Assembly (NCBI RefSeq): GCF_004341505.2
Contig: NZ_SLYP02000001.1
Coordinates: forward strand, 1,003,001 to 1,067,000
Direction: 5' to 3'
Length of the DNA: 64,000 nucleotides
From: Sphingomonas sp. JUb134
GTDB taxonomy: Bacteria; Pseudomonadota; Alphaproteobacteria; Sphingomonadales; Sphingomonadaceae
Position 1 is the first letter of the stretch, and each line of letters begins with the position of its first letter. Of the stretch, positions 1-64,000 are shown one piece after another. Position numbers and translations under genes: made by a program. The notes under the pieces were generated by a model, which was not told where the DNA came from, did no database searches, and worked only from the letters and a program-made list of their open reading frames with translations.

Positions 1-945
1 GCCGCCGCGCCCGAGCTCAAGCGCGCGAACCTGCCGATCGGCTGGGCCTCACCCGCGTTCGACGTGCTCCAGCTGGAGGATTACGACTGGGCGGCCGTCG
101 GCAATGTCGCGGCGACCGCGCGCGGGATCGCGGCGGCCGAGGCGCGGCTGGGCTATCCGCCCGAGCGCCAGCAGTATTTCGCCGGCTTCGTGCTGCGTCC
201 GGAAGATGCCGGACAGTGGCAGGCGATCGACTGGGCTGCGGAGACGGCGCGGGCACGTGGCGTAACGGGCACCTTCATCTGGGCACTGCCGCAGGTGATC
301 CGCGACGGCTTCGTGCATTTCGACGAGGGAGAGGATGCGATGCAGGCGTTCGACGACGTGCGCTTTCCGCTGGCGCTGGGGCGAGAGGCCGAGGTGGCGC
401 CGGAGCTGTCGACCGCGATCGTCACCAGCGCGGGTGGCGCCGAGAAGCGGAACGCGGACTGGGCGCAGCCGCGGACCCGCTACGATGTGGGGCCGGGTGT
501 GCGATCGGAGGCGGACATCGCGACGCTGCTCGCCTTTTTCCGCGCGCGGATGGGGCCGGCGCGCGGGTTCCGGCTGACGGATCCCTTCGACAACAGTTCC
601 GGCGAGGATGTCAGCCCCGAAGACCAGGTGATCGGGGTCGGAGACGGCATCACGACGCGCTTCCCGCTCCTCAAGCACTATGGCGAGGTGGCGCGGCGGA
701 TCACGCGGCCGGTGGCGGGCAGCGTCCGGGTGGCCGTGGACGGGATCGAAACGCACGGCTTCTCGCTCGATTCGGGCGGGATCGTCGCACTCGACCTTGC
801 CCCGAACCGCGGAGCGGTGGTGACGGCCGGGTTCCGCTTCGACGTGCCGGTGCGCTTCGCCGAGGATCGGCTGGCGGTAAACCGGGCGACCTTCCTGGCC
901 GGCGCCGCGCCTTCGGTGCCGCTGATCGAGGTGCGCGAGGCATGA
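1..945 (+). CDS. GTA/phage distal tail protein (DUF2460, TIGR02217-type), 5' end outside window
   Basis: The frame is open from the first base, so the gene begins upstream of the window. The C-terminal ~200 residues, from about MQAFDDVRFP onward, resemble the DUF2460/TIGR02217 family, the distal tail protein of the Rhodobacter capsulatus gene transfer agent (g12). About 110 further residues precede that domain in the same frame and contain LQLEDYDW and GVTGTFIWALPQ, which read like the last strands of a TIM-barrel fold; ordinary g12 proteins are only ~200 residues long. The stop overlaps the next start (ATGA), and the gene order g12-g13-g14-g15 matches GTA clusters. The family assignment is fairly sure; the N-terminal fusion is inference from this partial sequence. 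Confidence 0.8.
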   Translation, partial: AAAPELKRANLPIGWASPAFDVLQLEDYDWAAVGNVAATARGIAAAEARLGYPPERQQYFAGFVLRPEDAGQWQAIDWAAETARARGVTGTFIWALPQVIRDGFVHFDEGEDAMQAFDDVRFPLALGREAEVAPELSTAIVTSAGGAEKRNADWAQPRTRYDVGPGVRSEADIATLLAFFRARMGPARGFRLTDPFDNSSGEDVSPEDQVIGVGDGITTRFPLLKHYGEVARRITRPVAGSVRVAVDGIETHGFSLDSGGIVALDLAPNRGAVVTAGFRFDVPVRFAEDRLAVNRATFLAGAAPSVPLIEVREA

Positions 946-1754
946 CGGGCTGGCTCGAGGGTGCCCTCACCACGACCACCTTGTGCTGGCGGCTGGAGCG
1001 CATCGACGGCGTCACGATCGGCCTGACGGCGCATGATCGCGACGTAACCGTGGAGGGCCTGCGTTATCGCGCCGCGCCGGGCATGACCCCGTCCGCCATC
1101 CGCCGCGGCGACCGGATGGATGCCGACGACATGGAGGCAAGCGGCCCCCTCAGCATGGACGCGATCGGCGAGACCGACCTGCTCGCCGGGCGGTGGGATG
1201 GCGCGCGGATCGCCGTGTTTGCGGTCGATTGGACGAGGCCCACGGAACCGTTGCTGCTGGGCGAGGGGCGATTGGGCGCTGTCGAGACGGCGGACGGTGC
1301 GTTCACCGCGGAGCTGCGTGGCGCCGCGTTCGCGCTGGAACAGGCGGTGGTGGAGGAAACCTCACCCGGGTGCCGGGCGCACCTGGGGGATCGGCGCTGC
1401 CGCGTCCCCATGGCCGGCAGGCGGCGGTTCGCGCGCGTGGTCGCATCGGAAGGGCGGCAGCTGACGCTCGACCGGGTGGAGCCGGCCGCGGATGCCTATG
1501 GCGCAGGCCGGTTGCGCTGGTTCGGCGGCGCCAATGCGGGGCTGGAGTCGGCGATCGCCGCGTCCGATGGCGCGACCCTGACGCTGGAGCGCGTGCCGCC
1601 GCTGCCCGTCACAGGAGGCGAGCTGCTGGAGCTGGTCGAAGGGTGCGACAAGAGGCTGGAGACCTGTGCCGGCCGCTTCGCCAACGCAGTCAACTTCCGC
1701 GGCGAACCCTATCTGCCGGGGATCGACCTGCTCACCCGCTATCCCGGCGCATGA
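942..1754 (+). CDS. GTA/phage tail hub protein (DUF2163, phage BR0599 / TIGR02218-like)
   Basis: This 270-residue protein matches the DUF2163/TIGR02218 family, corresponding to GTA g13, the tail hub. The N-terminus (MTGWLEGALTTTTLCWRLER) and the Cys-containing C-terminal half are typical: SPGCRAHLGDRRC, then CDKRLETC followed by NAVNFRGEPYLPG. Tail hub proteins of this class can hold an iron-sulfur cluster through such cysteines, and these four could serve, though that is inference. Start and stop both overlap their neighbours by 4 nt (ATGA), so translation is coupled. The protein would sit between distal tail ring and baseplate peptidase. Confidence 0.85.
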   Translation: MTGWLEGALTTTTLCWRLERIDGVTIGLTAHDRDVTVEGLRYRAAPGMTPSAIRRGDRMDADDMEASGPLSMDAIGETDLLAGRWDGARIAVFAVDWTRPTEPLLLGEGRLGAVETADGAFTAELRGAAFALEQAVVEETSPGCRAHLGDRRCRVPMAGRRRFARVVASEGRQLTLDRVEPAADAYGAGRLRWFGGANAGLESAIAASDGATLTLERVPPLPVTGGELLELVEGCDKRLETCAGRFANAVNFRGEPYLPGIDLLTRYPGA

Positions 1755-2158
1755 GCGGCAACCTGCGGATCGTCGCCGGGGCGCGGCGGGCGGTGGGAAG
1801 CCGGTTTCGCCTGCATGGGCGCGACCCCGCGCTGGGGCTCGACTGCGTCGGCCTGGTGGCCGTGGCGCTGGCAGCGGACGGGCATCCAGGGAGCGTGCCT
1901 GCCGATTACGCGCTTCGATCGGGCGACGTCGCGAACGCCGAAGCCCTGCTGCGCGCAGCGGGGCTGGTGCTGATCGCGGAAGGCGAACCGGGCGATGTGG
2001 TGCTGCTCCGGCCGGGTGCGGGCCAGCTGCACCTGGCGATCCTGATCGAGGACGGCGTCATCCACGCCGACGCAATGCTGCGGCGCGTGGTCGAGCGTCC
2101 GGGGGCACTGCCCTTTCCCGTAGTGGGGACGTGGCGCTGGCAAGGAGGAGAGGGCTGA
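1751..2158 (+). CDS. GTA/phage tail cell-wall peptidase, NlpC/P60-type (TIGR02219-like)
   Basis: A 135-residue protein in the g14 position of a GTA tail operon. A likely catalytic Cys lies in GLDCVGLVAVAL (about residue 32) and the likely His in GQLHLAIL (about residue 97), matching the NlpC/P60 arrangement. In the R. capsulatus GTA this protein is placed at the tail tip and is thought to open peptidoglycan during delivery. It starts at an ATGA overlap with the hub gene, and its stop shares a base with the next ATG (TGATG). It was called by order and by the two catalytic motifs. Confidence 0.85.
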   Translation: MSGNLRIVAGARRAVGSRFRLHGRDPALGLDCVGLVAVALAADGHPGSVPADYALRSGDVANAEALLRAAGLVLIAEGEPGDVVLLRPGAGQLHLAILIEDGVIHADAMLRRVVERPGALPFPVVGTWRWQGGEG

Positions 2159-4311
2159 TGGCGACGCTGGTGCTGACGGTGGTCGGCGGAGCGGTGGGCG
2201 GGCCGATCGGAGCGGCGCTGGGAGCGACGCTCGGCCGCGCCGTGGACGGCAGCCTGTGGGGCGCCAAGGGACGGCAAGGTCCGCGGCTCACCGAACTCGC
2301 GGTGCAGACCTCATCCTATGCAACCCAGATCCCGCGGGTGTTCGGGACCATGCGGGTGGCGGGATCCGTGATCTGGGCGACCGAACTGGTCGAGACGCGC
2401 AGCAGCGACAGCGCGAGCAAGGGGCAGGCGAGCGTCACGCGCTACAGCTATTCGGCGAATTTCGCGGTGCTGTTGTCGGGGCGCCCGATCCAGGGCGTGC
2501 GGCGGATCTGGGCGGACGGCAAGCTTTTGCGCGGCGCGGCGGGCGACTGGAAGGCGCAGACCGGCTTTCGCCTGCATTTGGGCGACGAGGCGCAGCAGCC
2601 GGATCCGCTGATCGCGGCGGTGGAGGGGCCCGGCCTGGCACCTGCGCATCGGGGCTGCGCCTATGCGGTGTTCGAGGGGCTGCAACTCGCCGACTTCGGC
2701 AATCGCATCCCGTCGTTGACCTTCGAAGTGGACGCCGACCCGGAGCCGGTGACTGCCGGCGCCGTGATCCAGGAACTGAGCGGCGGCAGGATCGGTGCCG
2801 GCGAGGGGGCACTGCCGCTGGTCGGCTATTCGGCACAGGGGGACAGCGTGCGCGCGGCGGTGGAAACGCTGCTGACGCCGGCGGGGTACTGGATCGGCGA
2901 GGACGGCGTGCGGGCCGACGCCGGCCGCGCGACCACCATCGGAGACCTGGCCGCACGCCTGGATGGGGCGAAGCCCGGCCGGGGCGTACGGACGATCGCG
3001 GCGAGCGACAAGGCGCCCGCCGAGGTGACGATCGGCTATTACGAGGCGGCGCGCGACTACCAGACCGGGGTTCAGCGTGCCGTTCGCTCCGGTGCGACCG
3101 GGCGGGGCGTCCGGATCGAGTTGCCGGCCGTGATCGCTCCCGAGCATGCGCGCGGGCTCGCCGCGCGTGCCGTCGACGCGCTGGACCTGGCGCGGGAAAC
3201 GCGGCGGGTGTGCCTCGACTGGAGCCACGTCGCCATCGCTCCGGGAGACCGGGTGCAGATCGAGGGCGAAGCCGGCCAGTGGCGGGTGCAAGGCTGGACG
3301 CTCGAGCACATGGTGCTGACGCTCGACCTGAAGCGGATTGTGGGCGCAGCGATCCCCGCGCGTGCGGCCTCGGGCGGGCGGGGGACCCTCGCTCCCGATA
3401 CGTTGCACGGGCCCACGCGCCTGATGGCGTTCGAACTGCCCCCGATCGAGGAGCGCACGACGGAGGTGGCGCAGGTGGCAGTGCTCGCTTCCGGGATGCT
3501 GCCGGGGTGGCGCCGCGCAGCCCTGCTGGTGAGCGAGGATGCGGGCCAAAGCTGGGCGCCCCTCGGGAGCACCGCGGCACCCGCCGTTCTGGGGACGCTC
3601 GTGACGGTCCCCGAAGCGGCTCCGGCGACGGTGGAGGATCGGCGTTCGATCCTGGAAGTGGATTTCCCGCACGACGAAATGGCGCTGGCGGGGGCCAGTG
3701 GTGCGGCGCTCGACCTGGGCGCGAACCTGGCGATGGTGGGTGACGAGTTGCTCCAGTTCGCGGAGGCCGTGCAGGTTGCGCCCAGGCGCTGGCGATTGCG
3801 ACGGCTGTGGCGCGGTCGACGCGGCACCGAGGCGGTGATCGGCAGCCAGCGGGTGGGCGATGGCTTCGCCTTGATCCGTCCCGACGCGCTGCGCACCCTG
3901 GAGCCCCGCCGTAGCGGCAATGGCGCCCGGCTTCGGCTGCGTGCGATCGGGATCGACGATGGTGCGGAAGGTGTTTCGGCGGAGGTGGCCGTCACGGGCA
4001 AGTGGCGCCTTCCGCCGTCGCCCGTGCACCTGAGAGGCAATGCGCTTGCCGAGGGCGCCTTGCAGCTCGAGTGGGTTCGACGCAGCCGCTCCGGCTGGCA
4101 GTGGCGCGATGGCGTCGAGGTGCCGTTGGGCGAGGATGCGGAAGCTTATGCGGTGCGCGTGCTGCGCGCCGATGGCAGCGCGACCGCGATCGATTGCTCG
4201 GTGCCCCGGCTGACCCTGCCGCCCGAACGCGCGTCCGGTGCCTGCCGGATCGAGGTGCGGCAGATCGGCACCCACGGCCTCTCCGCTCCCGCCGTTCTGA
4301 CCCTTTGCTGA
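2158..4311 (+). CDS. GTA megatron / phage host-specificity-like tail fibre protein, short form
   Basis: 717 residues, preceded by a strong Shine-Dalgarno (AAGGAGGAG). The glycine-rich hydrophobic N-terminus (MATLVLTVVGGAVGGPIGAA) and the tail/host-specificity region that follows (PRVFGTMRVAGSVIWATELV) are those of GTA g15 (megatron, Rcc01698-like). The R. capsulatus protein is about 1,300 residues and carries a glycoside-hydrolase-like TIM barrel. This protein is about half that size and I see no barrel segment in it. The protein forms the cell-contacting tail tip. The neighbouring peptidase and hub genes support the call. The final residues are plausible beta-sandwich tail domains. Confidence 0.85.
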   Translation: MATLVLTVVGGAVGGPIGAALGATLGRAVDGSLWGAKGRQGPRLTELAVQTSSYATQIPRVFGTMRVAGSVIWATELVETRSSDSASKGQASVTRYSYSANFAVLLSGRPIQGVRRIWADGKLLRGAAGDWKAQTGFRLHLGDEAQQPDPLIAAVEGPGLAPAHRGCAYAVFEGLQLADFGNRIPSLTFEVDADPEPVTAGAVIQELSGGRIGAGEGALPLVGYSAQGDSVRAAVETLLTPAGYWIGEDGVRADAGRATTIGDLAARLDGAKPGRGVRTIAASDKAPAEVTIGYYEAARDYQTGVQRAVRSGATGRGVRIELPAVIAPEHARGLAARAVDALDLARETRRVCLDWSHVAIAPGDRVQIEGEAGQWRVQGWTLEHMVLTLDLKRIVGAAIPARAASGGRGTLAPDTLHGPTRLMAFELPPIEERTTEVAQVAVLASGMLPGWRRAALLVSEDAGQSWAPLGSTAAPAVLGTLVTVPEAAPATVEDRRSILEVDFPHDEMALAGASGAALDLGANLAMVGDELLQFAEAVQVAPRRWRLRRLWRGRRGTEAVIGSQRVGDGFALIRPDALRTLEPRRSGNGARLRLRAIGIDDGAEGVSAEVAVTGKWRLPPSPVHLRGNALAEGALQLEWVRRSRSGWQWRDGVEVPLGEDAEAYAVRVLRADGSATAIDCSVPRLTLPPERASGACRIEVRQIGTHGLSAPAVLTLC

Positions 4312-4323
4312 CGCGAGGTTCCC

Positions 4324-4833
4324 ATGATCGATACGACCGCTCGCCTAGCGCTCCCGATGCTCCATGCCGGACAGGCGCAGAAGGAGATGACGCACAACGA
4401 GGCCCTGCTGGCACTCGACGTGCTGCTGCACCCGGCGGTGGAGGAGGTGGGGCGCAACCAGCCGCCCGATGCGCCGAGTGCCGGCCAATGCTGGATCCTC
4501 GGCGATGCACCGGTCGATGCCTGGGCCGGGCAGGCGAGCAGCATCGCGGCATGGACGGAGGGCGGCTGGCGTTTTCTTCGCGGTTGCGAAGGCATGCTGC
4601 TCTGGTGCCGCAGCGACGGGCTTCCGGTGCGGTGGCTGGGGGGTGGCTGGGTCACCGGCGAGGTGCACGGCACGCGCCTGATGGTGGGGGGGAACCAGGT
4701 GGTTGGTGGACGACGCCCCGCGATCGCCAGCCCAAGCGGCGGCATGATCGTGGACGTCGAAGCGCGCACCACGCTTTCGCTGGTGCTGGAGGCGCTTCGT
4801 GACCATGGATTGGTGGCCGGCAACGCCGAATAG
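4324..4833 (+). CDS. DUF2793 domain protein at the end of the tail operon
   Basis: 169 residues starting 12 nt after the megatron gene. The opening (TARLALPMLHAGQAQKEMTH) followed by NEALLALDVLLHP is the hallmark of DUF2793, a family found directly after phage or GTA tail genes in alphaproteobacteria. The biochemical role is unknown; position suggests a tail fibre, tip or attachment accessory. The middle is rich in Trp and Gly, as in small carbohydrate-contacting beta domains, but that is only suggestive. A weak hairpin with a T run follows, so this is probably the last gene of the operon. Confidence 0.8.
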   Translation: MIDTTARLALPMLHAGQAQKEMTHNEALLALDVLLHPAVEEVGRNQPPDAPSAGQCWILGDAPVDAWAGQASSIAAWTEGGWRFLRGCEGMLLWCRSDGLPVRWLGGGWVTGEVHGTRLMVGGNQVVGGRRPAIASPSGGMIVDVEARTTLSLVLEALRDHGLVAGNAE

Positions 4834-4864
4834 CTGTTGCAGTTCCGCAACACTGCTGGTTTTT
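4832..4864 (+). terminator. Weak intrinsic terminator after the tail operon
   Basis: A TGTTGC/GCAACA stem (4835-4840 with 4847-4852, loop AGTTCC) is extended by AGC/GCT across a 2-nt bulge. It is followed after GG by five T residues (4860-4864). It begins at the DUF2793 stop codon. Confidence 0.45.
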
Positions 4865-4939
4865 GTTCGCTTGCGCGGAAACGAAGGCCGAAGTAGGGAG
4901 TTTGCGCTGTCCGTAGGACAACCATGAAAGGGGAATAGA

Positions 4940-6064
<1,125 letters not shown>

Positions 6065-6065
6065 G

Positions 6066-6125
6066 TTCGACCTTCTGGTCGAATGGAAATTGGGGGGGTC
6101 GGGCAACCGGCCTCCCTTTTTCTTT
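6066..6125 (+). terminator. Rho-independent terminator after the OmpA gene
   Basis: Two hairpins follow the stop. The first is a perfect 7-bp TTCGACC/GGTCGAA stem (6066-6083). The second is a 10-bp stem with two wobble pairs, GGGGGGTCGG with CCGGCCTCCC (6093-6102 and 6107-6116), loop GCAA, followed immediately by TTTTT (6117-6121). The second is the actual terminator-like element. Confidence 0.9.
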
Positions 6126-6342
6126 GCGCAAACGCGAACGGCAGCGTCCAGGCAAACACGCGTGGGGCATGTCACGACGTCCCGGTCGCTGCGTCCAGGC
6201 ACGGCTCAGCCAATGCGGACGCCTGAGCGCTGACGATCCGTCGCTGGCGCGCAGTCGCGTCCCCGCCACGGTGGCATTCGCTTTTGAACTTGCCCTGGCG
6301 CTGAGCGCCAGCCAGCGCCCAGGATCGCCCGGCGGTCGCGTG

Positions 6343-7089
6343 CTACAGTGCGGCGGTCGCCTTGTCGGCAGCAAGGGCGTTGACGAGCCAAGCAGGCACG
6401 ATCGCGTCGCCCAAGGCGTCAACGCGTCGATGCTCTACCATCAACGCCAATTCCGGATAGATCGCCCGCGTGCGATCGCCCGCCTCGCCGATGGGGGCAA
6501 CCACCAGGCGACGGTTGACCTTGGACCGGTGGTGCATCCGCGCCGTGTTCTCCTGCCCGACGTAGCAGCCTTTGGTGAAGCTGACGCCCCCGAGCTCTCG
6601 TGCGTTGCACTCGAGCCACAGCGTCTTGTCTTGCCCCAGTTCGGCGACGCCCTCCGTCACGCCGAGTGCGAGCCGGTGCGCAAGCCAGCCTCCGGCCGGC
6701 GCGGCTACTGGCGCCAGCCAGCGGCGACCAAGCTCCGCAAGGCGCGGGTCCGCAACGCCCTGCTCCCCATCCGGGCTCCAATGCACGCCATTGGCGACCG
6801 GTTCGATCGTGACCGGCCGGCGCAGCCGGTACAGCATCAGCCGCCGGGCCAGCGTCTCTGCCTGCGCCGCCTCGCAGTCGATCAGCACGGCATTGCCATC
6901 ATCCCACAGGATGAAGTCGAAGAGCGCCTTGCCCTGCGGCGTCAGCAGCCCGGACCAGCGTGGCGTCTCGGGAGCTACGGTGCCGACGTCCTGCGTCACC
7001 AGCCCCTGGAGGAAGGGACGCGCTTCCGCTCCGCCGACGCGGAGCAACGCACGGTCGGCAAGCCAAGTGCCAGGTCTGGTTTCCGTCAT
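6343..7089 (-). CDS. ygfZ: YgfZ/GcvT-family folate-binding protein
   Basis: 248 residues from the ATG of MTETRPGTWLADRALLRV; an in-frame codon farther upstream would add an unlikely 26-residue leader. The YgfZ/CAF17 signature KGCYVGQE is present as FTKGCYVGQENTARMHH, with the conserved Cys. The family binds tetrahydrofolate and supports maturation or repair of Fe-S enzymes, including MiaB in E. coli, in the cytoplasm. It is shorter than E. coli YgfZ (326 aa) but within the range of alphaproteobacterial homologues. It is divergent from the dihydroorotase gene with a 43-nt gap, so the two probably have back-to-back promoters. Confidence 0.9.
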   Translation of the reverse strand: MTETRPGTWLADRALLRVGGAEARPFLQGLVTQDVGTVAPETPRWSGLLTPQGKALFDFILWDDGNAVLIDCEAAQAETLARRLMLYRLRRPVTIEPVANGVHWSPDGEQGVADPRLAELGRRWLAPVAAPAGGWLAHRLALGVTEGVAELGQDKTLWLECNARELGGVSFTKGCYVGQENTARMHHRSKVNRRLVVAPIGEAGDRTRAIYPELALMVEHRRVDALGDAIVPAWLVNALAADKATAAL

Positions 7090-7132
7090 GCCGGCAAGGT
7101 AGGGAGGCGGTGCAGCAGACGAAAGGGCGACC

Positions 7133-8458
7133 GTGGCAAGCTTTGACCTCAAATTGGCAGGCGGCACCGTTCACCTGCCCGGCGGCCCTGCCGCGCAGGA
7201 CCTTTGGGTCCGCGAGGGCCGTGTGGCGCAGATCGGCGGGTCAGGCGATGCGGGCACAGTGATCGACTGTACCGGCCTCGACGTCCTGCCGGGCGTGATC
7301 GACACCCAGGTGCATTTCCGCGAGCCCGGCCTGGTCCACAAGGAGGATCTGGAAAGCGGCAGCCGCGCGGCCGTGCTGGGTGGCGTGACCGCGGTGTTCG
7401 AGATGCCGAACACCAATCCCAACACCGACAGTGCCGAGGCGATCGCGGACAAGCTCGCGCGTGCCAAGGACCGCATGTGGTGCGACCACGCGTTCTACGT
7501 CGGGGCGACGGCAGCGAATGCCGAGCAGCTGGCGGAGCTGGAACGGCTCCCCGGCACGGCTGGGGTGAAGATCTTCATGGGATCTTCGACGGGCAACCTG
7601 CTGGTCGACGATGATTCGAACCTGCTCCGCGTCCTGCGCTCCGGCCACCGCCGCGTCGCAATCCATGCCGAGGACGAGGATCGCATGAACGCGCGTGCCG
7701 GCGAACGGGTGACGGGCGATCCGCGCTCCCATCCGGTGTGGCGGGACGACGAAAGCGCGATGATCGCGACGCGTCGCATTCTACGGCTGGCGCGGGAGGC
7801 GGGCCGGCGGATCCATGTGCTGCACGTCACCACCCCTGCAGAGCTCGAGCTGCTGGGGCAGAACAAGGATGTCGCCTCGTGCGAGGTCACGCCGCAGCAC
7901 CTGACGCTGGCGGGTGAGGAGGCCTATCCGCGGCTGGGCACCCATGCCCAGATGAACCCGCCGATCCGATCCGGCGCACACCGCGACGGCCTGTGGTATT
8001 GGCTGAACCAGGGCGTCCCGGACGTGATCGGTTCCGATCACGCGCCGCATACGCTGGAGGAAAAGGCGAAGCCCTATCCGGCGAGCCCCAGCGGGATGCC
8101 GGGCGTGCAGACGTTGCTGCCGCTGATGCTGGACCATGTGGCGGCGGGCAGGCTCACGCTGCAGCGCCTGATCGACATGACGAGCGCAGGTCCGCAGCGC
8201 CTCTTCGGCCTAGTCCGCAAGGGGCGTATCGCGGTCGGCTATGACGCCGACTTCACGATCGTGGACCTGAAGAAGCGCTGGACGGTGGAGGAGCCCTGGC
8301 TGGCGTCGCGTGCGGGCTGGTCCCCGTTCACGGGCATGACGCTGACGGGCAAGCCCATCGGCACGATCATCCGCGGTGAGCAGGTGATGTGGGAGGGGCA
8401 ACTTGCCTCGGAGGCAATCGGCGCGCCGCTGCACTTCGAGGCGGTGGACTTCGGCTGA
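7133..8458 (+). CDS. pyrC: Dihydroorotase, class I-like (QxH subfamily)
   Basis: 441 residues with a GTG start. The amidohydrolase fold is clear: DTQVHFREPG (His61), the likely carboxylated lysine in GVKIFMGSSTGN, the His in VLHVTTPAE, the His in CEVTPQHL, and the catalytic Asp in GSDHAPHTLEEKAKPYP. The reaction is reversible cyclisation of carbamoyl-aspartate to dihydroorotate in pyrimidine synthesis. The first metal-binding pair is Gln59-x-His61, where canonical dihydroorotases have His-x-His. This variant belongs to a widespread subfamily annotated as dihydroorotase, but its activity may differ. No pyrB adjoins it here. A strong hairpin follows the stop. Confidence 0.82.
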   Translation: MASFDLKLAGGTVHLPGGPAAQDLWVREGRVAQIGGSGDAGTVIDCTGLDVLPGVIDTQVHFREPGLVHKEDLESGSRAAVLGGVTAVFEMPNTNPNTDSAEAIADKLARAKDRMWCDHAFYVGATAANAEQLAELERLPGTAGVKIFMGSSTGNLLVDDDSNLLRVLRSGHRRVAIHAEDEDRMNARAGERVTGDPRSHPVWRDDESAMIATRRILRLAREAGRRIHVLHVTTPAELELLGQNKDVASCEVTPQHLTLAGEEAYPRLGTHAQMNPPIRSGAHRDGLWYWLNQGVPDVIGSDHAPHTLEEKAKPYPASPSGMPGVQTLLPLMLDHVAAGRLTLQRLIDMTSAGPQRLFGLVRKGRIAVGYDADFTIVDLKKRWTVEEPWLASRAGWSPFTGMTLTGKPIGTIIRGEQVMWEGQLASEAIGAPLHFEAVDFG

Positions 8459-8480
8459 GCGAGACGAGGCTGAACGGAGC

Positions 8481-8503
8481 GGCCGCGGGCGTGTCCCGCG
8501 GCC
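8481..8503. terminator. Hairpin between convergent pyrC and eipA genes
   Basis: A perfect 9-bp inverted repeat, GGCCGCGGG with CCCGCGGCC, loop CGTGT. No T tract follows on either strand. Position between two convergent stops suggests a shared terminator or mRNA 3'-end stabiliser. Confidence 0.6.
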
Positions 8504-8524
8504 CTCAGGCCTCGGTGGCCCCGA

Positions 8525-9265
8525 TCAGAAGGGCATCCACTTCGATTTCTCGGTGAACTTCATATAGCCGATGTTGGCGCCGAGCCGCCAACCCACGCCA
8601 AGGCGCACCGGGATCAGCACCACGTCCCCGCGGCGCAGGTAGCTCGCCGAGAACCCGCCGACGAAATAGGCGCGTCCTTCCGCCTGCGGGAAGCGATTGT
8701 AGAGTTCCTGCGAATCATAGAGGTTGTAGACCAGCACGAACACCTTGGTCGCGTCGCCGCCCACGTCGAACCCGACCGACGGGCCCGTCCAATAGACCGG
8801 CCGCTGGCCCTCCACCCGGTGGCTCATCACGCCGGAGCCGTAGCGCAGCCCGACGACGAACGCGCCGGCCGCCTCGCGGCCCGCGATATAGGCGTTGGGC
8901 TCGCCCTGATCCTTGAGGATGTTCTCGAGCAGGCCGGCGAGGCCCTCGGCGCCCTTGCCGAACACCCCCTCGGCGGCGTCGATCAGGTCGTCGCGCTTGT
9001 AGGTGTCCGCCGATGCCATGGTGGCGCCGGGAGCCGCCGGGGCGGGGGCGGCCGTGGACGCGGAGGGCGCCTGCTGGGCGGAATAGTCCGCCTGCGGCGC
9101 GACTGCGGGGTCCGGCTCGGCAGCCGGCGCGGCTTGTTGGGCCCGGGATGCCGAATCGAGATCGCTATCGATCGCCTCATTGGGATCGACAGTGCGCATC
9201 TGCGCGGCCGCGGGCGTGGTCACCGCCACCGCAACGCTTCCCAGCATCAGCCAAAACCTACGCAT
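8525..9265 (-). CDS. eipA: EipA-family periplasmic envelope-integrity protein (DUF1134)
   Basis: 246 residues with a good ribosome site (GGGGGAG) before the ATG. A signal peptide (residues 1-21, ending AAA) precedes a low-complexity Ala/Pro/Gln linker to about residue 85. The DUF1134 domain follows, marked by YIAGREAAGAFVVGLRYGSG, WTGPSVGFDVGGD and YLRRGDVVLIPVRLGVGWR. DUF1134 proteins adopt a small beta-barrel fold; Brucella EipA is periplasmic and needed for envelope integrity. The family is largely alphaproteobacterial, which supports the taxonomic call. It is probably monocistronic. Confidence 0.88.
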   Translation of the reverse strand: MRRFWLMLGSVAVAVTTPAAAQMRTVDPNEAIDSDLDSASRAQQAAPAAEPDPAVAPQADYSAQQAPSASTAAPAPAAPGATMASADTYKRDDLIDAAEGVFGKGAEGLAGLLENILKDQGEPNAYIAGREAAGAFVVGLRYGSGVMSHRVEGQRPVYWTGPSVGFDVGGDATKVFVLVYNLYDSQELYNRFPQAEGRAYFVGGFSASYLRRGDVVLIPVRLGVGWRLGANIGYMKFTEKSKWMPF

Positions 9266-9430
9266 GCCACTCCCCCGGAGAATTCAGTTCCATCCTCTAT
9301 CCGCGCCTGCCGCTTACGCTGCAATGAATGGCGCGACGACCCGAGTCCTACACGCGCTCGAAAAGCGACGCGACCCCAGTTGATCCCTGCTCGCATGCTG
9401 GCTATAGCCGCGCCCTCAAGGCCGGTTCCC

Positions 9431-9523
9431 GGAGACGTGGGTGAGTGGCTGAAACCAGCGGTTTGCTAAACCGCCGTACCGGGATTACTGGTACCGAGGG
9501 TTCGAATCCCTCCGTCTCCGCCA
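9431..9523 (+). tRNA. tRNA-Ser, anticodon GCT
   Basis: A complete class II cloverleaf. The acceptor stem is GGAGACG (9431-9437) with CGTCTCC (9513-9519), discriminator G at 9520 and genome-encoded CCA at 9521-9523. The anticodon stem is GCGGT/ACCGC with loop TTGCTAA (9463-9469), giving anticodon GCT at 9465-9467 (reads AGC/AGT). A long variable arm and the T-loop GGTTCGAATCC are present. Confidence 0.98.
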
Positions 9524-10125
9524 GAACCTCCTCACGGGGGGGGCTGTCCGGATCGTGAGCCGTCTGTTCCACTCCTGTGATCCGAGGCTTGGCCAAAATC
9601 TTGGCGTCCGGAGAGGCCTAGTGCCGAAAATTGCGCTGGCGCTGCGCTCAGCCCGCGAACCGGAGCCCTCACTGCATCAGGCGCTTTGGGTCAAGGCATC
9701 CAGAAGCGCAGAACCACGGCGTCAGCGGCAAGCTACCGGGGAACCCGGTGCCTTTGTTGCTCTGATGAGACACCTTCGAGAACCGTCTCTTCGCCAAGCT
9801 GCTCGCAAACCTCGCCAGCGGACCCGTATCGGTGATGCGAGCAATGCTGGACACGGAAAGTCCGGCCGGAGCGTGAGAGTTAGCTCCGCTCATGTCGGTG
9901 CTCACGCCTTAGGCCCATGTGGATCCCGTAGTTTCCCCTAACCGCAAAGCTTTCTGCTCCGATTGCGAGCGGCGAACGGGCGGCGTCAGCCTGAGAAAAA
10001 CCCGCGCGCAAGACGATTTTTGGGGAGAGCACTACCGGCGCTGAAGGCATGCGCGCGCAGTGGGGGACAGAAGGATCGGCCGCGGTTCCGACAAACACGT
10101 GCCGGGGACGGCAACTTACGTCGCC
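9524..10125. other. Gene-poor 0.6-kb stretch downstream of tRNA-Ser
   Basis: I find no convincing gene here. Possible frames (9555-9941 plus, 9669-9905 minus) are low-complexity and unlike any family I know, and neither has a ribosome site. Another plus frame between stops (about 9769-9876, starting DTFENRLFAKLLANL) looks more protein-like but is only 35 codons, suggesting a decayed gene. Its position at the 3' end of a tRNA gene would fit an old integration scar. I see no second copy of the tRNA 3' end, so that remains speculation. The last ~100 nt should contain the promoter of the kinase gene. Confidence 0.4.
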
Positions 10126-12903
10126 ATGCGCGTTTTCCTGATCATGGACGCGCGCGACCCTTCTCCCGATTTCGGACCCACGCAGGGGGACGAGCGCGAG
10201 CGTCTGGCGCAGATGTTCGAGCAGGCGCCGAGCCTGATGGCGCTGCTGCGGGAACCGAACCACCGCATCGTCCTCGCCAACCCGGCGTTCCGGCGGCTTT
10301 TCGGCGACGCGCCGATCGTCGGACGCATCGCGGCAGAGGTCCTTCCGCAAGCCTTTTCCGCGACGGGAGTGGACCGGCTGGACGAGGCCTTTCGAACCGG
10401 CGAGCCGATCCGGATCACGGATGCGCGGCTGCCGATCCAGTCCGATGTTCCCGGGGCGTCGGACGAGCGGATCCTGGACCTGCTGCTTCAGCCGGTCCGG
10501 GATCCCGGCGGCGACGTGATCGGCATCTTCGTGCAGGGGTCCGACGTCACCGATCGGGTTCTTGCCGAGCGCTGGCTGAAGAGCAGCTTCGAGATCAAGA
10601 CCGTCGGCATCATCTATTGGGGTCCGGACTTCGGGCTCACCCGGGTGAACGATGCATTCCTGCGCATGACGGGCTTCACGCGCGAGGAAGCGCTGGGGCT
10701 CACATGGCAGCAGCTTACGCCAGCGGAGTTCTGGCCTGCGTCCGAACAGGCCGTCCACCAGGTGAACACCATCGGTGAGGCGATTCCGTACGAGAAGCAG
10801 TATTTTCGCAAGGACGGTACCCGCTGGTGGGGCTTGTTCGCGCCGCGCCGGGTCAGCGCGGAGGAGGTGGTCGAATTCGTCCTCGACGTGACCGAACGCC
10901 GCGAAGCGGAAGAAGCGGTCCGCGACCGCGAGCAGAGGCTGCGGCTGATCGTCGACTCGGCCACCGACTACGCCATCATGACGCTGAGCCCCGAGCGGCG
11001 GATCACCAGCTGGTCGCCGGGAGCGGCAAAGACCTTTGGCTATGACGCCGCCGAGGTCCTCGGCGAACTGGTCGACATCCTCTTCACCCCCGAAGACCGC
11101 GAAGCAGGAATTCCGGCGCAGGAGGCGGAGACGGCAAGGCGGGCGCAGTTCGCCCCGAACGTGCGCTGGCACCTGCGCAAGGACGGCAGCTGGGTGTTCA
11201 TTAACGGCTCGTCGAACCTGCTGCGGGGCGCCGCTGGCGAGGAGATCGGCTTCCTGAAGATCGGCCGGGACGAATCCGATCGTCGCATGGCCGAAGACGT
11301 GCTCCGGGAAACCGAACAGCGCTATCGGCTCGCTGCTCAGGCGACGAACGACGTCATCTGGGACTGGAACCTCCAGACCGATCACCTCCGCTGGTCCGAG
11401 GCGATGGGCACGATGTTCGCCTATGGGCCCGACGACCTCGAGGAAACCGGGCGCTGGTGGAAGAGCAAGATCCACCCTGAGGATCGCGACCGGGTCGTCA
11501 GCAGCATCGAGCGCGCGATCGCCGGACGGGACAAGGGCTGGGCGGCGCAATATCGGTTCGAACGCAAGGACGGCAGCCACGCCGAGGTACTCGACCGGGG
11601 CACGGTGCTTCGCGACGAGACAGGGCAGGCGCGCCGGATGGTCGGCGCCATGCACGACCTCACGCCGCACAAGCAGGCCGAAGCGGTCCTGCGCCAGCTC
11701 AACGAGACGCTGGAGCACCGGGTGCTGGAGGAAGTCGCCGCCCGCATGAAGATCGAGGATACGCTGCGCCAGAGCCAGAAGCTGGAGGCGATCGGCCAGC
11801 TCACCGGCGGTGTCGCGCACGACTTCAACAACCTCCTGACCGTGATCCGCGGCGCGGCCGAGATGCTGCGTCGTCCCACGCTCCCGGAGGAGAAGAAGGC
11901 GCGGTACATCCAGGCCATCGCCGATACCGCCGATCGCGCGGCGAAACTCACCAGCCAGCTGCTGGCATTCTCCCGGCGCCAGGCGCTCAAGCCGGAAGTG
12001 TTCAACGTCGGGCACCGCATCGACGGCATCCGGGACATGCTCGCGACGGTGGTCGGGGCCGGGGTGACCCTCGCGGTCAACACGGATTGCGACGTCTGCT
12101 ATGTCGAGGCGGATCCCAGCCAGTTCGAGACCGCGCTCGTCAACATGGCGGTGAACGCACGCGACGCCATGAACGACGTCGGCGAACTGAGGATCGAGAT
12201 CGAGCCGACGAGCAGCATTCCGTCGGTACGGGGCCACCGTGCCAGCACCGGCGACTTCGTCGCCGTGCGCGTGTCCGACAGCGGCAGCGGCATCGACGCC
12301 GAGAAGCTGGCCCAGATCTTCGAACCGTTCTTCACGACCAAGGAGGTCGGCAAGGGCACCGGGCTGGGGCTCAGCCAGGTCTATGGTTTCGCCAAACAGT
12401 CGGGGGGCGAAGTGGCGGTGGAGAGCGCGGTCGGGGAGGGAAGCACCTTCACCATGTTCCTCCCGCGCGTTCCCGCGGAGGTGGGTGAGGCAACGGTGGC
12501 CCAGTTGCGCGAAGAGGCGCAGGGGAGGGGGCACATCCTGGTCGTCGAGGACAATGAGCAGGTCGGGGCGTTCTCGACCGATCTCCTGGCCGAACTCGGT
12601 TTCACGACGACCTGGGCGCCCAACGCCGACGCCGCCCTGCGGCACTTGGCCGAAAACCCGCGGCACTATGCCGCGGTGTTCTCGGACGTGGTGATGCCGG
12701 GGATGAACGGCGTCGAACTCGGGCTGGAGATCCGACGCCGCGAGCCGGGCCTCCCCGTGATCCTGACCAGCGGGTACAGCCATGTGCTGGCACAGGAGGG
12801 AAGCCACGGCTTCGAGCTGCTGCACAAGCCCTATTCGATCGAGGACCTGACGCGGGTGTTGCGCCGCGCCATCCTGGACCGATCCACGGCGCGGACGCGG
12901 TAA
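10126..12903 (+). CDS. Hybrid sensor histidine kinase with multiple PAS domains and C-terminal receiver
   Basis: 925 residues from ATG 10126. The frame is open upstream to a GTG at 10060, and ATG 10144 is also possible; no start has a convincing ribosome site. Four PAS-like blocks fill about residues 30-540, with no membrane segment, so it is probably a soluble sensor. Then come HisKA ([16 protein letters not shown], phospho-acceptor His565), HATPase (VNMAVNARDAMN, FEPFFTTKEVGKGTGLGLSQ) and a receiver domain (VFSDVVMPGMNG, Asp854, with KPYS near the end). Kinase and receiver in one chain suggest a phosphorelay or self-regulation. No partner regulator adjoins it. It converges on the TonB receptor gene 25 nt away. 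The signal is unknown. Confidence 0.93.
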   Translation: MRVFLIMDARDPSPDFGPTQGDERERLAQMFEQAPSLMALLREPNHRIVLANPAFRRLFGDAPIVGRIAAEVLPQAFSATGVDRLDEAFRTGEPIRITDARLPIQSDVPGASDERILDLLLQPVRDPGGDVIGIFVQGSDVTDRVLAERWLKSSFEIKTVGIIYWGPDFGLTRVNDAFLRMTGFTREEALGLTWQQLTPAEFWPASEQAVHQVNTIGEAIPYEKQYFRKDGTRWWGLFAPRRVSAEEVVEFVLDVTERREAEEAVRDREQRLRLIVDSATDYAIMTLSPERRITSWSPGAAKTFGYDAAEVLGELVDILFTPEDREAGIPAQEAETARRAQFAPNVRWHLRKDGSWVFINGSSNLLRGAAGEEIGFLKIGRDESDRRMAEDVLRETEQRYRLAAQATNDVIWDWNLQTDHLRWSEAMGTMFAYGPDDLEETGRWWKSKIHPEDRDRVVSSIERAIAGRDKGWAAQYRFERKDGSHAEVLDRGTVLRDETGQARRMVGAMHDLTPHKQAEAVLRQLNETLEHRVLEEVAARMKIEDTLRQSQKLEAIGQLTGGVAHDFNNLLTVIRGAAEMLRRPTLPEEKKARYIQAIADTADRAAKLTSQLLAFSRRQALKPEVFNVGHRIDGIRDMLATVVGAGVTLAVNTDCDVCYVEADPSQFETALVNMAVNARDAMNDVGELRIEIEPTSSIPSVRGHRASTGDFVAVRVSDSGSGIDAEKLAQIFEPFFTTKEVGKGTGLGLSQVYGFAKQSGGEVAVESAVGEGSTFTMFLPRVPAEVGEATVAQLREEAQGRGHILVVEDNEQVGAFSTDLLAELGFTTTWAPNADAALRHLAENPRHYAAVFSDVVMPGMNGVELGLEIRRREPGLPVILTSGYSHVLAQEGSHGFELLHKPYSIEDLTRVLRRAILDRSTARTR

Positions 12904-12928
12904 GCCGGCGCTTCGCGCGCGCCGTGCT

Positions 12929-15046
12929 TCAAAACCGCATCGTGACCGATCCGAGCACCGAGCGGGGAGCTCCCGGGTAGATCCAGAGCGCGCTGTAGCT
13001 GCTCTGCGCGTAGGTCTGGTCGAACAGATTGTCGACTTCGATGCGCGCGGTAATCCGGTCGGTGAGCGGGTAGGCCGCACTCGCCTTTGCCTTGAGATAG
13101 CCGTCGAGCCGCAGGTCGCCGCCGTCGAGCGCGGCCGCGCGCGGGCCGACATAGGTGCCGCCAGCGCTGAGATCGAGGTCGCGGCCCGCCACTGGCAGTG
13201 TCGCGAACAGCTGCAGCGTGCCCGAATGGCGCGGCACGTTGAGCACGTCGGCGCTGGCGAAGGCGGGGTCGCGCGCCTCGGCATCGGTATAGGCATAGTT
13301 GCCGATCAGCCGTACGCCGGGCGCCAGGTCGATCTCGCCGTCCAGCTCAATGCCGCGCGAACGGATGCGGCCGACGGTGGCGAGGAAGTTCACGTCGACC
13401 GGATCGGTGGCCAGGATGTTGCGCTTCGACACGCTGAACCAGCTCAGGCCCGCGCGGAAGGCGGGCAGCACCAGCTTGGCGCCCACTTCATATCCCTTGC
13501 CCGTTTCGGGCGCGAAGGCGTTGCCCTCGCGGCCGACGCTGGAATTGGGGCGGAAACCTTCACCCCAATTGGCGTGGAAGGCGAAGCGGGGATCGGGGCG
13601 GTAGCGGATGCCGGCGCGGAATTCGACGGGATCCCGCTTCAACCGGCTGAGCTGGCCGGTGCGCAGATTGTCGATGCGCTGATCGAGATGCTCGTAGCGG
13701 ATGCCGCCGACGACGCTCAGCGTGTCCGTCGCCTCCCACATGTCCTGTGCGTAGAGCGCCACCGCCCGCCGCCGCTCGTTGGTGACGGTGAAGGGAACCA
13801 GCGGGCCGGCAGTGCCGCCGTAGACCGGATCGAACACGTTGATCGGGTAAGGATCGGCAGCGGTGGGGCGGAACCGCTCCTGATAGGTGTCGAAGTCGAG
13901 GTCGTAGAAGGTCGCGCCGACACTCGGCCGATGGGTGCCGAACGCCTCGACGGTGCCGCGCACCTCCACGCGCGCCGACCAGTCGGTGAGATTCCAGTCG
14001 CGAAGGCGCCGCTGGCGACGCACCGTTCCGTCCGGGAGCAACGTCGAGGCCTCGCTCGAATAGCCGTAGATGCTCGCGTTGCGATAGGCGCCACCGCCGA
14101 CCAGCGACCAGCCGCCTCCCAGTGCCTGCTCGAGCGTCAGTTCATGTCGCCAGTTGGTGGAGGCGACGCGCCCGTCGCCGGGTTCGCCCACGAAGCGATC
14201 GCGCGGCACCGCCTCTGCATCGTCGCCGATCGCCGGGATGCCGCGGTCGAACGGCGAGCGGAACTCGATATACTCGCCCTGGTAGGTGAGGGTCGTGCCC
14301 TCGGCCGGACGCCAGCTCACGGACGGTGCGAACAGCCGGCGGCGCAGGTCGACATAGTCGCGAAAGCCGTCGCTGTTCTCGATCGCGCCGACCAGCCGGA
14401 TCGCGAGGCTGGGGTCGAGCAGCGATTCGACGTCGCCCTCCAGCCGATAGGTGTCGAACGATCCGGCGCTGGCGGTGAAGCTGCCGCCGGTGCGGAACTG
14501 CGGTTTCTTGGTCACGACGTTGACCACGCCGGCGGGGTCGACGGAGCCGAACACCGCGCCGACCGGCCCCTTCAGCACCTCGATGCGCTCGACGTTGGCG
14601 GGATCGCGCGGCGGGCCGAAGCCGCGGTTGGCGAGGAAGCCGTCGACGAAATATTCCGCGCCGGTGTCCGGCGTGCCGAGGAAGCCGCGGATCGCGTAAT
14701 TGTCACGCAGGCCGCCCAGGTTGTTCTGCTGCGAGATGCCGCTGACGAGTTCGAGGGCGTCGGCCAGCCGGCGCACGCCATAGTCGTCCAGGATCGCGCG
14801 ATCGAGTGCGATGCTCGCCTGCGACATGCGCTCCGTCACCACATCGGAGCCGTTGACCCGATCGATCCGGCGGCGGCCGAGCACGACGATGTCGTCGACG
14901 CTGCTGTGTTCGTGCTCGCGCGCTTCCGCCGGTTCCTCGGCGGGCAGCTCCTGTGCGGCGGCCGGCATAAAGGTGGCGGAAAGCGCCATTGCCGATGCCG
15001 AGCCGCAGAAGGCGCCCAACCGCTTCACCGTCCGAAAGATGCGCAT
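12929..15046 (-). CDS. TonB-dependent siderophore-type receptor
   Basis: 705 residues with an N-terminal signal peptide (MRIFRTVKRLGAFCGSASAM, cleavage after AAA-Q near residue 33). The plug domain has RRLADALELVSGISQQNNLG and the RIEVLKGPVGAVFG / DPAGVVNVVTKKP signature of siderophore receptors of the FhuA/FpvA type. The beta-barrel ends in the terminal Phe (SVTMRF) required for outer-membrane assembly. It would import a ferric siderophore or small peptide-like ligand using TonB energy. It is divergent from an ABC exporter/peptidase operon, suggesting joint function. The 110-nt divergent gap contains GTAATGTTAC, a short inverted repeat. The ligand cannot be told from sequence. Confidence 0.9.
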   Translation of the reverse strand: MRIFRTVKRLGAFCGSASAMALSATFMPAAAQELPAEEPAEAREHEHSSVDDIVVLGRRRIDRVNGSDVVTERMSQASIALDRAILDDYGVRRLADALELVSGISQQNNLGGLRDNYAIRGFLGTPDTGAEYFVDGFLANRGFGPPRDPANVERIEVLKGPVGAVFGSVDPAGVVNVVTKKPQFRTGGSFTASAGSFDTYRLEGDVESLLDPSLAIRLVGAIENSDGFRDYVDLRRRLFAPSVSWRPAEGTTLTYQGEYIEFRSPFDRGIPAIGDDAEAVPRDRFVGEPGDGRVASTNWRHELTLEQALGGGWSLVGGGAYRNASIYGYSSEASTLLPDGTVRRQRRLRDWNLTDWSARVEVRGTVEAFGTHRPSVGATFYDLDFDTYQERFRPTAADPYPINVFDPVYGGTAGPLVPFTVTNERRRAVALYAQDMWEATDTLSVVGGIRYEHLDQRIDNLRTGQLSRLKRDPVEFRAGIRYRPDPRFAFHANWGEGFRPNSSVGREGNAFAPETGKGYEVGAKLVLPAFRAGLSWFSVSKRNILATDPVDVNFLATVGRIRSRGIELDGEIDLAPGVRLIGNYAYTDAEARDPAFASADVLNVPRHSGTLQLFATLPVAGRDLDLSAGGTYVGPRAAALDGGDLRLDGYLKAKASAAYPLTDRITARIEVDNLFDQTYAQSSYSALWIYPGAPRSVLGSVTMRF

Positions 15047-15155
15047 GCTATCCCCAATGTTGCTGATGCCGCCCGCCGCAGCGGGTTGCGTAATGTTACA
15101 CCGTCTCATAGAGGCGGGATGCTGCAACGCAAGATCGAAAAGGCGAGGCCGAGAG

Positions 15156-15901
<746 letters not shown>

Positions 15902-15905
<4 letters not shown>

Positions 15906-17323
15906 GCGCGACGCTGCGGATCGCGCGCGAGGAGTGGCGCGCGCTGCTGCGCAACCGCGCCGGCGTGATCGCGACCGCGCTGCTGGTCGCCCTCGTGCTG
16001 GTGGCGAGCGTCGTCAGCCTGGAGCGTCGCGCGCGGATGGAGGCCGATCGCACGCGCTACCAGGCGAGCGCCGATGCGGAGTTCGACCGCCAGCCCGATC
16101 GCCATCCGCACCGAATGGTCCATTACGGCCAGTTCGTGTTCCGGCCGATCGCCCCGCTCGCCTTCTTCGACGCGGGCGTCGACAGCTACACGGGCAACAC
16201 GCTCTTCCTGGAGGGGCATCGCCAGAACAGCGCCAATTTCGCGGAGGCGCGCCAGTCGTCGCTGCTGCTGCGCTTCGGACAGCTCACCCCGGCGTTCGTG
16301 CTCCAGACGCTGGCACCGCTGCTGCTGATCTTTCTCGCCTTCACCAGCGTCGCGCGCGAGCGCGAGCGCGGCACGCTGCGGCTGCTGCTGGCGCAGGGAA
16401 TCGGCGGGCGCACCTTGCTGGCGGGCAAGCTGCTCGGCCATGCCGCGGTGGCGCTGGCGGTGGGGGCGCCGGCGTTTGCGGTGCTGATCGGCTTTGCGCT
16501 CACCGGCTCGGCAGGCTGGGGCGCGACGCTGCTGCTGGTGCTGGGCTATGCCGGCTGGCTGCTGCTGTGGGCGCTACTCGCGGTGGTGGTCTCCGCGCTG
16601 GCGTCGCGCTCGCGCGATGCGCTGGCGGTGCTGATCGGGCTTTGGATGGTGGGCGTGATCCTGCTGCCGCGGGCCTTGCCCGAGGTGGCGGCGAGCCGCG
16701 CCACGCTGCCGACGCGGATCGAGACCGAGGTGGCCCTGCACCGCGACCTCGCCGAGATCGGCGACAGCCACGATCCCGACGATCCCTATTTCGCCGAGTT
16801 CAAGGCGCGCACGCTCGCACGCTATGGCGTGTCGCGGGTCGAGGACCTGCCGGTGCAATATGCCGGGCTGGTGGGGATGGAGGGCGAGCGGCTGAGCACC
16901 GCCCTCTACGCGCGTGCCGCCGCCGACACCGCCGCGCGAGAGACGACGCAGAACCGCTTCGTTCACGCCTTTGCCGCCGTCAGTCCGCTGATCGCGATCC
17001 GGCAACTGTCCATGGCGCTGACGGCCAGCGACCTCGCCGCGCATCTCGATTTCCTCGAGCAGGCGGAGGGCTTTCGCTATCGCTTCGTTCAGACGCTCAA
17101 CCGGATGCAGGCGGAGCTGATCCCGCACATCGGCGGCGAAGACCCGCGCGTCTCGGCCGAGAACTGGAAGCGCGTGCCGCGCTTCGCCTACCGGCCCTAT
17201 GAACCGCTCACCGCCGAGCGTGGCACCATCGGCTGGAGCCTGGCGGTGCTGTTCGGCTGGCTGGCAGGGCTGGGGCTGCTCGCCGCCTTCGCCGCGCGCC
17301 GCATCGGGGGGATCGCACGATGA
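15902..17323 (+). CDS. ABC-2 type permease, DUF3526-like (first of pair)
   Basis: 473 residues. One hydrophobic helix lies near the N-terminus (IATALLVALVLVASVVSLER). A soluble extracytoplasmic loop of about 90 residues follows, then clustered helices at roughly 130-260, a second large soluble stretch (about 265-440) and a final helix near 450. This topology, with a large loop after helix 1, matches DUF3526/NosY-like ABC-2 permeases. The stop overlaps the next permease start by 4 nt, so the two are co-translated and probably form a heterodimer with the ATPase. The substrate is unknown; family members export or help move substrates through the inner membrane. Confidence 0.85.
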
Positions 17324-18684
17324 GCCGCCTGCACGCGGAACTCCGCCTGATCCTGCGCTCGCGACTGGGCGTGGTCTCGCTGACGCTGCTGGCGCTGCTC
17401 GCCGCGCTCGCTGTCTGCTCCGGCATCGCGCAGGTCGCACGGCAGCAAGCGACGATCGCCCGCGTCGCTGCCGAGCAACAGCGCGACTTCGCCGCGGTCG
17501 CTGCCACCCACGGCAAGCCCGATGGGGACGCGGGCTACGCCGCCTATTACAGCTTCCTGCTCACCCACGACGCGCCGCCGCCGCTGGCCTTCGCCGCGAT
17601 CGGCCAGCGCGATATCCAGCCGTTCGTGCTGCGAGTCCGGTCGCTCGGGCTGCAGCAGCAGCTCTATGATGCGGAGGCGGTGAATGCGGAGTTGGCGCTG
17701 CCGGGCGTGTTGGATTGGGCGTTCGTGCTGGTCTATCTCGCGCCGCTGATCGTCATCGCGCTGACTCACGACCTCGTCACAGGCGAGCGGGAGGGCGGGC
17801 GGTTGCGACTGCTGCTGTCGATGCCCGGCCGTGGGCTGTGGCGGCGACGCGTGGGCCTGCGCTACGCCTTGGTGCTCGCCGCGGTGGCCTTGCCGTTTGT
17901 CGTCGGCGCGGCACTCACCGCAGCACCGGTCGGGCCTGCGGCGGCGATGCTGCTAGTCGCGGCGCTCTACCTCGCCTTCTGGTTCGGCGTCGCGCTGCTG
18001 GTCGGCAGCCTGGTGCGCGCCTCCGCCACGGCGGCGGCGTCGCTGATCGGCTGCTGGATCCTGCTGACCCTGGTGCTCCCCACGCTCGCCAATGCGGTGA
18101 TCGCGCGGGCGATCCCGACCGCCAAGGGCATCGACCTGACGCTGGCGCAGCGCGAGATCGTTCATCACGGCTGGGACGCGCCCAAGGCAGAGACGTTCGA
18201 GCGCTTCTTCGTCCACCATCCCGAATGGCGCGGCCGCGAAGGGTTCGAAGGCCGCTTCCACTGGAAATGGTACTTCGCCATGCACCAGGTCGGCGACGAA
18301 GCGGTGGCCGGGGACGTTGCCGCCTACCGCGCGAGCCTGATCGCGCGCGAGCGCTGGAGCGAGCGCGCCGGCTACCTCCTGCCGGGGGTGGCTGCCCAGG
18401 AAGCACTGCACCGGATCGCCGACACCGACCAGTTCGGCCAGTTCGCGTACCAGGACAGCATCGCCGCCTTTCACCGGGAGCTGCGGCAGTTCTTCTATCC
18501 CTACCTGTTCGCCGACCGGCCGTTCACCCGCGCCGATTTCGACTGGATGCCGGCCTATGTGCCGCGTGCCCCCTCGGGCTCGATCCCGATCGCACCGCTG
18601 CTGGCGCTGCTCGCCGCGGCCGGGTTGCTGCTCGGCATCGGCGGCCGCCGGATTGCACAGATCAGCGGCGCCAGCCGCGCCTGA
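17320..18684 (+). CDS. ABC-2 type permease, DUF3526-like (second of pair)
   Basis: 454 residues, same topology as the gene before it. An N-terminal helix (VVSLTLLALLAALAVCSGIA) precedes a periplasmic loop, then five or so helices from about 130 to 260, another soluble segment (about 270-420) and a C-terminal helix (IAPLLALLAAAGLLLGIGG). The two permeases are diverged paralogues. The 4-nt overlap upstream and an 11-nt gap to the carboxypeptidase gene put all four genes in one operon. No substrate-binding protein gene is present, consistent with an exporter-type rather than importer-type ABC system. Confidence 0.85.
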   Translation: MSRLHAELRLILRSRLGVVSLTLLALLAALAVCSGIAQVARQQATIARVAAEQQRDFAAVAATHGKPDGDAGYAAYYSFLLTHDAPPPLAFAAIGQRDIQPFVLRVRSLGLQQQLYDAEAVNAELALPGVLDWAFVLVYLAPLIVIALTHDLVTGEREGGRLRLLLSMPGRGLWRRRVGLRYALVLAAVALPFVVGAALTAAPVGPAAAMLLVAALYLAFWFGVALLVGSLVRASATAAASLIGCWILLTLVLPTLANAVIARAIPTAKGIDLTLAQREIVHHGWDAPKAETFERFFVHHPEWRGREGFEGRFHWKWYFAMHQVGDEAVAGDVAAYRASLIARERWSERAGYLLPGVAAQEALHRIADTDQFGQFAYQDSIAAFHRELRQFFYPYLFADRPFTRADFDWMPAYVPRAPSGSIPIAPLLALLAAAGLLLGIGGRRIAQISGASRA

Positions 18685-18695
18685 AAGGACCTTTC

Positions 18696-20477
18696 GTGAC
18701 ACTTCGTATCGCCGCCGGCCTGCTGGCCATCCTTGCCGCACCTTCCGTCCTGGCCCAGGAGCGCGCGCCCTTGCCACCGGCGCTCGCCTGGTCGGGCGCG
18801 AGCGAGCAATGGATCGCCAAGCCGGGGGACCCGTGGATCACCCCGGCCGAGCGTTCCGGCTTCGCCGAGACGCCGAGCTATGCCGAAACCCGCTCCTGGC
18901 TGGACCGGCTGGTCGCCGCCTCGCCGCTGCTGACGCTGGAAAGCTTCGGCACCACCCCCGAAGGGCGCGACCTCTACTACGTGCGGGCCAGCAAGGGGGG
19001 CGCGGACAAGCCGGTGGTGCTGATCCAGGCCGGGATCCACTCGGGCGAGATCGACGGCAAGGACGCCGGGCTGATGCTGCTGCGGGACATCGGCCTGCGC
19101 GGCAAGGCGGGTCTGCTCGACGCGGTCGACCTGGTGTTCGTGCCGATCTACAACGCCGACGGGCACGAGCAGACCAGCCCCTATACTCGCCCCAACCAGC
19201 GCGGGCCGAACAATCCCGGGCTCCGATCGACCGCGCAGAACATCAACCTGAACCGCGACTATGCCAAGGCCGATGCACCGGAAACGCAGGCGATGCTGCG
19301 GTTGTTGAACCGGCTCGACCCGGTCCTCTACATCGACATGCACGTGTCGGACGGGTTCGATCACGGCTATGACGTCACCTACACCTTCGCGGGCTGGGGA
19401 CGGCACGTCCAGTCGCAGGCGATCACCCGCTGGCTGAACGGATCCTTCACGCAAGGCGTCGATGCGTTCGTGAAGCGTATGGGGCACAAGCCGCATTTCT
19501 ATCCCAGCGCGATCGACGAGCGGGACCTGAGCAAGGGCCTGCGCGTCGCCGCAGAGGGACCGCGCTACTCGACCGGCTACGGCGACTTCGCCCGCATCCC
19601 GACGGTGCTGGTCGAGATGCACTGCCTCAAGCCCTATCGCCAGCGCGTGCTCGGCGCCTATGCGCTGATGGAGGGGGCGCTGCGTCATGCGGGCCGCGAC
19701 GCCGCTGCGCTACGCGCCGCGATCGATGCCGACCGCGCCGCTCGCCCGAAGACGCTCGCGGTGCGCTGGGAGCGCGACGAGACTCCCCAGGCATGGGTGA
19801 AGTTCACCGGCATGGCGCTGGAACGCTATCGCTCGCCCGCCTCGGGCGAGGAGGAGGTACGCTATGTCGCACGCACCCAGCCGCTCACGCTTCCGATCAT
19901 CGGCCAGAAGCCGGTGGTGAGCGTCACCCTGCCGCAGGCGTGGTGGGTGCCGGCAAGCGCCAGCGCGGTGATCGCCCGGCTCGACCTCCACGGCATCCGC
20001 TACGACCGCATCGACGCACCGCGGACGCTCGATCTCGACATGGTGCGACTGGGCGAGCCGAAGCTGGGTCCCGCGAGCGAACAGCGGGTGATGGTCGCCG
20101 GCAGCTTCACGCACGAGCGGCGGCGCGAAACGCTGGCCGCCGGATCGGTCCGCGTGCCCTATGACCAGCCCAAGGGGCTGCTCGCGGCCGCGCTGCTGGA
20201 GGCGGAGGCGCCGGACTCGTTCCCCGCCTGGGGGTTCTTCCCCGGCATGCTCCAGAAATCGGGCGGCATGGAGCGCTATGCCAGTGCACCGATGGCGGAG
20301 GCGATGCTGGCGCGCGACCCCGCATTGCGCAGTGCGTTCGACGCCCGGCTGGCGGCCGATCCGGACTTCGCCGCGGACGGCGCCGCCCGGCTCGCCTGGT
20401 TCATCGAGCGGTCGCCCTACCGCGACGACCGCTACCTCCTCTATCCGATCGGACGAGAGCTCCGCCCACTGCGCTAA
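18696..20477 (+). CDS. Secreted M14-family zinc carboxypeptidase
   Basis: 593 residues with a GTG start and AAAGGA six bases upstream. A short signal peptide (ending SVLAQ) sends it to the periplasm. The M14 zinc motif HSGEIDGKDAG supplies His and Glu, and the later DMHVSDGFDHGYD supplies the second zinc His. NINLNRDYAKAD matches the substrate-carboxylate Asn-Arg region. The protein is longer than plain carboxypeptidases, with a C-terminal region of about 200 residues of unknown fold. Family members trim C-terminal residues from peptides or cleave cell-wall peptides. Its place at the end of an ABC operon divergent from a TonB receptor suggests that it processes an imported or exported peptide. 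Confidence 0.85.
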   Translation: MTLRIAAGLLAILAAPSVLAQERAPLPPALAWSGASEQWIAKPGDPWITPAERSGFAETPSYAETRSWLDRLVAASPLLTLESFGTTPEGRDLYYVRASKGGADKPVVLIQAGIHSGEIDGKDAGLMLLRDIGLRGKAGLLDAVDLVFVPIYNADGHEQTSPYTRPNQRGPNNPGLRSTAQNINLNRDYAKADAPETQAMLRLLNRLDPVLYIDMHVSDGFDHGYDVTYTFAGWGRHVQSQAITRWLNGSFTQGVDAFVKRMGHKPHFYPSAIDERDLSKGLRVAAEGPRYSTGYGDFARIPTVLVEMHCLKPYRQRVLGAYALMEGALRHAGRDAAALRAAIDADRAARPKTLAVRWERDETPQAWVKFTGMALERYRSPASGEEEVRYVARTQPLTLPIIGQKPVVSVTLPQAWWVPASASAVIARLDLHGIRYDRIDAPRTLDLDMVRLGEPKLGPASEQRVMVAGSFTHERRRETLAAGSVRVPYDQPKGLLAAALLEAEAPDSFPAWGFFPGMLQKSGGMERYASAPMAEAMLARDPALRSAFDARLAADPDFAADGAARLAWFIERSPYRDDRYLLYPIGRELRPLR

Positions 20478-20496
20478 CCACAAGACAGGGGGGCGG

Positions 20497-20533
20497 GCGA
20501 TGCACGGCGAGCCTTGGGCTCGCCGTGCATCGC
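20497..20533. terminator. Perfect 17-bp hairpin between convergent genes
   Basis: Arms 20497-20513 and 20517-20533 are perfectly complementary (GCGATGCACGGCGAGCC and its complement) around a 3-nt loop TTG. It lies 19 nt after the carboxypeptidase stop and 12 nt from the Tim44-like stop on the other strand. There is no T tract. It is probably a bidirectional terminator or RNase-protecting 3' end. Confidence 0.65.
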
Positions 20534-20545
20534 GTCAGAAGCCCG

Positions 20546-21502
20546 TCAGGCTTCCTGGATCGCCGACAGGCGCCACTGGCCTTCGGCCCCGCGCTTGAAG
20601 GTCCACAGCTCGACCGCCTGGCTCGGCCGCTCCGGGTCCCCCTCCACCACGGCGCCGCTGCTCCGGTCGAGCATCACGTCGATGCTCTCATACCGCATCG
20701 CAATGGTGGCGTAGTCGGCGTCCTCCTCGCGCCAGGCCTCCGACACCTCCGCGTCGATCAATGCGGTCCCGAAGACGCTGTTGCGCCGACCGGCGGTGGC
20801 GTTCTGGCTGAGTTCCTCGGCGAAATAGGACATCACCTCCGGCGTGGTCCGCGCGCGCAGGCCCGCGAAATCCTCCTTGGAGAAGGCGTCCTGCACCTCG
20901 ATCAGCAGCCGCTCGAAGTCGTGCCGGTCCGCGTCGACGATGTCGATGTCCGCGCTGCGCGGCGCCACGGCGGCGCTGCGAAAGCCCTGGGAGAAGGGCT
21001 GCTGCGGCGCCGGCTGCGGCTGGAAGCCGGCAAACGGGGACGCCATCGCGCCGCCATGCGCCCCGGCGAGCGCGGGCTTGCGACGGAACATGCGGAACAG
21101 GAACCAGACGAGGCCGCCGATCAGGGCGACCTGGAGCAGCGCCATGAGCATCCCTGCGCCGGCAAGCGAACCCAGGCCGCCGCCGAGCAGCGCCCCGATC
21201 AGTCCGCCCGCGATGAGGCCGCCAAGCAGGCCCCTTCCCATGCCGCCCCGCCTGGCAGGAGCGGCCCTGCCGGCCTGCGCCGCCGGGCTTGAAGCAGCCG
21301 GCTTCTCCGTCATCGAGCGCTGCACCGGAGCCGTGGACTTGGGGGCCACCGTGGTGGTGGCCGGTGCGTCATAGGTGCGGGCGCCGCGGCTGCCGAAGCT
21401 TCCTCTCCGGCGCGCGTCCGCATCATCGGGAACGACGAGCATCGCTGCCACGGCGAGACCGGCCGCGATGGCGCCCAGGTTGCCGATCTTGAAGGACTTC
21501 AT
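20546..21502 (-). CDS. Tim44-like domain membrane protein
   Basis: 318 residues. The start chosen (MKSFKIGNLG) has GAGGAAAA just upstream. An N-terminal helix/signal (IGNLGAIAAGLAVAAMLVV) is followed by a basic Ser/Ala-rich linker. A glycine-rich hydrophobic block (about residues 88-135, GLLGGLIAGGLIGALLGGG) probably spans the membrane, and a C-terminal Tim44/NTF2-like domain (about 185-318) contains RHDFERLLIEVQDAFSKED and FGTALIDAEVSEAWREED. Bacterial Tim44-like proteins are inner-membrane proteins of unknown function related to mitochondrial import Tim44. It has a long upstream untranslated gap and is apparently monocistronic. Confidence 0.85.
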   Translation of the reverse strand: MKSFKIGNLGAIAAGLAVAAMLVVPDDADARRRGSFGSRGARTYDAPATTTVAPKSTAPVQRSMTEKPAASSPAAQAGRAAPARRGGMGRGLLGGLIAGGLIGALLGGGLGSLAGAGMLMALLQVALIGGLVWFLFRMFRRKPALAGAHGGAMASPFAGFQPQPAPQQPFSQGFRSAAVAPRSADIDIVDADRHDFERLLIEVQDAFSKEDFAGLRARTTPEVMSYFAEELSQNATAGRRNSVFGTALIDAEVSEAWREEDADYATIAMRYESIDVMLDRSSGAVVEGDPERPSQAVELWTFKRGAEGQWRLSAIQEA

Positions 21503-21901
21503 TGCTTTTCCTCGCATTGGGATTGGGTCGATTGTGCGATGGGGACTGCTGGCTCAAGCCGCGCCATTCGTGGCTGGCGACGCGCCGCTGCGCCGGCTGC
21601 CCGTCGAAGCGGCACGCGGCGTAAGGGGCAGGTCGTTCCGGTCAGCGGCAGTCATCGCGAACTCCATGTTCGGGACTGGCCGGAGAATTGTGGAATCAGC
21701 CAGGCCCCTCATGCTCTGCGGTCCGACATCACACCACGTCGTGGGGTGTCAGAGGGGCCCGGCCCGCTCCCGCAAGCTAGGCGAGGGTGGCCGGCGCTTC
21801 AAGTGCGTCCAGCTCCAAACGGCGCCTGCGGCGACCGGAAACGGATGGCGAGCGATCCAGGAACGGCTAGGGTGATGGGCAAACAAGCAGAGAGGACTGC
21901 C
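21503..21901. other. 399-nt divergent intergenic region
   Basis: This lies between the divergently transcribed Tim44-like and PLP-enzyme genes. It holds no convincing gene. A hairpin (CACACCAC with GTGGGGTG, loop GTC, 21730-21748) with one mismatch stands before AGAGGGGCCC. I looked for SAM- or SAH-type riboswitch features because the next gene handles sulfur amino acids, and saw none. Promoters for both genes must be here, but I could not identify convincing -35/-10 boxes. Confidence 0.4.
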
Positions 21902-23224
21902 ATGAGCGGATCATCGAACCCCGAAACCGAAGCCGAGATCACCGGGGCCACGACCCGCCGCCGGCCACGGCCGGAGATATTGGAGGTGGGCGGCCGCCGC
22001 CTTTCCCCTTCCACGCTGATGATGGGTCACGCCTATGATCCGGCGCTGTCCGAAGGCTCGCTGAAGCCGCCGATCTTCCTGACCTCGACCTTCGTGTTCG
22101 AGAATGCCGCGGCCGGCAAGCGCCACTTCGAAGGGGTGACCGGCAAGCGGCCGGGCGGGGTCGACGGCCTCGTCTACTCGCGCTTCAACGGGCCGAACCA
22201 GGAGATCCTCGAGGATCGGCTGGGCATCTGGGAAGATGCGGAGGACGCGCTGGTCTTTTCCTCCGGCATGTCGGCGATCGCGACGCTGATGCTGGCGCTG
22301 GTGAAGCCGGGTGACGTGATCGTGCATTCCGCCCCGCTCTATGCCGCGACCGAAACCCTGATCGGCCGCATCCTCGGCCGCTTCGGCGTGACCTTCCTCG
22401 ATTTCCCGGCGGGCGCCACCGAGGAAGAGATCGCCACCGTGATCGGGCGGGCAAAGGCGCAGGGCAACGTCTCGCTGATCTATCTCGAGAGTCCGGCCAA
22501 TCCCACCAACGCGCTGGTCGACATTGAGGCGGTCTCCCGCGTGCGCGACCGGCTGCTGGGCGATACCGTGCCGCCGATCGCGATCGACAACACCTTCCTC
22601 GGCCCGCTTTGGCAGCAGCCGCTGCGGCATGGCGCGGACCTGGTGGTCTACAGCCTGACCAAATATGCGGGCGGCCATTCGGACCTGGTCGCGGGCGGCA
22701 TTTCGGGCGCCAAGAAGTGGATCGATCCGGTTCGCATGATGCGCAACACCATCGGCACGATCTGCGATCCGAACACTGCCTGGATGCTGCTGCGCAGCCT
22801 GGAGACGCTGGAATTGCGGATGAGCCGCGCCGGCGAGAATGCGGCCAAGGTCTGCGCCTTTCTGCGCGATCATGCCAAGGTGGAAAGCGTCGGCTACCTT
22901 GGGTTCCTGAAGGAAGGGAGCCGTCAGGCGGACATCTACCAGCGCCATTGCAGCGGTGCCGGATCGACCTTCTCGCTGTACCTGAAGGGCGGCGAGCGCG
23001 AGAGCTTTGCCTTCCTCGACAACCTCAAGATCGCGAAGCTCGCGGTGAGCCTGGGCGGTACGGAGACGCTCGCTTCCTGTCCGGCGGCGATGACGCATCT
23101 GTCGGTTCCGGACCAGCGCAAGCAGGACCTGGGCATCACGGACAACCTCGTGCGCATCTCCATCGGCGTCGAGAATGCCGAGGACCTCATCGCCGACTTC
23201 GACCAGGCACTGAACGCGGTGTGA
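21902..23224 (+). CDS. Cystathionine gamma-synthase-family PLP enzyme
   Basis: 440 residues from ATG 21902, with AGAGAGGAC upstream; other in-frame starts lie farther up without a ribosome site. It is a Cys/Met-metabolism PLP enzyme. The substrate-binding Tyr is in YSRFNGPNQ, the cofactor-binding stretch is FSSGMSAIATLML, the Asp is in AIDNTFLGPLWQQPL, and the Schiff-base Lys is in VYSLTKYAGGHSD. The family contains cystathionine gamma-synthase, methionine gamma-lyase and O-acetylhomoserine sulfhydrylase, and sequence alone does not settle which. It is longer than E. coli MetB by about 50 residues, mostly N-terminal. It is apparently monocistronic, ending at a strong hairpin. Confidence 0.88.
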   Translation: MSGSSNPETEAEITGATTRRRPRPEILEVGGRRLSPSTLMMGHAYDPALSEGSLKPPIFLTSTFVFENAAAGKRHFEGVTGKRPGGVDGLVYSRFNGPNQEILEDRLGIWEDAEDALVFSSGMSAIATLMLALVKPGDVIVHSAPLYAATETLIGRILGRFGVTFLDFPAGATEEEIATVIGRAKAQGNVSLIYLESPANPTNALVDIEAVSRVRDRLLGDTVPPIAIDNTFLGPLWQQPLRHGADLVVYSLTKYAGGHSDLVAGGISGAKKWIDPVRMMRNTIGTICDPNTAWMLLRSLETLELRMSRAGENAAKVCAFLRDHAKVESVGYLGFLKEGSRQADIYQRHCSGAGSTFSLYLKGGERESFAFLDNLKIAKLAVSLGGTETLASCPAAMTHLSVPDQRKQDLGITDNLVRISIGVENAEDLIADFDQALNAV

Positions 23225-23232
23225 TGGACACG

Positions 23233-23262
23233 CGTCCCGCCCCATGCACGTGGGGCGGGACG
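23233..23262. terminator. 12-bp hairpin after the PLP enzyme gene
   Basis: CGTCCCGCCCCA (23233-23244) pairs perfectly with TGGGGCGGGACG (23251-23262), loop TGCACG, 9 nt after the stop. It is very GC-rich and lacks a T tract, like other hairpins in this genome. Confidence 0.7.
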
Positions 23263-23359
23263 AGTGGACTAACGCGCTTCCTCCAGCGCCGCCGATCCGG
23301 CGTCGTTGGAGGGTCCGGCGGCCAGCCCGCGTGCTACTTCCGCCGCAACGAACGCGGGT

Positions 23360-23566
23360 TCAGGCGCTGCGCCCAAGCGCCGCATCTTCCCGCGGCTCGG
23401 TGCGCGGAAGCAGGGACAGCTGTGAAAGAAGGAACGGCAGATCGCCGGTGATCAGCGTATCGTGCGGAAGCGCGAAGGCGTCCTGCAGCAGAGTGCCCAG
23501 CACCGGCGCCCCTTTCCCGGCGGCGGGAGCCTTGGGCGCGTGGGACGGTTCGGTCTCGTGCATCAT
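23360..23566 (-). CDS. Small hypothetical protein (68 aa)
   Basis: The gene starts at tandem ATG-ATG codons (23566 or 23563) with a strong Shine-Dalgarno AGGAGAG about five bases upstream, which is the main reason to believe it. The protein begins MMHETEPSHAPKAPAAGKGA and has a hydrophobic C-terminal half (LPFLLSQLSLLP). There is no signal peptide and no family I recognise. It faces away from the hybrid kinase gene and could share regulatory DNA with it. Codon use and GC look normal for the window. Confidence 0.5.
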   Translation of the reverse strand: MMHETEPSHAPKAPAAGKGAPVLGTLLQDAFALPHDTLITGDLPFLLSQLSLLPRTEPREDAALGRSA

Positions 23567-23864
23567 TCTCTCCTGAGCGGACGCTAGTCCGAAAGCGCGT
23601 GGCCGCAACGCCTTATGTTGCGCGACGCTTCCGGTCGGCGCTCGTACGCCTCGCTTGGGCTTTCCGTCACCGTCAGCGCCGGTATCCCGGCGTTTCGGGC
23701 AGGGTCTTCGCCGCCCGGGGGTGGCACCAACGCCCTTCAGGTACGTTCAGTGGCTTCCCGTTCCGTTGCGTTCCACTACACGCCAGAGAGGGCGCCCGGT
23801 TGATGACGAAGGGTGGAGCGGTGCTGCGGCGCCGTCGGAGAAGAAGGTGGGCGATCAAGGGCTG

Positions 23865-26282
23865 ATGACTGGCACGAACGAAGAACTGCAGAGCCGTCTG
23901 GAAGCGCTGGAAGCCGAAGCCACGCACCTGCGAGCACAGCTCGGCCGCGCGCGTACGATCCTCGACAGCAGCGCCGACTTCGCCGTGGTCGCAGGGCGGG
24001 AGAAAGCGGACGTCGCCGCAGCACTGGAGGCTAGCGAACTCCAGTTCCGCACCTTTGCCCAGGCCATGCCCAACCAGATCTGGGCGGCGCGGCCGGACGG
24101 CGCGATCTATTGGTTCAACGATCAGGTCTACGCTTACTCGGGCTGGTCCGCGGACGAACTCCTCGGCGCGGACGGCTGGCAGCGCTTCGTCCACCCGGAG
24201 GATGTTCCTCCGACCGTCGAAGCCTGGCGCCAGGCGCGCGAGCGCGGTGACGTGTACGAGCATGAATATCGCCTGCGAAATCGCGAGGGGGAGTACCGCT
24301 GGTTCCTGACCCGCGGCGAGCCGGTCCGCGACGAAGAGGGCAACGTCACCGGCTGGGTCGGCACCAACACCGACATCGAGGATCAGAAGCAGAGCGAGGC
24401 CACCAGCGTCGCGGATCGCGACCGGCTTTGGTCGATGTCGCAGGAGCTGATGCTGGTCTGCACCTTCGAAGGGGTGATCACCGCGGTGAACCCCTCGGCA
24501 AAGCGCCTGCTGGGGTGGGATGAGGCCGAGATGGTCGGCGCGCGTCTCGCAGACTTCCTCCACCCCGACGATCTCGTCGCGACCGCCGCAGAGGTCGAGA
24601 AGCTCGGCGACGGCGTCACCACGCTGGCGTTCGAGAACCGCTATCGCACCAAGTCGGGCGACTATCGCCTGCTTGCCTGGACTGCGGTTCCGGAGGCCGG
24701 GCGCATCCATGCGGTCGCGCGGGACATCACCAATGAGCGCCAGCTGGCCCTGGAGCGCGAGCGCATCTGGAAGCTGTCCCCCGTGTTGAAGGTCGTGACC
24801 AACTCGGAAGGCTTTATCACCGACGTCAATCCGTCGTGGACGACGCTGCTGGGGTGGAGCCGCGAGGAATCGGTGGGCCAGCGCAGCACGGAGTTCGTGC
24901 TGGAGGAAGAGGCCAGCTGGCAGGCGCGGGTGGAAACGCTGGCATCCGGCAAGCCGCTGCGGAACTACCGCATGTCCCTGCGGACGAAGCAGGGCGAAAG
25001 CCGGCTGGTGGAATGGACCACCGTCCCGGAGAACGGCATGTTCTATGGCTTCGGCCGCGACATCACCGCAGAGGCGGCAGCGGCCGTGGCGCTGGAGGAA
25101 GCCGAGGCGGCGCTGCGCCAATCGCAGAAGATGGAGGCAGTCGGCCAGCTGACCGGCGGCATCGCGCACGACTTCAACAATCTGCTGACCGGCATCACCG
25201 GCAGCCTGGAGATCCTGGAGGTCCGGATCGCGCAGGGGCGGTTCGGCGAGGTGGAGCGCTATGTGGCTGCCGCGCGCGGCGCCGCCAAGCGTGCCGCCTC
25301 CCTGACGCACCGGCTGCTCGCCTTCTCCCGGCGCCAGACGCTCGATCCGAAGCCCACGGCCGTGAACCGGCTGATCGACGGCATGGAGGAGCTGATCCGT
25401 CGCACCGTAGGACCGGAAATCGAGGTGGAGGTGGTCGGTGCCGCCGGCCTCTGGGCAACGCTGGTCGATCCGAACCAGCTCGAGAACGCGCTGCTGAACC
25501 TGTGCATCAACGCGCGCGACGCGATGCCGGAGGGCGGGCGCCTGACGATCGAGACGTGCAACCGCTGGATCGATCGCCGTGCGGCACGGGAACGAGACCT
25601 GGAGCCGGGGCAATATGTCTCGCTGTGCGTGTCCGATACGGGTGTCGGCATGTCCCGGGAGGTGATCGACAAGGCGTTCGATCCCTTCTTTACGACAAAG
25701 CCGATCGGAGCGGGCACGGGGCTCGGCTTGTCGATGGTGTACGGCTTTGCGCGGCAGTCCGGCGGCCTCGCTCGCATCTATTCCGAAGTCGGCGAAGGCT
25801 CGATGGTCTGCCTCTACCTGCCGCGGCACCATGGCGAGGCGGAACCCGAGCCGGAGCTCGGCACGCTTGCCGATGCGGAGCAGGCCGGACAGGGCGAGAC
25901 GGTGCTGGTGGTGGACGACGAACCGACCGTCCGGATGCTGGTGATCGAGGTGCTCGACGAACTCGGCTATTCGGCACTGGAGGCAGGCGACGGGGCAGCC
26001 GGGCTCAAGATCCTCCAGTCGGATGCGCGCATCGACCTGCTGGTGACCGACATCGGCCTGCCGGGCGGCATGAACGGGCGCCAGATGGTGGATGCCGCCC
26101 GCCAGAGCCGGGCTGATCTGGAGGTGCTCTTCATCACCGGCTATGCCGAAAACGCGCTGATCGGGAACGGCCAGCTGGAACCGGGCATGCATGTCATGAC
26201 CAAGCCCTTTGCCATGGAATCGCTTGCCTCCCGCATCCGGGAACTCATCGCCAGGGGCGTGGAGCGGCGTCTGCAAGCCTAG
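23865..26282 (+). CDS. Hybrid sensor histidine kinase, PAS domains plus receiver
   Basis: 805 residues from ATG 23865, preceded by CAAGGG; the frame is open further upstream but that part is low-complexity. A short coiled coil (residues about 2-30) precedes three PAS domains (about 60-180, 185-300, 305-420), the first containing [19 protein letters not shown]. HisKA has [16 protein letters not shown] with His435. HATPase has [16 protein letters not shown] and [19 protein letters not shown]. The receiver has VVDDEP and [10 protein letters not shown] with Asp729. No transmembrane helix is evident, so the signal is probably intracellular. The catalytic core is closely similar to the kinase at 10126-12903, so the two are probably paralogues. 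Confidence 0.93.
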
Positions 26283-26380
26283 CCGATGCGGGCGGGCACC
26301 GAGGGCCAGTAGCGGCGCGGGCCCGTCGTGCTCGGCGTTGGTGAGGCCTGGCGTCTCCGGAAGCGCGGAACCGGGCTGCG

Positions 26381-26749
26381 TCAGCGCGCGTGCAGCGCCG
26401 CCAATGCGATGCCGGCCAGGTTCTGGCTCCGCTTGACGTACCGGATGCGGGTCCGGCCCTCCGGCCTCGGCATCTGCTGGAATCGTTCGAAGTGGCGCAG
26501 GCAGGAAGGCGGGCATCGCACCAGGCCGTTCGCCTGCGCGATCACCGCTGCCGCGTCGCCCAGCAGAACGGCGTCCGTCACACCCATCGCATGGGCGCAC
26601 TGCATCGCCTCGATCAGCGCGAGCCACTCGGCATCCATGCTGGTGCCGGGGCCGAGCCCGCGCTGGACGAGGCTCCGTCCGCCCACGACGACCGCCAGCT
26701 CCATGCCGATCGGCAGAGGCCGGCTGCCGCCGTCGAAGAACAGCTTCAC
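26381..26749 (-). CDS. RNase H-like (reverse-transcriptase-like) protein
   Basis: 122 residues from a GTG that overlaps the rluE stop (GTGA); a second GTG four codons upstream is possible. RNase H-fold motifs are visible: [10 protein letters not shown] (first Asp), [11 protein letters not shown] (Glu) and [15 protein letters not shown] (third Asp). The last acidic or His residue of RNase HI is not obvious: the C-terminus reads [17 protein letters not shown]. The family covers RNase HI-like proteins acting on RNA/DNA hybrids, but the loss of a metal ligand suggests altered or absent catalysis. Coupling to rluE links it to RNA metabolism. Confidence 0.7.
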
Positions 26750-27285
26750 GCGTCGCGCCACGCGCCGGACGAAAGATCGCCGAGCACCCAGTCGCCGATC
26801 CGCCAGCGGACCAGCCGCAAGGTCGGGTGGCCGACCGCCGCCGTCATCCGACGTACCTGCCGGTTGCGGCCCTCACGGATGGTGAGCTTCAGCCAGCAGT
26901 CGGGAATGCTTGCGCGAACGCGGATCGGCGGGTCCCGCGGCCAAAGCGCCGGATCCTCGATCCGCTCCACCTCCGCGGGACGGGTCGGGCCGTCGTTCAA
27001 CAGCACTCCGGTCCGCAGCCGCTCGAGCGTTCCCTCCGAGGGAATCCCCTCGACCTGGACGAGATAGGTCTTCGGCAGCTTGAAGCGCGGATCGGCGATG
27101 CGCGCCTGCAACCGCCCGTCGTCGGTCAGGAGCAAGAGCCCCTCACTGTCCCGATCCAGCCGCCCGGCCGGGTAGATGCCGGGGATCTTCACGAAATCCG
27201 ACAGCGTCGCACGGGTCGTCGGGCTGCCGCGGTCGGTGAACTGGCTCAGCACTCCATAGGGCTTGTTGAAGAGGACCAGCGTCAT
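26746..27285 (-). CDS. rluE: 23S rRNA pseudouridine synthase, RluE/RsuA family
   Basis: 179 residues. The catalytic Asp is in [19 protein letters not shown], the hallmark of the RsuA/RluB/E/F family, and [14 protein letters not shown] and [11 protein letters not shown] complete the pattern. There is no N-terminal S4 domain, as in RluE, which makes a pseudouridine in 23S rRNA helix 89 (position 2457 in E. coli). The start overlaps the end of the FAD-protein gene by 4 nt (ATGA), so both belong to a minus-strand operon. Confidence 0.88.
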
Positions 27286-28898
27286 TGCGCGCCGAGGCTC
27301 TGCGCCACGGCTTCGGCGACCTTGATGCCGTCCACGGCCGCGGACAGGATTCCGCCGGCATAGCCCGCGCCCTCGCCGGCCGGGAACAGGCCCGCGGTGT
27401 TGAGGCTCTGGAAATCGTCGCCGCGCGTGAAGCGCACGGGCGAGGAGGTGCGCGTCTCGACGCCGGTCATCACCACGTCGGGATGGTCATAGCCCTGGAT
27501 CTGGCGCCCGAACACCGGCAGCGCCTCGCGCATCGCCGCGATCACGAAGTCGGGGAGGCATTCGGCGAGGTCGGTGGGGTGCACGCCGGGGCGGTACGAT
27601 GGAACGACCGAGCCGAGCGAGGTGGAGGGGCGGCCCGCCAGAAAGTCCCCCAGCCGCTGGGCGGGGGCCTTGTAGTTCGACCCGCCGGCGACGAAAGCGC
27701 GCTCTTCCCAATGGCGCTGGAGGGCGATGCCCGCGAGTGGGTTCCCTGGATAGTCGCGGGCAGGATCGATCGCGACGACAAAGCCGGAGTTGGCGTTGCG
27801 CTCGTTGCGCGAATATTGACTCATGCCGTTGGTGGCGACCCGGCCTTCTTCCGACGTCGCGGCGACCACCGTGCCGCCGGGGCACATGCAGAAGCTGTAG
27901 ACCGTCCGCCCGTTCGAGCAGTGGTGCGAGATATGATATTCTGCCGCACCCAGGATGCGGTTGCCGGCGTCCTGCCCGAAGCGGGCGCGGTCGATCCAGG
28001 ATTGCGGATGCTCGATGCGCACCCCGATCGAGAACGGCTTGGCTTCCGCATGGACGCCGGCCTCGTGCAGCATCGCAAAGGTGTCGCGGGCACTGTGCCC
28101 GATGGCCAGCACCACCCGCTCGGCCGGCAGGTATTCGCCGCCGTTCAGGTGGAGTCCGCGCAGGCGCCGTTCGCCGGAGCCATCTGTCGCCACGTCCAGT
28201 CCGTCGACCCGGGTGGAGAAGCGGTACTCACCGCCCAACGCCTCGATCGTCTCGCGGATGCTTTCCACCATCGTCACGAGGCGGAAGGTGCCGATATGCG
28301 GGTGCGCCTCCGTCAGGATCTCCGGGGGGGCACCCGCCTTCACGAACTCGGTCAGCACCTTGCGGTTGAGGTGGCGCGGGTCCTTGATGCGGCTGTAGAG
28401 CTTGCCGTCCGAGAAGGTGCCGGCTCCGCCCTCGCCATATTGCACGTTGGACTCCGGGTTGAGCACGCTGCGGCGCCACAGCCCCCAGGTGTCCTTGGTG
28501 CGTTCGCGCACCACCTTGCCGCGCTCCAGCACGATCGGGCGGAAGCCCATCTGCGCGAGGATCAGGGCGGCGAAGAGCCCGCACGGGCCGGCGCCGATGA
28601 CGACGGGACGCGGGGTGTCGGCCGGCGCCGTGCCGACCGGGCGATAGCGCGTGTCCGGCGTCGGCTGCACATGCGGGTCGCGCCGGAACCGGGCGAGGAC
28701 GGCGGATTCGTTCTTCAGCGAAACGTCGACCGAGTAGACGAGCTGGATGTCGGTCCGGTCGCGCGCATCATGGCCGCGCCGCGCGACCGAAAAACGGACG
28801 AGCTCGCGCGGGGTGATGCGCAGCCGCTTGGTGATCGCTGCCGACAGCGCCTCGTCGGCATGGTGGAGCGGCAGTTTCAACTCGGTGATGCGGATCAT
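27282..28898 (-). CDS. FAD-dependent dehydrogenase of the COG2509 type
   Basis: 538 residues. The N-terminal ~95 residues form the small domain typical of this family ([20 protein letters not shown]). The FAD Rossmann motif is [40 protein letters not shown] and [19 protein letters not shown] are characteristic of this conserved but poorly characterised flavoprotein group, annotated as NAD(P)/FAD-dependent oxidoreductase. The C-terminus ([19 protein letters not shown]) closes the FAD site. It is the first gene of a coupled operon with rluE and the RNase H-like gene. The substrate is unknown. Confidence 0.88.
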
Positions 28899-28930
28899 GG
28901 CCGCGCCTTACATCGAGATCCGCGCGCTTG

Positions 28931-29431
28931 CTAACCTTGCTCGTTCGCCGCAGCCTCGGGGGCCTCCGGCTTGAGGTTCCAGCCGCCGATCTGCGCATAA
29001 AGCGCGTCGCGCAGTTCCCGCACCCGGGCGTTGAGCGCCTTGAGTTCCTCCACCCGCTGGCCGGACGATGACAGTAACGCCTCGGCGAGGCAGCCGGTCC
29101 TGGTACGAAGCTCGCGGCCGTCCGGGGTCAGCGCGACCAGTACCTGCCGTTCGTCCTCGGGATTGCGGGTGCGCTGCACCAGGCCGGCGGCCTCCAGGCG
29201 CTTGAGGAGCGGCGTCAGCGTGCTCGATTCCAGCGCCAGTCGCTCCGCGATCCGGCCGACCGTCTGACCGTCCTCCCGCCACAGGATGTTGAGCACCAGA
29301 TACTGCGGATAGGTGAGCCCGAGCTGGTCCAGCAACGGCTTGTACACGCGCTGGATCGCCATGCTCGCGGAGTAGAGGCCGTAGCAGAGCTGGTCATCCA
29401 GCGGCAGCAGCGTCTCTGCGACGTCCGTCAT
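28931..29431 (-). CDS. ohrR: OhrR-type MarR-family peroxide sensor
   Basis: 166 residues. The N-terminus LDDQLCYGLYSAS matches the OhrR redox motif, with the reactive cysteine at residue 16. A winged helix follows (TVGRIAERLALESSTLTPLL, then KRLEAAGLVQRTRNPEDERQ). OhrR is a dimer that represses ohr until the cysteine is oxidised by organic peroxides. No ohr gene lies next to it; the nearest upstream gene on the same strand encodes an alpha/beta hydrolase, separated by a hairpin. The tail (PEAPEAAANEQG) is unusual and acidic. Confidence 0.8.
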   Translation of the reverse strand: MTDVAETLLPLDDQLCYGLYSASMAIQRVYKPLLDQLGLTYPQYLVLNILWREDGQTVGRIAERLALESSTLTPLLKRLEAAGLVQRTRNPEDERQVLVALTPDGRELRTRTGCLAEALLSSSGQRVEELKALNARVRELRDALYAQIGGWNLKPEAPEAAANEQG

Positions 29432-29537
29432 TCCTCACTCCTGGTGCAACCGCGCCGCGGCACACCGCACATATCGCGATAATCTTTCGATGGACAAGCC
29501 CGTGCGCGAGGAGGACGGAAGGCGCAAAAGGACGAGT

Positions 29538-29568
29538 CTCCCCGGAGCGCTGCTCCGGGGAGCCTTTT
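29538..29568. terminator. Terminator-like hairpin between hydrolase and ohrR genes
   Basis: A perfect 11-bp stem, CTCCCCGGAGC with GCTCCGGGGAG, loop GCT (29538-29562), with CCTTTT on the plus side and a T run a few bases beyond on the minus side. It lies just after the hydrolase stop and probably ends that transcript, leaving ohrR with its own promoter in 29432-29537. Confidence 0.75.
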
Positions 29569-29572
29569 GGGA

Positions 29573-30403
29573 TCAGCCGCGGAAGAAGGCGAGCAGATCG
29601 GGATTGATGACCTCCGGATGGGTCTGCGCCATGCCGTGGGGCAGGCCCTCATAGGCCTTGAACGTGGCGTTCTTCAGCAGGCCCGCCGCCTTGGGGCCAT
29701 GATTGGCGAAGGGCACCACCTGGTCGTCGGTGCCGTGCATCACCAGCACCGGAACGTCGATCGCCTTCAGGTCCTCGGTGAAATCCGTTTCGGAGAATGC
29801 CTTGATGCAGTCGTACTGCGCCTTGGCGCCGCCGGCGAGGCCTTGGCGTGACCAGTTGTCGATCAGGCCCTGGCTGACCTTCGCGCCCTCCCGATTGAAG
29901 CCGTAGAAGGGTCCGGACGCGACCTCGCGGTAGAATTCGGGACGATTGGCGACGAGCGCGGCCCGGAAGCTGTCGAACAGCTCGATCGGCACGCCATCGG
30001 GATTGGTGTCGGACTTGACCATGACCGGCGGCACGGCACCGATCAGCACCGCCTTGGCGACGCGGCCCGGCTCGGCGCGGGCAACATAGTGCGCCACTTC
30101 GCCGCCACCGGTGGAGTGGCCGACGTGGATCGCGTCCTTCAGATCCAGCGCGTTGACCAGTTCCGCCACGTCGGCGGCATAGGTGTCCATTTCGTTTCCA
30201 GTATCCGTCTGCGTCGAACGACCATGGCCGCGGCGGTCGTGGGCGATCACACGATAGCCCTCGCCCAGGAAGAACAGCATCTGGTTGTCCCAATCGTCCG
30301 CCGACAGCGGCCAGCCGTGATGGAACACGACGGGCTGGGCATCCTTGCTGCCCAGGTCCTTGTAGAAGATTTCCGTGCCATCCTTCGTGGTGATCGTCGC
30401 CAT
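29573..30403 (-). CDS. Alpha/beta hydrolase, non-haem chloroperoxidase/arylesterase type
   Basis: 276 residues from MATITTKDGTEIFYKDLG, with GAGGAG upstream. The oxyanion HGW is in VVFHHGWPLSADDWDNQM, the nucleophile in VGHSTGGGEVAHYVAR, the Asp in LVMHGTDDQVVPF and the His in GLPHGMAQTHPE. This is the cofactor-free haloperoxidase/arylesterase (perhydrolase) family, whose members hydrolyse esters and can form peracids. It is cytoplasmic. It is divergent from a GlxA-type regulator gene and followed by ohrR, suggesting regulation by one or both. Confidence 0.9.
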   Translation of the reverse strand: MATITTKDGTEIFYKDLGSKDAQPVVFHHGWPLSADDWDNQMLFFLGEGYRVIAHDRRGHGRSTQTDTGNEMDTYAADVAELVNALDLKDAIHVGHSTGGGEVAHYVARAEPGRVAKAVLIGAVPPVMVKSDTNPDGVPIELFDSFRAALVANRPEFYREVASGPFYGFNREGAKVSQGLIDNWSRQGLAGGAKAQYDCIKAFSETDFTEDLKAIDVPVLVMHGTDDQVVPFANHGPKAAGLLKNATFKAYEGLPHGMAQTHPEVINPDLLAFFRG

Positions 30404-30516
30404 CGCTTGTCTCCTCGGTGAAGGCGGCAGGAGCGCCGCTGTCGAAGATGATGTACAAGGGGCAGGGTGGCGGCACGCGTGGGGGAAGTGACACAGTGCG
30501 AGGCGAAACTGACAGG

Positions 30517-31536
30517 ATGCACATCGTCGCGGAGGTCGGGCTCGTCCTCTATCCCGACTGCCAGCTGTCCGCGATCTATGGCCTGACGGACCTGTTCCGG
30601 ATCGCGAGCGACATCGCGGCGCGTTCGGGCGCCTCGAACCCTCGGGCGATCCGGGTGAGCCACTGGAGCCAGGATGGCGATGCGATCGTCTGCACCTATG
30701 ACAGCGCACCCCGTTCCCAGCATGCGCTCAGCCACCTCATCACGCCCCCCAGCATCGTCCTGCCGGACCGGATGCAGCCCATGCGCAGCCTCGCCGACTG
30801 GATGGCCACGCTTCATCGGGGCGGAGCGACCCTGTGCTCGGTCTGCGCGGGGGCGTTCGTGCTGGCCGAAACCGGCCTGCTGCAAGGGCGCGAGGCGACC
30901 ACCCATTGGGCGTTCGCCGAAACGCTCGCGTCGCGTTTCCCCGCCGTCCGCGTCGATGCGGATCGCATGCTGATCGACGACGGCGACATCATCACCGCGG
31001 GCGGCATCCTTGCCTGGACGGATCTTGGCCTCACGCTGGTCGAGCGCCTGCTGGGTCCCAGCGTCATGCTCGACACCGCGCGCTTCCTGCTGGTCGATCC
31101 GCCGGGTCGTGCGCAGCGCCCCTATGGCCAGTTCGTCCCGCGGCTCGATCATGGGGATGCGGCGATCCTGGCCGTGCAGCATTGGCTGCAGGCGACGGGG
31201 GCGAAGGAGCATGGCGTGCCGATGCTCGCCGCCAGGGCAAGGCTCGAGGAGCGTACGTTTCTTCGGCGCTTCAAGAACGCAACGGGCTTGCGCCCGACCG
31301 AATATGCCCAGCAGATCCGCGTGGCCAAGGCGCGGGAGGCGCTGGAACGGACGCGCAAGCCCGTGGAGCAGATCGCCTGGCAGGTCGGCTACGGCGACCC
31401 TTCGACCTTCCGCAAGCTGTTCCAGCGCGTGACGGGCCTCGCCCCGAACGAATACCGGCGGCGGTTCGGCGTCGTGGGCGGGGCGGAAGGTCCCGGTCCG
31501 GCGCAGCGGCTGGACAGCGCCCTGCTGCCTGCCTAG
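30517..31536 (+). CDS. GlxA-family transcriptional regulator (DJ-1/PfpI domain plus AraC HTH)
   Basis: 339 residues from ATG 30517; earlier in-frame starts (for example near 30445) would add a basic leader. The N-terminal DJ-1/PfpI-like domain (about 1-190) includes LCSVCAGAFVLAETGLL, with the Cys of the nucleophile elbow, and TAGGILAWTDLGL. The C-terminus has the AraC double helix-turn-helix (LEERTFLRRFKNATGLRP and VEQIAWQVGYGDPSTFRKLF). It is divergent from the alpha/beta hydrolase gene, its likely target. The ligand is unknown. Confidence 0.88.
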   Translation: MHIVAEVGLVLYPDCQLSAIYGLTDLFRIASDIAARSGASNPRAIRVSHWSQDGDAIVCTYDSAPRSQHALSHLITPPSIVLPDRMQPMRSLADWMATLHRGGATLCSVCAGAFVLAETGLLQGREATTHWAFAETLASRFPAVRVDADRMLIDDGDIITAGGILAWTDLGLTLVERLLGPSVMLDTARFLLVDPPGRAQRPYGQFVPRLDHGDAAILAVQHWLQATGAKEHGVPMLAARARLEERTFLRRFKNATGLRPTEYAQQIRVAKAREALERTRKPVEQIAWQVGYGDPSTFRKLFQRVTGLAPNEYRRRFGVVGGAEGPGPAQRLDSALLPA

Positions 31537-31547
31537 GCGCCGGCACC

Positions 31548-31805
31548 GTGGCCAAGAAACACTATCTGACCGCGACCTTGCCCGATGGCTATGTGAAGAC
31601 GATCGGGCCGACCTCGATCCCGTTCACCCATTATTGGCGCATCGTCGCCGAACTCGCCAACGGCAAGACCGAGGTGTTCTGGGGCCATGCCAAGTCGCTG
31701 GCCGAGGCGAAGGGCAAGCAGGCCGCCGCCGCCGATGCGGCCGCGACCCGCGGCTGGCGCTCCTACGCGTTTGAAGTCGTGGAGCTGGTCAAGACGCGCG
31801 GCTGA
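31548..31805 (+). CDS. Small conserved-looking protein of unknown function (85 aa)
   Basis: Starts at GTG 31548, 11 nt after the GlxA-type gene. The protein (AKKHYLTATLPDGYVKTIGP at its start, then HYWRIVAELANGKTEVFWGH) looks globular, has no signal peptide and ends with EVVELVKTRG. The Trp/Tyr content and a helix of alternating Ala/Lys (AEAKGKQAAAADAAATRG) suggest a small folded alpha/beta protein. I do not recognise the family with confidence. It is convergent with the DUF885 gene, 6 nt away. Confidence 0.6.
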   Translation: MAKKHYLTATLPDGYVKTIGPTSIPFTHYWRIVAELANGKTEVFWGHAKSLAEAKGKQAAAADAAATRGWRSYAFEVVELVKTRG

Positions 31806-31811
31806 CCCGCC

Positions 31812-33620
31812 TCACGCCGCCGCCCAGCGCTCCCGCACGACGCGTTCCAGCACTGCGAGCGGCATTGCGCCGTCCAGCAGCACGGCGTGGAACTGCTTGA
31901 GGTCGAACTTCGGGTTCCTCTGCGCCTCGGCGCGCAGGCGCGTCCACACGGTGTGGCCGATCTTGTAGCTGCACGCCTGGCCCGGCCAGACGGTGTACCG
32001 GTCGATCTCGCCCTGGCTGCGGCCGCGCGCAATGCCGGTGGTCGCGATCAGATAGTCGGTCGCCTTTTCGCGGCTCCACCGCTTGGCGTGCATGCCGCTG
32101 TCCACCACCAGCCTCGTGGCGCGGAACAGCAGCGACTGGAGATAGCCGACCTGGCCGAGCGGATCGCCTCCGTACATCCCCATTTCGTCCGCCAGCTGCT
32201 CGGAATAGAGCGCCCAGCCTTCCGAATAGCCGCTGAAGAACCCCCGCCTGCGGATAAGCGGGATCTGCGTGCTCTCCAGCGCGAGGCTGACCTGGAGGTG
32301 GTGACCGGGCACCGCCTCGTGATGCGTCAGGGTGGCGAGCCCGAACTTCGGCCGGTCAAAGGTGTCGCGCAGGTTGATGTAGTAGATCGCCGGGCGCGAG
32401 CCATCGAGCGAGGCGTTCTGGTAATAGCCGCCGGGCGCACCCGCCTGGATCGTCGGGGGGACACGCCGCACTTCGACGGGCGCCTTGGGCAGGGTCGCGA
32501 ACGCCTCGGGCAGGCGCGCGTGCATCGCCTGGATCTGCGTGTTCAACTGGGCGAGCAGCGCTTCTCGGCCCGGATCGGTGTTGGGGAACAGCTGGTCCGG
32601 GCGCTTGTTGAGCGCCACCAGCCGCTCGCCCACGCTGCCCTGGGTCATGCCCTGCGTCTTCAGGATCGCGTCGATGCGTCCGCCGATCTCCGCCACCTGC
32701 TCAAGGCCGAGCCGGTGGATCTCGTCGCCCGTCATCGCAACCGTGGTCGCCGCCTCGGCCGCCGCGGCATAATAGGCGTCGCCGTCGGGCAGACGCCAGC
32801 AGCCGGCGTCGTGGACCGCCTTGGCGCGCAGCTCCGTCACCAGCGCGCGCTGGCGATCGAGCGCCGGGAACACCTTCTGCTCGACGATCGCCGTCGCACG
32901 GGCGACGCGGTCTGCTGGCAATCCTGCCGCCTTCAGCTTGGCGGCGAAGCTGGCCACCATCACCGTCTGGTCGGCCGGCTTTTCCCGCGCGCTCGCCAGC
33001 TGCTTGAGCGTGGTGTCGAGGATGTAGTCGGGGGCGAAGACGCCGCGCGCGGCATCGCGGCGCTGCCGCTCGCTGCTGTCGTCGATCGCCTTGGGAAAGG
33101 CCTCCAGCCGGGCGAGATAGGCGTCTGCCTCTGCCGCGTCGCGCACCCGCGCCTGCGACTCCAGGAAGTCCGGCACGTCGCGATAGGGGCCGCTCAGCTG
33201 GCTCAGCACATAGGGAGCGAACCGGCCCAGGCTGCTGCCATAGGTGAAGCGCTCCGCACCCGCGATCGCACGGGTCAGCTGATATTCCACGATCTCGTGG
33301 TCGAGCTTGGAAGCGGGGGACAGGTCGGCAGTCTTGACCCGCTGGAGCTCGGCAAGCTCGCGCCGGGTGCGGGCGAGCGCACGCGCCTGGCCCGCGGCGG
33401 ATTCGTCGTCGAGCTGCGACTTCAGGCGTGCGCGCGCGCCGGTGTCGAGGCCGAGCCGGGTCGCTTGCTCCGGGGATTCATCCAGCCGGGCGTAGAAGAA
33501 GCGGTCGAGCATTGCGCGGAAGTCCGCGTCGGCGTTCCCCGCGGCAAAGGCTGCGCGTGCCGGAACGGCACCGGCGAGTGCGACGGCAGCTCCACCCACC
33601 ATAAAATCACGACGCTGCAC
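31812..33620 (-). CDS. DUF885-family metallohydrolase with Tat signal
   Basis: 602 residues from a GTG start (33620) with GGGGGA upstream. The N-terminus (QRRDFMVGGAAVALAGAV) is a twin-arginine signal, so a folded protein is exported to the periplasm. The DUF885 zinc motif THHEAVPGHHLQ is present, followed by YSEGWALYSEQLADEMGMY, another family signature. Family members are thought to be zinc-dependent peptidases or hydrolases related in arrangement to M32 carboxypeptidases. The motif spacing is intact, so it is probably active. It is monocistronic, between a TonB gene and convergent small gene. Confidence 0.87.
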   Translation of the reverse strand: MQRRDFMVGGAAVALAGAVPARAAFAAGNADADFRAMLDRFFYARLDESPEQATRLGLDTGARARLKSQLDDESAAGQARALARTRRELAELQRVKTADLSPASKLDHEIVEYQLTRAIAGAERFTYGSSLGRFAPYVLSQLSGPYRDVPDFLESQARVRDAAEADAYLARLEAFPKAIDDSSERQRRDAARGVFAPDYILDTTLKQLASAREKPADQTVMVASFAAKLKAAGLPADRVARATAIVEQKVFPALDRQRALVTELRAKAVHDAGCWRLPDGDAYYAAAAEAATTVAMTGDEIHRLGLEQVAEIGGRIDAILKTQGMTQGSVGERLVALNKRPDQLFPNTDPGREALLAQLNTQIQAMHARLPEAFATLPKAPVEVRRVPPTIQAGAPGGYYQNASLDGSRPAIYYINLRDTFDRPKFGLATLTHHEAVPGHHLQVSLALESTQIPLIRRRGFFSGYSEGWALYSEQLADEMGMYGGDPLGQVGYLQSLLFRATRLVVDSGMHAKRWSREKATDYLIATTGIARGRSQGEIDRYTVWPGQACSYKIGHTVWTRLRAEAQRNPKFDLKQFHAVLLDGAMPLAVLERVVRERWAAA

Positions 33621-33699
33621 GGCCAATTCCCCCTGTTGCCCCTGGTTTGGGGAGCAGGTGTAAGCGAGGCCCGGCCGCACGTCACCCAGGGAGTGCCGC

Positions 33700-34428
33700 T
33701 CAGCGACGCGGCTCCAGCCACCAGTCCTGACGCCAGCCACGCATCTCCTCGATCGGCCGGCCGTTGGGGGCGCGGGCAGGGGCATAGCGGTAGCGAGCCT
33801 CGATCAGCCGGCAGGTGGTGGCGTCCAGCTCGGCCGAGCCGCTCGAACGGGTCACGGCACAGCCGGTGGCGCGGCCGGCGGCGTCGACCGTGAAGCCCAC
33901 CGTGACGCTGCCCTCCACCCGCGCCCGCCGGGCAGCGCGCGGATAATCGGAATCGCGGATCGCGCCGCGCAGCAGCCGGGCAGGACTGCCGCCACCGCTC
34001 CCCGTTCCGTTGCCGGAGGTGCCGCTGCCGGTGCCCTGGCCCACGCCGCCTGCGCCGGTCCCCGGGCCAGCGAGCGGTGCCGCGCCCGCGGCGGGATCCG
34101 GGCCGGGGCCGGCGATCGGGGCGGCGACAATCGGCGGCGGCACCAGGAGCGGCACGGGTGGTGCCACCAGTTCGACGGGGCGCGCGTGCCGGTTCGCAGG
34201 CGCCGCCGTGCCGCTTTTCCGCTCAGGCTGGGGCACCGGCTGGACGGTGGGCGAGGGTGGCGGGGCAGGTGCGGGCAGGTCGAACGTCAGCAGCCCGTCG
34301 TCGAACTTCACTTCGGGCGTGACGCCGAGCGCCGTCACCAGCGCGATGCCCAGTCCCGCGTGCAGCAGCAGGACGGCAAGCGCGGAGGCGATCCGGTGCC
34401 GCCCTTCCTGATGATAGCCCTGCCGCAT
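33700..34428 (-). CDS. TonB-family energy transducer
   Basis: 242 residues with an AGGAGG ribosome site. A single N-terminal transmembrane helix (ASALAVLLLHAGLGIALVTA) is followed by a proline-rich periplasmic spacer (about 50-110), a Gly/Ser/Thr linker, and the TonB C-terminal domain (from about 150: RAARRARVEGSVTVGFTVDA, then GCAVTRSSGSAELD). TonB passes proton-motive energy to the TonB-dependent receptors. The window holds two such receptors, but this gene lacks exbB/exbD beside it, so the complex must rely on genes elsewhere. It lies 42 nt after a small secreted-protein gene. Confidence 0.88.
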   Translation of the reverse strand: MRQGYHQEGRHRIASALAVLLLHAGLGIALVTALGVTPEVKFDDGLLTFDLPAPAPPPSPTVQPVPQPERKSGTAAPANRHARPVELVAPPVPLLVPPPIVAAPIAGPGPDPAAGAAPLAGPGTGAGGVGQGTGSGTSGNGTGSGGGSPARLLRGAIRDSDYPRAARRARVEGSVTVGFTVDAAGRATGCAVTRSSGSAELDATTCRLIEARYRYAPARAPNGRPIEEMRGWRQDWWLEPRR

Positions 34429-34470
34429 GCCCTCCTAGATCGGCAGGCCAGCAAGCCTATTTCAAGTGCG

Positions 34471-34743
34471 TCAGCGGCCTCCGCCGAGCGGCACCCGCAA
34501 GGTCACCTTCTTCCAGCCCCAGCGGATCATCGAATCCTCTTCGTCCTCGACCGGCTCGGCAAGCTCGCGCAATCGCCAGCGGCTATCCTCCGCAGCGGTG
34601 GCGGATTCGATCCGCTGCAGGTCGAACGAGCCGGCGTCGGAGAGCTTCGCTCGCGGCGCCTGGTTCTCCCGCGCTGTCGGCGTCGCTGTCGCAGCGGTGC
34701 CGCTGATGGCCAGCACGAGGATGGCTGCGGCAAGGCTTGTCAT
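34471..34743 (-). CDS. Small secreted hypothetical protein (90 aa)
   Basis: Starts at ATG 34743 with AAGGGA somewhat far upstream (about 13 nt). A signal peptide (MTSLAAAILVLAISGTAATA) precedes a charged mature part with DLQRIESATAAEDSRWRLRE and a C-terminal WKKVTLRVPLGGGR. There is no recognised family. It immediately precedes the TonB gene on the same strand (42 nt), so the two may be cotranscribed, but the function is unknown. Confidence 0.5.
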   Translation of the reverse strand: MTSLAAAILVLAISGTAATATPTARENQAPRAKLSDAGSFDLQRIESATAAEDSRWRLRELAEPVEDEEDSMIRWGWKKVTLRVPLGGGR

Positions 34744-34860
34744 TGCGGCGTCGAAGTCCCTTGAAGTGGTGATGGCAGCTAGAAAGCCTGACGACCCGTC
34801 GATGTTCCCCTTGTCGGGAGGAAGCGCTCCGCCCATCCTGCTGCGCGGGGGGCGAAAATC

Positions 34861-35508
34861 ATGCGAGACATGGGACGGAAGGTGTCGGAGCTTTGCGCGG
34901 AGGCGTTGGCGCTGGCCGCGGGCGGATGGTGGATCGCGGGAGGGGCGATCCTGCTCCTGTGTGGCGCCGGTATCGCCGCGGACCTGCTTGGGCCCGCCGG
35001 GAGGCTGGCTGGTGGGGCGGTCCAGCTGGGCGTGTCCTGGGGAATCCTGCGGTCTATGGCACAGCGGCAGGGCTGGATCCCACCGGGACGCAGCGCCGGT
35101 GGCGTCCTCGGCCTCCTCGGCCTCAACATCCTGCACACCGTTGGCGTGGGGCTCGCCTGCCTTCTGCTCCTGTTGCCGGGGCTTTACCTCGCTGCCCGTT
35201 GGTCCGCGGCGAGTGCCATCCTGGTTGCCGAGCGCGCGAGTCCGACGGAGGCGCTGGGCGAGAGCTGGGCGCGCACGCGGGATCGGGCCGGTGTCATCGC
35301 CCTCGTCCTGTGCGGCGTCTTCCTGCCGCTGGTCGCCGCGGGCGTTGCGCTGGCGCTGTGGACCGATCCCGATTCCACGAGCGTCGGCGCGGTGGCTGGA
35401 ACGAACATTGCCATCGCCCTATCTTATGTTTGCGCCTGGTACGTCGGGATGGCCGTCTACGCCCGGACGCGCGCGTCACAGGAAGAACTGGAACAGGTCT
35501 TCGCCTGA
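34861..35508 (+). CDS. Integral membrane protein of unknown function
   Basis: 215 residues with about five hydrophobic segments (residues roughly 18-45, 48-65, 80-110, 140-165, 180-200). GRSAGGVLGLLGLNILHTVG and LPGLYLAARWSAASAILVAE resemble glycerophosphodiester phosphodiesterase-associated or DUF975-type membrane domains, but I do not claim that family. No ribosome site is obvious. It is divergent from the small secreted-protein gene and lies 87 nt before topA. Confidence 0.7.
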   Translation: MRDMGRKVSELCAEALALAAGGWWIAGGAILLLCGAGIAADLLGPAGRLAGGAVQLGVSWGILRSMAQRQGWIPPGRSAGGVLGLLGLNILHTVGVGLACLLLLLPGLYLAARWSAASAILVAERASPTEALGESWARTRDRAGVIALVLCGVFLPLVAAGVALALWTDPDSTSVGAVAGTNIAIALSYVCAWYVGMAVYARTRASQEELEQVFA

Positions 35509-35594
35509 CGCCTCCGGCAGGATAGGGGGCGCTTGACGCGGGCTACCGGCGATCCCCACTCTCGCGCGTACACGTAAGGACCCCGCACACCTCC

Positions 35595-38180
<2,586 letters not shown>

Positions 38181-38254
38181 CGCTTCCTTCACCCGCCATG
38201 CTGACCTTCGTCAGGATGGCGAGCGTGGAATAGGTCTCAGCCTGAACGACACCC

Positions 38255-38465
38255 GTACCCTGGCGAAGGCCGGGGCCCAGTTGCGGTGCCATTGGGGGAA
38301 GACACCGCACCTCGCTAAAGTCCCCCAGCTGGACCCCGGCCTCCGCCGGGGTACGGAACGCGGCATCTCATCCGTATCCCCGCGCAGGCGGGGATCCAGG
38401 GCCCAGTAGGACGACGGTTGCGCTCGATACCCTGGGCTCCTGCCTTCGCAGGAGCACGAGGATTG
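38255..38465. repeat. Cluster of REP-like palindromes downstream of topA
   Basis: Two 26-nt inverted copies at 38255-38280 (starting GTACCCTGGCGAAGG) and 38329-38354 (ending GCCGGGGTAC) enclose smaller complementary segments. Two further hairpins stand alone: TCCCCGC-GCAG-GCGGGGA (38377-38394) and CTCCTGC-CTTC-GCAGGAG (38437-38454). The pattern resembles the short extragenic palindromes scattered through sphingomonad genomes. No gene is present in 38181-38561. Confidence 0.8.
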
Positions 38466-38505
38466 GCGGGTGAAGTCTCGCTGAAGCTTATCTCCCAGAA
38501 CGCAG

Positions 38506-38539
38506 AACGGCGCGCGTACCGCGGGGTACGCGCGCCGTT
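38506..38539. terminator. Strong hairpin between REP cluster and the galactose dehydrogenase gene
   Basis: A perfect 15-bp stem: AACGGCGCGCGTACC (38506-38520) with its complement at 38525-38539, loop GCGG, followed on the plus strand by TCTGTTTCG. It sits 22 nt beyond the minus-strand gene's stop, so it most likely terminates that gene. Confidence 0.75.
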
Positions 38540-38561
38540 TCTGTTTCGCTCAAGAAAACGC

Positions 38562-39539
38562 TTATTCCTCGAACGCACCCACTTCGCTGCGGCGGCCGAT
38601 CAGGAACGCGTCGGCCACGTGGCGGAACGGCGACAGGTCGACGTCGCTCTCGCGGCGATCGAGCAGGTCGGCGAAGCGGCGATAGAGGCGGGCGTATTCG
38701 GGCTCGTCGCCCACGTCCTGCTCGACGCCGTCGACGAACATCTTGGACGCGCCCATCGACAGCTTCAGGTGACCGCCGTCGGTCTCCACGTCCACGTCCC
38801 AGGTCTGCGGCCCGCGCTGGTCGAAGTCGAAGAACACGTCGACCGGAACGCCCGCGGTGTCGGTGAACGACAGGTCGGCCGCGATCGGCGCCGGGCGGTT
38901 GGACGGGAAGCGCAATGCCGCATCCTGCAGCAGCAGGGGGCGCGGCAGGATCTGCGTGATCACCGACAGCGCGTTGATGCCCGGATCGAACACGCCGATG
39001 CCCGGCTCCCAGATCCAGGCCTGACCCGGATGCCAGACGCGCACGTCCTCCTTCCAGTTGACCTCGACGCGGCGGATCTCGCGCTCGGCGAGCCAGGCCC
39101 GCGCCGGCTCGACGCCCGCGGCCTCGCGCGAATGCCAGGTCGTGAAGAGCACGCGGCCGGCCTCGCGCGCCAGGCGCACGAAATCCTCGGCTTCCGACAG
39201 GGTGGCGGCCGGCGGCTTCTCGATCATCACGTCGAGGCCGTGTTCCAGCGCTTCCTCGATCAGCGCGAGGCGGCCGCGCGGGGGCGTGCAGATCGAGATC
39301 GCCTGCACGTCGGGCACCGCCTGCATCATCTCGGTGATGGTGCGGAAGCCCGGCACGCCTTCGGGCGGGGTGTGGCCGGTCACGGCTGCGACCACCGAGA
39401 AGCGCTTGTTGGCGGCGAGATGCGGGATATGCTGGTCGCGCGCGATCTTGCCGATGCCCGCCAGTGCGATGCGGATCGTGCCCGCGCCAGCCTCGGCAGC
39501 TTCACCGGTGATGTCGTGGGATTCCAAAGCCGTAGTCAA
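38562..39539 (-). CDS. gal: D-galactose 1-dehydrogenase-like Gfo/Idh/MocA oxidoreductase
   Basis: 325 residues from a TTG start with GGAGGAA eight bases upstream; ATG 39602 is possible but lacks a ribosome site. The NAD-binding motif is IALAGIGKIARDQHIPH. The sequence closely follows Pseudomonas fluorescens galactose 1-dehydrogenase: CTPPRGRLALIEEAL, EKPPAATLSEAED, WHSREAAGVEPARAWLAERE and WHPGQAWIWEPGIGVFDPGI. EKP with the Lys is the catalytic core of this family. The reaction is oxidation of galactose (or arabinose/fucose-like sugars) to the lactone. No other galactose genes adjoin it, so the substrate is provisional. Confidence 0.85.
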   Translation of the reverse strand: MTTALESHDITGEAAEAGAGTIRIALAGIGKIARDQHIPHLAANKRFSVVAAVTGHTPPEGVPGFRTITEMMQAVPDVQAISICTPPRGRLALIEEALEHGLDVMIEKPPAATLSEAEDFVRLAREAGRVLFTTWHSREAAGVEPARAWLAEREIRRVEVNWKEDVRVWHPGQAWIWEPGIGVFDPGINALSVITQILPRPLLLQDAALRFPSNRPAPIAADLSFTDTAGVPVDVFFDFDQRGPQTWDVDVETDGGHLKLSMGASKMFVDGVEQDVGDEPEYARLYRRFADLLDRRESDVDLSPFRHVADAFLIGRRSEVGAFEE

Positions 39540-39761
39540 TCCGCGTTCCTCCGCTCCGGGGGACGGCAGCGCACCGCCGGTCCTGGTCGATAACTCCGAC
39601 ATATCGGCGCAGCGGCGGCCGATCAATCGGCCGTGTTCCACCAACCCTGCTTTTCGGGCGGTGCATGCCCCTTGTTCCCGCCCCCTCCGGCCCGCTAGGT
39701 TGCGCCCGGGATCGTGCCCAGCCGCAGCGGCAAAGGGGCACACCCGGGTAAGGAGAAGGGC

Positions 39762-41288
39762 TTGCGCGAACAGGTGCAGGAGCTGGAACGGCGGCGTGCG
39801 GCCGCGCGTGCCGGCGGCGGCGAGAAGCGGGTGGCCGCGCAGCATGCCAAGGGCAAGCTGACCGCGCGGGAGCGGCTCGACGTGCTGCTCGACCCCGGCA
39901 GTTTCGAAGAGCTCGACATGTTCGTCGAGCACAATTGCGTCGATTTCGGCATGGCGGATCAGGTGATCCCCGGCGACGGCGTGGTGACCGGATCGGGCAC
40001 CATCAACGGCCGACTGGTGTTCGTCTTCAGCCAAGATTTCACGGTGTTCGGCGGCTCATTATCCGAGCGCCATGCCGCCAAGATCTGCAAGGTCATGGAC
40101 ATGGCGATGAAGGTCGGCGCGCCCGTGATCGGCCTGAACGACTCCGGCGGTGCCCGCATCCAGGAGGGGGTGGCCTCGCTCGGCGGCTATGCCGAGGTGT
40201 TCCAGAGGAACGTGCTCGCGTCGGGCGTGGTGCCGCAGCTGAGCCTCATCATGGGCCCGTGCGCGGGCGGCGCAGTCTATTCGCCGGCGATGACCGACTT
40301 CATCTTCATGGTGAAGGATTCGAGCTACATGTTCGTGACCGGCCCCGACGTGGTGAAGACCGTCACCAACGAAGTGGTCACCCAAGAGGAACTGGGCGGC
40401 GCCGTCACCCACACGACGCGCTCGTCGGTGGCGGACGTGGCGTTCGAGAACGACATCGAGGCGCTGCTGGCGGCGCGCGACTTCATCGACCTCTTGCCCG
40501 CGTCCAACCGCGTCGAGGCGCCCGAGCGGCCCACGGAAGACCCGTGGGATCGCATCGAGGACAGCCTCGACACGCTGGTGCCGCCGTCGGCCAACCAGCC
40601 CTACGACATGCACGAACTGATCCGGAAGGTGGTCGACGAAGGCGACTTCTTCGAGGTGCAGCCCGCGCACGCCGCCAACATCCTGACCGGCTTCGGCCGG
40701 ATCGAGGGGCGGACGGTGGGCTTCGTCGCCAACCAGCCGACCGTGCTGGCGGGGGTGCTCGACATCAACGCGTCCAAGAAGGCGGCGCGGTTCGTGCGCT
40801 TCTGCGACGCGTTCGAGATCCCGATCGTCACCTTCGTGGACGTGCCGGGTTTCCTTCCCGGTGTGGCGCAGGAGCACAACGGCATCATCAAGCACGGCGC
40901 CAAGCTCTTGTTCGCCTATGCCGAGGCGACCGTGCCCAAGATCACCGTCATCACCCGCAAGGCCTATGGCGGCGCCTATGACGTGATGGCGTCCAAGCAC
41001 CTGCGCGGCGACCTCAACTATGCCTGGCCGACGGCCGAGATCGCGGTGATGGGGGCCAAGGGTGCGGTGGAGATCATCTTCCGCGGCCGAACGCCGGAGG
41101 AGATCGCCGAGCGCACCGCGGAGTATGAGGCGCGCTTCGCCAACCCGTTCGTGGCGGCGTCCAAGGGCTTCATCGACGAGGTGATCCAGCCCCACGCCAC
41201 CCGCCGCCGCATTGCGCTCGGCCTGCGCAAGCTGCGGGGCAAGCAGCTGGAGAACCCCTGGAAGAAGCATGACAACATCCCGCTCTAG
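39762..41288 (+). CDS. pccB: Propionyl-CoA carboxylase, beta (carboxyltransferase) subunit
   Basis: 508 residues from a TTG start with AAGGAGAAGGG just upstream; the upstream extension of the frame starts without one. Length fits PccB (about 510). The carboxyltransferase domain has [20 protein letters not shown], the acyl-CoA/biotin-binding [20 protein letters not shown], and [16 protein letters not shown]. The second half has [20 protein letters not shown] and [16 protein letters not shown]. It carboxylates propionyl-CoA to (S)-methylmalonyl-CoA together with pccA. It begins an operon with the epimerase, mutase, bioB and pccA. Confidence 0.96.
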
Positions 41289-42093
41289 GCGTGCGGCACC
41301 GGCCAAGTCGGCCGGCGGCGGACGGTTCCTCGCTACGGCGATGGTGGCGGGGGTGACGCTCGGCATGGGGGCGCTGCTGCTGTGGCCGCGCGATGGCGAA
41401 CGCAGCGAACCGGCACCGTCCGCGGTGGCGCCCAAGCCCGCACCTCCTGCCGCCGTTGCGTCGCCTACAGGGGTGCGCGCGTTGCCAGCCGCCGAGCAAC
41501 TCGCGCGCGCTGCCCGGACGGTATTCGGGCCCACAGGCAAGGCAAGCAGCGCCGGGGAAGGCGGCCAGGTCGTCACCACGCCGGCACGGCTGGTGTGGCG
41601 CGGCGACACCGCGGTGCTGATCAGCACGGCCGAGATGGTGGACGGTTGCCACGGATGCACGGGCGGACTCGACATCGCCTATCTCAAACCGGCGGGGGAT
41701 GGCTTCACCCTCGTCCAACGTTGGCCGGATGCGGTTTCGGGATCGAGCTGGGGGGCGCCGCCCGGCGAATGGTCGGTCTCCGACAAGTTCGGCGCCAATC
41801 CGGTGATCTATGCAAGCGGCGGCGGCACCTGGCAGGGCTATACGTGCAGCGTGTTCACCCTGACCGAGCTCGGGGCGGGTGGCCCCGTCGGCCTGGTATC
41901 CGTGCCCGAGGGCTATGACGACAGCGGCGCCGGCACCACGCCTGCCACCACCTTGGAGGGCAAGATCGCCAACATCGTGCCGGGCCGCGGGTTCGACGTG
42001 CACTACACGGGCACCCAGAGCTTCACCGATCATTATGTCCGCCAGGGCGACAAATATGCCGTGCGCGGCGAGACGCGGATGCCGACATGCTAG
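41269..42093 (+). CDS. Unknown membrane-anchored protein in the propionate operon
   Basis: 274 residues overlapping the end of pccB by 20 nt. A basic start ([13 protein letters not shown]) precedes one transmembrane helix (about residues 19-39, [20 protein letters not shown]), then a Pro/Ala-rich spacer to about 75. The extracytoplasmic domain has a CxxC-like DGCHGCTGG (around residue 127) and more Cys near [10 protein letters not shown] and the C-terminus. I recognise no family. The mature region is beta-rich with Gly turns. It lies between pccB and the epimerase with both ends overlapped, so it is co-translated with the pathway, but its role is unknown. Confidence 0.7.
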
Positions 42094-42503
42094 GACGTCT
42101 GAACCATGTCGGCGTCGCCACCCCCTCGATCGCGCAATCGGCGGAGCGCTATCGCCTGCTGTTCGGCGATGCCGCGGTCGGGGAAGCCTTCGACCTTCCC
42201 GCACAGGGCGTGCGCGTCTGCTTCGTGGATGTGCCGAATACCCAGGTCGAGCTGATCGAGCCGTTGGGTGCGGACTCGCCGATCCACGGCTTCCTCGCGA
42301 AGAACCCGGCCGGCGGCCAGCATCACCTCTGCTACGAGGTGCCCGATATCCACGCCGCCAAGGCGTGGTTCGAGGCGCGGGGCATGCGGGTGCTGGGCGA
42401 GCCGCGCATCGGCGCCCACGGGACGCCGATCTTCTTCGTCCACCCCAAGGACATGGGTGGCGTGCTGACCGAAATCATGGAGAGCCCCCGTGGCGAACAT
42501 TGA
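42087..42503 (+). CDS. mce: Methylmalonyl-CoA epimerase
   Basis: 138 residues. A glyoxalase/VOC-fold enzyme: metal ligands include His in [11 protein letters not shown], His in [12 protein letters not shown] and Glu in [21 protein letters not shown] and ELIEPLG are typical of methylmalonyl-CoA epimerase, which interconverts the (S) and (R) forms so that the mutase can use the product of propionyl-CoA carboxylase. Start and stop both overlap neighbours (7 nt and 14 nt), so translation is coupled. Confidence 0.95.
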
Positions 42504-44712
42504 GCCACCCCAGCCGGGCGAGGACTCCGGCGCCGCCCCTGCGCCGCGCGACCTGCCCGTGAGCGACGGCACCGGCAGCCGCAGCCTTGCGGACTGGCAG
42601 GCGCTCGCCGCCAAGGAAGTGAAGGGCCGTGACCTCGACTGGCACACGCCCGAGGGGATCACGGTCAAGCCGCTCTACACCGCCGAGGATGTCGTGGCCG
42701 ATCCGGGGCTGCCCGGCTTCGCGCCCTTCACCCGCGGCGTGCGCGCGTCGATGTATGCCGGCCGCCCATGGACGATCCGCCAGTACGCCGGCTTTTCGAC
42801 GGCCGAGGAATCCAACGCCTTCTATCGCCGCAACCTCGCCGCCGGGCAGAAGGGGCTGTCGGTCGCGTTCGATCTCGCCACCCACCGCGGCTATGACAGT
42901 GACCATCCGCGCGTCGTCGGCGACGTCGGCAAGGCGGGCGTCGCGATCGACACCATCGACGACATGAAGATCCTGTTCGACGGCATCCCGCTCGATCAGA
43001 TGTCGGTCAGCATGACCATGAACGGCGCGGTGATCCCGGTGCTCGCCTTCTTCATCGTGGCGGCAGAAGAACAGGGGGTCGCTCAGGAAAAGCTGGAAGG
43101 CACGATCCAGAACGACATCCTCAAGGAGTTCATGGTCCGCAACACCTATATCTACCCGCCCGAGCCGAGCATGCGGATCATCTCGGATATCTTTGCCTAC
43201 ACCTCGGCGCACATGCCCAAGTTCAACAGCATCTCCATCTCCGGCTATCACATGCAGGAGGCGGGGGCGACGCAGGTGCAGGAGCTCGCCTTCACCATCG
43301 CCGATGGCATGGAATATGTCCGCTATGGTGTCGCCTCCGGGCTCGACATCGACAAGTTCGCCGGACGGCTGAGCTTTTTTTTCGCGATCGGCATGAACTT
43401 CTTCATGGAGGTGGCGAAGCTGCGCGCCGCGCGGGTGCTGTGGCACCGGGTGATGACGCAAGCGGGCGCCAAGGACGAGCGCTCCAAGATGCTGCGCACC
43501 CATTGCCAGACCTCGGGCGTGTCGCTGACCGAGCAGGACCCGTACAACAACGTCATCCGCACCACGATTGAGGCGATGGCGGCGATGCTGGGCGGCACCC
43601 AGAGCCTGCACACCAACGCGCTCGACGAAGCGATCGCGCTTCCCACCGACTTCTCCGCCCGCATCGCCCGCAACACCCAGATCGTGCTGCAGGAAGAGAC
43701 GGGGATGACCAAGGTCGTCGATCCGCTCGGCGGCTCCTACTACGTCGAGAGCCTCACTCAGCAGCTGGTCGACCAAGCCTGGGCGATCATCGAGCGGGTC
43801 GAGGCCGAAGGCGGCATGGCCAAGGCGGTCGCCGCCGGCTGGCCCAAGGCGATGATCGAGGAGGCCGCCGCCGCCCGCCAGGCACGCGTCGACCGCGGCG
43901 AGGACGTGATCGTCGGCGTCAACAAATACCGCCTCGCCAGCGAAGACCCGCTCGAGACGCTGGAAGTCGACAACACCAAGGTGCGCGAGGCGCAGATCGC
44001 CCGCATCGCCTGTGTCCGCGCCGGCCGCGACGAGGATGCGTGCCAGGTGGCGCTCGACGCGCTTCGCCGGAGCGCGACCGGGGACGGCAACCTGCTGGCG
44101 CTCGCAGTCGAAGCGGCACGCGCCCGCGCGACGCTCGGCGAGATCTCGGCCGCGATGGAGGCGGGCTTCGGCCGCTACGGCACCACGCCGGTACCGGTGA
44201 AGGGCGTGTATGGCGCGCCTTATGCCGGGGACGACCGCTGGGCGCAGGTGGTGGCCGGCGTCGCCGCGGTCGAGCGCCGGCTGGGGCGCAAGCCGCGGCT
44301 GCTGGTCGCCAAGATGGGGCAGGACGGGCACGATCGCGGTGCCAACGTCATCGCCTCCGCGTTCGGCGACATGGGCTTCGACGTGGTCTCCGGGCCGCTG
44401 TTCCAGACGCCGGAAGAGACGGTGGTGCTGGCGATCGAGAGCGGCGTCGACGTGGTCGGCGCCTCCAGCCTGGCTGCCGGGCACAAGACGCTGATCCCGG
44501 AGCTGATCCGCGGCCTGCGCGAGGCAGGGCGGCACGACATCAAGGTGGTGGCCGGCGGCGTCATCCCGCCGCAGGACTATGACTATCTGCGCGACGCGGG
44601 CGTGCAGGGCATCTATGGACCCGGCACCAACGTGGTCGAATGCGCGGCGGACGTGCTGCGCCTGCTCGGCCACAACATGCCACCTGCCGGACTCGAGGAC
44701 GCCGCCGAATGA
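42490..44712 (+). CDS. mcmA: Methylmalonyl-CoA mutase (B12-dependent, single large subunit)
   Basis: 740 residues with a GTG start inside the epimerase gene. The catalytic barrel has [20 protein letters not shown] and [20 protein letters not shown]. The B12-binding domain has the base-off motif DGHDRGAN ([20 protein letters not shown]). [20 protein letters not shown] is typical of the catalytic subunit. It converts (R)-methylmalonyl-CoA to succinyl-CoA using adenosylcobalamin. Its length agrees with the large MutB/ScpA-type subunit. The stop overlaps bioB by 4 nt. Confidence 0.97.
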
Positions 44713-45737
44713 TCGACACCCTTCCCCAGCACGCCGCGGACGTGCGCAACGACTGGACGCGCGACGAGATCGCAGCGCTGTTCGACCTGCCGTTTCCCGA
44801 ACTGCTGTTCCGCGCCGCGGAAGTGCATCGCACCAGCCATCGCGCCGACGAGGTCCAGCTCTCCACCCTGCTGTCGATCAAGACCGGCGGCTGCCCGGAA
44901 GACTGCGGCTATTGCAACCAGTCGGTCCACGCCGAGACGGGGCTGAAGGCGACCAAGCTGATGGACGTGCGCGCCGTGTTGCAGTCGGCGGCGCAGGCGA
45001 AGGACAATGGCTCGTCGCGCTTCTGCATGGGCGCTGCCTGGCGCAATCCCAAGGACCGCGACATGCCCGCCATCATCGAGATGGTGAAGGGCGTGCGGCA
45101 GATGGGCATGGAAACCTGCATGACGCTGGGCATGCTGACGCCCGACCAGGCCGCGCAACTCGCCGACGCTGGGCTCGACTATTACAATCACAACATCGAC
45201 ACTTCGCCGGAACGCTATGGCGAGGTCATCACCACCCGCAGCTTCCAGGAAAGGCTCGACACGCTCGACCACGTCCGCGGGGCCGGCATCAACGTGTGCT
45301 CGGGCGGCATCATCGGCATGGGCGAGACGCGCGAGGATCGCGTCGGCTTCATCCACGCCCTGGCGACCCTGCCGCACCATCCCGAGAGCGTGCCGGTGAA
45401 CGCGCTGGTGCCGGTGAAGGGCACGGTGCTGGGCGACATGCTCGCCGATACGCCGCTCGCCAAGATCGACGACATCGAGTTCGTGCGCACCGTCGCGGTC
45501 GCGCGCATCACCATGCCGGCGAGCATGGTGCGGCTGTCGGCGGGCCGCGAGAGCATGAGCGATGCCACCCAGGCGCTGTGCTTCCTGGCCGGCGCCAATT
45601 CGATCTTCACCGGCGACAAGCTGCTCACCACCGGCAACGCGGGCGACGACAAGGACGCGGCGCTGTTCGCGCGCCTGGGCCTGCGCCCGATGCAGGCGGA
45701 GGCACCGCGGGTGAAGGAGGCGTGCGGATGCTGCTGA
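44709..45737 (+). CDS. bioB: Biotin synthase
   Basis: 342 residues. The radical-SAM cluster motif CPEDCGYC lies in [18 protein letters not shown], and the core reads [20 protein letters not shown] and [37 protein letters not shown] is the C-terminal signature. The enzyme inserts sulfur into dethiobiotin. It is unusual to see bioB away from other bio genes and inside a carboxylase operon; it would supply cofactor for the PccA biotin carrier. The start overlaps mcmA's stop (ATGA). Cysteines at the end (EACGCC) are typical. Confidence 0.97.
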
Positions 45738-45763
45738 TCGTGCTGGCACGGAGATAAGACGCG

Positions 45764-45797
45764 TGCGGAAGGTCCAGCAAGCAGCGGGCCTTCCGCA
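45764..45797 (+). terminator. Hairpin after bioB
   Basis: TGCGGAAGGTCC (45764-45775) pairs with GGGCCTTCCGCA (45786-45797), 12 bp with one G-T wobble, loop of 10 nt. A second small stem, GGCAG-GAA-CTGCC, follows at 45800-45812. No T tract follows, so it may be attenuating or stabilising rather than a full terminator, since pccA downstream probably belongs to the same operon. Confidence 0.5.
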
Positions 45798-45891
45798 GCG
45801 GCAGGAACTGCCCTGGGATCGTTGAGGACGCGACACCGTTGGCCAGATCGGGAGTGAGCCCGGCGACGGCGGTGCGCGTGAAGGAGAGTGA

Positions 45892-46005
45892 ATGCTGGTG
45901 ACCCTGTTGGCCGCGGCGAATGCCGCGCGATGTGCAACCCTCCGGACGCAGGCGGCGGAACTCCGGTCCGCTGCCGCACGCACGTCGCTCGTCGGGCAGG
46001 AATAG
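45892..46005 (+). CDS. Candidate 37-codon small ORF upstream of pccA
   Basis: ATG 45892 has an almost ideal ribosome site, AAGGAG, five bases upstream. The frame (MLVTLLAAANAARCATLRTQ, then AAELRSAAARTSLVGQE) stops at 46003-46005, four bases before the pccA ATG at 46010, so translation could be coupled to pccA. It has a hydrophobic N-terminal half and basic C-terminal half with one Cys. No homologue is known to me. It could be a leader peptide controlling pccA, or chance. The ribosome site is the best support. Confidence 0.45.
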   Translation: MLVTLLAAANAARCATLRTQAAELRSAAARTSLVGQE

Positions 46006-46009
46006 GCCC

Positions 46010-48007
46010 ATGTTCACCAAGATCCTGGTCGCCAATCGCGGCGAGATCGCCTGCCGCGTGATGCGAACCGCCAAGCGGATGGGGATCGCCACGGTGGCGG
46101 TCTATTCCGACGCCGATGCCGACGCGCCGCACGTGCGCATGGCGGACGAGTCGGTGCGGCTTGGCCCGGCCCCGGCGGCGGAGAGCTATCTTCGCGCAGA
46201 CCTGATCCTGCTGGCGGCCAAGGAGACCGGCGCCGACTGCATCCACCCGGGCTACGGCTTCCTGTCCGAGCGCGCCGAGTTCGCGCGCGCCTGTGCCGAG
46301 GCCGGCATCGCCTTCGTCGGCCCGCCGCCGGAAGCGATCGCGGCGATGGGCGACAAGATCGAGTCGAAGAAGCTCGCCAAGGAAGCGGGCGTGAACGTCG
46401 TGCCGGGCTTCCTGGGCGAGATCGCGACGACCGAGGATGCGGTGCGGATCGCCGGCGATATCGGCTACCCGGTGATGATGAAGGCCTCGGCCGGCGGCGG
46501 CGGCAAGGGGATGCGGCTAGCCTGGAGCGAGGCCGATGTGCGCGAGGGGTTCGAGGCGACCAAGCGCGAGGGGCTGGCGAGCTTCGGCGACGACCGGGTC
46601 TTCATCGAAAAGTTCATCCAGAGCCCACGCCACATCGAGATCCAGGTGCTGGGCGACCAGCACGGCAACCTCGTCTACCTGGGCGAGCGCGAATGCTCGA
46701 TCCAGCGCCGCCACCAGAAGGTGGTGGAGGAGGCGCCCTCGCCGTTCGTCACGCCCGAGATGCGCCGCCGCATGGGCGAGCAGGCGGTGGCACTGGCGCG
46801 TGCGGTTGGCTATTTTTCGGCCGGCACCGTCGAGCTGATCGTCTCGGGCGCGGACCCCACCGGCGAGAGCTTCTACTTCCTGGAGATGAACACCCGGCTT
46901 CAGGTCGAGCACCCGGTGACGGAGGCGATCACCGGGCTGGACCTGGTGGAGCAGATGATCCGCGTCGCCGCCGGTGAGCCGCTGGCGTTCGGTCAGGACG
47001 ATGTCACGCTGACGGGCTGGGCGATCGAGAACCGGGTCTATGCCGAGGATCCCTATCGCGGCTTCCTGCCCTCGACCGGTCGCTTGGTCCGCTACCGGCC
47101 GCCGCCCGCCCGCGACGGCGTGCGCGTCGATGACGGCGTGCGCGAGGGCGGCGAAGTCAGCATCTATTACGACCCGATGATCGCCAAGCTGGTCACCCAT
47201 GCCGATACGCGATCGGCCGCGATCGACGCGCAGGTGCATGCGCTCGATCGGTTCGAGATCGACGGCTTGGGCACCAACATCGACTTCCTCTCGGCGCTGA
47301 TGCAGCATCCGCGCTTTCGCGAGGGCGCGCTGACCACCGGCTTCATCGCCGAGGAGTTCCCCGAAGGCTTCACCGGCGCCGCACCGTCACCGGAGCTCCA
47401 GCGCCGGCTCGCCGCCATCGCGAGCGTGCTCGACGCGACCTATGCCGCGCGCGCCGCGCGCATCGAGGGGCAGTTGGGCGGCCCCATCTCCCCCGCCACC
47501 GATCGGGTCGTGACGCTCGGCGACGCGCGCTTCGAAACGCGGGTGGAGCCGTTCGAAGGCGGGCAGTTGGTGCTGTTCGCCGACGGCGGCACGGTCGAGC
47601 TGGTGGGCCATTGGCGGCCGGGCGAGCCGCTGTTCGCGGCGATGCTGGACGACGAGCCCCTGGTGGTGCGGGTCGCCCGCATCCGGGGCGGCTGGCGCCT
47701 GATCGCGCGCGGCGCCGCACATTGCGTCGGCGTGCTGCCGCCGCACGTCGCGGCGCTCACCCGGCACATGATCGAGAAGGTCCCGCCGGACTTATCGCGG
47801 CTGCTGCTCTGCCCGATGCCGGGATTGCTCACGCGCCTGCACGTGGCGCCCGGCGACCGGGTGGAGGCTGGCCAGCCGCTCGCGGTCGTCGAGGCGATGA
47901 AGATGGAGAACATCCTGCGCAGCCAAAAGGCCGGCACGGTGAAATCGGTCAACGCCGCCGAGGGCGAGAGCCTGATGGTCGACGCCGTGATCCTGGAACT
48001 GGAGTAG
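46010..48007 (+). CDS. pccA: Propionyl/acyl-CoA carboxylase, alpha (biotin carboxylase plus biotin carrier) subunit
   Basis: 665 residues with CAGGAA eight bases upstream of ATG. The biotin carboxylase domain has ILVANRGEIACRVMRTAKRM, the ATP-grasp Gly-rich loop MMKASAGGGGKGMRLAW, IEIQVLGDQHGNLVYLGERE and EMNTRLQVEHPVTE. The C-terminal biotin carrier motif is VVEAMKMENILRSQ, with Lys as biotin attachment site. Biotin is carboxylated with bicarbonate and ATP, and the carboxyl group is passed to propionyl-CoA by PccB. Its length fits PccA. It is convergent with the thioesterase gene one base away. Confidence 0.97.
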   Translation: MFTKILVANRGEIACRVMRTAKRMGIATVAVYSDADADAPHVRMADESVRLGPAPAAESYLRADLILLAAKETGADCIHPGYGFLSERAEFARACAEAGIAFVGPPPEAIAAMGDKIESKKLAKEAGVNVVPGFLGEIATTEDAVRIAGDIGYPVMMKASAGGGGKGMRLAWSEADVREGFEATKREGLASFGDDRVFIEKFIQSPRHIEIQVLGDQHGNLVYLGERECSIQRRHQKVVEEAPSPFVTPEMRRRMGEQAVALARAVGYFSAGTVELIVSGADPTGESFYFLEMNTRLQVEHPVTEAITGLDLVEQMIRVAAGEPLAFGQDDVTLTGWAIENRVYAEDPYRGFLPSTGRLVRYRPPPARDGVRVDDGVREGGEVSIYYDPMIAKLVTHADTRSAAIDAQVHALDRFEIDGLGTNIDFLSALMQHPRFREGALTTGFIAEEFPEGFTGAAPSPELQRRLAAIASVLDATYAARAARIEGQLGGPISPATDRVVTLGDARFETRVEPFEGGQLVLFADGGTVELVGHWRPGEPLFAAMLDDEPLVVRVARIRGGWRLIARGAAHCVGVLPPHVAALTRHMIEKVPPDLSRLLLCPMPGLLTRLHVAPGDRVEAGQPLAVVEAMKMENILRSQKAGTVKSVNAAEGESLMVDAVILELE

Positions 48008-48008
48008 C

Positions 48009-48404
48009 TCAGGCTTCTAGGAAGGGTGCCGCGACTTCCGGCGGCACCCGCAGGATGCGGCCCGTCTCCCGGTCGACGATGGCCCAGGTGGTCTTCGCCT
48101 CCACCCGCACGCGGCCGTCTTCGCCCACGAAGCGCATGTGGCGATCGAACCGAGCCCCGCGCGGGGGCTCTGCGATCCAGGTTTCGGCCGTGACGCTTTC
48201 GCCTTCGCGAACGTTGCCGCGATAGTCGATCTCGTGCCGGGTCACGACCCAGACATAGCGTTGCTGGTGTTCGGCCGGGGCCACCGCCTCCCAATGCGCC
48301 GTGGCCACGTCCTGGATCCAGCGCACCCAGACGGCATTGTTGACGTGCCCGAGCTCGTCGATGTCGGCCGGGCCGGCGGTGATGCGGGTCTTAAAGGGCG
48401 CCAT
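48009..48404 (-). CDS. Acyl-CoA thioesterase, 4HBT hotdog family
   Basis: 131 residues. The 4HBT active-site motif is DIDELGHVNNAVWVRWIQD, with the catalytic Asp and the HVNN sequence; the second half RHEIDYRGNVREGESVTAET is the hotdog strand pair. The family includes 4-hydroxybenzoyl-CoA and YbgC-like acyl-CoA thioesterases, cytoplasmic. It is on the opposite strand to pccA, ending 1 nt from it, and follows the GH3 gene across a terminator-like hairpin. Substrate unknown. Confidence 0.85.
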   Translation of the reverse strand: MAPFKTRITAGPADIDELGHVNNAVWVRWIQDVATAHWEAVAPAEHQQRYVWVVTRHEIDYRGNVREGESVTAETWIAEPPRGARFDRHMRFVGEDGRVRVEAKTTWAIVDRETGRILRVPPEVAAPFLEA

Positions 48405-48450
48405 GCGGCGTTCCTACCAGCAGCCCGCCGGCGAAGTCGATCCATGGGTG

Positions 48451-48476
48451 GGCGGCTGCCCTCCCGGGCAGCCGCC
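48451..48476 (-). terminator. Terminator-like hairpin after the GH3 gene
   Basis: A perfect 11-bp stem, GGCGGCTGCCC with GGGCAGCCGCC, loop TCCC, starting about 5 nt after the GH3 stop on the minus strand. No T tract. It separates the GH3 gene from the thioesterase. Confidence 0.65.
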
Positions 48477-48481
48477 AGGCC

Positions 48482-50740
48482 TCAGGGCTTCATGGTGCTG
48501 GCGGCCAGGGTGGTGACTGCGGTCAGCTTGCGATCGGTCGCATCGTGGCCGATCGCCACGCGATAGCGGCCACCCGCGATCCGCCATCCCGGGAGCGCCG
48601 TGTCATAGTCTGCCACGATGCGCGGCTCGGCCGTGAGCGTGACGCGCCGGGTCTCCCCGGGTTTGAGCTCGATCCGCTGGAACGCGGCGAGCCGCATCGG
48701 CTCCTTCGCCCCTTCGCGCACGACGTAGAGCTGCGGCACGTCCGCGCCCGCACGCTTGCCGGTGTTGGTGACCTCGACGGTGACGCTCAGCGTGCGGCCG
48801 CCGGTGACCTTGGGCTTGCGATAGGCGAAGCTGGTGTAGCTGAGGCCATGGCCGAACGGGAACAGCGGCTTCAGCGCCTTCTTCTCGTACCAGCGATAGC
48901 CGACGTCCGCGCCCTCCGTGTAGTCCACGGGGAAGCTCTGGAACTGGAAGTTGCCGGCATTGGCGGGGTTCGCCGCTGCCTGTGCTTCCAGCGAGTTCAT
49001 CGTCTCCAGGCCGACGGGGTTGGGACGCGGCGGCTGGCCGGCGCTGGCCGGGAAGGTGATCGGCAGGCGTCCCGAAGGATTGACCTTGCCGGTGAGGATG
49101 TTGGCGATCGCCTCGCCGCCGCGCTGGCCGGGATACCAGGCCTGTACCACCGCTGGCACCTTCTCGATCCACGGCATCAGCACCGGGCCGCCGGTCTCCA
49201 TCACCGCCACCGTCTTCGGCTGGGCGGTGGCGATCGCGTCGATCAGCGCGTCCTGGTGATCGGGCAGGCGCAGGTCGGGCACGTCCTGCGCCTCGGTCGT
49301 CCATTGCGTCGCGAACACGATCGCCAGGTCGGCGGCCTTTGCAGCCTCTACGGTCGCGTTGAAGTTGCGCCCGTCGACATAGTCGACCTGCACGCCCGGC
49401 AATGCCTTGCGGAGTGCCTCGAGCGGGGAGGAGGCATGATAGGTGATGCGCGCGAACGAGGATGCCGCGCCATAGGCGAGCGGCACTTCGACTGGGGCGC
49501 CGCCGACCGAGCGCACCTGGCTCGATCCGCCGCCCGAAAGCACGCCCACGTCCGCGTTGCCGCCGATCACCACGATGCGCTTGGCGCTGGCGGCGAGCGG
49601 CAGCAGGTTGCGCTCGTTCTTCAGCAGCACGATGCCGGCCTCGGCCGCGCGCTGTGCCACTTCGGCATGCTGGTCGTAAGAGATGGCCTCTGCCGTCGCT
49701 GGCATCGGCGCATCATAGGCGCCGGTCTCGATCAGGCCGGTCAGGTAGCGGATGACCATGTCGTCCAGCCGCGCCACCGGTACCTCGCCGTTCTCGACCG
49801 CCTGCTTGAGCGGCTTGGCGAAGAACAGCGCCTTGTCGAGTTCCTGCCCCGACTGCTGGTCGAGCCCGGCATTGGCGGCCTTGGCGGTCGAATGCACCGC
49901 GCCCCAGTCGCTCATCACCCAGCCGCGATAGCCCCAGTCGCGCTTCAGCACGTCCGTCAGCAACCGCGGGTTCTCGCACGCCCAGTCGCCGTTCACCTTG
50001 TTGTAGGCGCACATGACGGAGCCGGGGCGGCCCTTCTCGATCGCGATTTGGAAGGCGAGGAGGTCGCTCATCCGCAGCGCCTTCTCGTCGATGCGCGCGT
50101 CGACGACCATGCGGCCGGTCTCCTGCGCGTTCAGTGCGAAGTGCTTGACGGTGGAGACGATGCGGTTCGACTGGACGCCGGCGATGTGCGCGCCGCCCAG
50201 CAGGCCGGCAAGCAGCGGATCTTCGCCCAGATATTCGAAGTTACGGCCGTTCCACGGATCGCGGGTCAGGTTGACGCCGCCCGCCAGCAGCACGTTGAAC
50301 CGCTTGGCGCGTGCTTCGGCGCCGATCATCGCGCCGCCTGCGCGCGCGATCTCGGGATCGAAGCTAGCGGCGGTGGCGAGCCCGGAGGGGAGGGCGGTGG
50401 CAACATCGCCCTTGCGCTGCTCGACCTGGTTGGCGACGCCGAGCGACGCGTCGCTCTCGCGCACCAGCGGCACGCCCAGCCGCGGGATGCCGTCGATATG
50501 GCCGGCGGAGGGAATCAGCTCGTTCTTCGTCTTGCCGTTGGCCATGGGCGGGAACAGCCCGTGCACCAGCGCGATCTTCTCGTCCGTGGTCATACGCGCG
50601 ACGACCGCCTCGGCCCGCGCACGCGCATCCCCTGCGGGAGCGGGCGAAGACGCCGCCTGCGGCTCCCGCGCGAGCACCGCCGGCGCGGCCAGGCCTGCCA
50701 GGAGCGATCCTCCGAGCAGCAGGCCATGAAACTTCAACAT
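48482..50740 (-). CDS. bglX: Secreted beta-glucosidase, glycoside hydrolase family 3
   Basis: 752 residues from ATG 50740 with AAGAGG upstream. A signal peptide (ending AAPAVLA) sends it to the periplasm. GH3 N-domain: GIPRLGVPLVRESDASLG-like region, then VKHFALNAQETGR and the nucleophile Asp278 in GWVMSDWGAVHS. GH3 C-domain follows, then an FN3-like domain (about 640-752) with GADVPQLYVVREGAKEPMRL. The length and domain order match BglX-type glucosidases that trim beta-linked glucosides. It is divergent from the TonB receptor, and an operator overlaps the shared promoter region. The exact linkage is unknown. Confidence 0.93.
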   Translation of the reverse strand: MLKFHGLLLGGSLLAGLAAPAVLAREPQAASSPAPAGDARARAEAVVARMTTDEKIALVHGLFPPMANGKTKNELIPSAGHIDGIPRLGVPLVRESDASLGVANQVEQRKGDVATALPSGLATAASFDPEIARAGGAMIGAEARAKRFNVLLAGGVNLTRDPWNGRNFEYLGEDPLLAGLLGGAHIAGVQSNRIVSTVKHFALNAQETGRMVVDARIDEKALRMSDLLAFQIAIEKGRPGSVMCAYNKVNGDWACENPRLLTDVLKRDWGYRGWVMSDWGAVHSTAKAANAGLDQQSGQELDKALFFAKPLKQAVENGEVPVARLDDMVIRYLTGLIETGAYDAPMPATAEAISYDQHAEVAQRAAEAGIVLLKNERNLLPLAASAKRIVVIGGNADVGVLSGGGSSQVRSVGGAPVEVPLAYGAASSFARITYHASSPLEALRKALPGVQVDYVDGRNFNATVEAAKAADLAIVFATQWTTEAQDVPDLRLPDHQDALIDAIATAQPKTVAVMETGGPVLMPWIEKVPAVVQAWYPGQRGGEAIANILTGKVNPSGRLPITFPASAGQPPRPNPVGLETMNSLEAQAAANPANAGNFQFQSFPVDYTEGADVGYRWYEKKALKPLFPFGHGLSYTSFAYRKPKVTGGRTLSVTVEVTNTGKRAGADVPQLYVVREGAKEPMRLAAFQRIELKPGETRRVTLTAEPRIVADYDTALPGWRIAGGRYRVAIGHDATDRKLTAVTTLAASTMKP

Positions 50741-50822
50741 CCTCTTCCCCTTCTCGTGGTGTGGCGCGCTTCGGAGCAAATTCATCGTCCGCGCGCAATG
50801 GCTGTGCTTTTCAGAGCACAGG

Positions 50823-50838
50823 TTGGGAACGTTCTCAA
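50823..50838. promoter_or_regulatory. LacI-type operator O1 near the GH3 gene
   Basis: TTGGGAACGTTCTCAA: a 16-bp palindrome with a central CG and one mismatched pair, in the 180-nt region between the divergent GH3 and TonB receptor starts. The central CG and flanks are typical of LacI/GalR-family operators. It shares GAACGTTCTCAA with O2. The LacI gene at 57373-58422 is the likely binder, inferred from location. Confidence 0.65.
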
Positions 50839-50879
50839 CAACGGTATCGCTCACACTTTCAGCGACACGGCATTGCTGC

Positions 50880-50915
50880 TTGACAACCGTTCGCCTGCTC
50901 AGTGAACGTTCTCAA
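50880..50915 (+). promoter_or_regulatory. Candidate promoter overlapping operator O2, upstream of the TonB receptor
   Basis: TTGACA at 50880-50885 is a perfect -35 box. A 17-nt spacer leads to TGAACG (50903-50908) as -10, a weak match. The second operator (50900-50915, centre GAACGTTC, right half GTTCTCAA) overlaps this -10, so a bound LacI protein would block RNA polymerase. The left half matches the palindrome poorly. The predicted transcript would start near 50915, 45 nt before the receptor's ATG. Confidence 0.55.
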
Positions 50916-50959
50916 TAACGATGCGGGATTACAGCCCGCCGGCAAAAGGGGAGGTTCGG

Positions 50960-53900
50960 ATGCGCGGCTTTACCGCTCGCTCACACACGCAGTTGGTCCT
51001 TGGCGTTTCGGCTTTGGCGTTGATGGCAACACCGGGGACGGCGCTGGCGCAGGATGCCGCAGCTACTCTCGGCAACCCGGGGCCATCCGAGATCGCGGAT
51101 TCGTCGCGTGCCGAGCCGGGTGAGGCCGGCGACGACATCGTCGTTACCGGGATCCGTGCGTCGCTGCGCGAAGCGGTCGACATCAAGCGCGATGCCCAGG
51201 GCGTCGTCGATGCCATCTCGGCCGAGGATATCGGCAAGTTTCCTGACACCAACCTCGCCGAGTCGCTCCAGCGCATCACCGGCGTGTCGATCGACCGCTC
51301 CAACGGCGAGGGGCAGTTCGTCACCGTTCGCGGCTTCGGTCCCGAATACAACCTGGTGACGCTGAACGGCCGGCAGATGCCGACCTCGACACTCGGTGAC
51401 GGCGCCAGCGCGCCCGCGTCGCGCTCGTTCGACTTCGCGAACCTGGCATCCGAGGGCATCGCGGCGGTGGAGGTCTACAAGACCGGACGCGCCGCGGTTC
51501 CCTCGGGCGGGATCGGCTCGACCATCAATATCCGGACGCCGCGCCCGCTCGACAAGCCGGGCATGCGCGGTTCGCTGGCGGTGAAGGGCGTGCTCGACAG
51601 TTCCCGTAACGAGGGCAACCCGATCACGCCGGAAGTGTCGGGCATCATCTCGACCACTTTCGCCGACGATCGCATCGGCGTGCTGCTGAGCGGCGCGTAC
51701 CAGCGGCGCAAGGCAAGCGCCAACTCCGCAAGCGTCGGCTTCCGGGACGGCTTTTTGGGCTCGGACGAAGGCTGGGGTTCGCTGCCGCTGCCCGGGACTC
51801 CTGGCGCCGCCAATATCACCAACCGTCCTGGCCCGAACGACGTTTATGAAATTCCGCAGAGCGCGGCCTATGACCTCATCGACATCGATCGCGAGCGCAT
51901 CAATGGACAGCTGGTGCTGCAGGCGAAGCCGACCGACGCGCTGACGGCGACCGTCGACTTCACCTATTCGAGCAACGAGGTCGAGGTACGCGACAGCAGC
52001 GTCGGCATCTGGTTCAACTTCGCCGACACGTCCAGCGCGTGGACGGATGGTCCCAACGCCGGCCCGCTTTTCTATTCGGAGCGGTTCGGACCGGGCAAGG
52101 ACCTGTCGTACAGCGGCGCGCTGAGCGCCAACAAGTCCGAGAACAAGTCGCTCGGCGGCAACCTCACCTGGGAAGCTCCGGGCGGCGTCACGGTCTCGCT
52201 CGACGCGCACCATTCGACTGCGGAGTCGAAGCCGACCAACAAGTATGGCAGCAGCACGTCGATCGGCAACGCGATCTTCGGCTTGCAGAGCCAGACGATC
52301 GACTTCGAGCACGACATGCCGGTGCTCTCCTATACCATGTATCCGGGCGTCGACCCGCTCGACCGATCGCTGATCACGCCGACCGGCAACTCGTTCCGCA
52401 ACGCCTATTTCAAGGACGAGATCAACCAGGTCCAGCTGAAGGGGCGCTACGATCACGAGGGCAGCTTCCTCGACAGCATCGATGCCGGCTTCTCGTTCGT
52501 CGATAACAAGGTCCGTTCGGCCTATGGCTTCATCCAGAACGACACCTGGGGCGGGATCGGCCCGGCTTCCGACATCCCGGACGACCTGTTCGAGCAGGTG
52601 AGCATCCCGGACAAGTTCGACGGGCTGTCTGGCGCGAATGCGTCGGGCATCATCCCGGCGCTCTACATGTTCAACTTCGAGCGCATGGCGGACCTGCTGG
52701 AGAACAACTACGGCATCTGCAGCGATCCGCAGACCGGAACCGCGCAGCCGGGTACCTGCCTGTCCGACTATACGGTCGATCGGCGGCTCAGCGAGAAGAC
52801 CATCTCGCCCTTCATCCAGTTCAACACCAAGTTCGACCTGTTCGCGCGCCCTGCGCACCTGATCGCCGGCATCCGCTGGGACCACACCAACATCGACTCC
52901 TCGGCACTGGTGCCGGTTCCCGTCGGCACGCGCTGGGTGTCGGCGAACGAATTCAGCGTGATCTATTCGGGTGAGAGCACCTTCACCCGGCTGAAGGGGA
53001 GCTATCAGAACTGGCTGCCGGCCGTCGACTTCGACATCGAGCCAATCGAGAATGTGAAGCTGCGCGCCTCGTATAGCCACACGATCGCGCGCGCCGATTA
53101 TGGCAGCCTGCAGGGTGGTCGTACGATCGACTCCAACCCGCGTATCGGCGGCGGTACCGGCAGCCAGGGCAACGCAGGCCTGCTGCCGTACAAGTCCAAG
53201 AACCTCGATTTCTCGGCCGAGTGGTACTACAATCGCGAAAGCTACGTCTCGGTCGGCTATTTCAACAAGGACGTCTCGAATTTCATCAGCACGACACAGG
53301 TGGACACGCCTGCGTTCGGGCTGCGCAATCCGGCGGCCGGTCCGCGCTATCAGGCGGCGGCCAATGCACTGGGCACCACCGATGCGGTCCGGATCCGCGA
53401 CTATATCCTGCGCAACTTCCCGGACTCGTCGACCGTCACCGGCTCCACGGATGTGGGTGGCGTCACCTACCTGACCGGCGACATCTTCGCGACGGCCGAG
53501 GATCCCCTCTTCAACTTCCAGATCGCGCAGCCCTTCAACAGCGATCAGACGGCGAACATCCATGGCTGGGAGTTCGCAATCCAGCACCGCCTGTGGGAAA
53601 CCGGGCTCGGCGTCATCCTGAACTACACGATCGTGGATGGCGACGCGAAGTTCGACAACACGCTCGATCCGAACGTGGGGCAGTTCGCGCTCACGGGCCT
53701 GAGCGACAGCGCCAATGCGGTGCTCTACTACGACAAGGGCGGCATCCAGGCGCGCGTGGCCTACAACTGGCGTGACGAGTTCTACAACGGCGGCTCGTTC
53801 GATCCCACCTATGTCGAGGCCTATGGCCAGGTGGACGCCAGCGCGAGTTGGGAGTTCGTGCCCGGCCTCACCGCCTTTGTGGAGGCCATCAACCTCACCG

Positions 53901-53998
53901 GAGAGAGCCGGCGCGGACATCGGCGCTCCGACAATTTCGTGACGTTCGCACAGCCGGGCTATGCTCGCTACTCGGGTGGCATCCGCTTCACCTTCTGA
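50960..53998 (+). CDS. TonB-dependent receptor, carbohydrate-type (TonB-Xanth-Caul)
   Basis: 1012 residues from ATG 50960, with AGGGGAGG seven bases upstream; the ATG at 50921 has no ribosome site. A signal peptide (ending TALAQ) precedes a TonB box-like DDIVVTGIRASLREAVD and the plug domain signature AISAEDIGKFPDTNLAESLQ and RGFGPEYNLVTLNGRQMPT, which identify the TIGR01782 (Xanthomonas/Caulobacter) receptor class. The barrel ends GIRFTF. Such receptors import oligosaccharides or other large ligands through the outer membrane. It heads an operon with SapC, cupin, halogenase and LacI genes. Confidence 0.93.
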   Translation: MRGFTARSHTQLVLGVSALALMATPGTALAQDAAATLGNPGPSEIADSSRAEPGEAGDDIVVTGIRASLREAVDIKRDAQGVVDAISAEDIGKFPDTNLAESLQRITGVSIDRSNGEGQFVTVRGFGPEYNLVTLNGRQMPTSTLGDGASAPASRSFDFANLASEGIAAVEVYKTGRAAVPSGGIGSTINIRTPRPLDKPGMRGSLAVKGVLDSSRNEGNPITPEVSGIISTTFADDRIGVLLSGAYQRRKASANSASVGFRDGFLGSDEGWGSLPLPGTPGAANITNRPGPNDVYEIPQSAAYDLIDIDRERINGQLVLQAKPTDALTATVDFTYSSNEVEVRDSSVGIWFNFADTSSAWTDGPNAGPLFYSERFGPGKDLSYSGALSANKSENKSLGGNLTWEAPGGVTVSLDAHHSTAESKPTNKYGSSTSIGNAIFGLQSQTIDFEHDMPVLSYTMYPGVDPLDRSLITPTGNSFRNAYFKDEINQVQLKGRYDHEGSFLDSIDAGFSFVDNKVRSAYGFIQNDTWGGIGPASDIPDDLFEQVSIPDKFDGLSGANASGIIPALYMFNFERMADLLENNYGICSDPQTGTAQPGTCLSDYTVDRRLSEKTISPFIQFNTKFDLFARPAHLIAGIRWDHTNIDSSALVPVPVGTRWVSANEFSVIYSGESTFTRLKGSYQNWLPAVDFDIEPIENVKLRASYSHTIARADYGSLQGGRTIDSNPRIGGGTGSQGNAGLLPYKSKNLDFSAEWYYNRESYVSVGYFNKDVSNFISTTQVDTPAFGLRNPAAGPRYQAAANALGTTDAVRIRDYILRNFPDSSTVTGSTDVGGVTYLTGDIFATAEDPLFNFQIAQPFNSDQTANIHGWEFAIQHRLWETGLGVILNYTIVDGDAKFDNTLDPNVGQFALTGLSDSANAVLYYDKGGIQARVAYNWRDEFYNGGSFDPTYVEAYGQVDASASWEFVPGLTAFVEAINLTGESRRGHRRSDNFVTFAQPGYARYSGGIRFTF

Positions 53999-54127
53999 TC
54001 CGGACGCCCCCCGCCGACACGAAGCTGCGAAAGGGGTCCGCTCGAAAGAGTGTGGCTTCTTTCGCGCTTCGGCGGCAGGTTCGCCGGCGGTGCATCCGCG
54101 CCGCCGTGCCAGGATTGAACCGTCGAC

Positions 54128-54844
54128 ATGCCCAACCATGCCATTCTGACTGCCGACGCCCACCGCAACCTCAAGGTCCGCAACGACCGCGCGGAGGACG
54201 CCGGGGACGCCGTGATGTGCGCCATGGTCGTGCCGGACGAGTTCCGGCAGGTGCAGAACGAATATCCCATTCTGTTCCGCCGCAACCTGGAGCAGGACAG
54301 CTTCGCGGCGTTCGCGATGTTCGGTTTCGAGGATGGCGAGAACCTGTTCCTCGAGGGCAGGCGCTGGGCGGCCCGCTACCTGCCGCTTTCGATCGCGATC
54401 CAGCCGTTCCTGATCGGACGACCGGCGGGCATCGATGCGCCCGAGCGGCAGGTACACATCGACCTCGACAGCCCCCGCCTGGGTTCCGACGGCGTCCGCA
54501 TCTTCGAGGAGGATGGGAGCCCCACTCCTTATCTGGAGGCCGTGATCGAGAAGCTGCGCGTGCTGGATGCAGGCTATGCCGCTTCTGCCGGCTTCTTTGC
54601 GGCATTGCGTCGGTACGATCTGCTCGAACCGCTGTCGCTGGAGGTGCCGCTTCCCGACGGGACCACCCATCGCCTGGTCGGCTTTCACGTCATCGACGAG
54701 GCCAAGTTGCGGGCGCTTGATCCAGCCGAAATCGCCGAGCTGCATGGCGCCGGGCACCTGATGCCGCTCTACATGGCGCTCGCATCGCTTGCCAACATCG
54801 GCCTGCTGGTAGCGCGCAAGAGCCAGCGCCTGCGCCATGGCTGA
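54128..54844 (+). CDS. SapC-family protein
   Basis: 238 residues. SapC-like features include CAMVVPDEFRQVQNEYPILF and the LPLSIAIQPFLIG segment, plus the C-terminal GFHVIDEAKLRALDPAEIAE. The SapC family name comes from surface-layer-associated proteins of Campylobacter, but the function is unproven. In proteobacteria, SapC genes commonly sit behind TonB receptors together with cupin and tryptophan-halogenase-like genes, as here. No signal peptide. The end overlaps the cupin gene by 8 nt. Its role in the sugar locus is unknown. Confidence 0.85.
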   Translation: MPNHAILTADAHRNLKVRNDRAEDAGDAVMCAMVVPDEFRQVQNEYPILFRRNLEQDSFAAFAMFGFEDGENLFLEGRRWAARYLPLSIAIQPFLIGRPAGIDAPERQVHIDLDSPRLGSDGVRIFEEDGSPTPYLEAVIEKLRVLDAGYAASAGFFAALRRYDLLEPLSLEVPLPDGTTHRLVGFHVIDEAKLRALDPAEIAELHGAGHLMPLYMALASLANIGLLVARKSQRLRHG

Positions 54845-55868
54845 CGGCGGAGGCGGCATTTTCGCGGATCTGCCCTCGGTGCCGGAGGAGGCGGTGGCCG
54901 ATGCGGCCGCACTCGACACGCTGCTGCGCACCGCGACCCGGCCGTTCGTGGTCCGGGGACTGGTGGCCGATTGGCCGCTGGTCGCCGCCGGCCGTCGATC
55001 GGCGCGCGACGCGCGTGCCTATCTGCTGGAGCGGCGGCGCGACCTGCCTTTCACCGTCTCGATCGGCCAGCCGGGATCGGACGGCCGGCTGTTCTACGAT
55101 GATGCGATGGGGATGAACTTCCGTATCGCGCGTGCCAAGCTACCGGAGATCTTCGCCCAGATCGACCGCGCGGAGGAGGATCCGGCGGCGCCCCCGATCT
55201 ATCTCGGCTCGATCGACGTCCACGGCTTCTTCGACGGCCTTCATGCCGAGAACCACGTCGACCTGGGCGAGCGCCAGGCCCTGGCGAGCATCTGGATCGG
55301 TACGCGCACGCGCATCGCGGCGCACAACGACCATCCCGACAATCTCGCCTGTGTAGCGGTGGGCCGACGACGCTTCACGCTGTTCCCGCGCGAGCAGTTT
55401 CGCAACCTCTACCTGGGACCGGTGGACAACACGCCTGCGGGGCGCGCGGTCAGCATGGTGGACTTCAACGCCCCCGACTTCGCCCGCCATCCCCGTTTTC
55501 GCGACGCGCTGGCGCATGCGCAAGTCGCCGAGCTGGAGCCGGGCGACGCCGTCTTCATCCCGTCGATGTGGTGGCACCATGTCGAGGGGCTCGCCCCGTT
55601 CAACATCCTGGTGAACTATTGGTGGCGCGACACGCCGCGCTGGCTTGGCCAACCCCAGGACGCCCTCAATCACGCCATGCTCACCATCCGCGACCTGCCC
55701 GACGACGAGAAGCGCCACTGGCGCGACATGTTCGACTACTACGTCTTCGAGAACGACGAGGAGGTGGTCGCGCACATCCCGCCGGACGCACGCAGCGTGC
55801 TCGATCCGCTGACGCCCGAAAGCGCCGGGCGCATCCGCTCCTTCCTCCTGCGGGCGCTCAGCCGATGA
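54837..55868 (+). CDS. JmjC-like cupin domain protein
   Basis: 343 residues. A cupin-8/JmjC-like fold: metal ligands fit HxD in RIAAHNDHPDN and a later His in PSMWWHHVEGLA. RRRFTLFPREQFRNLYLGP and NILVNYWWRD are typical of the cupin-like family (FIH/JMJD5-like oxygenases). Such proteins often hydroxylate proteins or small molecules with Fe(II) and 2-oxoglutarate. The family is recurrently found beside SapC and halogenase genes behind TonB receptors. The stop overlaps the halogenase start (ATGA). Substrate unknown. Confidence 0.83.
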   Translation: MADGGGGIFADLPSVPEEAVADAAALDTLLRTATRPFVVRGLVADWPLVAAGRRSARDARAYLLERRRDLPFTVSIGQPGSDGRLFYDDAMGMNFRIARAKLPEIFAQIDRAEEDPAAPPIYLGSIDVHGFFDGLHAENHVDLGERQALASIWIGTRTRIAAHNDHPDNLACVAVGRRRFTLFPREQFRNLYLGPVDNTPAGRAVSMVDFNAPDFARHPRFRDALAHAQVAELEPGDAVFIPSMWWHHVEGLAPFNILVNYWWRDTPRWLGQPQDALNHAMLTIRDLPDDEKRHWRDMFDYYVFENDEEVVAHIPPDARSVLDPLTPESAGRIRSFLLRALSR

Positions 55869-57367
55869 TCGGCGGCAAGCGCATGCGGCGCATCGTGGTG
55901 GCAGGCGGCGGCACGGCGGGATGGATGGCAGCCGCGGCGATCGCGCGCACCATGGGTCGCGCCGTTGAGGTAACGCTGGTCGAATCGGACGCGATCGGCA
56001 CGGTTGGCGTGGGGGAATCGACCATCCCGCCGCTCATCAACTTCAACCGGCTGCTCGGCATCGACGAGGCCGCGTTCATGGCCGCCACCCAGGCGACCTT
56101 CAAGCTCGGCATCCAGTTCGAGAACTGGATGCTGCCGGGGCACCGCTACTTCCACTCCTTCGGCTTCACGGGGAAGGATCATTGGTCGGCAGGGTTCCAG
56201 CATTTCTGGTTGTATGGCCGCACCCGCGGGCACGACGCACCTTATGATGCCTATTGCGTAGAGCTGATCGCTGCGCTGGAGGGCAAGTTCGGTCACCTGC
56301 CGGGGGATCGGGCGAACTATGCCTATCAGCTCGACGCCACCCTTTATGCTCGCTTCCTGCGCACGATGGCCGAGGGGGATGGTGCTCGGCGGGTCGAGGG
56401 CAAGATCGCGCAGGTCGAACTCGACGGCGAGTCCGGCGACATCGCCGCGCTGGTGCTGGAAAGCGGCACTCGGGTAGGGGGCGACCTCTTCCTCGACTGC
56501 ACGGGCTTTCGCGCGCTGCTGATCGAGCAGACGCTGCATACCGGCTATGACGACTGGACCCATTGGCTGCCGTGCGATTCTGCCATCGCGGTGCAGACGG
56601 ACAATGTGGGTCCGCCCGTCCCCTACACGCGGGCGATCGCGCACGATGCCGGCTGGCAATGGCGCATCCCGCTCCAGCACCGCACCGGCAACGGTCTGGT
56701 CTATTGCAGCCGCTATCTTGGCCGCGACGCGGCGCTGGAACGATTGCTCGGCAATCTTGAGGGGGCGGTGCGCACCGAACCCAATCACCTGCGGTTTACG
56801 ACAGGCGTGCGCCGGCGGCAGTGGGTGCGCAACTGCGTGGCGATCGGCCTGGCCGGGGGCTTCGCCGAGCCGCTGGAGTCGACCAGCATTCACCTGATCC
56901 AGCGTGCGGTGCTCCGCCTGATCCGGATGCTGCCGCTGTCCGCGGTGAGCCCGCGCGACGTCGCCGAGTTCAACGAGCAGCAGCTGCAGGACATGACGCA
57001 GGTTCGTGACTTCCTGATCCTCCACTACAAGGCGACCGAGCGGCGGGACAGCGCCTTCTGGCGGCACTGCGCAGACATGGAAATCCCGGACAGCCTCACC
57101 CAAAAGATCGAGCTGTTCCGCGAAACCGGCCGCGTGTTCCGCAAGAACGAGGAGCTGTTCGCCGAGAACAGCTGGGTGCAGGTGATGATGGGGCAGGGGA
57201 TCGAACCGCGCGCCTGGCACCCGATCGCCGAGAAGCTGCGCGACGAGGAGCTTGCGCGGCTGCTCACGACCCTGCGGGAGAATGTCGCACGGACGGTTGC
57301 TGCGATGCCGCGGCACGCCGACTATGTGGCGAGCTATTGCGGCGCCGCCCGCGAACAGGCGGCTTGA
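55865..57367 (+). CDS. Flavin-dependent tryptophan-halogenase family protein
   Basis: 500 residues. FAD motif VVAGGGTAGWMAAAAIAR; the family signature GVGESTIPPL; the conserved catalytic lysine Lys80 in TFKLGIQFENW, aligning with the PrnA/RebH lysine; the WxWxIP motif at 264-269 (GWQWRIPL); and EPLESTSIH with the catalytic-site Glu. All core halogenase residues are intact. Classical members chlorinate tryptophan; this clade, sitting in TonB/SapC/cupin sugar loci, has no known substrate and may act on phenolics or glycoside aglycones. It is co-translated with the cupin gene (ATGA) and followed 5 nt later by lacI. Confidence 0.9.
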   Translation: MIGGKRMRRIVVAGGGTAGWMAAAAIARTMGRAVEVTLVESDAIGTVGVGESTIPPLINFNRLLGIDEAAFMAATQATFKLGIQFENWMLPGHRYFHSFGFTGKDHWSAGFQHFWLYGRTRGHDAPYDAYCVELIAALEGKFGHLPGDRANYAYQLDATLYARFLRTMAEGDGARRVEGKIAQVELDGESGDIAALVLESGTRVGGDLFLDCTGFRALLIEQTLHTGYDDWTHWLPCDSAIAVQTDNVGPPVPYTRAIAHDAGWQWRIPLQHRTGNGLVYCSRYLGRDAALERLLGNLEGAVRTEPNHLRFTTGVRRRQWVRNCVAIGLAGGFAEPLESTSIHLIQRAVLRLIRMLPLSAVSPRDVAEFNEQQLQDMTQVRDFLILHYKATERRDSAFWRHCADMEIPDSLTQKIELFRETGRVFRKNEELFAENSWVQVMMGQGIEPRAWHPIAEKLRDEELARLLTTLRENVARTVAAMPRHADYVASYCGAAREQAA

Positions 57368-57372
57368 GGCGG

Positions 57373-58422
57373 ATGGCGCGCCGCCGCCAGCGCGTGACGA
57401 TCAAGCACGTCGCCGCCGACGCGGGCGTGTCGCTGCAGACGGTGAGCCGCGTCATCAACAAGGAGCCCAACGTCCGCGCGGAGATGGCCGAGCGGGTGCA
57501 GGCTTCGATCGACCGTTTGGGCTATGTTCCCTCTATCGCGGCGCAGCGCATGGGGGGATCGCGTTCCTATCTCATCGTGGCGCTGAACGATCGGCAGCGC
57601 ACCATCGAGGATTGGCGCAACCGGCAGGGCACCGACTGGGTCGACCAGATGCTGCTGGGCGGCATGCTCACCTGTGCCGAGCACGGCTACCGCATGATCG
57701 TCGAACTGGTCGACACGCACAGCGACCATATCGAACGCGAGCTGTCCGCAGCGCTCGCCGCGCTCCAGCCGGACGGGGTGATCCTGACACCCCCACACTC
57801 GCACAATCCGCTGATTACCGGCCTGCTTGCCGAGCAGCATATCTGCTTTGCGCGCGTGGGTTCGCTGGTCGAGGGCCCAGGCTTCCGGCTGACCATGGAC
57901 GACCAGCATGCCGCCGTGCTGGCGACGGAGCACCTCCTGCAGCTAGGGCACCGGCGCGTCGGCTTCATCGCAGGGCCCAACGACTATGAGCTGAGCGGCT
58001 GGCGCACCCAGGGCTGGCGCTCGACCATGGTGGCGAATGGGCTGGCGGCAGACCTGCTGGCGGTAGGCGACTTCGGCTACGACTCCGGCCTGGCGGCAGC
58101 GGAACGGCTTCTTGCCAGCGCCGCCCCCCCGACGGCGATCATCGCCAGCAGCGAGCAGATGGCGATCGCCACGCTCGACGCCATTCGCGCGCGCGGGCTG
58201 GAGGTGCCAGGTGACGTGTCGCTGGTGAGTTTCGACGACACGCCGATCATGCGCTTCACTCAGCCGCCGCTTAGCGCCGTGGTGCAGCCGATCGCGGAAG
58301 TGACTGCTCGTGCCGTCGAGTTGCTGATCGCGGCGCAGGGCGGCGGCGATCACGAAGACGCGCCGGTGGTTGTGCCGGCGAGGCTGACGATACGGGAGTC
58401 GACGGCAGCGCCGCGCAGGTGA
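57373..58422 (+). CDS. LacI-family transcriptional regulator
   Basis: 349 residues. The N-terminal HTH with hinge reads RVTIKHVAADAGVSLQTVSR and VINKEPNVRAEMAERVQ. The sugar-binding domain has PDGVILTPPHSHNP and HRRVGFIAGPNDYELSGWR, then DVSLVSFDDTPIMRFTQPPL. It would bind the two GAACGTTC palindromes 6.5 kb upstream and control the GH3 gene and receptor operon. The start lies 5 nt after the halogenase stop, so it is the last gene of the operon and probably autoregulates through that promoter. Confidence 0.92.
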   Translation: MARRRQRVTIKHVAADAGVSLQTVSRVINKEPNVRAEMAERVQASIDRLGYVPSIAAQRMGGSRSYLIVALNDRQRTIEDWRNRQGTDWVDQMLLGGMLTCAEHGYRMIVELVDTHSDHIERELSAALAALQPDGVILTPPHSHNPLITGLLAEQHICFARVGSLVEGPGFRLTMDDQHAAVLATEHLLQLGHRRVGFIAGPNDYELSGWRTQGWRSTMVANGLAADLLAVGDFGYDSGLAAAERLLASAAPPTAIIASSEQMAIATLDAIRARGLEVPGDVSLVSFDDTPIMRFTQPPLSAVVQPIAEVTARAVELLIAAQGGGDHEDAPVVVPARLTIRESTAAPRR

Positions 58423-58457
58423 CGAAAGGGGGAGCGACGCGGCCGCTCCCCCTTTCG
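58423..58457. terminator. Bidirectional terminator between lacI and putA
   Basis: A perfect 14-bp stem, CGAAAGGGGGAGCG (58423-58436) with CGCTCCCCCTTTCG (58444-58457), loop ACGCGGC. The A and T runs at its ends favour termination of both convergent genes. It begins right at the lacI stop codon. Confidence 0.8.
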
Positions 58458-58462
58458 CGCGC

Positions 58463-61400
58463 TTACAGGTTCAGCAAGGCCGGGTCGCCGCCCTGGGCCG
58501 TGATGTTCACCGACACCGCACGCTCCGTGGCGTAACGCAGCAGCGCGTGCGGGCCGCCCGCCTTGGGGCCGGTGCCCGACAGGCCCTCGCCGCCGAACGG
58601 CTGCACGCCCACCACCGCGCCGATGATCGAGCGGTTCACATAGACGTTGCCCGCGGGCACCAGGTCCCTCACCTGCTCGGCGAAGCGCTCGATACGGCTG
58701 TGGATGCCCAGCGTCAGCGCATAGCCGGTGGCGGCGAGCTGCCGGCCGATGCTTTCCAGCTCGTCGGCGCGATAGCGGTAGATGTGCAGAATCGGCCCGA
58801 ACACTTCCTTGCCCAGGAAGTCGGCGCGCGGCACTTCGGCGAGCACGGGACCGAAGAAGTTGCCGCGCGTGCCCCACACGCCCGGATCGACGCGCTTGAG
58901 GATCTTCGCTTCCCGTTGCAGCCGGGCGGCGTGTTCCTCCAGCATCGCCTGGGCGTCGGCGTCGATCACCGGGCCGACGTCGGTGGCGGCATCGGCAGGA
59001 TCGCCCACCACCAGCGTGTCGACCGCACCGACCAGCGTCGCGATCAGCTCGTCTGCGGACTCCTCCGGTACGAACAACAGTCGCAGTGCCGAGCAGCGCT
59101 GCCCGGCCGAACCGAGCGCGGAGACGACCACGTCGTCGACTACCTGTTCCTTGAGCGCCGTGGTGTCGACGAACATCGCGTTCAGGCCGCCGGTCTCGGC
59201 GATGAAGGGCAGGATCGCGCCAGGACGGTTGGCGAGCTGGCGATTGATGGTCCAGGCGGTGTCGGTGCCGCCGGTGAAGGCGACGCCGTGGACGAGCGGG
59301 TGGCCAACCAGCGCCGCGCCGACCGTGGCGCCGTCCCCCGGCAGCAGTGCGAGCAGGTCCGCGTCGAGCCCGGCGCGGTGGAACAGCCGGATCGCCTCGG
59401 CCGCGACCAGCGGGGTCTGCTCGGCGGGCTTTGCCAGCACGGCGTTGCCTGCAGCGAGCGCGGCGGCGATCTGGCCGGTGAAGATCGCCAGCGGGAAATT
59501 CCACGGGCTGATGCACACGAAGGTGCCGCGGCCACGCAGTTCGAGGTGGTTGGTCTCCCCGACCGGGCCGGTAAGGGGCTGCAGACCCGAGAACTGCTTC
59601 TCGGCCAGATGCGCGTAGTAACGGCAGAAATCGACCGCCTCGCGCACCTCGGCGACACCGTCGTTCAGCGTCTTGCCCGCCTCTCGCGACAGCAGCGCCA
59701 CGAAGCGGTCCATCTCGGCCTCGAGCGCATCGCCCATCGCGCGCAGCACGACGGCGCGGCCGGCGCCGCCCTTGCGGTCCCAGGCCGGCTGGGCGGCGCG
59801 GGCGACACGAGCGGCGAGGTCGATGTCCTCCGCGGTCGCTTCGCTCACCGCGCCGATCAGGCGGCTGCGATCGACCGGGCTGGTCATCGGCTGCGGCCCC
59901 TTGCCAGCCAGCAGGCGCCCGCCGACGATCGGGCCGGCGGAGATAGTGTCGGCAGCCCCGAGATCGGCGGCCAGGCGTGCGGTGGCTCGCTCGCTGTCGC
60001 GGCTATAGTCCCGACCGAGCGGATTGCGGCGGGTGGCGCCATAGAGATCGCCCGGCACCGGGATGCGCGGATGGCGGCCGGGCTGCGCCTGCACCGCCGC
60101 GATCGGATCGCCGACCACGGTCTCGGCTGGCACGCGCTCGTCGAGCAGGGCGTGGACGAAGCTGGTGTTGGCGCCGTTCTCCAGCAGGCGGCGGACCAAA
60201 TAGGGCAGCAGCTCCTCGTGCCCACCGACCGGCGCATAGGCGCGCAGGGTGAAGCGGTCCCCGGCCGAGCGGTACAAGGCCTCGCCCATGCCGTGCAGGC
60301 GCTGGTGTTCGATGCGGACGCCGGCCCGATCCGCCATGCGCCGCACCGCTGCCAGCGTGTGGGCGTTATGCGTGGCGAACTGCGGGTAGAGGTTGGGCGC
60401 GGCGCGGATCAGCTGTTCGGCGCAGACGAGGTAGGAGAGGTCCGTCGCCGGCTTGGTGGTGAACACCGGATAGTCCGGGCGGCCGCCGACCTGAGAGCGC
60501 TTGATCTCGCTGTCCCAATAGGCGCCCTTCACCAGCCGGACCATCAGCCGGCGACCACTCGACTGCGCCAGCGCCTCCAGCCCGGCGATCACCGCGCGGC
60601 CGCGCTTCTGATAGGCCTGCACCACGACGCCGAGGCCGGTCCAGCTGCCGAGCTCCGGCTCCCGCACCAGCCGCTCGATCAGCTTGAGCGAGAGCACCAG
60701 CCGTTCCGACTCCTCGGCGTCGATCGCGAGGTTGAGGTCGTGCCTGGCGGCGATCTTCGCCAGCCGCACCATGCGCGGGTAGAGTTCTTCCCAGACGCGC
60801 CCTTCCTGCACCGCCTCGTAGCGGGGGCAGAGCGCCGACAGCTTGACCGACACGCCATGACCGTCCTCCGGCGAAAGTCCGGCGCCGCGTGCGCGGCCGA
60901 CCGCCTCAATTGCGTCGGCATAGATGCGCTCGTAGCGGGCGGCGTCCTCGGCCGTGCGCGCGCCTTCGCCCAGCATGTCGAACGAGCAGAGATAGCCCTC
61001 GCGCTTCGCACGGCTGAGCGCGCCCTCGATGGTGCGGCCGAGCACGAACTGCTCCCCCATCATCTTGACCGCGGCGCCCACCGCCTGGCGGATCACCGGC
61101 TCGCCGACGCGCGCCGCCAGCCGCTTGGCCCAGCCGGAAAGGTCGGTGCGCGCTTCCTCGTCCACGTCGATCAGCTTGCCGGTCAGCATCAGCCCCCAGG
61201 TCGAGGCGTTGACAAACAGGCTGTCCGAGCCGCCCAGATGGCTCGCCCAGTCGGCCGAACCGATCTTTTCCGCGATCAGCCGGTCGCGCGTCTCGGCGTC
61301 GGGCGTGCGCAGAAGCGCCTCGGCCAGGCACATCAGCGCCAGGCCTTCCTTGGTGCCGAGCGAAAATTCCTGGAGGAAGCTCTCGACCACGCCCTGCTTG

Positions 61401-61564
61401 CGGGTAGAGGCGCGTGCTGCCTTCACCAGCCCCACCGCATCCTGGCCGATCAGGCTGCGCTCCTCCAGCGACAGCGGAACCGCGCGCAGCAGGTCTGCGA
61501 CCGTGTCCTCTTCGTCCTGGTACTGCAGGGCGTCGAGGTGGTTCCAATCGAACGAACGAAGCAT
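58463..61564 (-). CDS. putA: Bifunctional proline dehydrogenase / glutamate semialdehyde dehydrogenase
   Basis: 1033 residues from ATG 61564 with GGAGAG upstream. Proline dehydrogenase part (to about residue 480) includes GRRLMVRLVKGAYWDSEIKR and RRLLENGANTSFVHALLDE. The aldehyde dehydrogenase part (from about 510) includes ISPWNFPLAIFTGQIAAALA, the nucleophile region ALGSAGQRCSALRLL, and FGPILHIYRYRADELESIG. No ribbon-helix-helix DNA-binding domain precedes it, unlike E. coli PutA (1320 aa), so it is bifunctional and does not repress itself. It converts proline to glutamate. A divergent Lrp-type gene probably regulates it. Confidence 0.96.
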   Translation of the reverse strand: MLRSFDWNHLDALQYQDEEDTVADLLRAVPLSLEERSLIGQDAVGLVKAARASTRKQGVVESFLQEFSLGTKEGLALMCLAEALLRTPDAETRDRLIAEKIGSADWASHLGGSDSLFVNASTWGLMLTGKLIDVDEEARTDLSGWAKRLAARVGEPVIRQAVGAAVKMMGEQFVLGRTIEGALSRAKREGYLCSFDMLGEGARTAEDAARYERIYADAIEAVGRARGAGLSPEDGHGVSVKLSALCPRYEAVQEGRVWEELYPRMVRLAKIAARHDLNLAIDAEESERLVLSLKLIERLVREPELGSWTGLGVVVQAYQKRGRAVIAGLEALAQSSGRRLMVRLVKGAYWDSEIKRSQVGGRPDYPVFTTKPATDLSYLVCAEQLIRAAPNLYPQFATHNAHTLAAVRRMADRAGVRIEHQRLHGMGEALYRSAGDRFTLRAYAPVGGHEELLPYLVRRLLENGANTSFVHALLDERVPAETVVGDPIAAVQAQPGRHPRIPVPGDLYGATRRNPLGRDYSRDSERATARLAADLGAADTISAGPIVGGRLLAGKGPQPMTSPVDRSRLIGAVSEATAEDIDLAARVARAAQPAWDRKGGAGRAVVLRAMGDALEAEMDRFVALLSREAGKTLNDGVAEVREAVDFCRYYAHLAEKQFSGLQPLTGPVGETNHLELRGRGTFVCISPWNFPLAIFTGQIAAALAAGNAVLAKPAEQTPLVAAEAIRLFHRAGLDADLLALLPGDGATVGAALVGHPLVHGVAFTGGTDTAWTINRQLANRPGAILPFIAETGGLNAMFVDTTALKEQVVDDVVVSALGSAGQRCSALRLLFVPEESADELIATLVGAVDTLVVGDPADAATDVGPVIDADAQAMLEEHAARLQREAKILKRVDPGVWGTRGNFFGPVLAEVPRADFLGKEVFGPILHIYRYRADELESIGRQLAATGYALTLGIHSRIERFAEQVRDLVPAGNVYVNRSIIGAVVGVQPFGGEGLSGTGPKAGGPHALLRYATERAVSVNITAQGGDPALLNL

Positions 61565-61694
61565 GCGGCTCTCCGGCGGGATTTCTTGCAAGTTGCTCCG
61601 GCAGCTATGCGAAAGCCTGCCGATTGTGCTTTGCATTTTGAGGGCTCGCGCCGAATCTGCGGGCTCCAATGGCAGTTGGGCCGAAGGATCTTCG

Positions 61695-62147
61695 ATGGAC
61701 GCAATGGACCGGAAGCTGCTGCGCGTGCTGCAGGAGGACGGGCGCATCACCAACCAGGCGCTCGCCGAACGCTGCGGGCTATCGCCAGCCGCCTGCTTCG
61801 ACCGGGTGAAGCGGCTGCGCGCGAATGGCGTCATCACCGGCTACACGGCGCTGCTCGATCCCGGGCAGCTAGATCGCGCGCTGATGATCTTTGTCGAGGT
61901 GCTGCTCGATCGCACCACCGACGATGCGTTCGCTGCCTTTGCCGAGCATGTCCGCCGGGTGCCGGAGGTGCTGGAGTGCCACATGGTCGCCGGAGGCTTC
62001 GACTATCTGCTCAAGGTGCGGGTCGCCGACATGGCCGCGTACCGCGCCTTCCTGGGAGATACGCTGGTGGCGATGCCCGGCATCCGGGAGACGCGGACCT
62101 ATGCGGTGCTGGAGGAAGTGAAGGCGACGACGCGGCTGCCGCTGTAG
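61695..62147 (+). CDS. Lrp/AsnC-family regulator, likely PutR-like
   Basis: 150 residues with GAAGGATC upstream of ATG. HTH (NQALAERCGLSPAACFDRVK) followed by the RAM ligand domain (LECHMVAGGFDYLLKVRVAD). Divergent from putA with a 130-nt gap, so it is probably the proline-responsive activator of putA, as PutR is in other alphaproteobacteria. That functional link is inference from position. Confidence 0.88.
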   Translation: MDAMDRKLLRVLQEDGRITNQALAERCGLSPAACFDRVKRLRANGVITGYTALLDPGQLDRALMIFVEVLLDRTTDDAFAAFAEHVRRVPEVLECHMVAGGFDYLLKVRVADMAAYRAFLGDTLVAMPGIRETRTYAVLEEVKATTRLPL

Positions 62148-62259
62148 GGGAGGCGCCCGTCTTCATCCCACTACCGCCCCGTCACCGGCATGCCCGCGCG
62201 CGCCTCTTGGTCGGGCATCGCACGCACCCTAAGCCCAAGTATCCCACCCACGTTCATCC

Positions 62260-62385
62260 CGAGTAGCCGTCGAGTAGCGGCGCAACTGCGTACCGAGACG
62301 GCGTATCGAGGGAGGGTTGCTTGGGGCCGTACCTCGATACGAGCCCTCGATACGCCCCTGCGGGGCTACTCGGCCTCTACTCGGC
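62260..62385. repeat. REP-like repeat cluster between the lrp-like gene and glgA
   Basis: CGAGTAG occurs at 62260-62266 and 62271-62277, facing inverted CTACTCGGC copies at 62366-62374 and 62377-62385. CGTATCGAGG (62302-62311) is opposed by two CCTCGATACG copies (62332-62341 and 62345-62354), and a GCCCC-TGC-GGGGC hairpin lies at 62354-62366. These are extragenic palindromes of a type common in sphingomonads. No gene in 62148-62431. Confidence 0.75.
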
Positions 62386-62431
62386 ACGAACGGCTGCGGA
62401 GGAAAGGAGCAGTGGGAGCAGGAGGTGGCGG

Positions 62432-63868
62432 TTACCCGAGCAGCCCCTTGTACAGCGCCGCATATTTCGCCCCGCTGTTCCCCCACGAAAAATCCGCCGC
62501 CATTCCCCGCCGCTGCATCTGCCGCCACCGTGTCCGGTCGCCATGCAGCGCGATCGTGCGCGCGATCGCGCCTCGCAGCGCCTGCGGCGTCACCCCGTCG
62601 AACTGCACGCCGGTCGCGACGCCTGCATCCAGCGCGGCGACATTGGCGTCGATCACCGTGTCGGCCAGCCCCCCGGTGCGCGCCACCACCGGCACGCAGC
62701 CATAGGCGAGACCGTAAAGCTGGGTCAGGCCGCACGGCTCGAACCGGGAGGGGATCAGGATCGCGTCGGCGCCGCCCTGCAACAGGTGGGACAAGGGCTC
62801 GTCATAGCCGATCTCCACGCCGATGCGGCCCGGGTGGCGGTCGGCTGCGGCGCGGAACGCATGTTCGAGCGCGGCGTCGCCGGAGCCGAGCATCGCCAGG
62901 CGGCCGCCCATCGCGACCAGATCGTCGAGCAGGCTGGCGAGGACGTCCATGCCCTTCTGCCAGGTCAGCCGGCTGACGACGGTGAAGATCGGGCCCTCGC
63001 CATTCAGGCCGAAGCGCTCTTCCACGGCGCGCGTGTTGGCGGAACGTGCCTCCAGCTTGTCGGCGCTGTAGCGGGCGGCGAGCAGCGGATCGGTCGCTGG
63101 GTTCCACACCGCCGGATCGATGCCGTTGAGGATGCCGGTGACCCGGGCACCGCGCGCGGCGATCAGCCCCTCCAGCCCCATGCCGAACTCCGGCCGGCGG
63201 ATCTCCTCGGCACAAGTGGGGCTCACCGTGGTGATGGCATCGGCCGCCCACAGCCCCGCCTTCAGCAGGCCGACCGCGCCGTAATATTCGACCCCTTCGA
63301 TGCCCCAGGCATGCGGCGGCAACTCGAGGGCCGGGAACACGCCCGCATCGAAGCTGCCCTGGAAAGCGATGTTGTGGATCGTGGCGACGCTCTTCGTGTC
63401 CTGTGCGTTGCCGCCGAACCGCAGATAGGCGGGGGCGAGCCCTGCCTGCCAGTCATGGGCGTGCAGCACGTCGAAGCGCTGGTTGCCGATCGCGCCAGAT
63501 GCCAGGTCCGCAGCCGCCCGCGAGAGGCCCGCAAAGCGGCGCCAGTTATCGTCCCAGTCGCGCCCTGATGCATCGGCGTAGGGGCTGCCGTCGCGTGCGA
63601 ACAGCGCCGGTGCGTCCAGCACCCACAGCGGATGCTCTCCGAGCGACCCGGCGAGCAACCGCGCCTCGACGCCCAGCAACGCGGGCCAGTGATGCACGAC
63701 CTGCGCGTCGCCCATCTGCGCCAGGACCTTGGGATAGCCCGGCAGCAGCGTGGTCGTGGCCACGCCGTGCGGCGCCAAGGCATCCGGCAGTGCGCCGACC
63801 ACGTCGGCAAGCCCGCCGGTCTTGACCAGCGGATAGGCTTCCGACGCGACCGACAGCGCGCGGATCAT
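62432..63868 (-). CDS. glgA: Glycogen synthase
   Basis: 478 residues from [14 protein letters not shown]; the upstream frame overlaps the preceding glgC gene in another frame and is discarded. The ADP-glucose site [13 protein letters not shown] is present, as are [20 protein letters not shown] and the retaining GT5 motif [18 protein letters not shown]. It elongates alpha-1,4-glucan from ADP-glucose. Start overlaps glgC's stop (ATGA), so the glgCA genes form one operon. Confidence 0.96.
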
Positions 63869-64000
63869 GCCAGGCGGTCGATCATCGGCTGGGTGATCAG
63901 GCACACGCCGCTTTCGGTCCGGCGGAAGCGGCGTGCGTCGAGCACCGGATCCTCGCCGACCACCAGTCCGTCCGGGATGCACACGCCCGCGTCGACCACC
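63865..64000 (-). CDS. glgC: Glucose-1-phosphate adenylyltransferase, C-terminal end only
   Basis: Only the last ~44 residues lie in the window ([20 protein letters not shown], then [20 protein letters not shown]). This end matches GlgC, which makes ADP-glucose for GlgA. The gene continues beyond the window's right edge. Its stop overlaps the glgA start by 4 nt. Confidence 0.88.

Follow-up and report, generated by a model that had tools for sequence, protein, structure and literature searches.

What does a flavin-dependent halogenase (FDH) do beside a TonB-dependent receptor and a LacI-family regulator? The locus that raises this question lies in the window analyzed here, a 64,000-nucleotide stretch of the Sphingomonas sp. 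JUb134 genome. Our preferred answer, to which we assign a probability of roughly 0.5, is that the FDH, perhaps together with a JmjC-like enzyme, would modify a loop tryptophan of its partner receptor before export.

Gene organization and regulation

All six open reading frames (ORFs) named in the preliminary description are present and fall into the families claimed for them. The divergent gene, on the minus strand, encodes a GH3 glycoside hydrolase (48482..50854; PF00933, PF01915, PF14310) with a signal-peptide-like N-terminus. The true start is probably not the ORF start at 50854 but a later, signal-peptide-like one at about 50740, and no NCBIfam GH3 equivalog matched the protein at its cut-off. 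The plus strand encodes a TonB-dependent receptor of the TIGR01782 family (50960..53998, ORF from 50921; 607 bits, cut-off 310), a SapC family protein (54128..54844; PF07277, 210 bits), a Cupin_8 (JmjC-like) oxygenase (54837..55868; PF13621, 230 bits, cut-off 27.4), an FDH (55865..57367; PF04820, Trp_halogenase, 624 bits), and a LacI-family regulator (57373..58422, ORF from 57337; PF00356, PF13377). The likely starts of receptor, FDH, and regulator are 50960, 55865, and 57373. A co-translated operon had been proposed for this strand. Tight packing is confined to SapC through LacI, where the FDH ATG at 55865 overlaps the cupin stop; 129 bp separate receptor and SapC.

Two LacI-type operators are predicted upstream of the receptor, TGGGAACGTTCTCA (50824..50837) and AGTGAACGTTCTCA (50901..50914), and their palindrome is kept in orthologues. 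The AACGTT core occurs in 77 of 78 orthologous upstream regions but in 0 of 77 interior stretches, and 54 of the 78 contain a near-perfect palindrome around it. Since both predicted operators lie in the promoter common to GH3 and receptor, co-regulation is likely, as is the LacI control of both that had been suggested. The locus is likely to be a glycan-uptake unit under LacI control.

Sequence relationships of the encoded proteins

The FDH retains the GGGTAGW, WQWRIP, and EPLEST motifs and the catalytic lysine. The last is K80 if translation starts at 55865 (codon 56102-56104), and with that start the earlier account of an intact halogenase (Lys80, WxWxIP, EPLEST) holds in full. The solved structures closest to it are Xcc4156 (6y1w, 685 bits), 9luq (545 bits), and BrvH (6frl, 448 bits), whereas tryptophan halogenases reach at most 282 bits among the matches listed. 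The similarity to Xcc4156 and BrvH is nearly full-length, and all three proteins have the catalytic lysine, GxGxxG, and WxWxIP. Judged by these scores, the enzyme belongs to the Xcc4156/BrvH branch rather than standing nearest to halogenases of free tryptophan. Xcc4156 and BrvH are described as having open active sites that accept indole but not free tryptophan (PMC7336383). Relatives of this type brominate and use free indole in vitro; their structures are solved, while the natural substrate is left open (PMC5945002, PMC7336383). A peptide substrate was proposed by the authors of one study (PMC7336383).

The neighboring oxygenase is, by sequence, a member of the Cupin_8/JmjC Fe(II)/2-oxoglutarate family with a predicted iron motif (HND and, further on, WWHH). 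Its closest solved sequences are FIH, JMJD5, C2orf60, and JMJD7, mostly protein hydroxylases, which favors a protein as substrate here. The model of SapC is confident (pLDDT 93.9), and a Foldseek search with it against the PDB found no fold match (best E 0.39).

In one alternative, the halogenase fold has been reused for another flavin reaction, as the preliminary description also considered: the FDH would hydroxylate or further oxidize a receptor tryptophan instead of halogenating it. The partner cupin belongs to an oxygenase family. Halide is scarce outside the sea, which would suit such a reaction. A precedent is QhpG, which dihydroxylates peptidyl tryptophan and whose channel is likened by its authors to the HOCl tunnel of halogenases (PMC7876137). 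Nevertheless, all 73 FDHs of the window's halogenase type (type 1) from orthologous loci retain the catalytic lysine and WxWxIP, and the close relatives brominate in vitro (PMC5945002, PMC7336383). We regard this alternative as quite improbable.

A second halogenase, of type 2, lies between receptor and SapC in 65 of the 77 scorable orthologous loci (window included) and is absent from 12, among them the window. Treated as a natural experiment, its loss (65 loci with, 12 without) revealed no tryptophan cleanly lost alongside. W672 is kept in 55 of the 65 loci with the second halogenase compared with 4 of the 12 without, and the window retains it.

Association of halogenases with receptors

FDHs are linked to receptors of the TIGR01782 family in many genomes. 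In the window's own genome, all 12 FDHs adjoin such a receptor. The regions within 10 kb of its 16 receptors span an estimated 9% or so of the genome, and with 12 of 12 FDHs inside them chance neighborhood was rejected. Across this and 16 other FDH-bearing genomes, 54 of 63 FDHs lie within 10 kb of a TIGR01782 receptor; conversely, an FDH lies that close to 33 of the 61 receptors sampled. The hold-out set behaves similarly: of 79 FDH loci, 61 lie no more than 2.5 kb from a TIGR01782 receptor, and at 8 others a TonB receptor from a different family is found at a distance of up to 3 kb. No receptor was found near the remaining 10, one of which (L201) is about 7.5 kb from one. In our search of open-licence papers, none of those listed links FDHs to TonB sugar receptors, as judged by title, start of abstract, or passages; 11 contain both 'halogenase' and 'TonB-dependent'. 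This does not prove that no such paper exists.

The earlier assertion that halogenases of this kind recur in sugar loci is borne out: FDHs of the same type occur in the orthologous loci and in loci of the starch/maltodextrin, xylan, and beta-glucan types. They also accompany TonB receptors that belong to other families. This variety counts against the idea that the locus takes up and modifies a glycosylated aromatic compound. Such an aromatic-aglycone pathway was dropped as the first choice, because the same enzymes accompany varied glycan loci and several receptor families. A broader version has the FDH acting on a small molecule, either an aromatic aglycone or decoration that the receptor admits, or a halogenated compound for signaling or defence that is produced in the presence of the glycan. 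It can draw on the use of free indole by relatives in vitro and on the GH3 gene found in 59 of the 80 orthologous regions. Besides the varied contexts, however, many FDHs stand beside a receptor alone, with SapC and cupin absent, and no aromatic-catabolism family was found in the scanned window flanks or among the 25 listed of the 72-75 neighbor families per tally, although catabolic genes could be located elsewhere in the genome. We consider action on a small molecule unlikely. The other branch of the earlier proposal, modification of a protein, gains support from the linkage to receptors and from the sequence feature described below.

Tryptophan-glycine motifs in linked receptors

The receptor matches both the PF07715 plug and PF00593 barrel domains. 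Its profile had no match among PDB sequences at 1e-8, and its AlphaFold2 model has a mean pLDDT of 78.7. The main candidate target is W543, followed by G544 (52547..52552, plus strand; numbered from 50921, and equal to W530 in the model). It comes after the strand at 504-528, at the start of a loop that is taken to be extracellular in the model, and the tryptophan is invariant in 78 of 78 receptor orthologues. A weaker candidate is W285-G286 (51773..51778, plus strand) in another predicted loop, with the tryptophan kept in 77 of 78 (0.987). W543 and its counterparts rank high in isolated conservation, yet other residues are equally sharply conserved.

Receptors linked to FDHs show an excess of Trp-Gly. 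At least one such dipeptide occurs in 72 of 73 receptors linked to type-1 FDHs, compared with 7 of 11 linked to type 2 only and 31 of 50 unlinked. Among the 400 dipeptides, Trp-Gly ranks first in the comparison of linked with unlinked receptors at both 60% and 45% clustering. The contrast is smaller in the hold-out alone (type-1-linked 46/46 vs unlinked 19/22; all linked 59/62 vs 19/22), and unlinked receptor groups also have some Trp-Gly in common. All nine other-family receptors beside FDHs contain it (joint shuffle chance 0.004).

The W543 position separates the groups in part. In the training set, 18 of 31 linked receptors have tryptophan there and none of the 28 unlinked ones; in the window's own genome the counts are 5 of 6 linked and 0 of 10 unlinked. 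With a criterion fixed beforehand (tryptophan within 3 columns, then G, S, or A), the hold-out gave 25 of 46 type-1-linked vs 4 of 22 unlinked (p 0.008). The residue is absent from 42 of 93 linked receptors and present in 5 of 50 unlinked ones, two of which are nested in linked clade B (including L246).

On a tree of 143 receptors, W543 changes about 3 times and linkage 14 times; both are clade traits. The 14 independent pairs, few of them informative, do not support an association: W543 varies in the same direction as linkage in 1.0 of them and in the opposite direction in 0.2, and does not differ in 12.8. The figures are similarly sparse for any Trp-Gly (1.5 vs 1.0) and for two or more (3.8 vs 2.3). 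The few changes of W543 and the scarcity of informative pairs are main weaknesses of the case for receptor modification. These clade traits would fit a reading in which Trp-Gly loops are a sugar-binding surface of some receptor clades and the FDH association is inherited, its target being, for example, SapC or another envelope protein. The unlinked receptors L242, L246, and L254, which keep the tryptophan with no FDH in the fetched region, agree with it. Against it, Trp-Gly recurs at different sites in different linked clades and also in other receptor families, and receptors linked to type-2 enzymes only lack the excess. On balance, we judge this inherited association to be quite improbable.

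Proposed mechanism and comparison with known systems

Modification of the receptor itself remains our preferred reading. It builds on the gene set, the operators, the linkage, the Trp-Gly excess, and the modelled loop position; from these we infer the substrate, its chemistry, the timing, and the effect. The halogenase would serve the receptor of a LacI-controlled glycan-uptake unit. Working in the cytoplasm on newly made receptor, possibly with the Cupin_8 enzyme and SapC, it would halogenate or oxidize W543, and perhaps W285, each the tryptophan of a Trp-Gly motif in a loop, before the receptor is exported. Bromination, as performed by relatives in vitro, is one possible chemistry. The altered residue would end in a loop outside the cell, and its effect could be to adjust how ligands bind or to shield the indole exposed there.

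Parts of this scheme have precedents. MibH and SrpI of RiPP pathways are FDHs that halogenate a tryptophan side chain in a ribosomal peptide (PMC10858898). Their substrates are small precursor peptides, whereas an outer-membrane receptor about 1000 residues long is proposed here; Xcc4156 and MibH share 26% identity (PMC7336383). QhpG is a flavoprotein that modifies tryptophan of a polypeptide later found in a periplasmic enzyme (PMC7876137), but it hydroxylates, and the window FDH matches it weakly (NCBIfam NF049967, 22 bits vs a cut-off of 240). For Xcc4156 and BrvH, a TonB receptor goes unmentioned in the available portions of the two papers (PMC5945002, PMC7336383); the receptor link is added here. 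Finally, TIGR01782 receptors of sugar-utilization loci share with the window the receptor family, the LacI regulator, and the glycoside hydrolase neighbors; those linked to FDHs differ from unlinked ones in their Trp-Gly excess.

Implications

A wider generalization is offered more tentatively, at slightly less than even odds: in several families of Pseudomonadota, an FDH, in many cases accompanied by a JmjC-like oxygenase and SapC, may install a halogenated or oxidized tryptophan in Trp-Gly loops of several TonB-dependent transporter families, and much of the 'tryptophan halogenase' family may have this as its natural function. If FDHs modify transporters, the question becomes directly testable, as the residue and the peptide are named. 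If true, the 'tryptophan halogenase' annotation misleads in many genomes, and one type of modification of surface proteins has so far escaped notice. A receptor tryptophan as the target would explain the purpose of this enzyme family.

The locus and its regulation

All ORFs of the gene set named in the preliminary description are present, and each belongs to the family stated. The flavin-dependent halogenase (FDH; PF04820) is indeed intact, with GGGTAGW, K80, WQWRIP and EPLEST all kept, and its closest relative among the fetched loci is that of Sphingomonas desiccabilis (92% identity). The locus is flanked on one side by a methylmalonyl-CoA mutase, a radical-SAM/BATS protein and a biotin carboxylase-type protein, and on the other by a PutA-like proline dehydrogenase. 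In 65 of the 77 orthologous loci that could be scored (L029-L108), receptor and SapC are separated by a second halogenase, of type 2 (motifs SFKQGS, WIWDIG and EPLEAS; Lys retained in 65/65). In the window this position is only a 129 bp gap (53999-54127), and the FDH, of the Xcc4156/BrvH branch, is of type 1. One fetched region (L080) contains a second receptor-SapC-cupin-FDH set in opposite orientation.

The divergent promoter holds two palindromic operators, TGGGAACGTTCTCA (50824-50837) and AGTGAACGTTCTCA (50901-50914). Of 78 upstream regions (window and 77 relatives), 77 contain their AACGTT core, versus 0/77 coding stretches inside receptor genes, a rough control; a near-perfect 14-base palindrome with this core is found in 54/78. 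With at most one mismatch, TGNGAACGTTCNCA occurs at three places genome-wide, two being the promoter sites, 77 bp apart, and a reversed control pattern at two; the count alone is no excess, but the clustering of the sites is. LacI-family ORFs are present in 79/80 and GH3 ORFs in 59/80 orthologous regions, some of which are cut by contig ends. These operators in the shared promoter, conserved in relatives, support the proposed LacI control and make it likely that GH3 and the receptor operon are co-regulated.

Most halogenases are paired with TonB receptors

The host genome (4.1 Mb, four contigs) encodes 12 halogenases by PF04820 search, all 12 within 10 kb of a TIGR01782 TonB receptor. Sixteen such receptors exceed the family cut-off, six with a nearby FDH (linked) and ten without (unlinked). 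As SapC occurs at only four places and the JmjC-like Cupin_8 at five, against 12 FDHs, receptor and FDH form the constant pair. In a wider count of the host and 17 further genomes (strong FDH in 16 of the 17, none in G060), 54/63 FDHs have a TIGR01782 receptor within 10 kb; an FDH is equally close to 33/61 receptors, 11/19 SapC places and 12/14 Cupin_8 places. Four of the nine exceptional FDHs are the sole strong FDH of genomes outside Sphingomonadales (G001, G002, G011, G029).

Two SapC matches of equal score and length (L024, L025; G000:C1:34920-35585 and 3430341-3431006), near both C1 ends, are remote from every FDH and TIGR01782 receptor; the contig may have a duplicated end, or SapC a second role. 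In all, 8/19 SapC places are distant from FDHs. The catalytic Lys is lost (R, S or V), mostly together with WxWxIP, in 7/63 FDH-family ORFs: G000:C1:354089 and 3170240 (L010, L012) and one each in G009, G047, G052, G055 and G056. All seven belong to multi-FDH clusters with intact FDHs beside them and a clade-B receptor adjoining; they may be pseudo-enzymes or partners.

A Trp-Gly signature in linked receptors

A training set contrasted 31 receptors that have an FDH no further than 2.5 kb away with 28 that have none within 10 kb; two receptors at distances in between were left out. Among aromatic residues, Trp at window residue 543 differed most (linked 18/31 versus unlinked 0/28). This residue, W543, belongs to a Trp-Gly (WG) pair and is invariant across 78 orthologues of the window receptor. 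It is present in 5/5 clade A training receptors; clade B carries NWGxLSxxW with both Trp in 13/13 (TWS in one member, NWA in one), clade C [NQ]xWG[YF] and a second WG (each 7/7), and clade D WG (3/3), while three linked receptors fall outside these clades. Arg at window residue 1016, near the C-terminal strand, was also seen in 77% of linked and 32% of unlinked training receptors.

The hold-out set came from a screen of 249 Pseudomonadota genomes, with six candidates scored in each; 39 of the genomes carried an FDH reaching E 1e-100 or better. It comprised 79 loci from 33 genomes new to the analysis plus 20 of 40 randomly drawn unlinked loci, giving 62 linked and 22 unlinked receptors (three partial ones excluded). 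Under tests that assume independence of what are related receptors, the predefined criterion (Trp within three columns of W543, then G/S/A) separated type-1-linked from unlinked receptors (25/46 versus 4/22, p 0.008), as it did all linked ones (32/62, p 0.011). Similar differences were obtained for the exact column (33/62 versus 5/22, p 0.024), for nearby Trp with any next residue (34/62 versus 6/22, p 0.045) and for WG per receptor (2.06 versus 1.41, p 0.016). At least one WG was present in 59/62 linked and 19/22 unlinked receptors, and in 46/46 type-1-linked ones (p 0.03).

Pooled counts, which include the data where the motif was discovered, give W543 in 51/93 linked versus 5/50 unlinked receptors, and WG in 72/73 type-1-linked, 7/11 type-2-only, 9/9 unclassified and 31/50 unlinked ones, types being assigned by motif patterns devised within this analysis. 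By cluster, WG occurs in 55/56 type-1-linked versus 25/44 unlinked at 60% clustering and in 24/25 versus 22/39 at 45%; 161 WG were seen against 96 expected from composition in type 1, and 48 against 53 in unlinked receptors. With mixed clusters omitted (1, 2 and 6 at 60%, 45% and 38%), WG ranks first of 400 dipeptides between all linked and unlinked receptors at 60% (69 + 44 clusters, p 4.9e-8) and 45% (31 + 37, p 2.3e-4; SG next, 2.5e-4), and is absent among the best eight listed at 38% (7 + 25). Four receptors beside type-2 FDHs only (L160, L165, L178, L219) have no WG, and C-x-[FY]-C-G-Y aligns near the W543 column in the last three; a different target residue is possible.

Seventeen hold-out loci had no receptor matching our own profile. 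Pfam identified nine TonB receptors of other types in eight of them (L190, L194, L197, L212, L215, L216, L225 with two, L229), some with carboxypeptidase-regulatory and barrel-4 domains and two with weak siderophore-receptor similarity; 68 of 79 ORFs selected around loci without TIGR01782 receptors were scanned together. All nine contain WG (joint chance 0.004 by per-sequence shuffling; 19 seen versus 9.3 expected), with NNxWGxCC recurring in L216 and L229 and SYGxWGxG in L194 and L215. A TonB receptor of any family thus accompanies 69/79 hold-out loci (61 within 2.5 kb, a further eight within 3 kb). None was found nearby among the part of the ORFs scanned at the other ten, which include two cut by contig ends (L234, L241) and one with a receptor about 7.5 kb away (L201). 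PF13759, another Fe(II)/2OG oxygenase family, accounts for 2/68 scanned ORFs.

Phylogeny and structure models

On a tree of 143 receptors, three changes of W543 stand against 14 of linkage; linked and unlinked receptors group into clades, and independent pairs were uninformative for both W543 and WG. Unlinked receptors with Trp in the W543 column include two placed inside clade B and the two sister to clade A, on which an FDH elsewhere in the genome could act in trans. The argument rests mainly on the fact that different linked lineages and families carry Trp-Gly at different sites, rather than on a single column.

In the receptor model (mean pLDDT 78.7, with low confidence in the N-terminal third), a short turn at 499-503 leads into a strand at 504-528; W530 (W543 in ORF numbering) comes just after this strand and is followed by a long irregular stretch. 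As long loops are taken as extracellular, a rule applied here to modelled secondary structure rather than coordinates, W543 is taken to be extracellular. The SapC model (pLDDT 93.9) gave no fold match against PDB structures. The solved proteins nearest to the window Cupin_8 are FIH, JMJD5, C2orf60 and JMJD7; FIH, JMJD5 and JMJD7 are protein hydroxylases, and C2orf60 (TYW5) works on tRNA.

Proposed modification of the partner receptor

We propose that the FDH, perhaps with the JmjC-like enzyme, modifies a loop Trp of its partner receptor before export, at odds of about one in two; the estimate is no higher, as linked and unlinked receptors differ less in the hold-out set than in training. Modification would likely precede export, since FDHs require reduced flavin and no export signal was recognized by eye in FDH, SapC or Cupin_8. 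Trp modification in polypeptides has precedents in SrpI and MibH (excerpts of PMC10858898) and QhpG (excerpts of PMC7876137). As excerpted, PMC7336383 describes for Xcc4156 and BrvH a more open active site with solvent-accessible Lys, acceptance of indole and no halogenation of free Trp, and its authors suggest that a peptide might be the substrate; the BrvH authors doubt that indole is its natural substrate (excerpts of PMC5945002).

The enzymes surrounding linked loci were tallied by Pfam for up to four large ORFs per locus (87/89, 72/72 and 84/95 selected ORFs scanned for clades A, B and C). Among the 25 of 72-75 families listed per clade, clade A had GH3 (9), LacI (5), GH16 (2), GH67 (1), GH1 (1) and MFS (9); clade B had GH3 (8), GH10 (4), GH16 (2) and one each of GH95, GH97, GH9, GH39, GH43 and fucosidase; and clade C had alpha-amylase (26), GH97 (7), GH31 (2) and pullulanase C-terminal domains (2). 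As these neighbours differ between clades, one FDH type serves systems for chemically different glycans.
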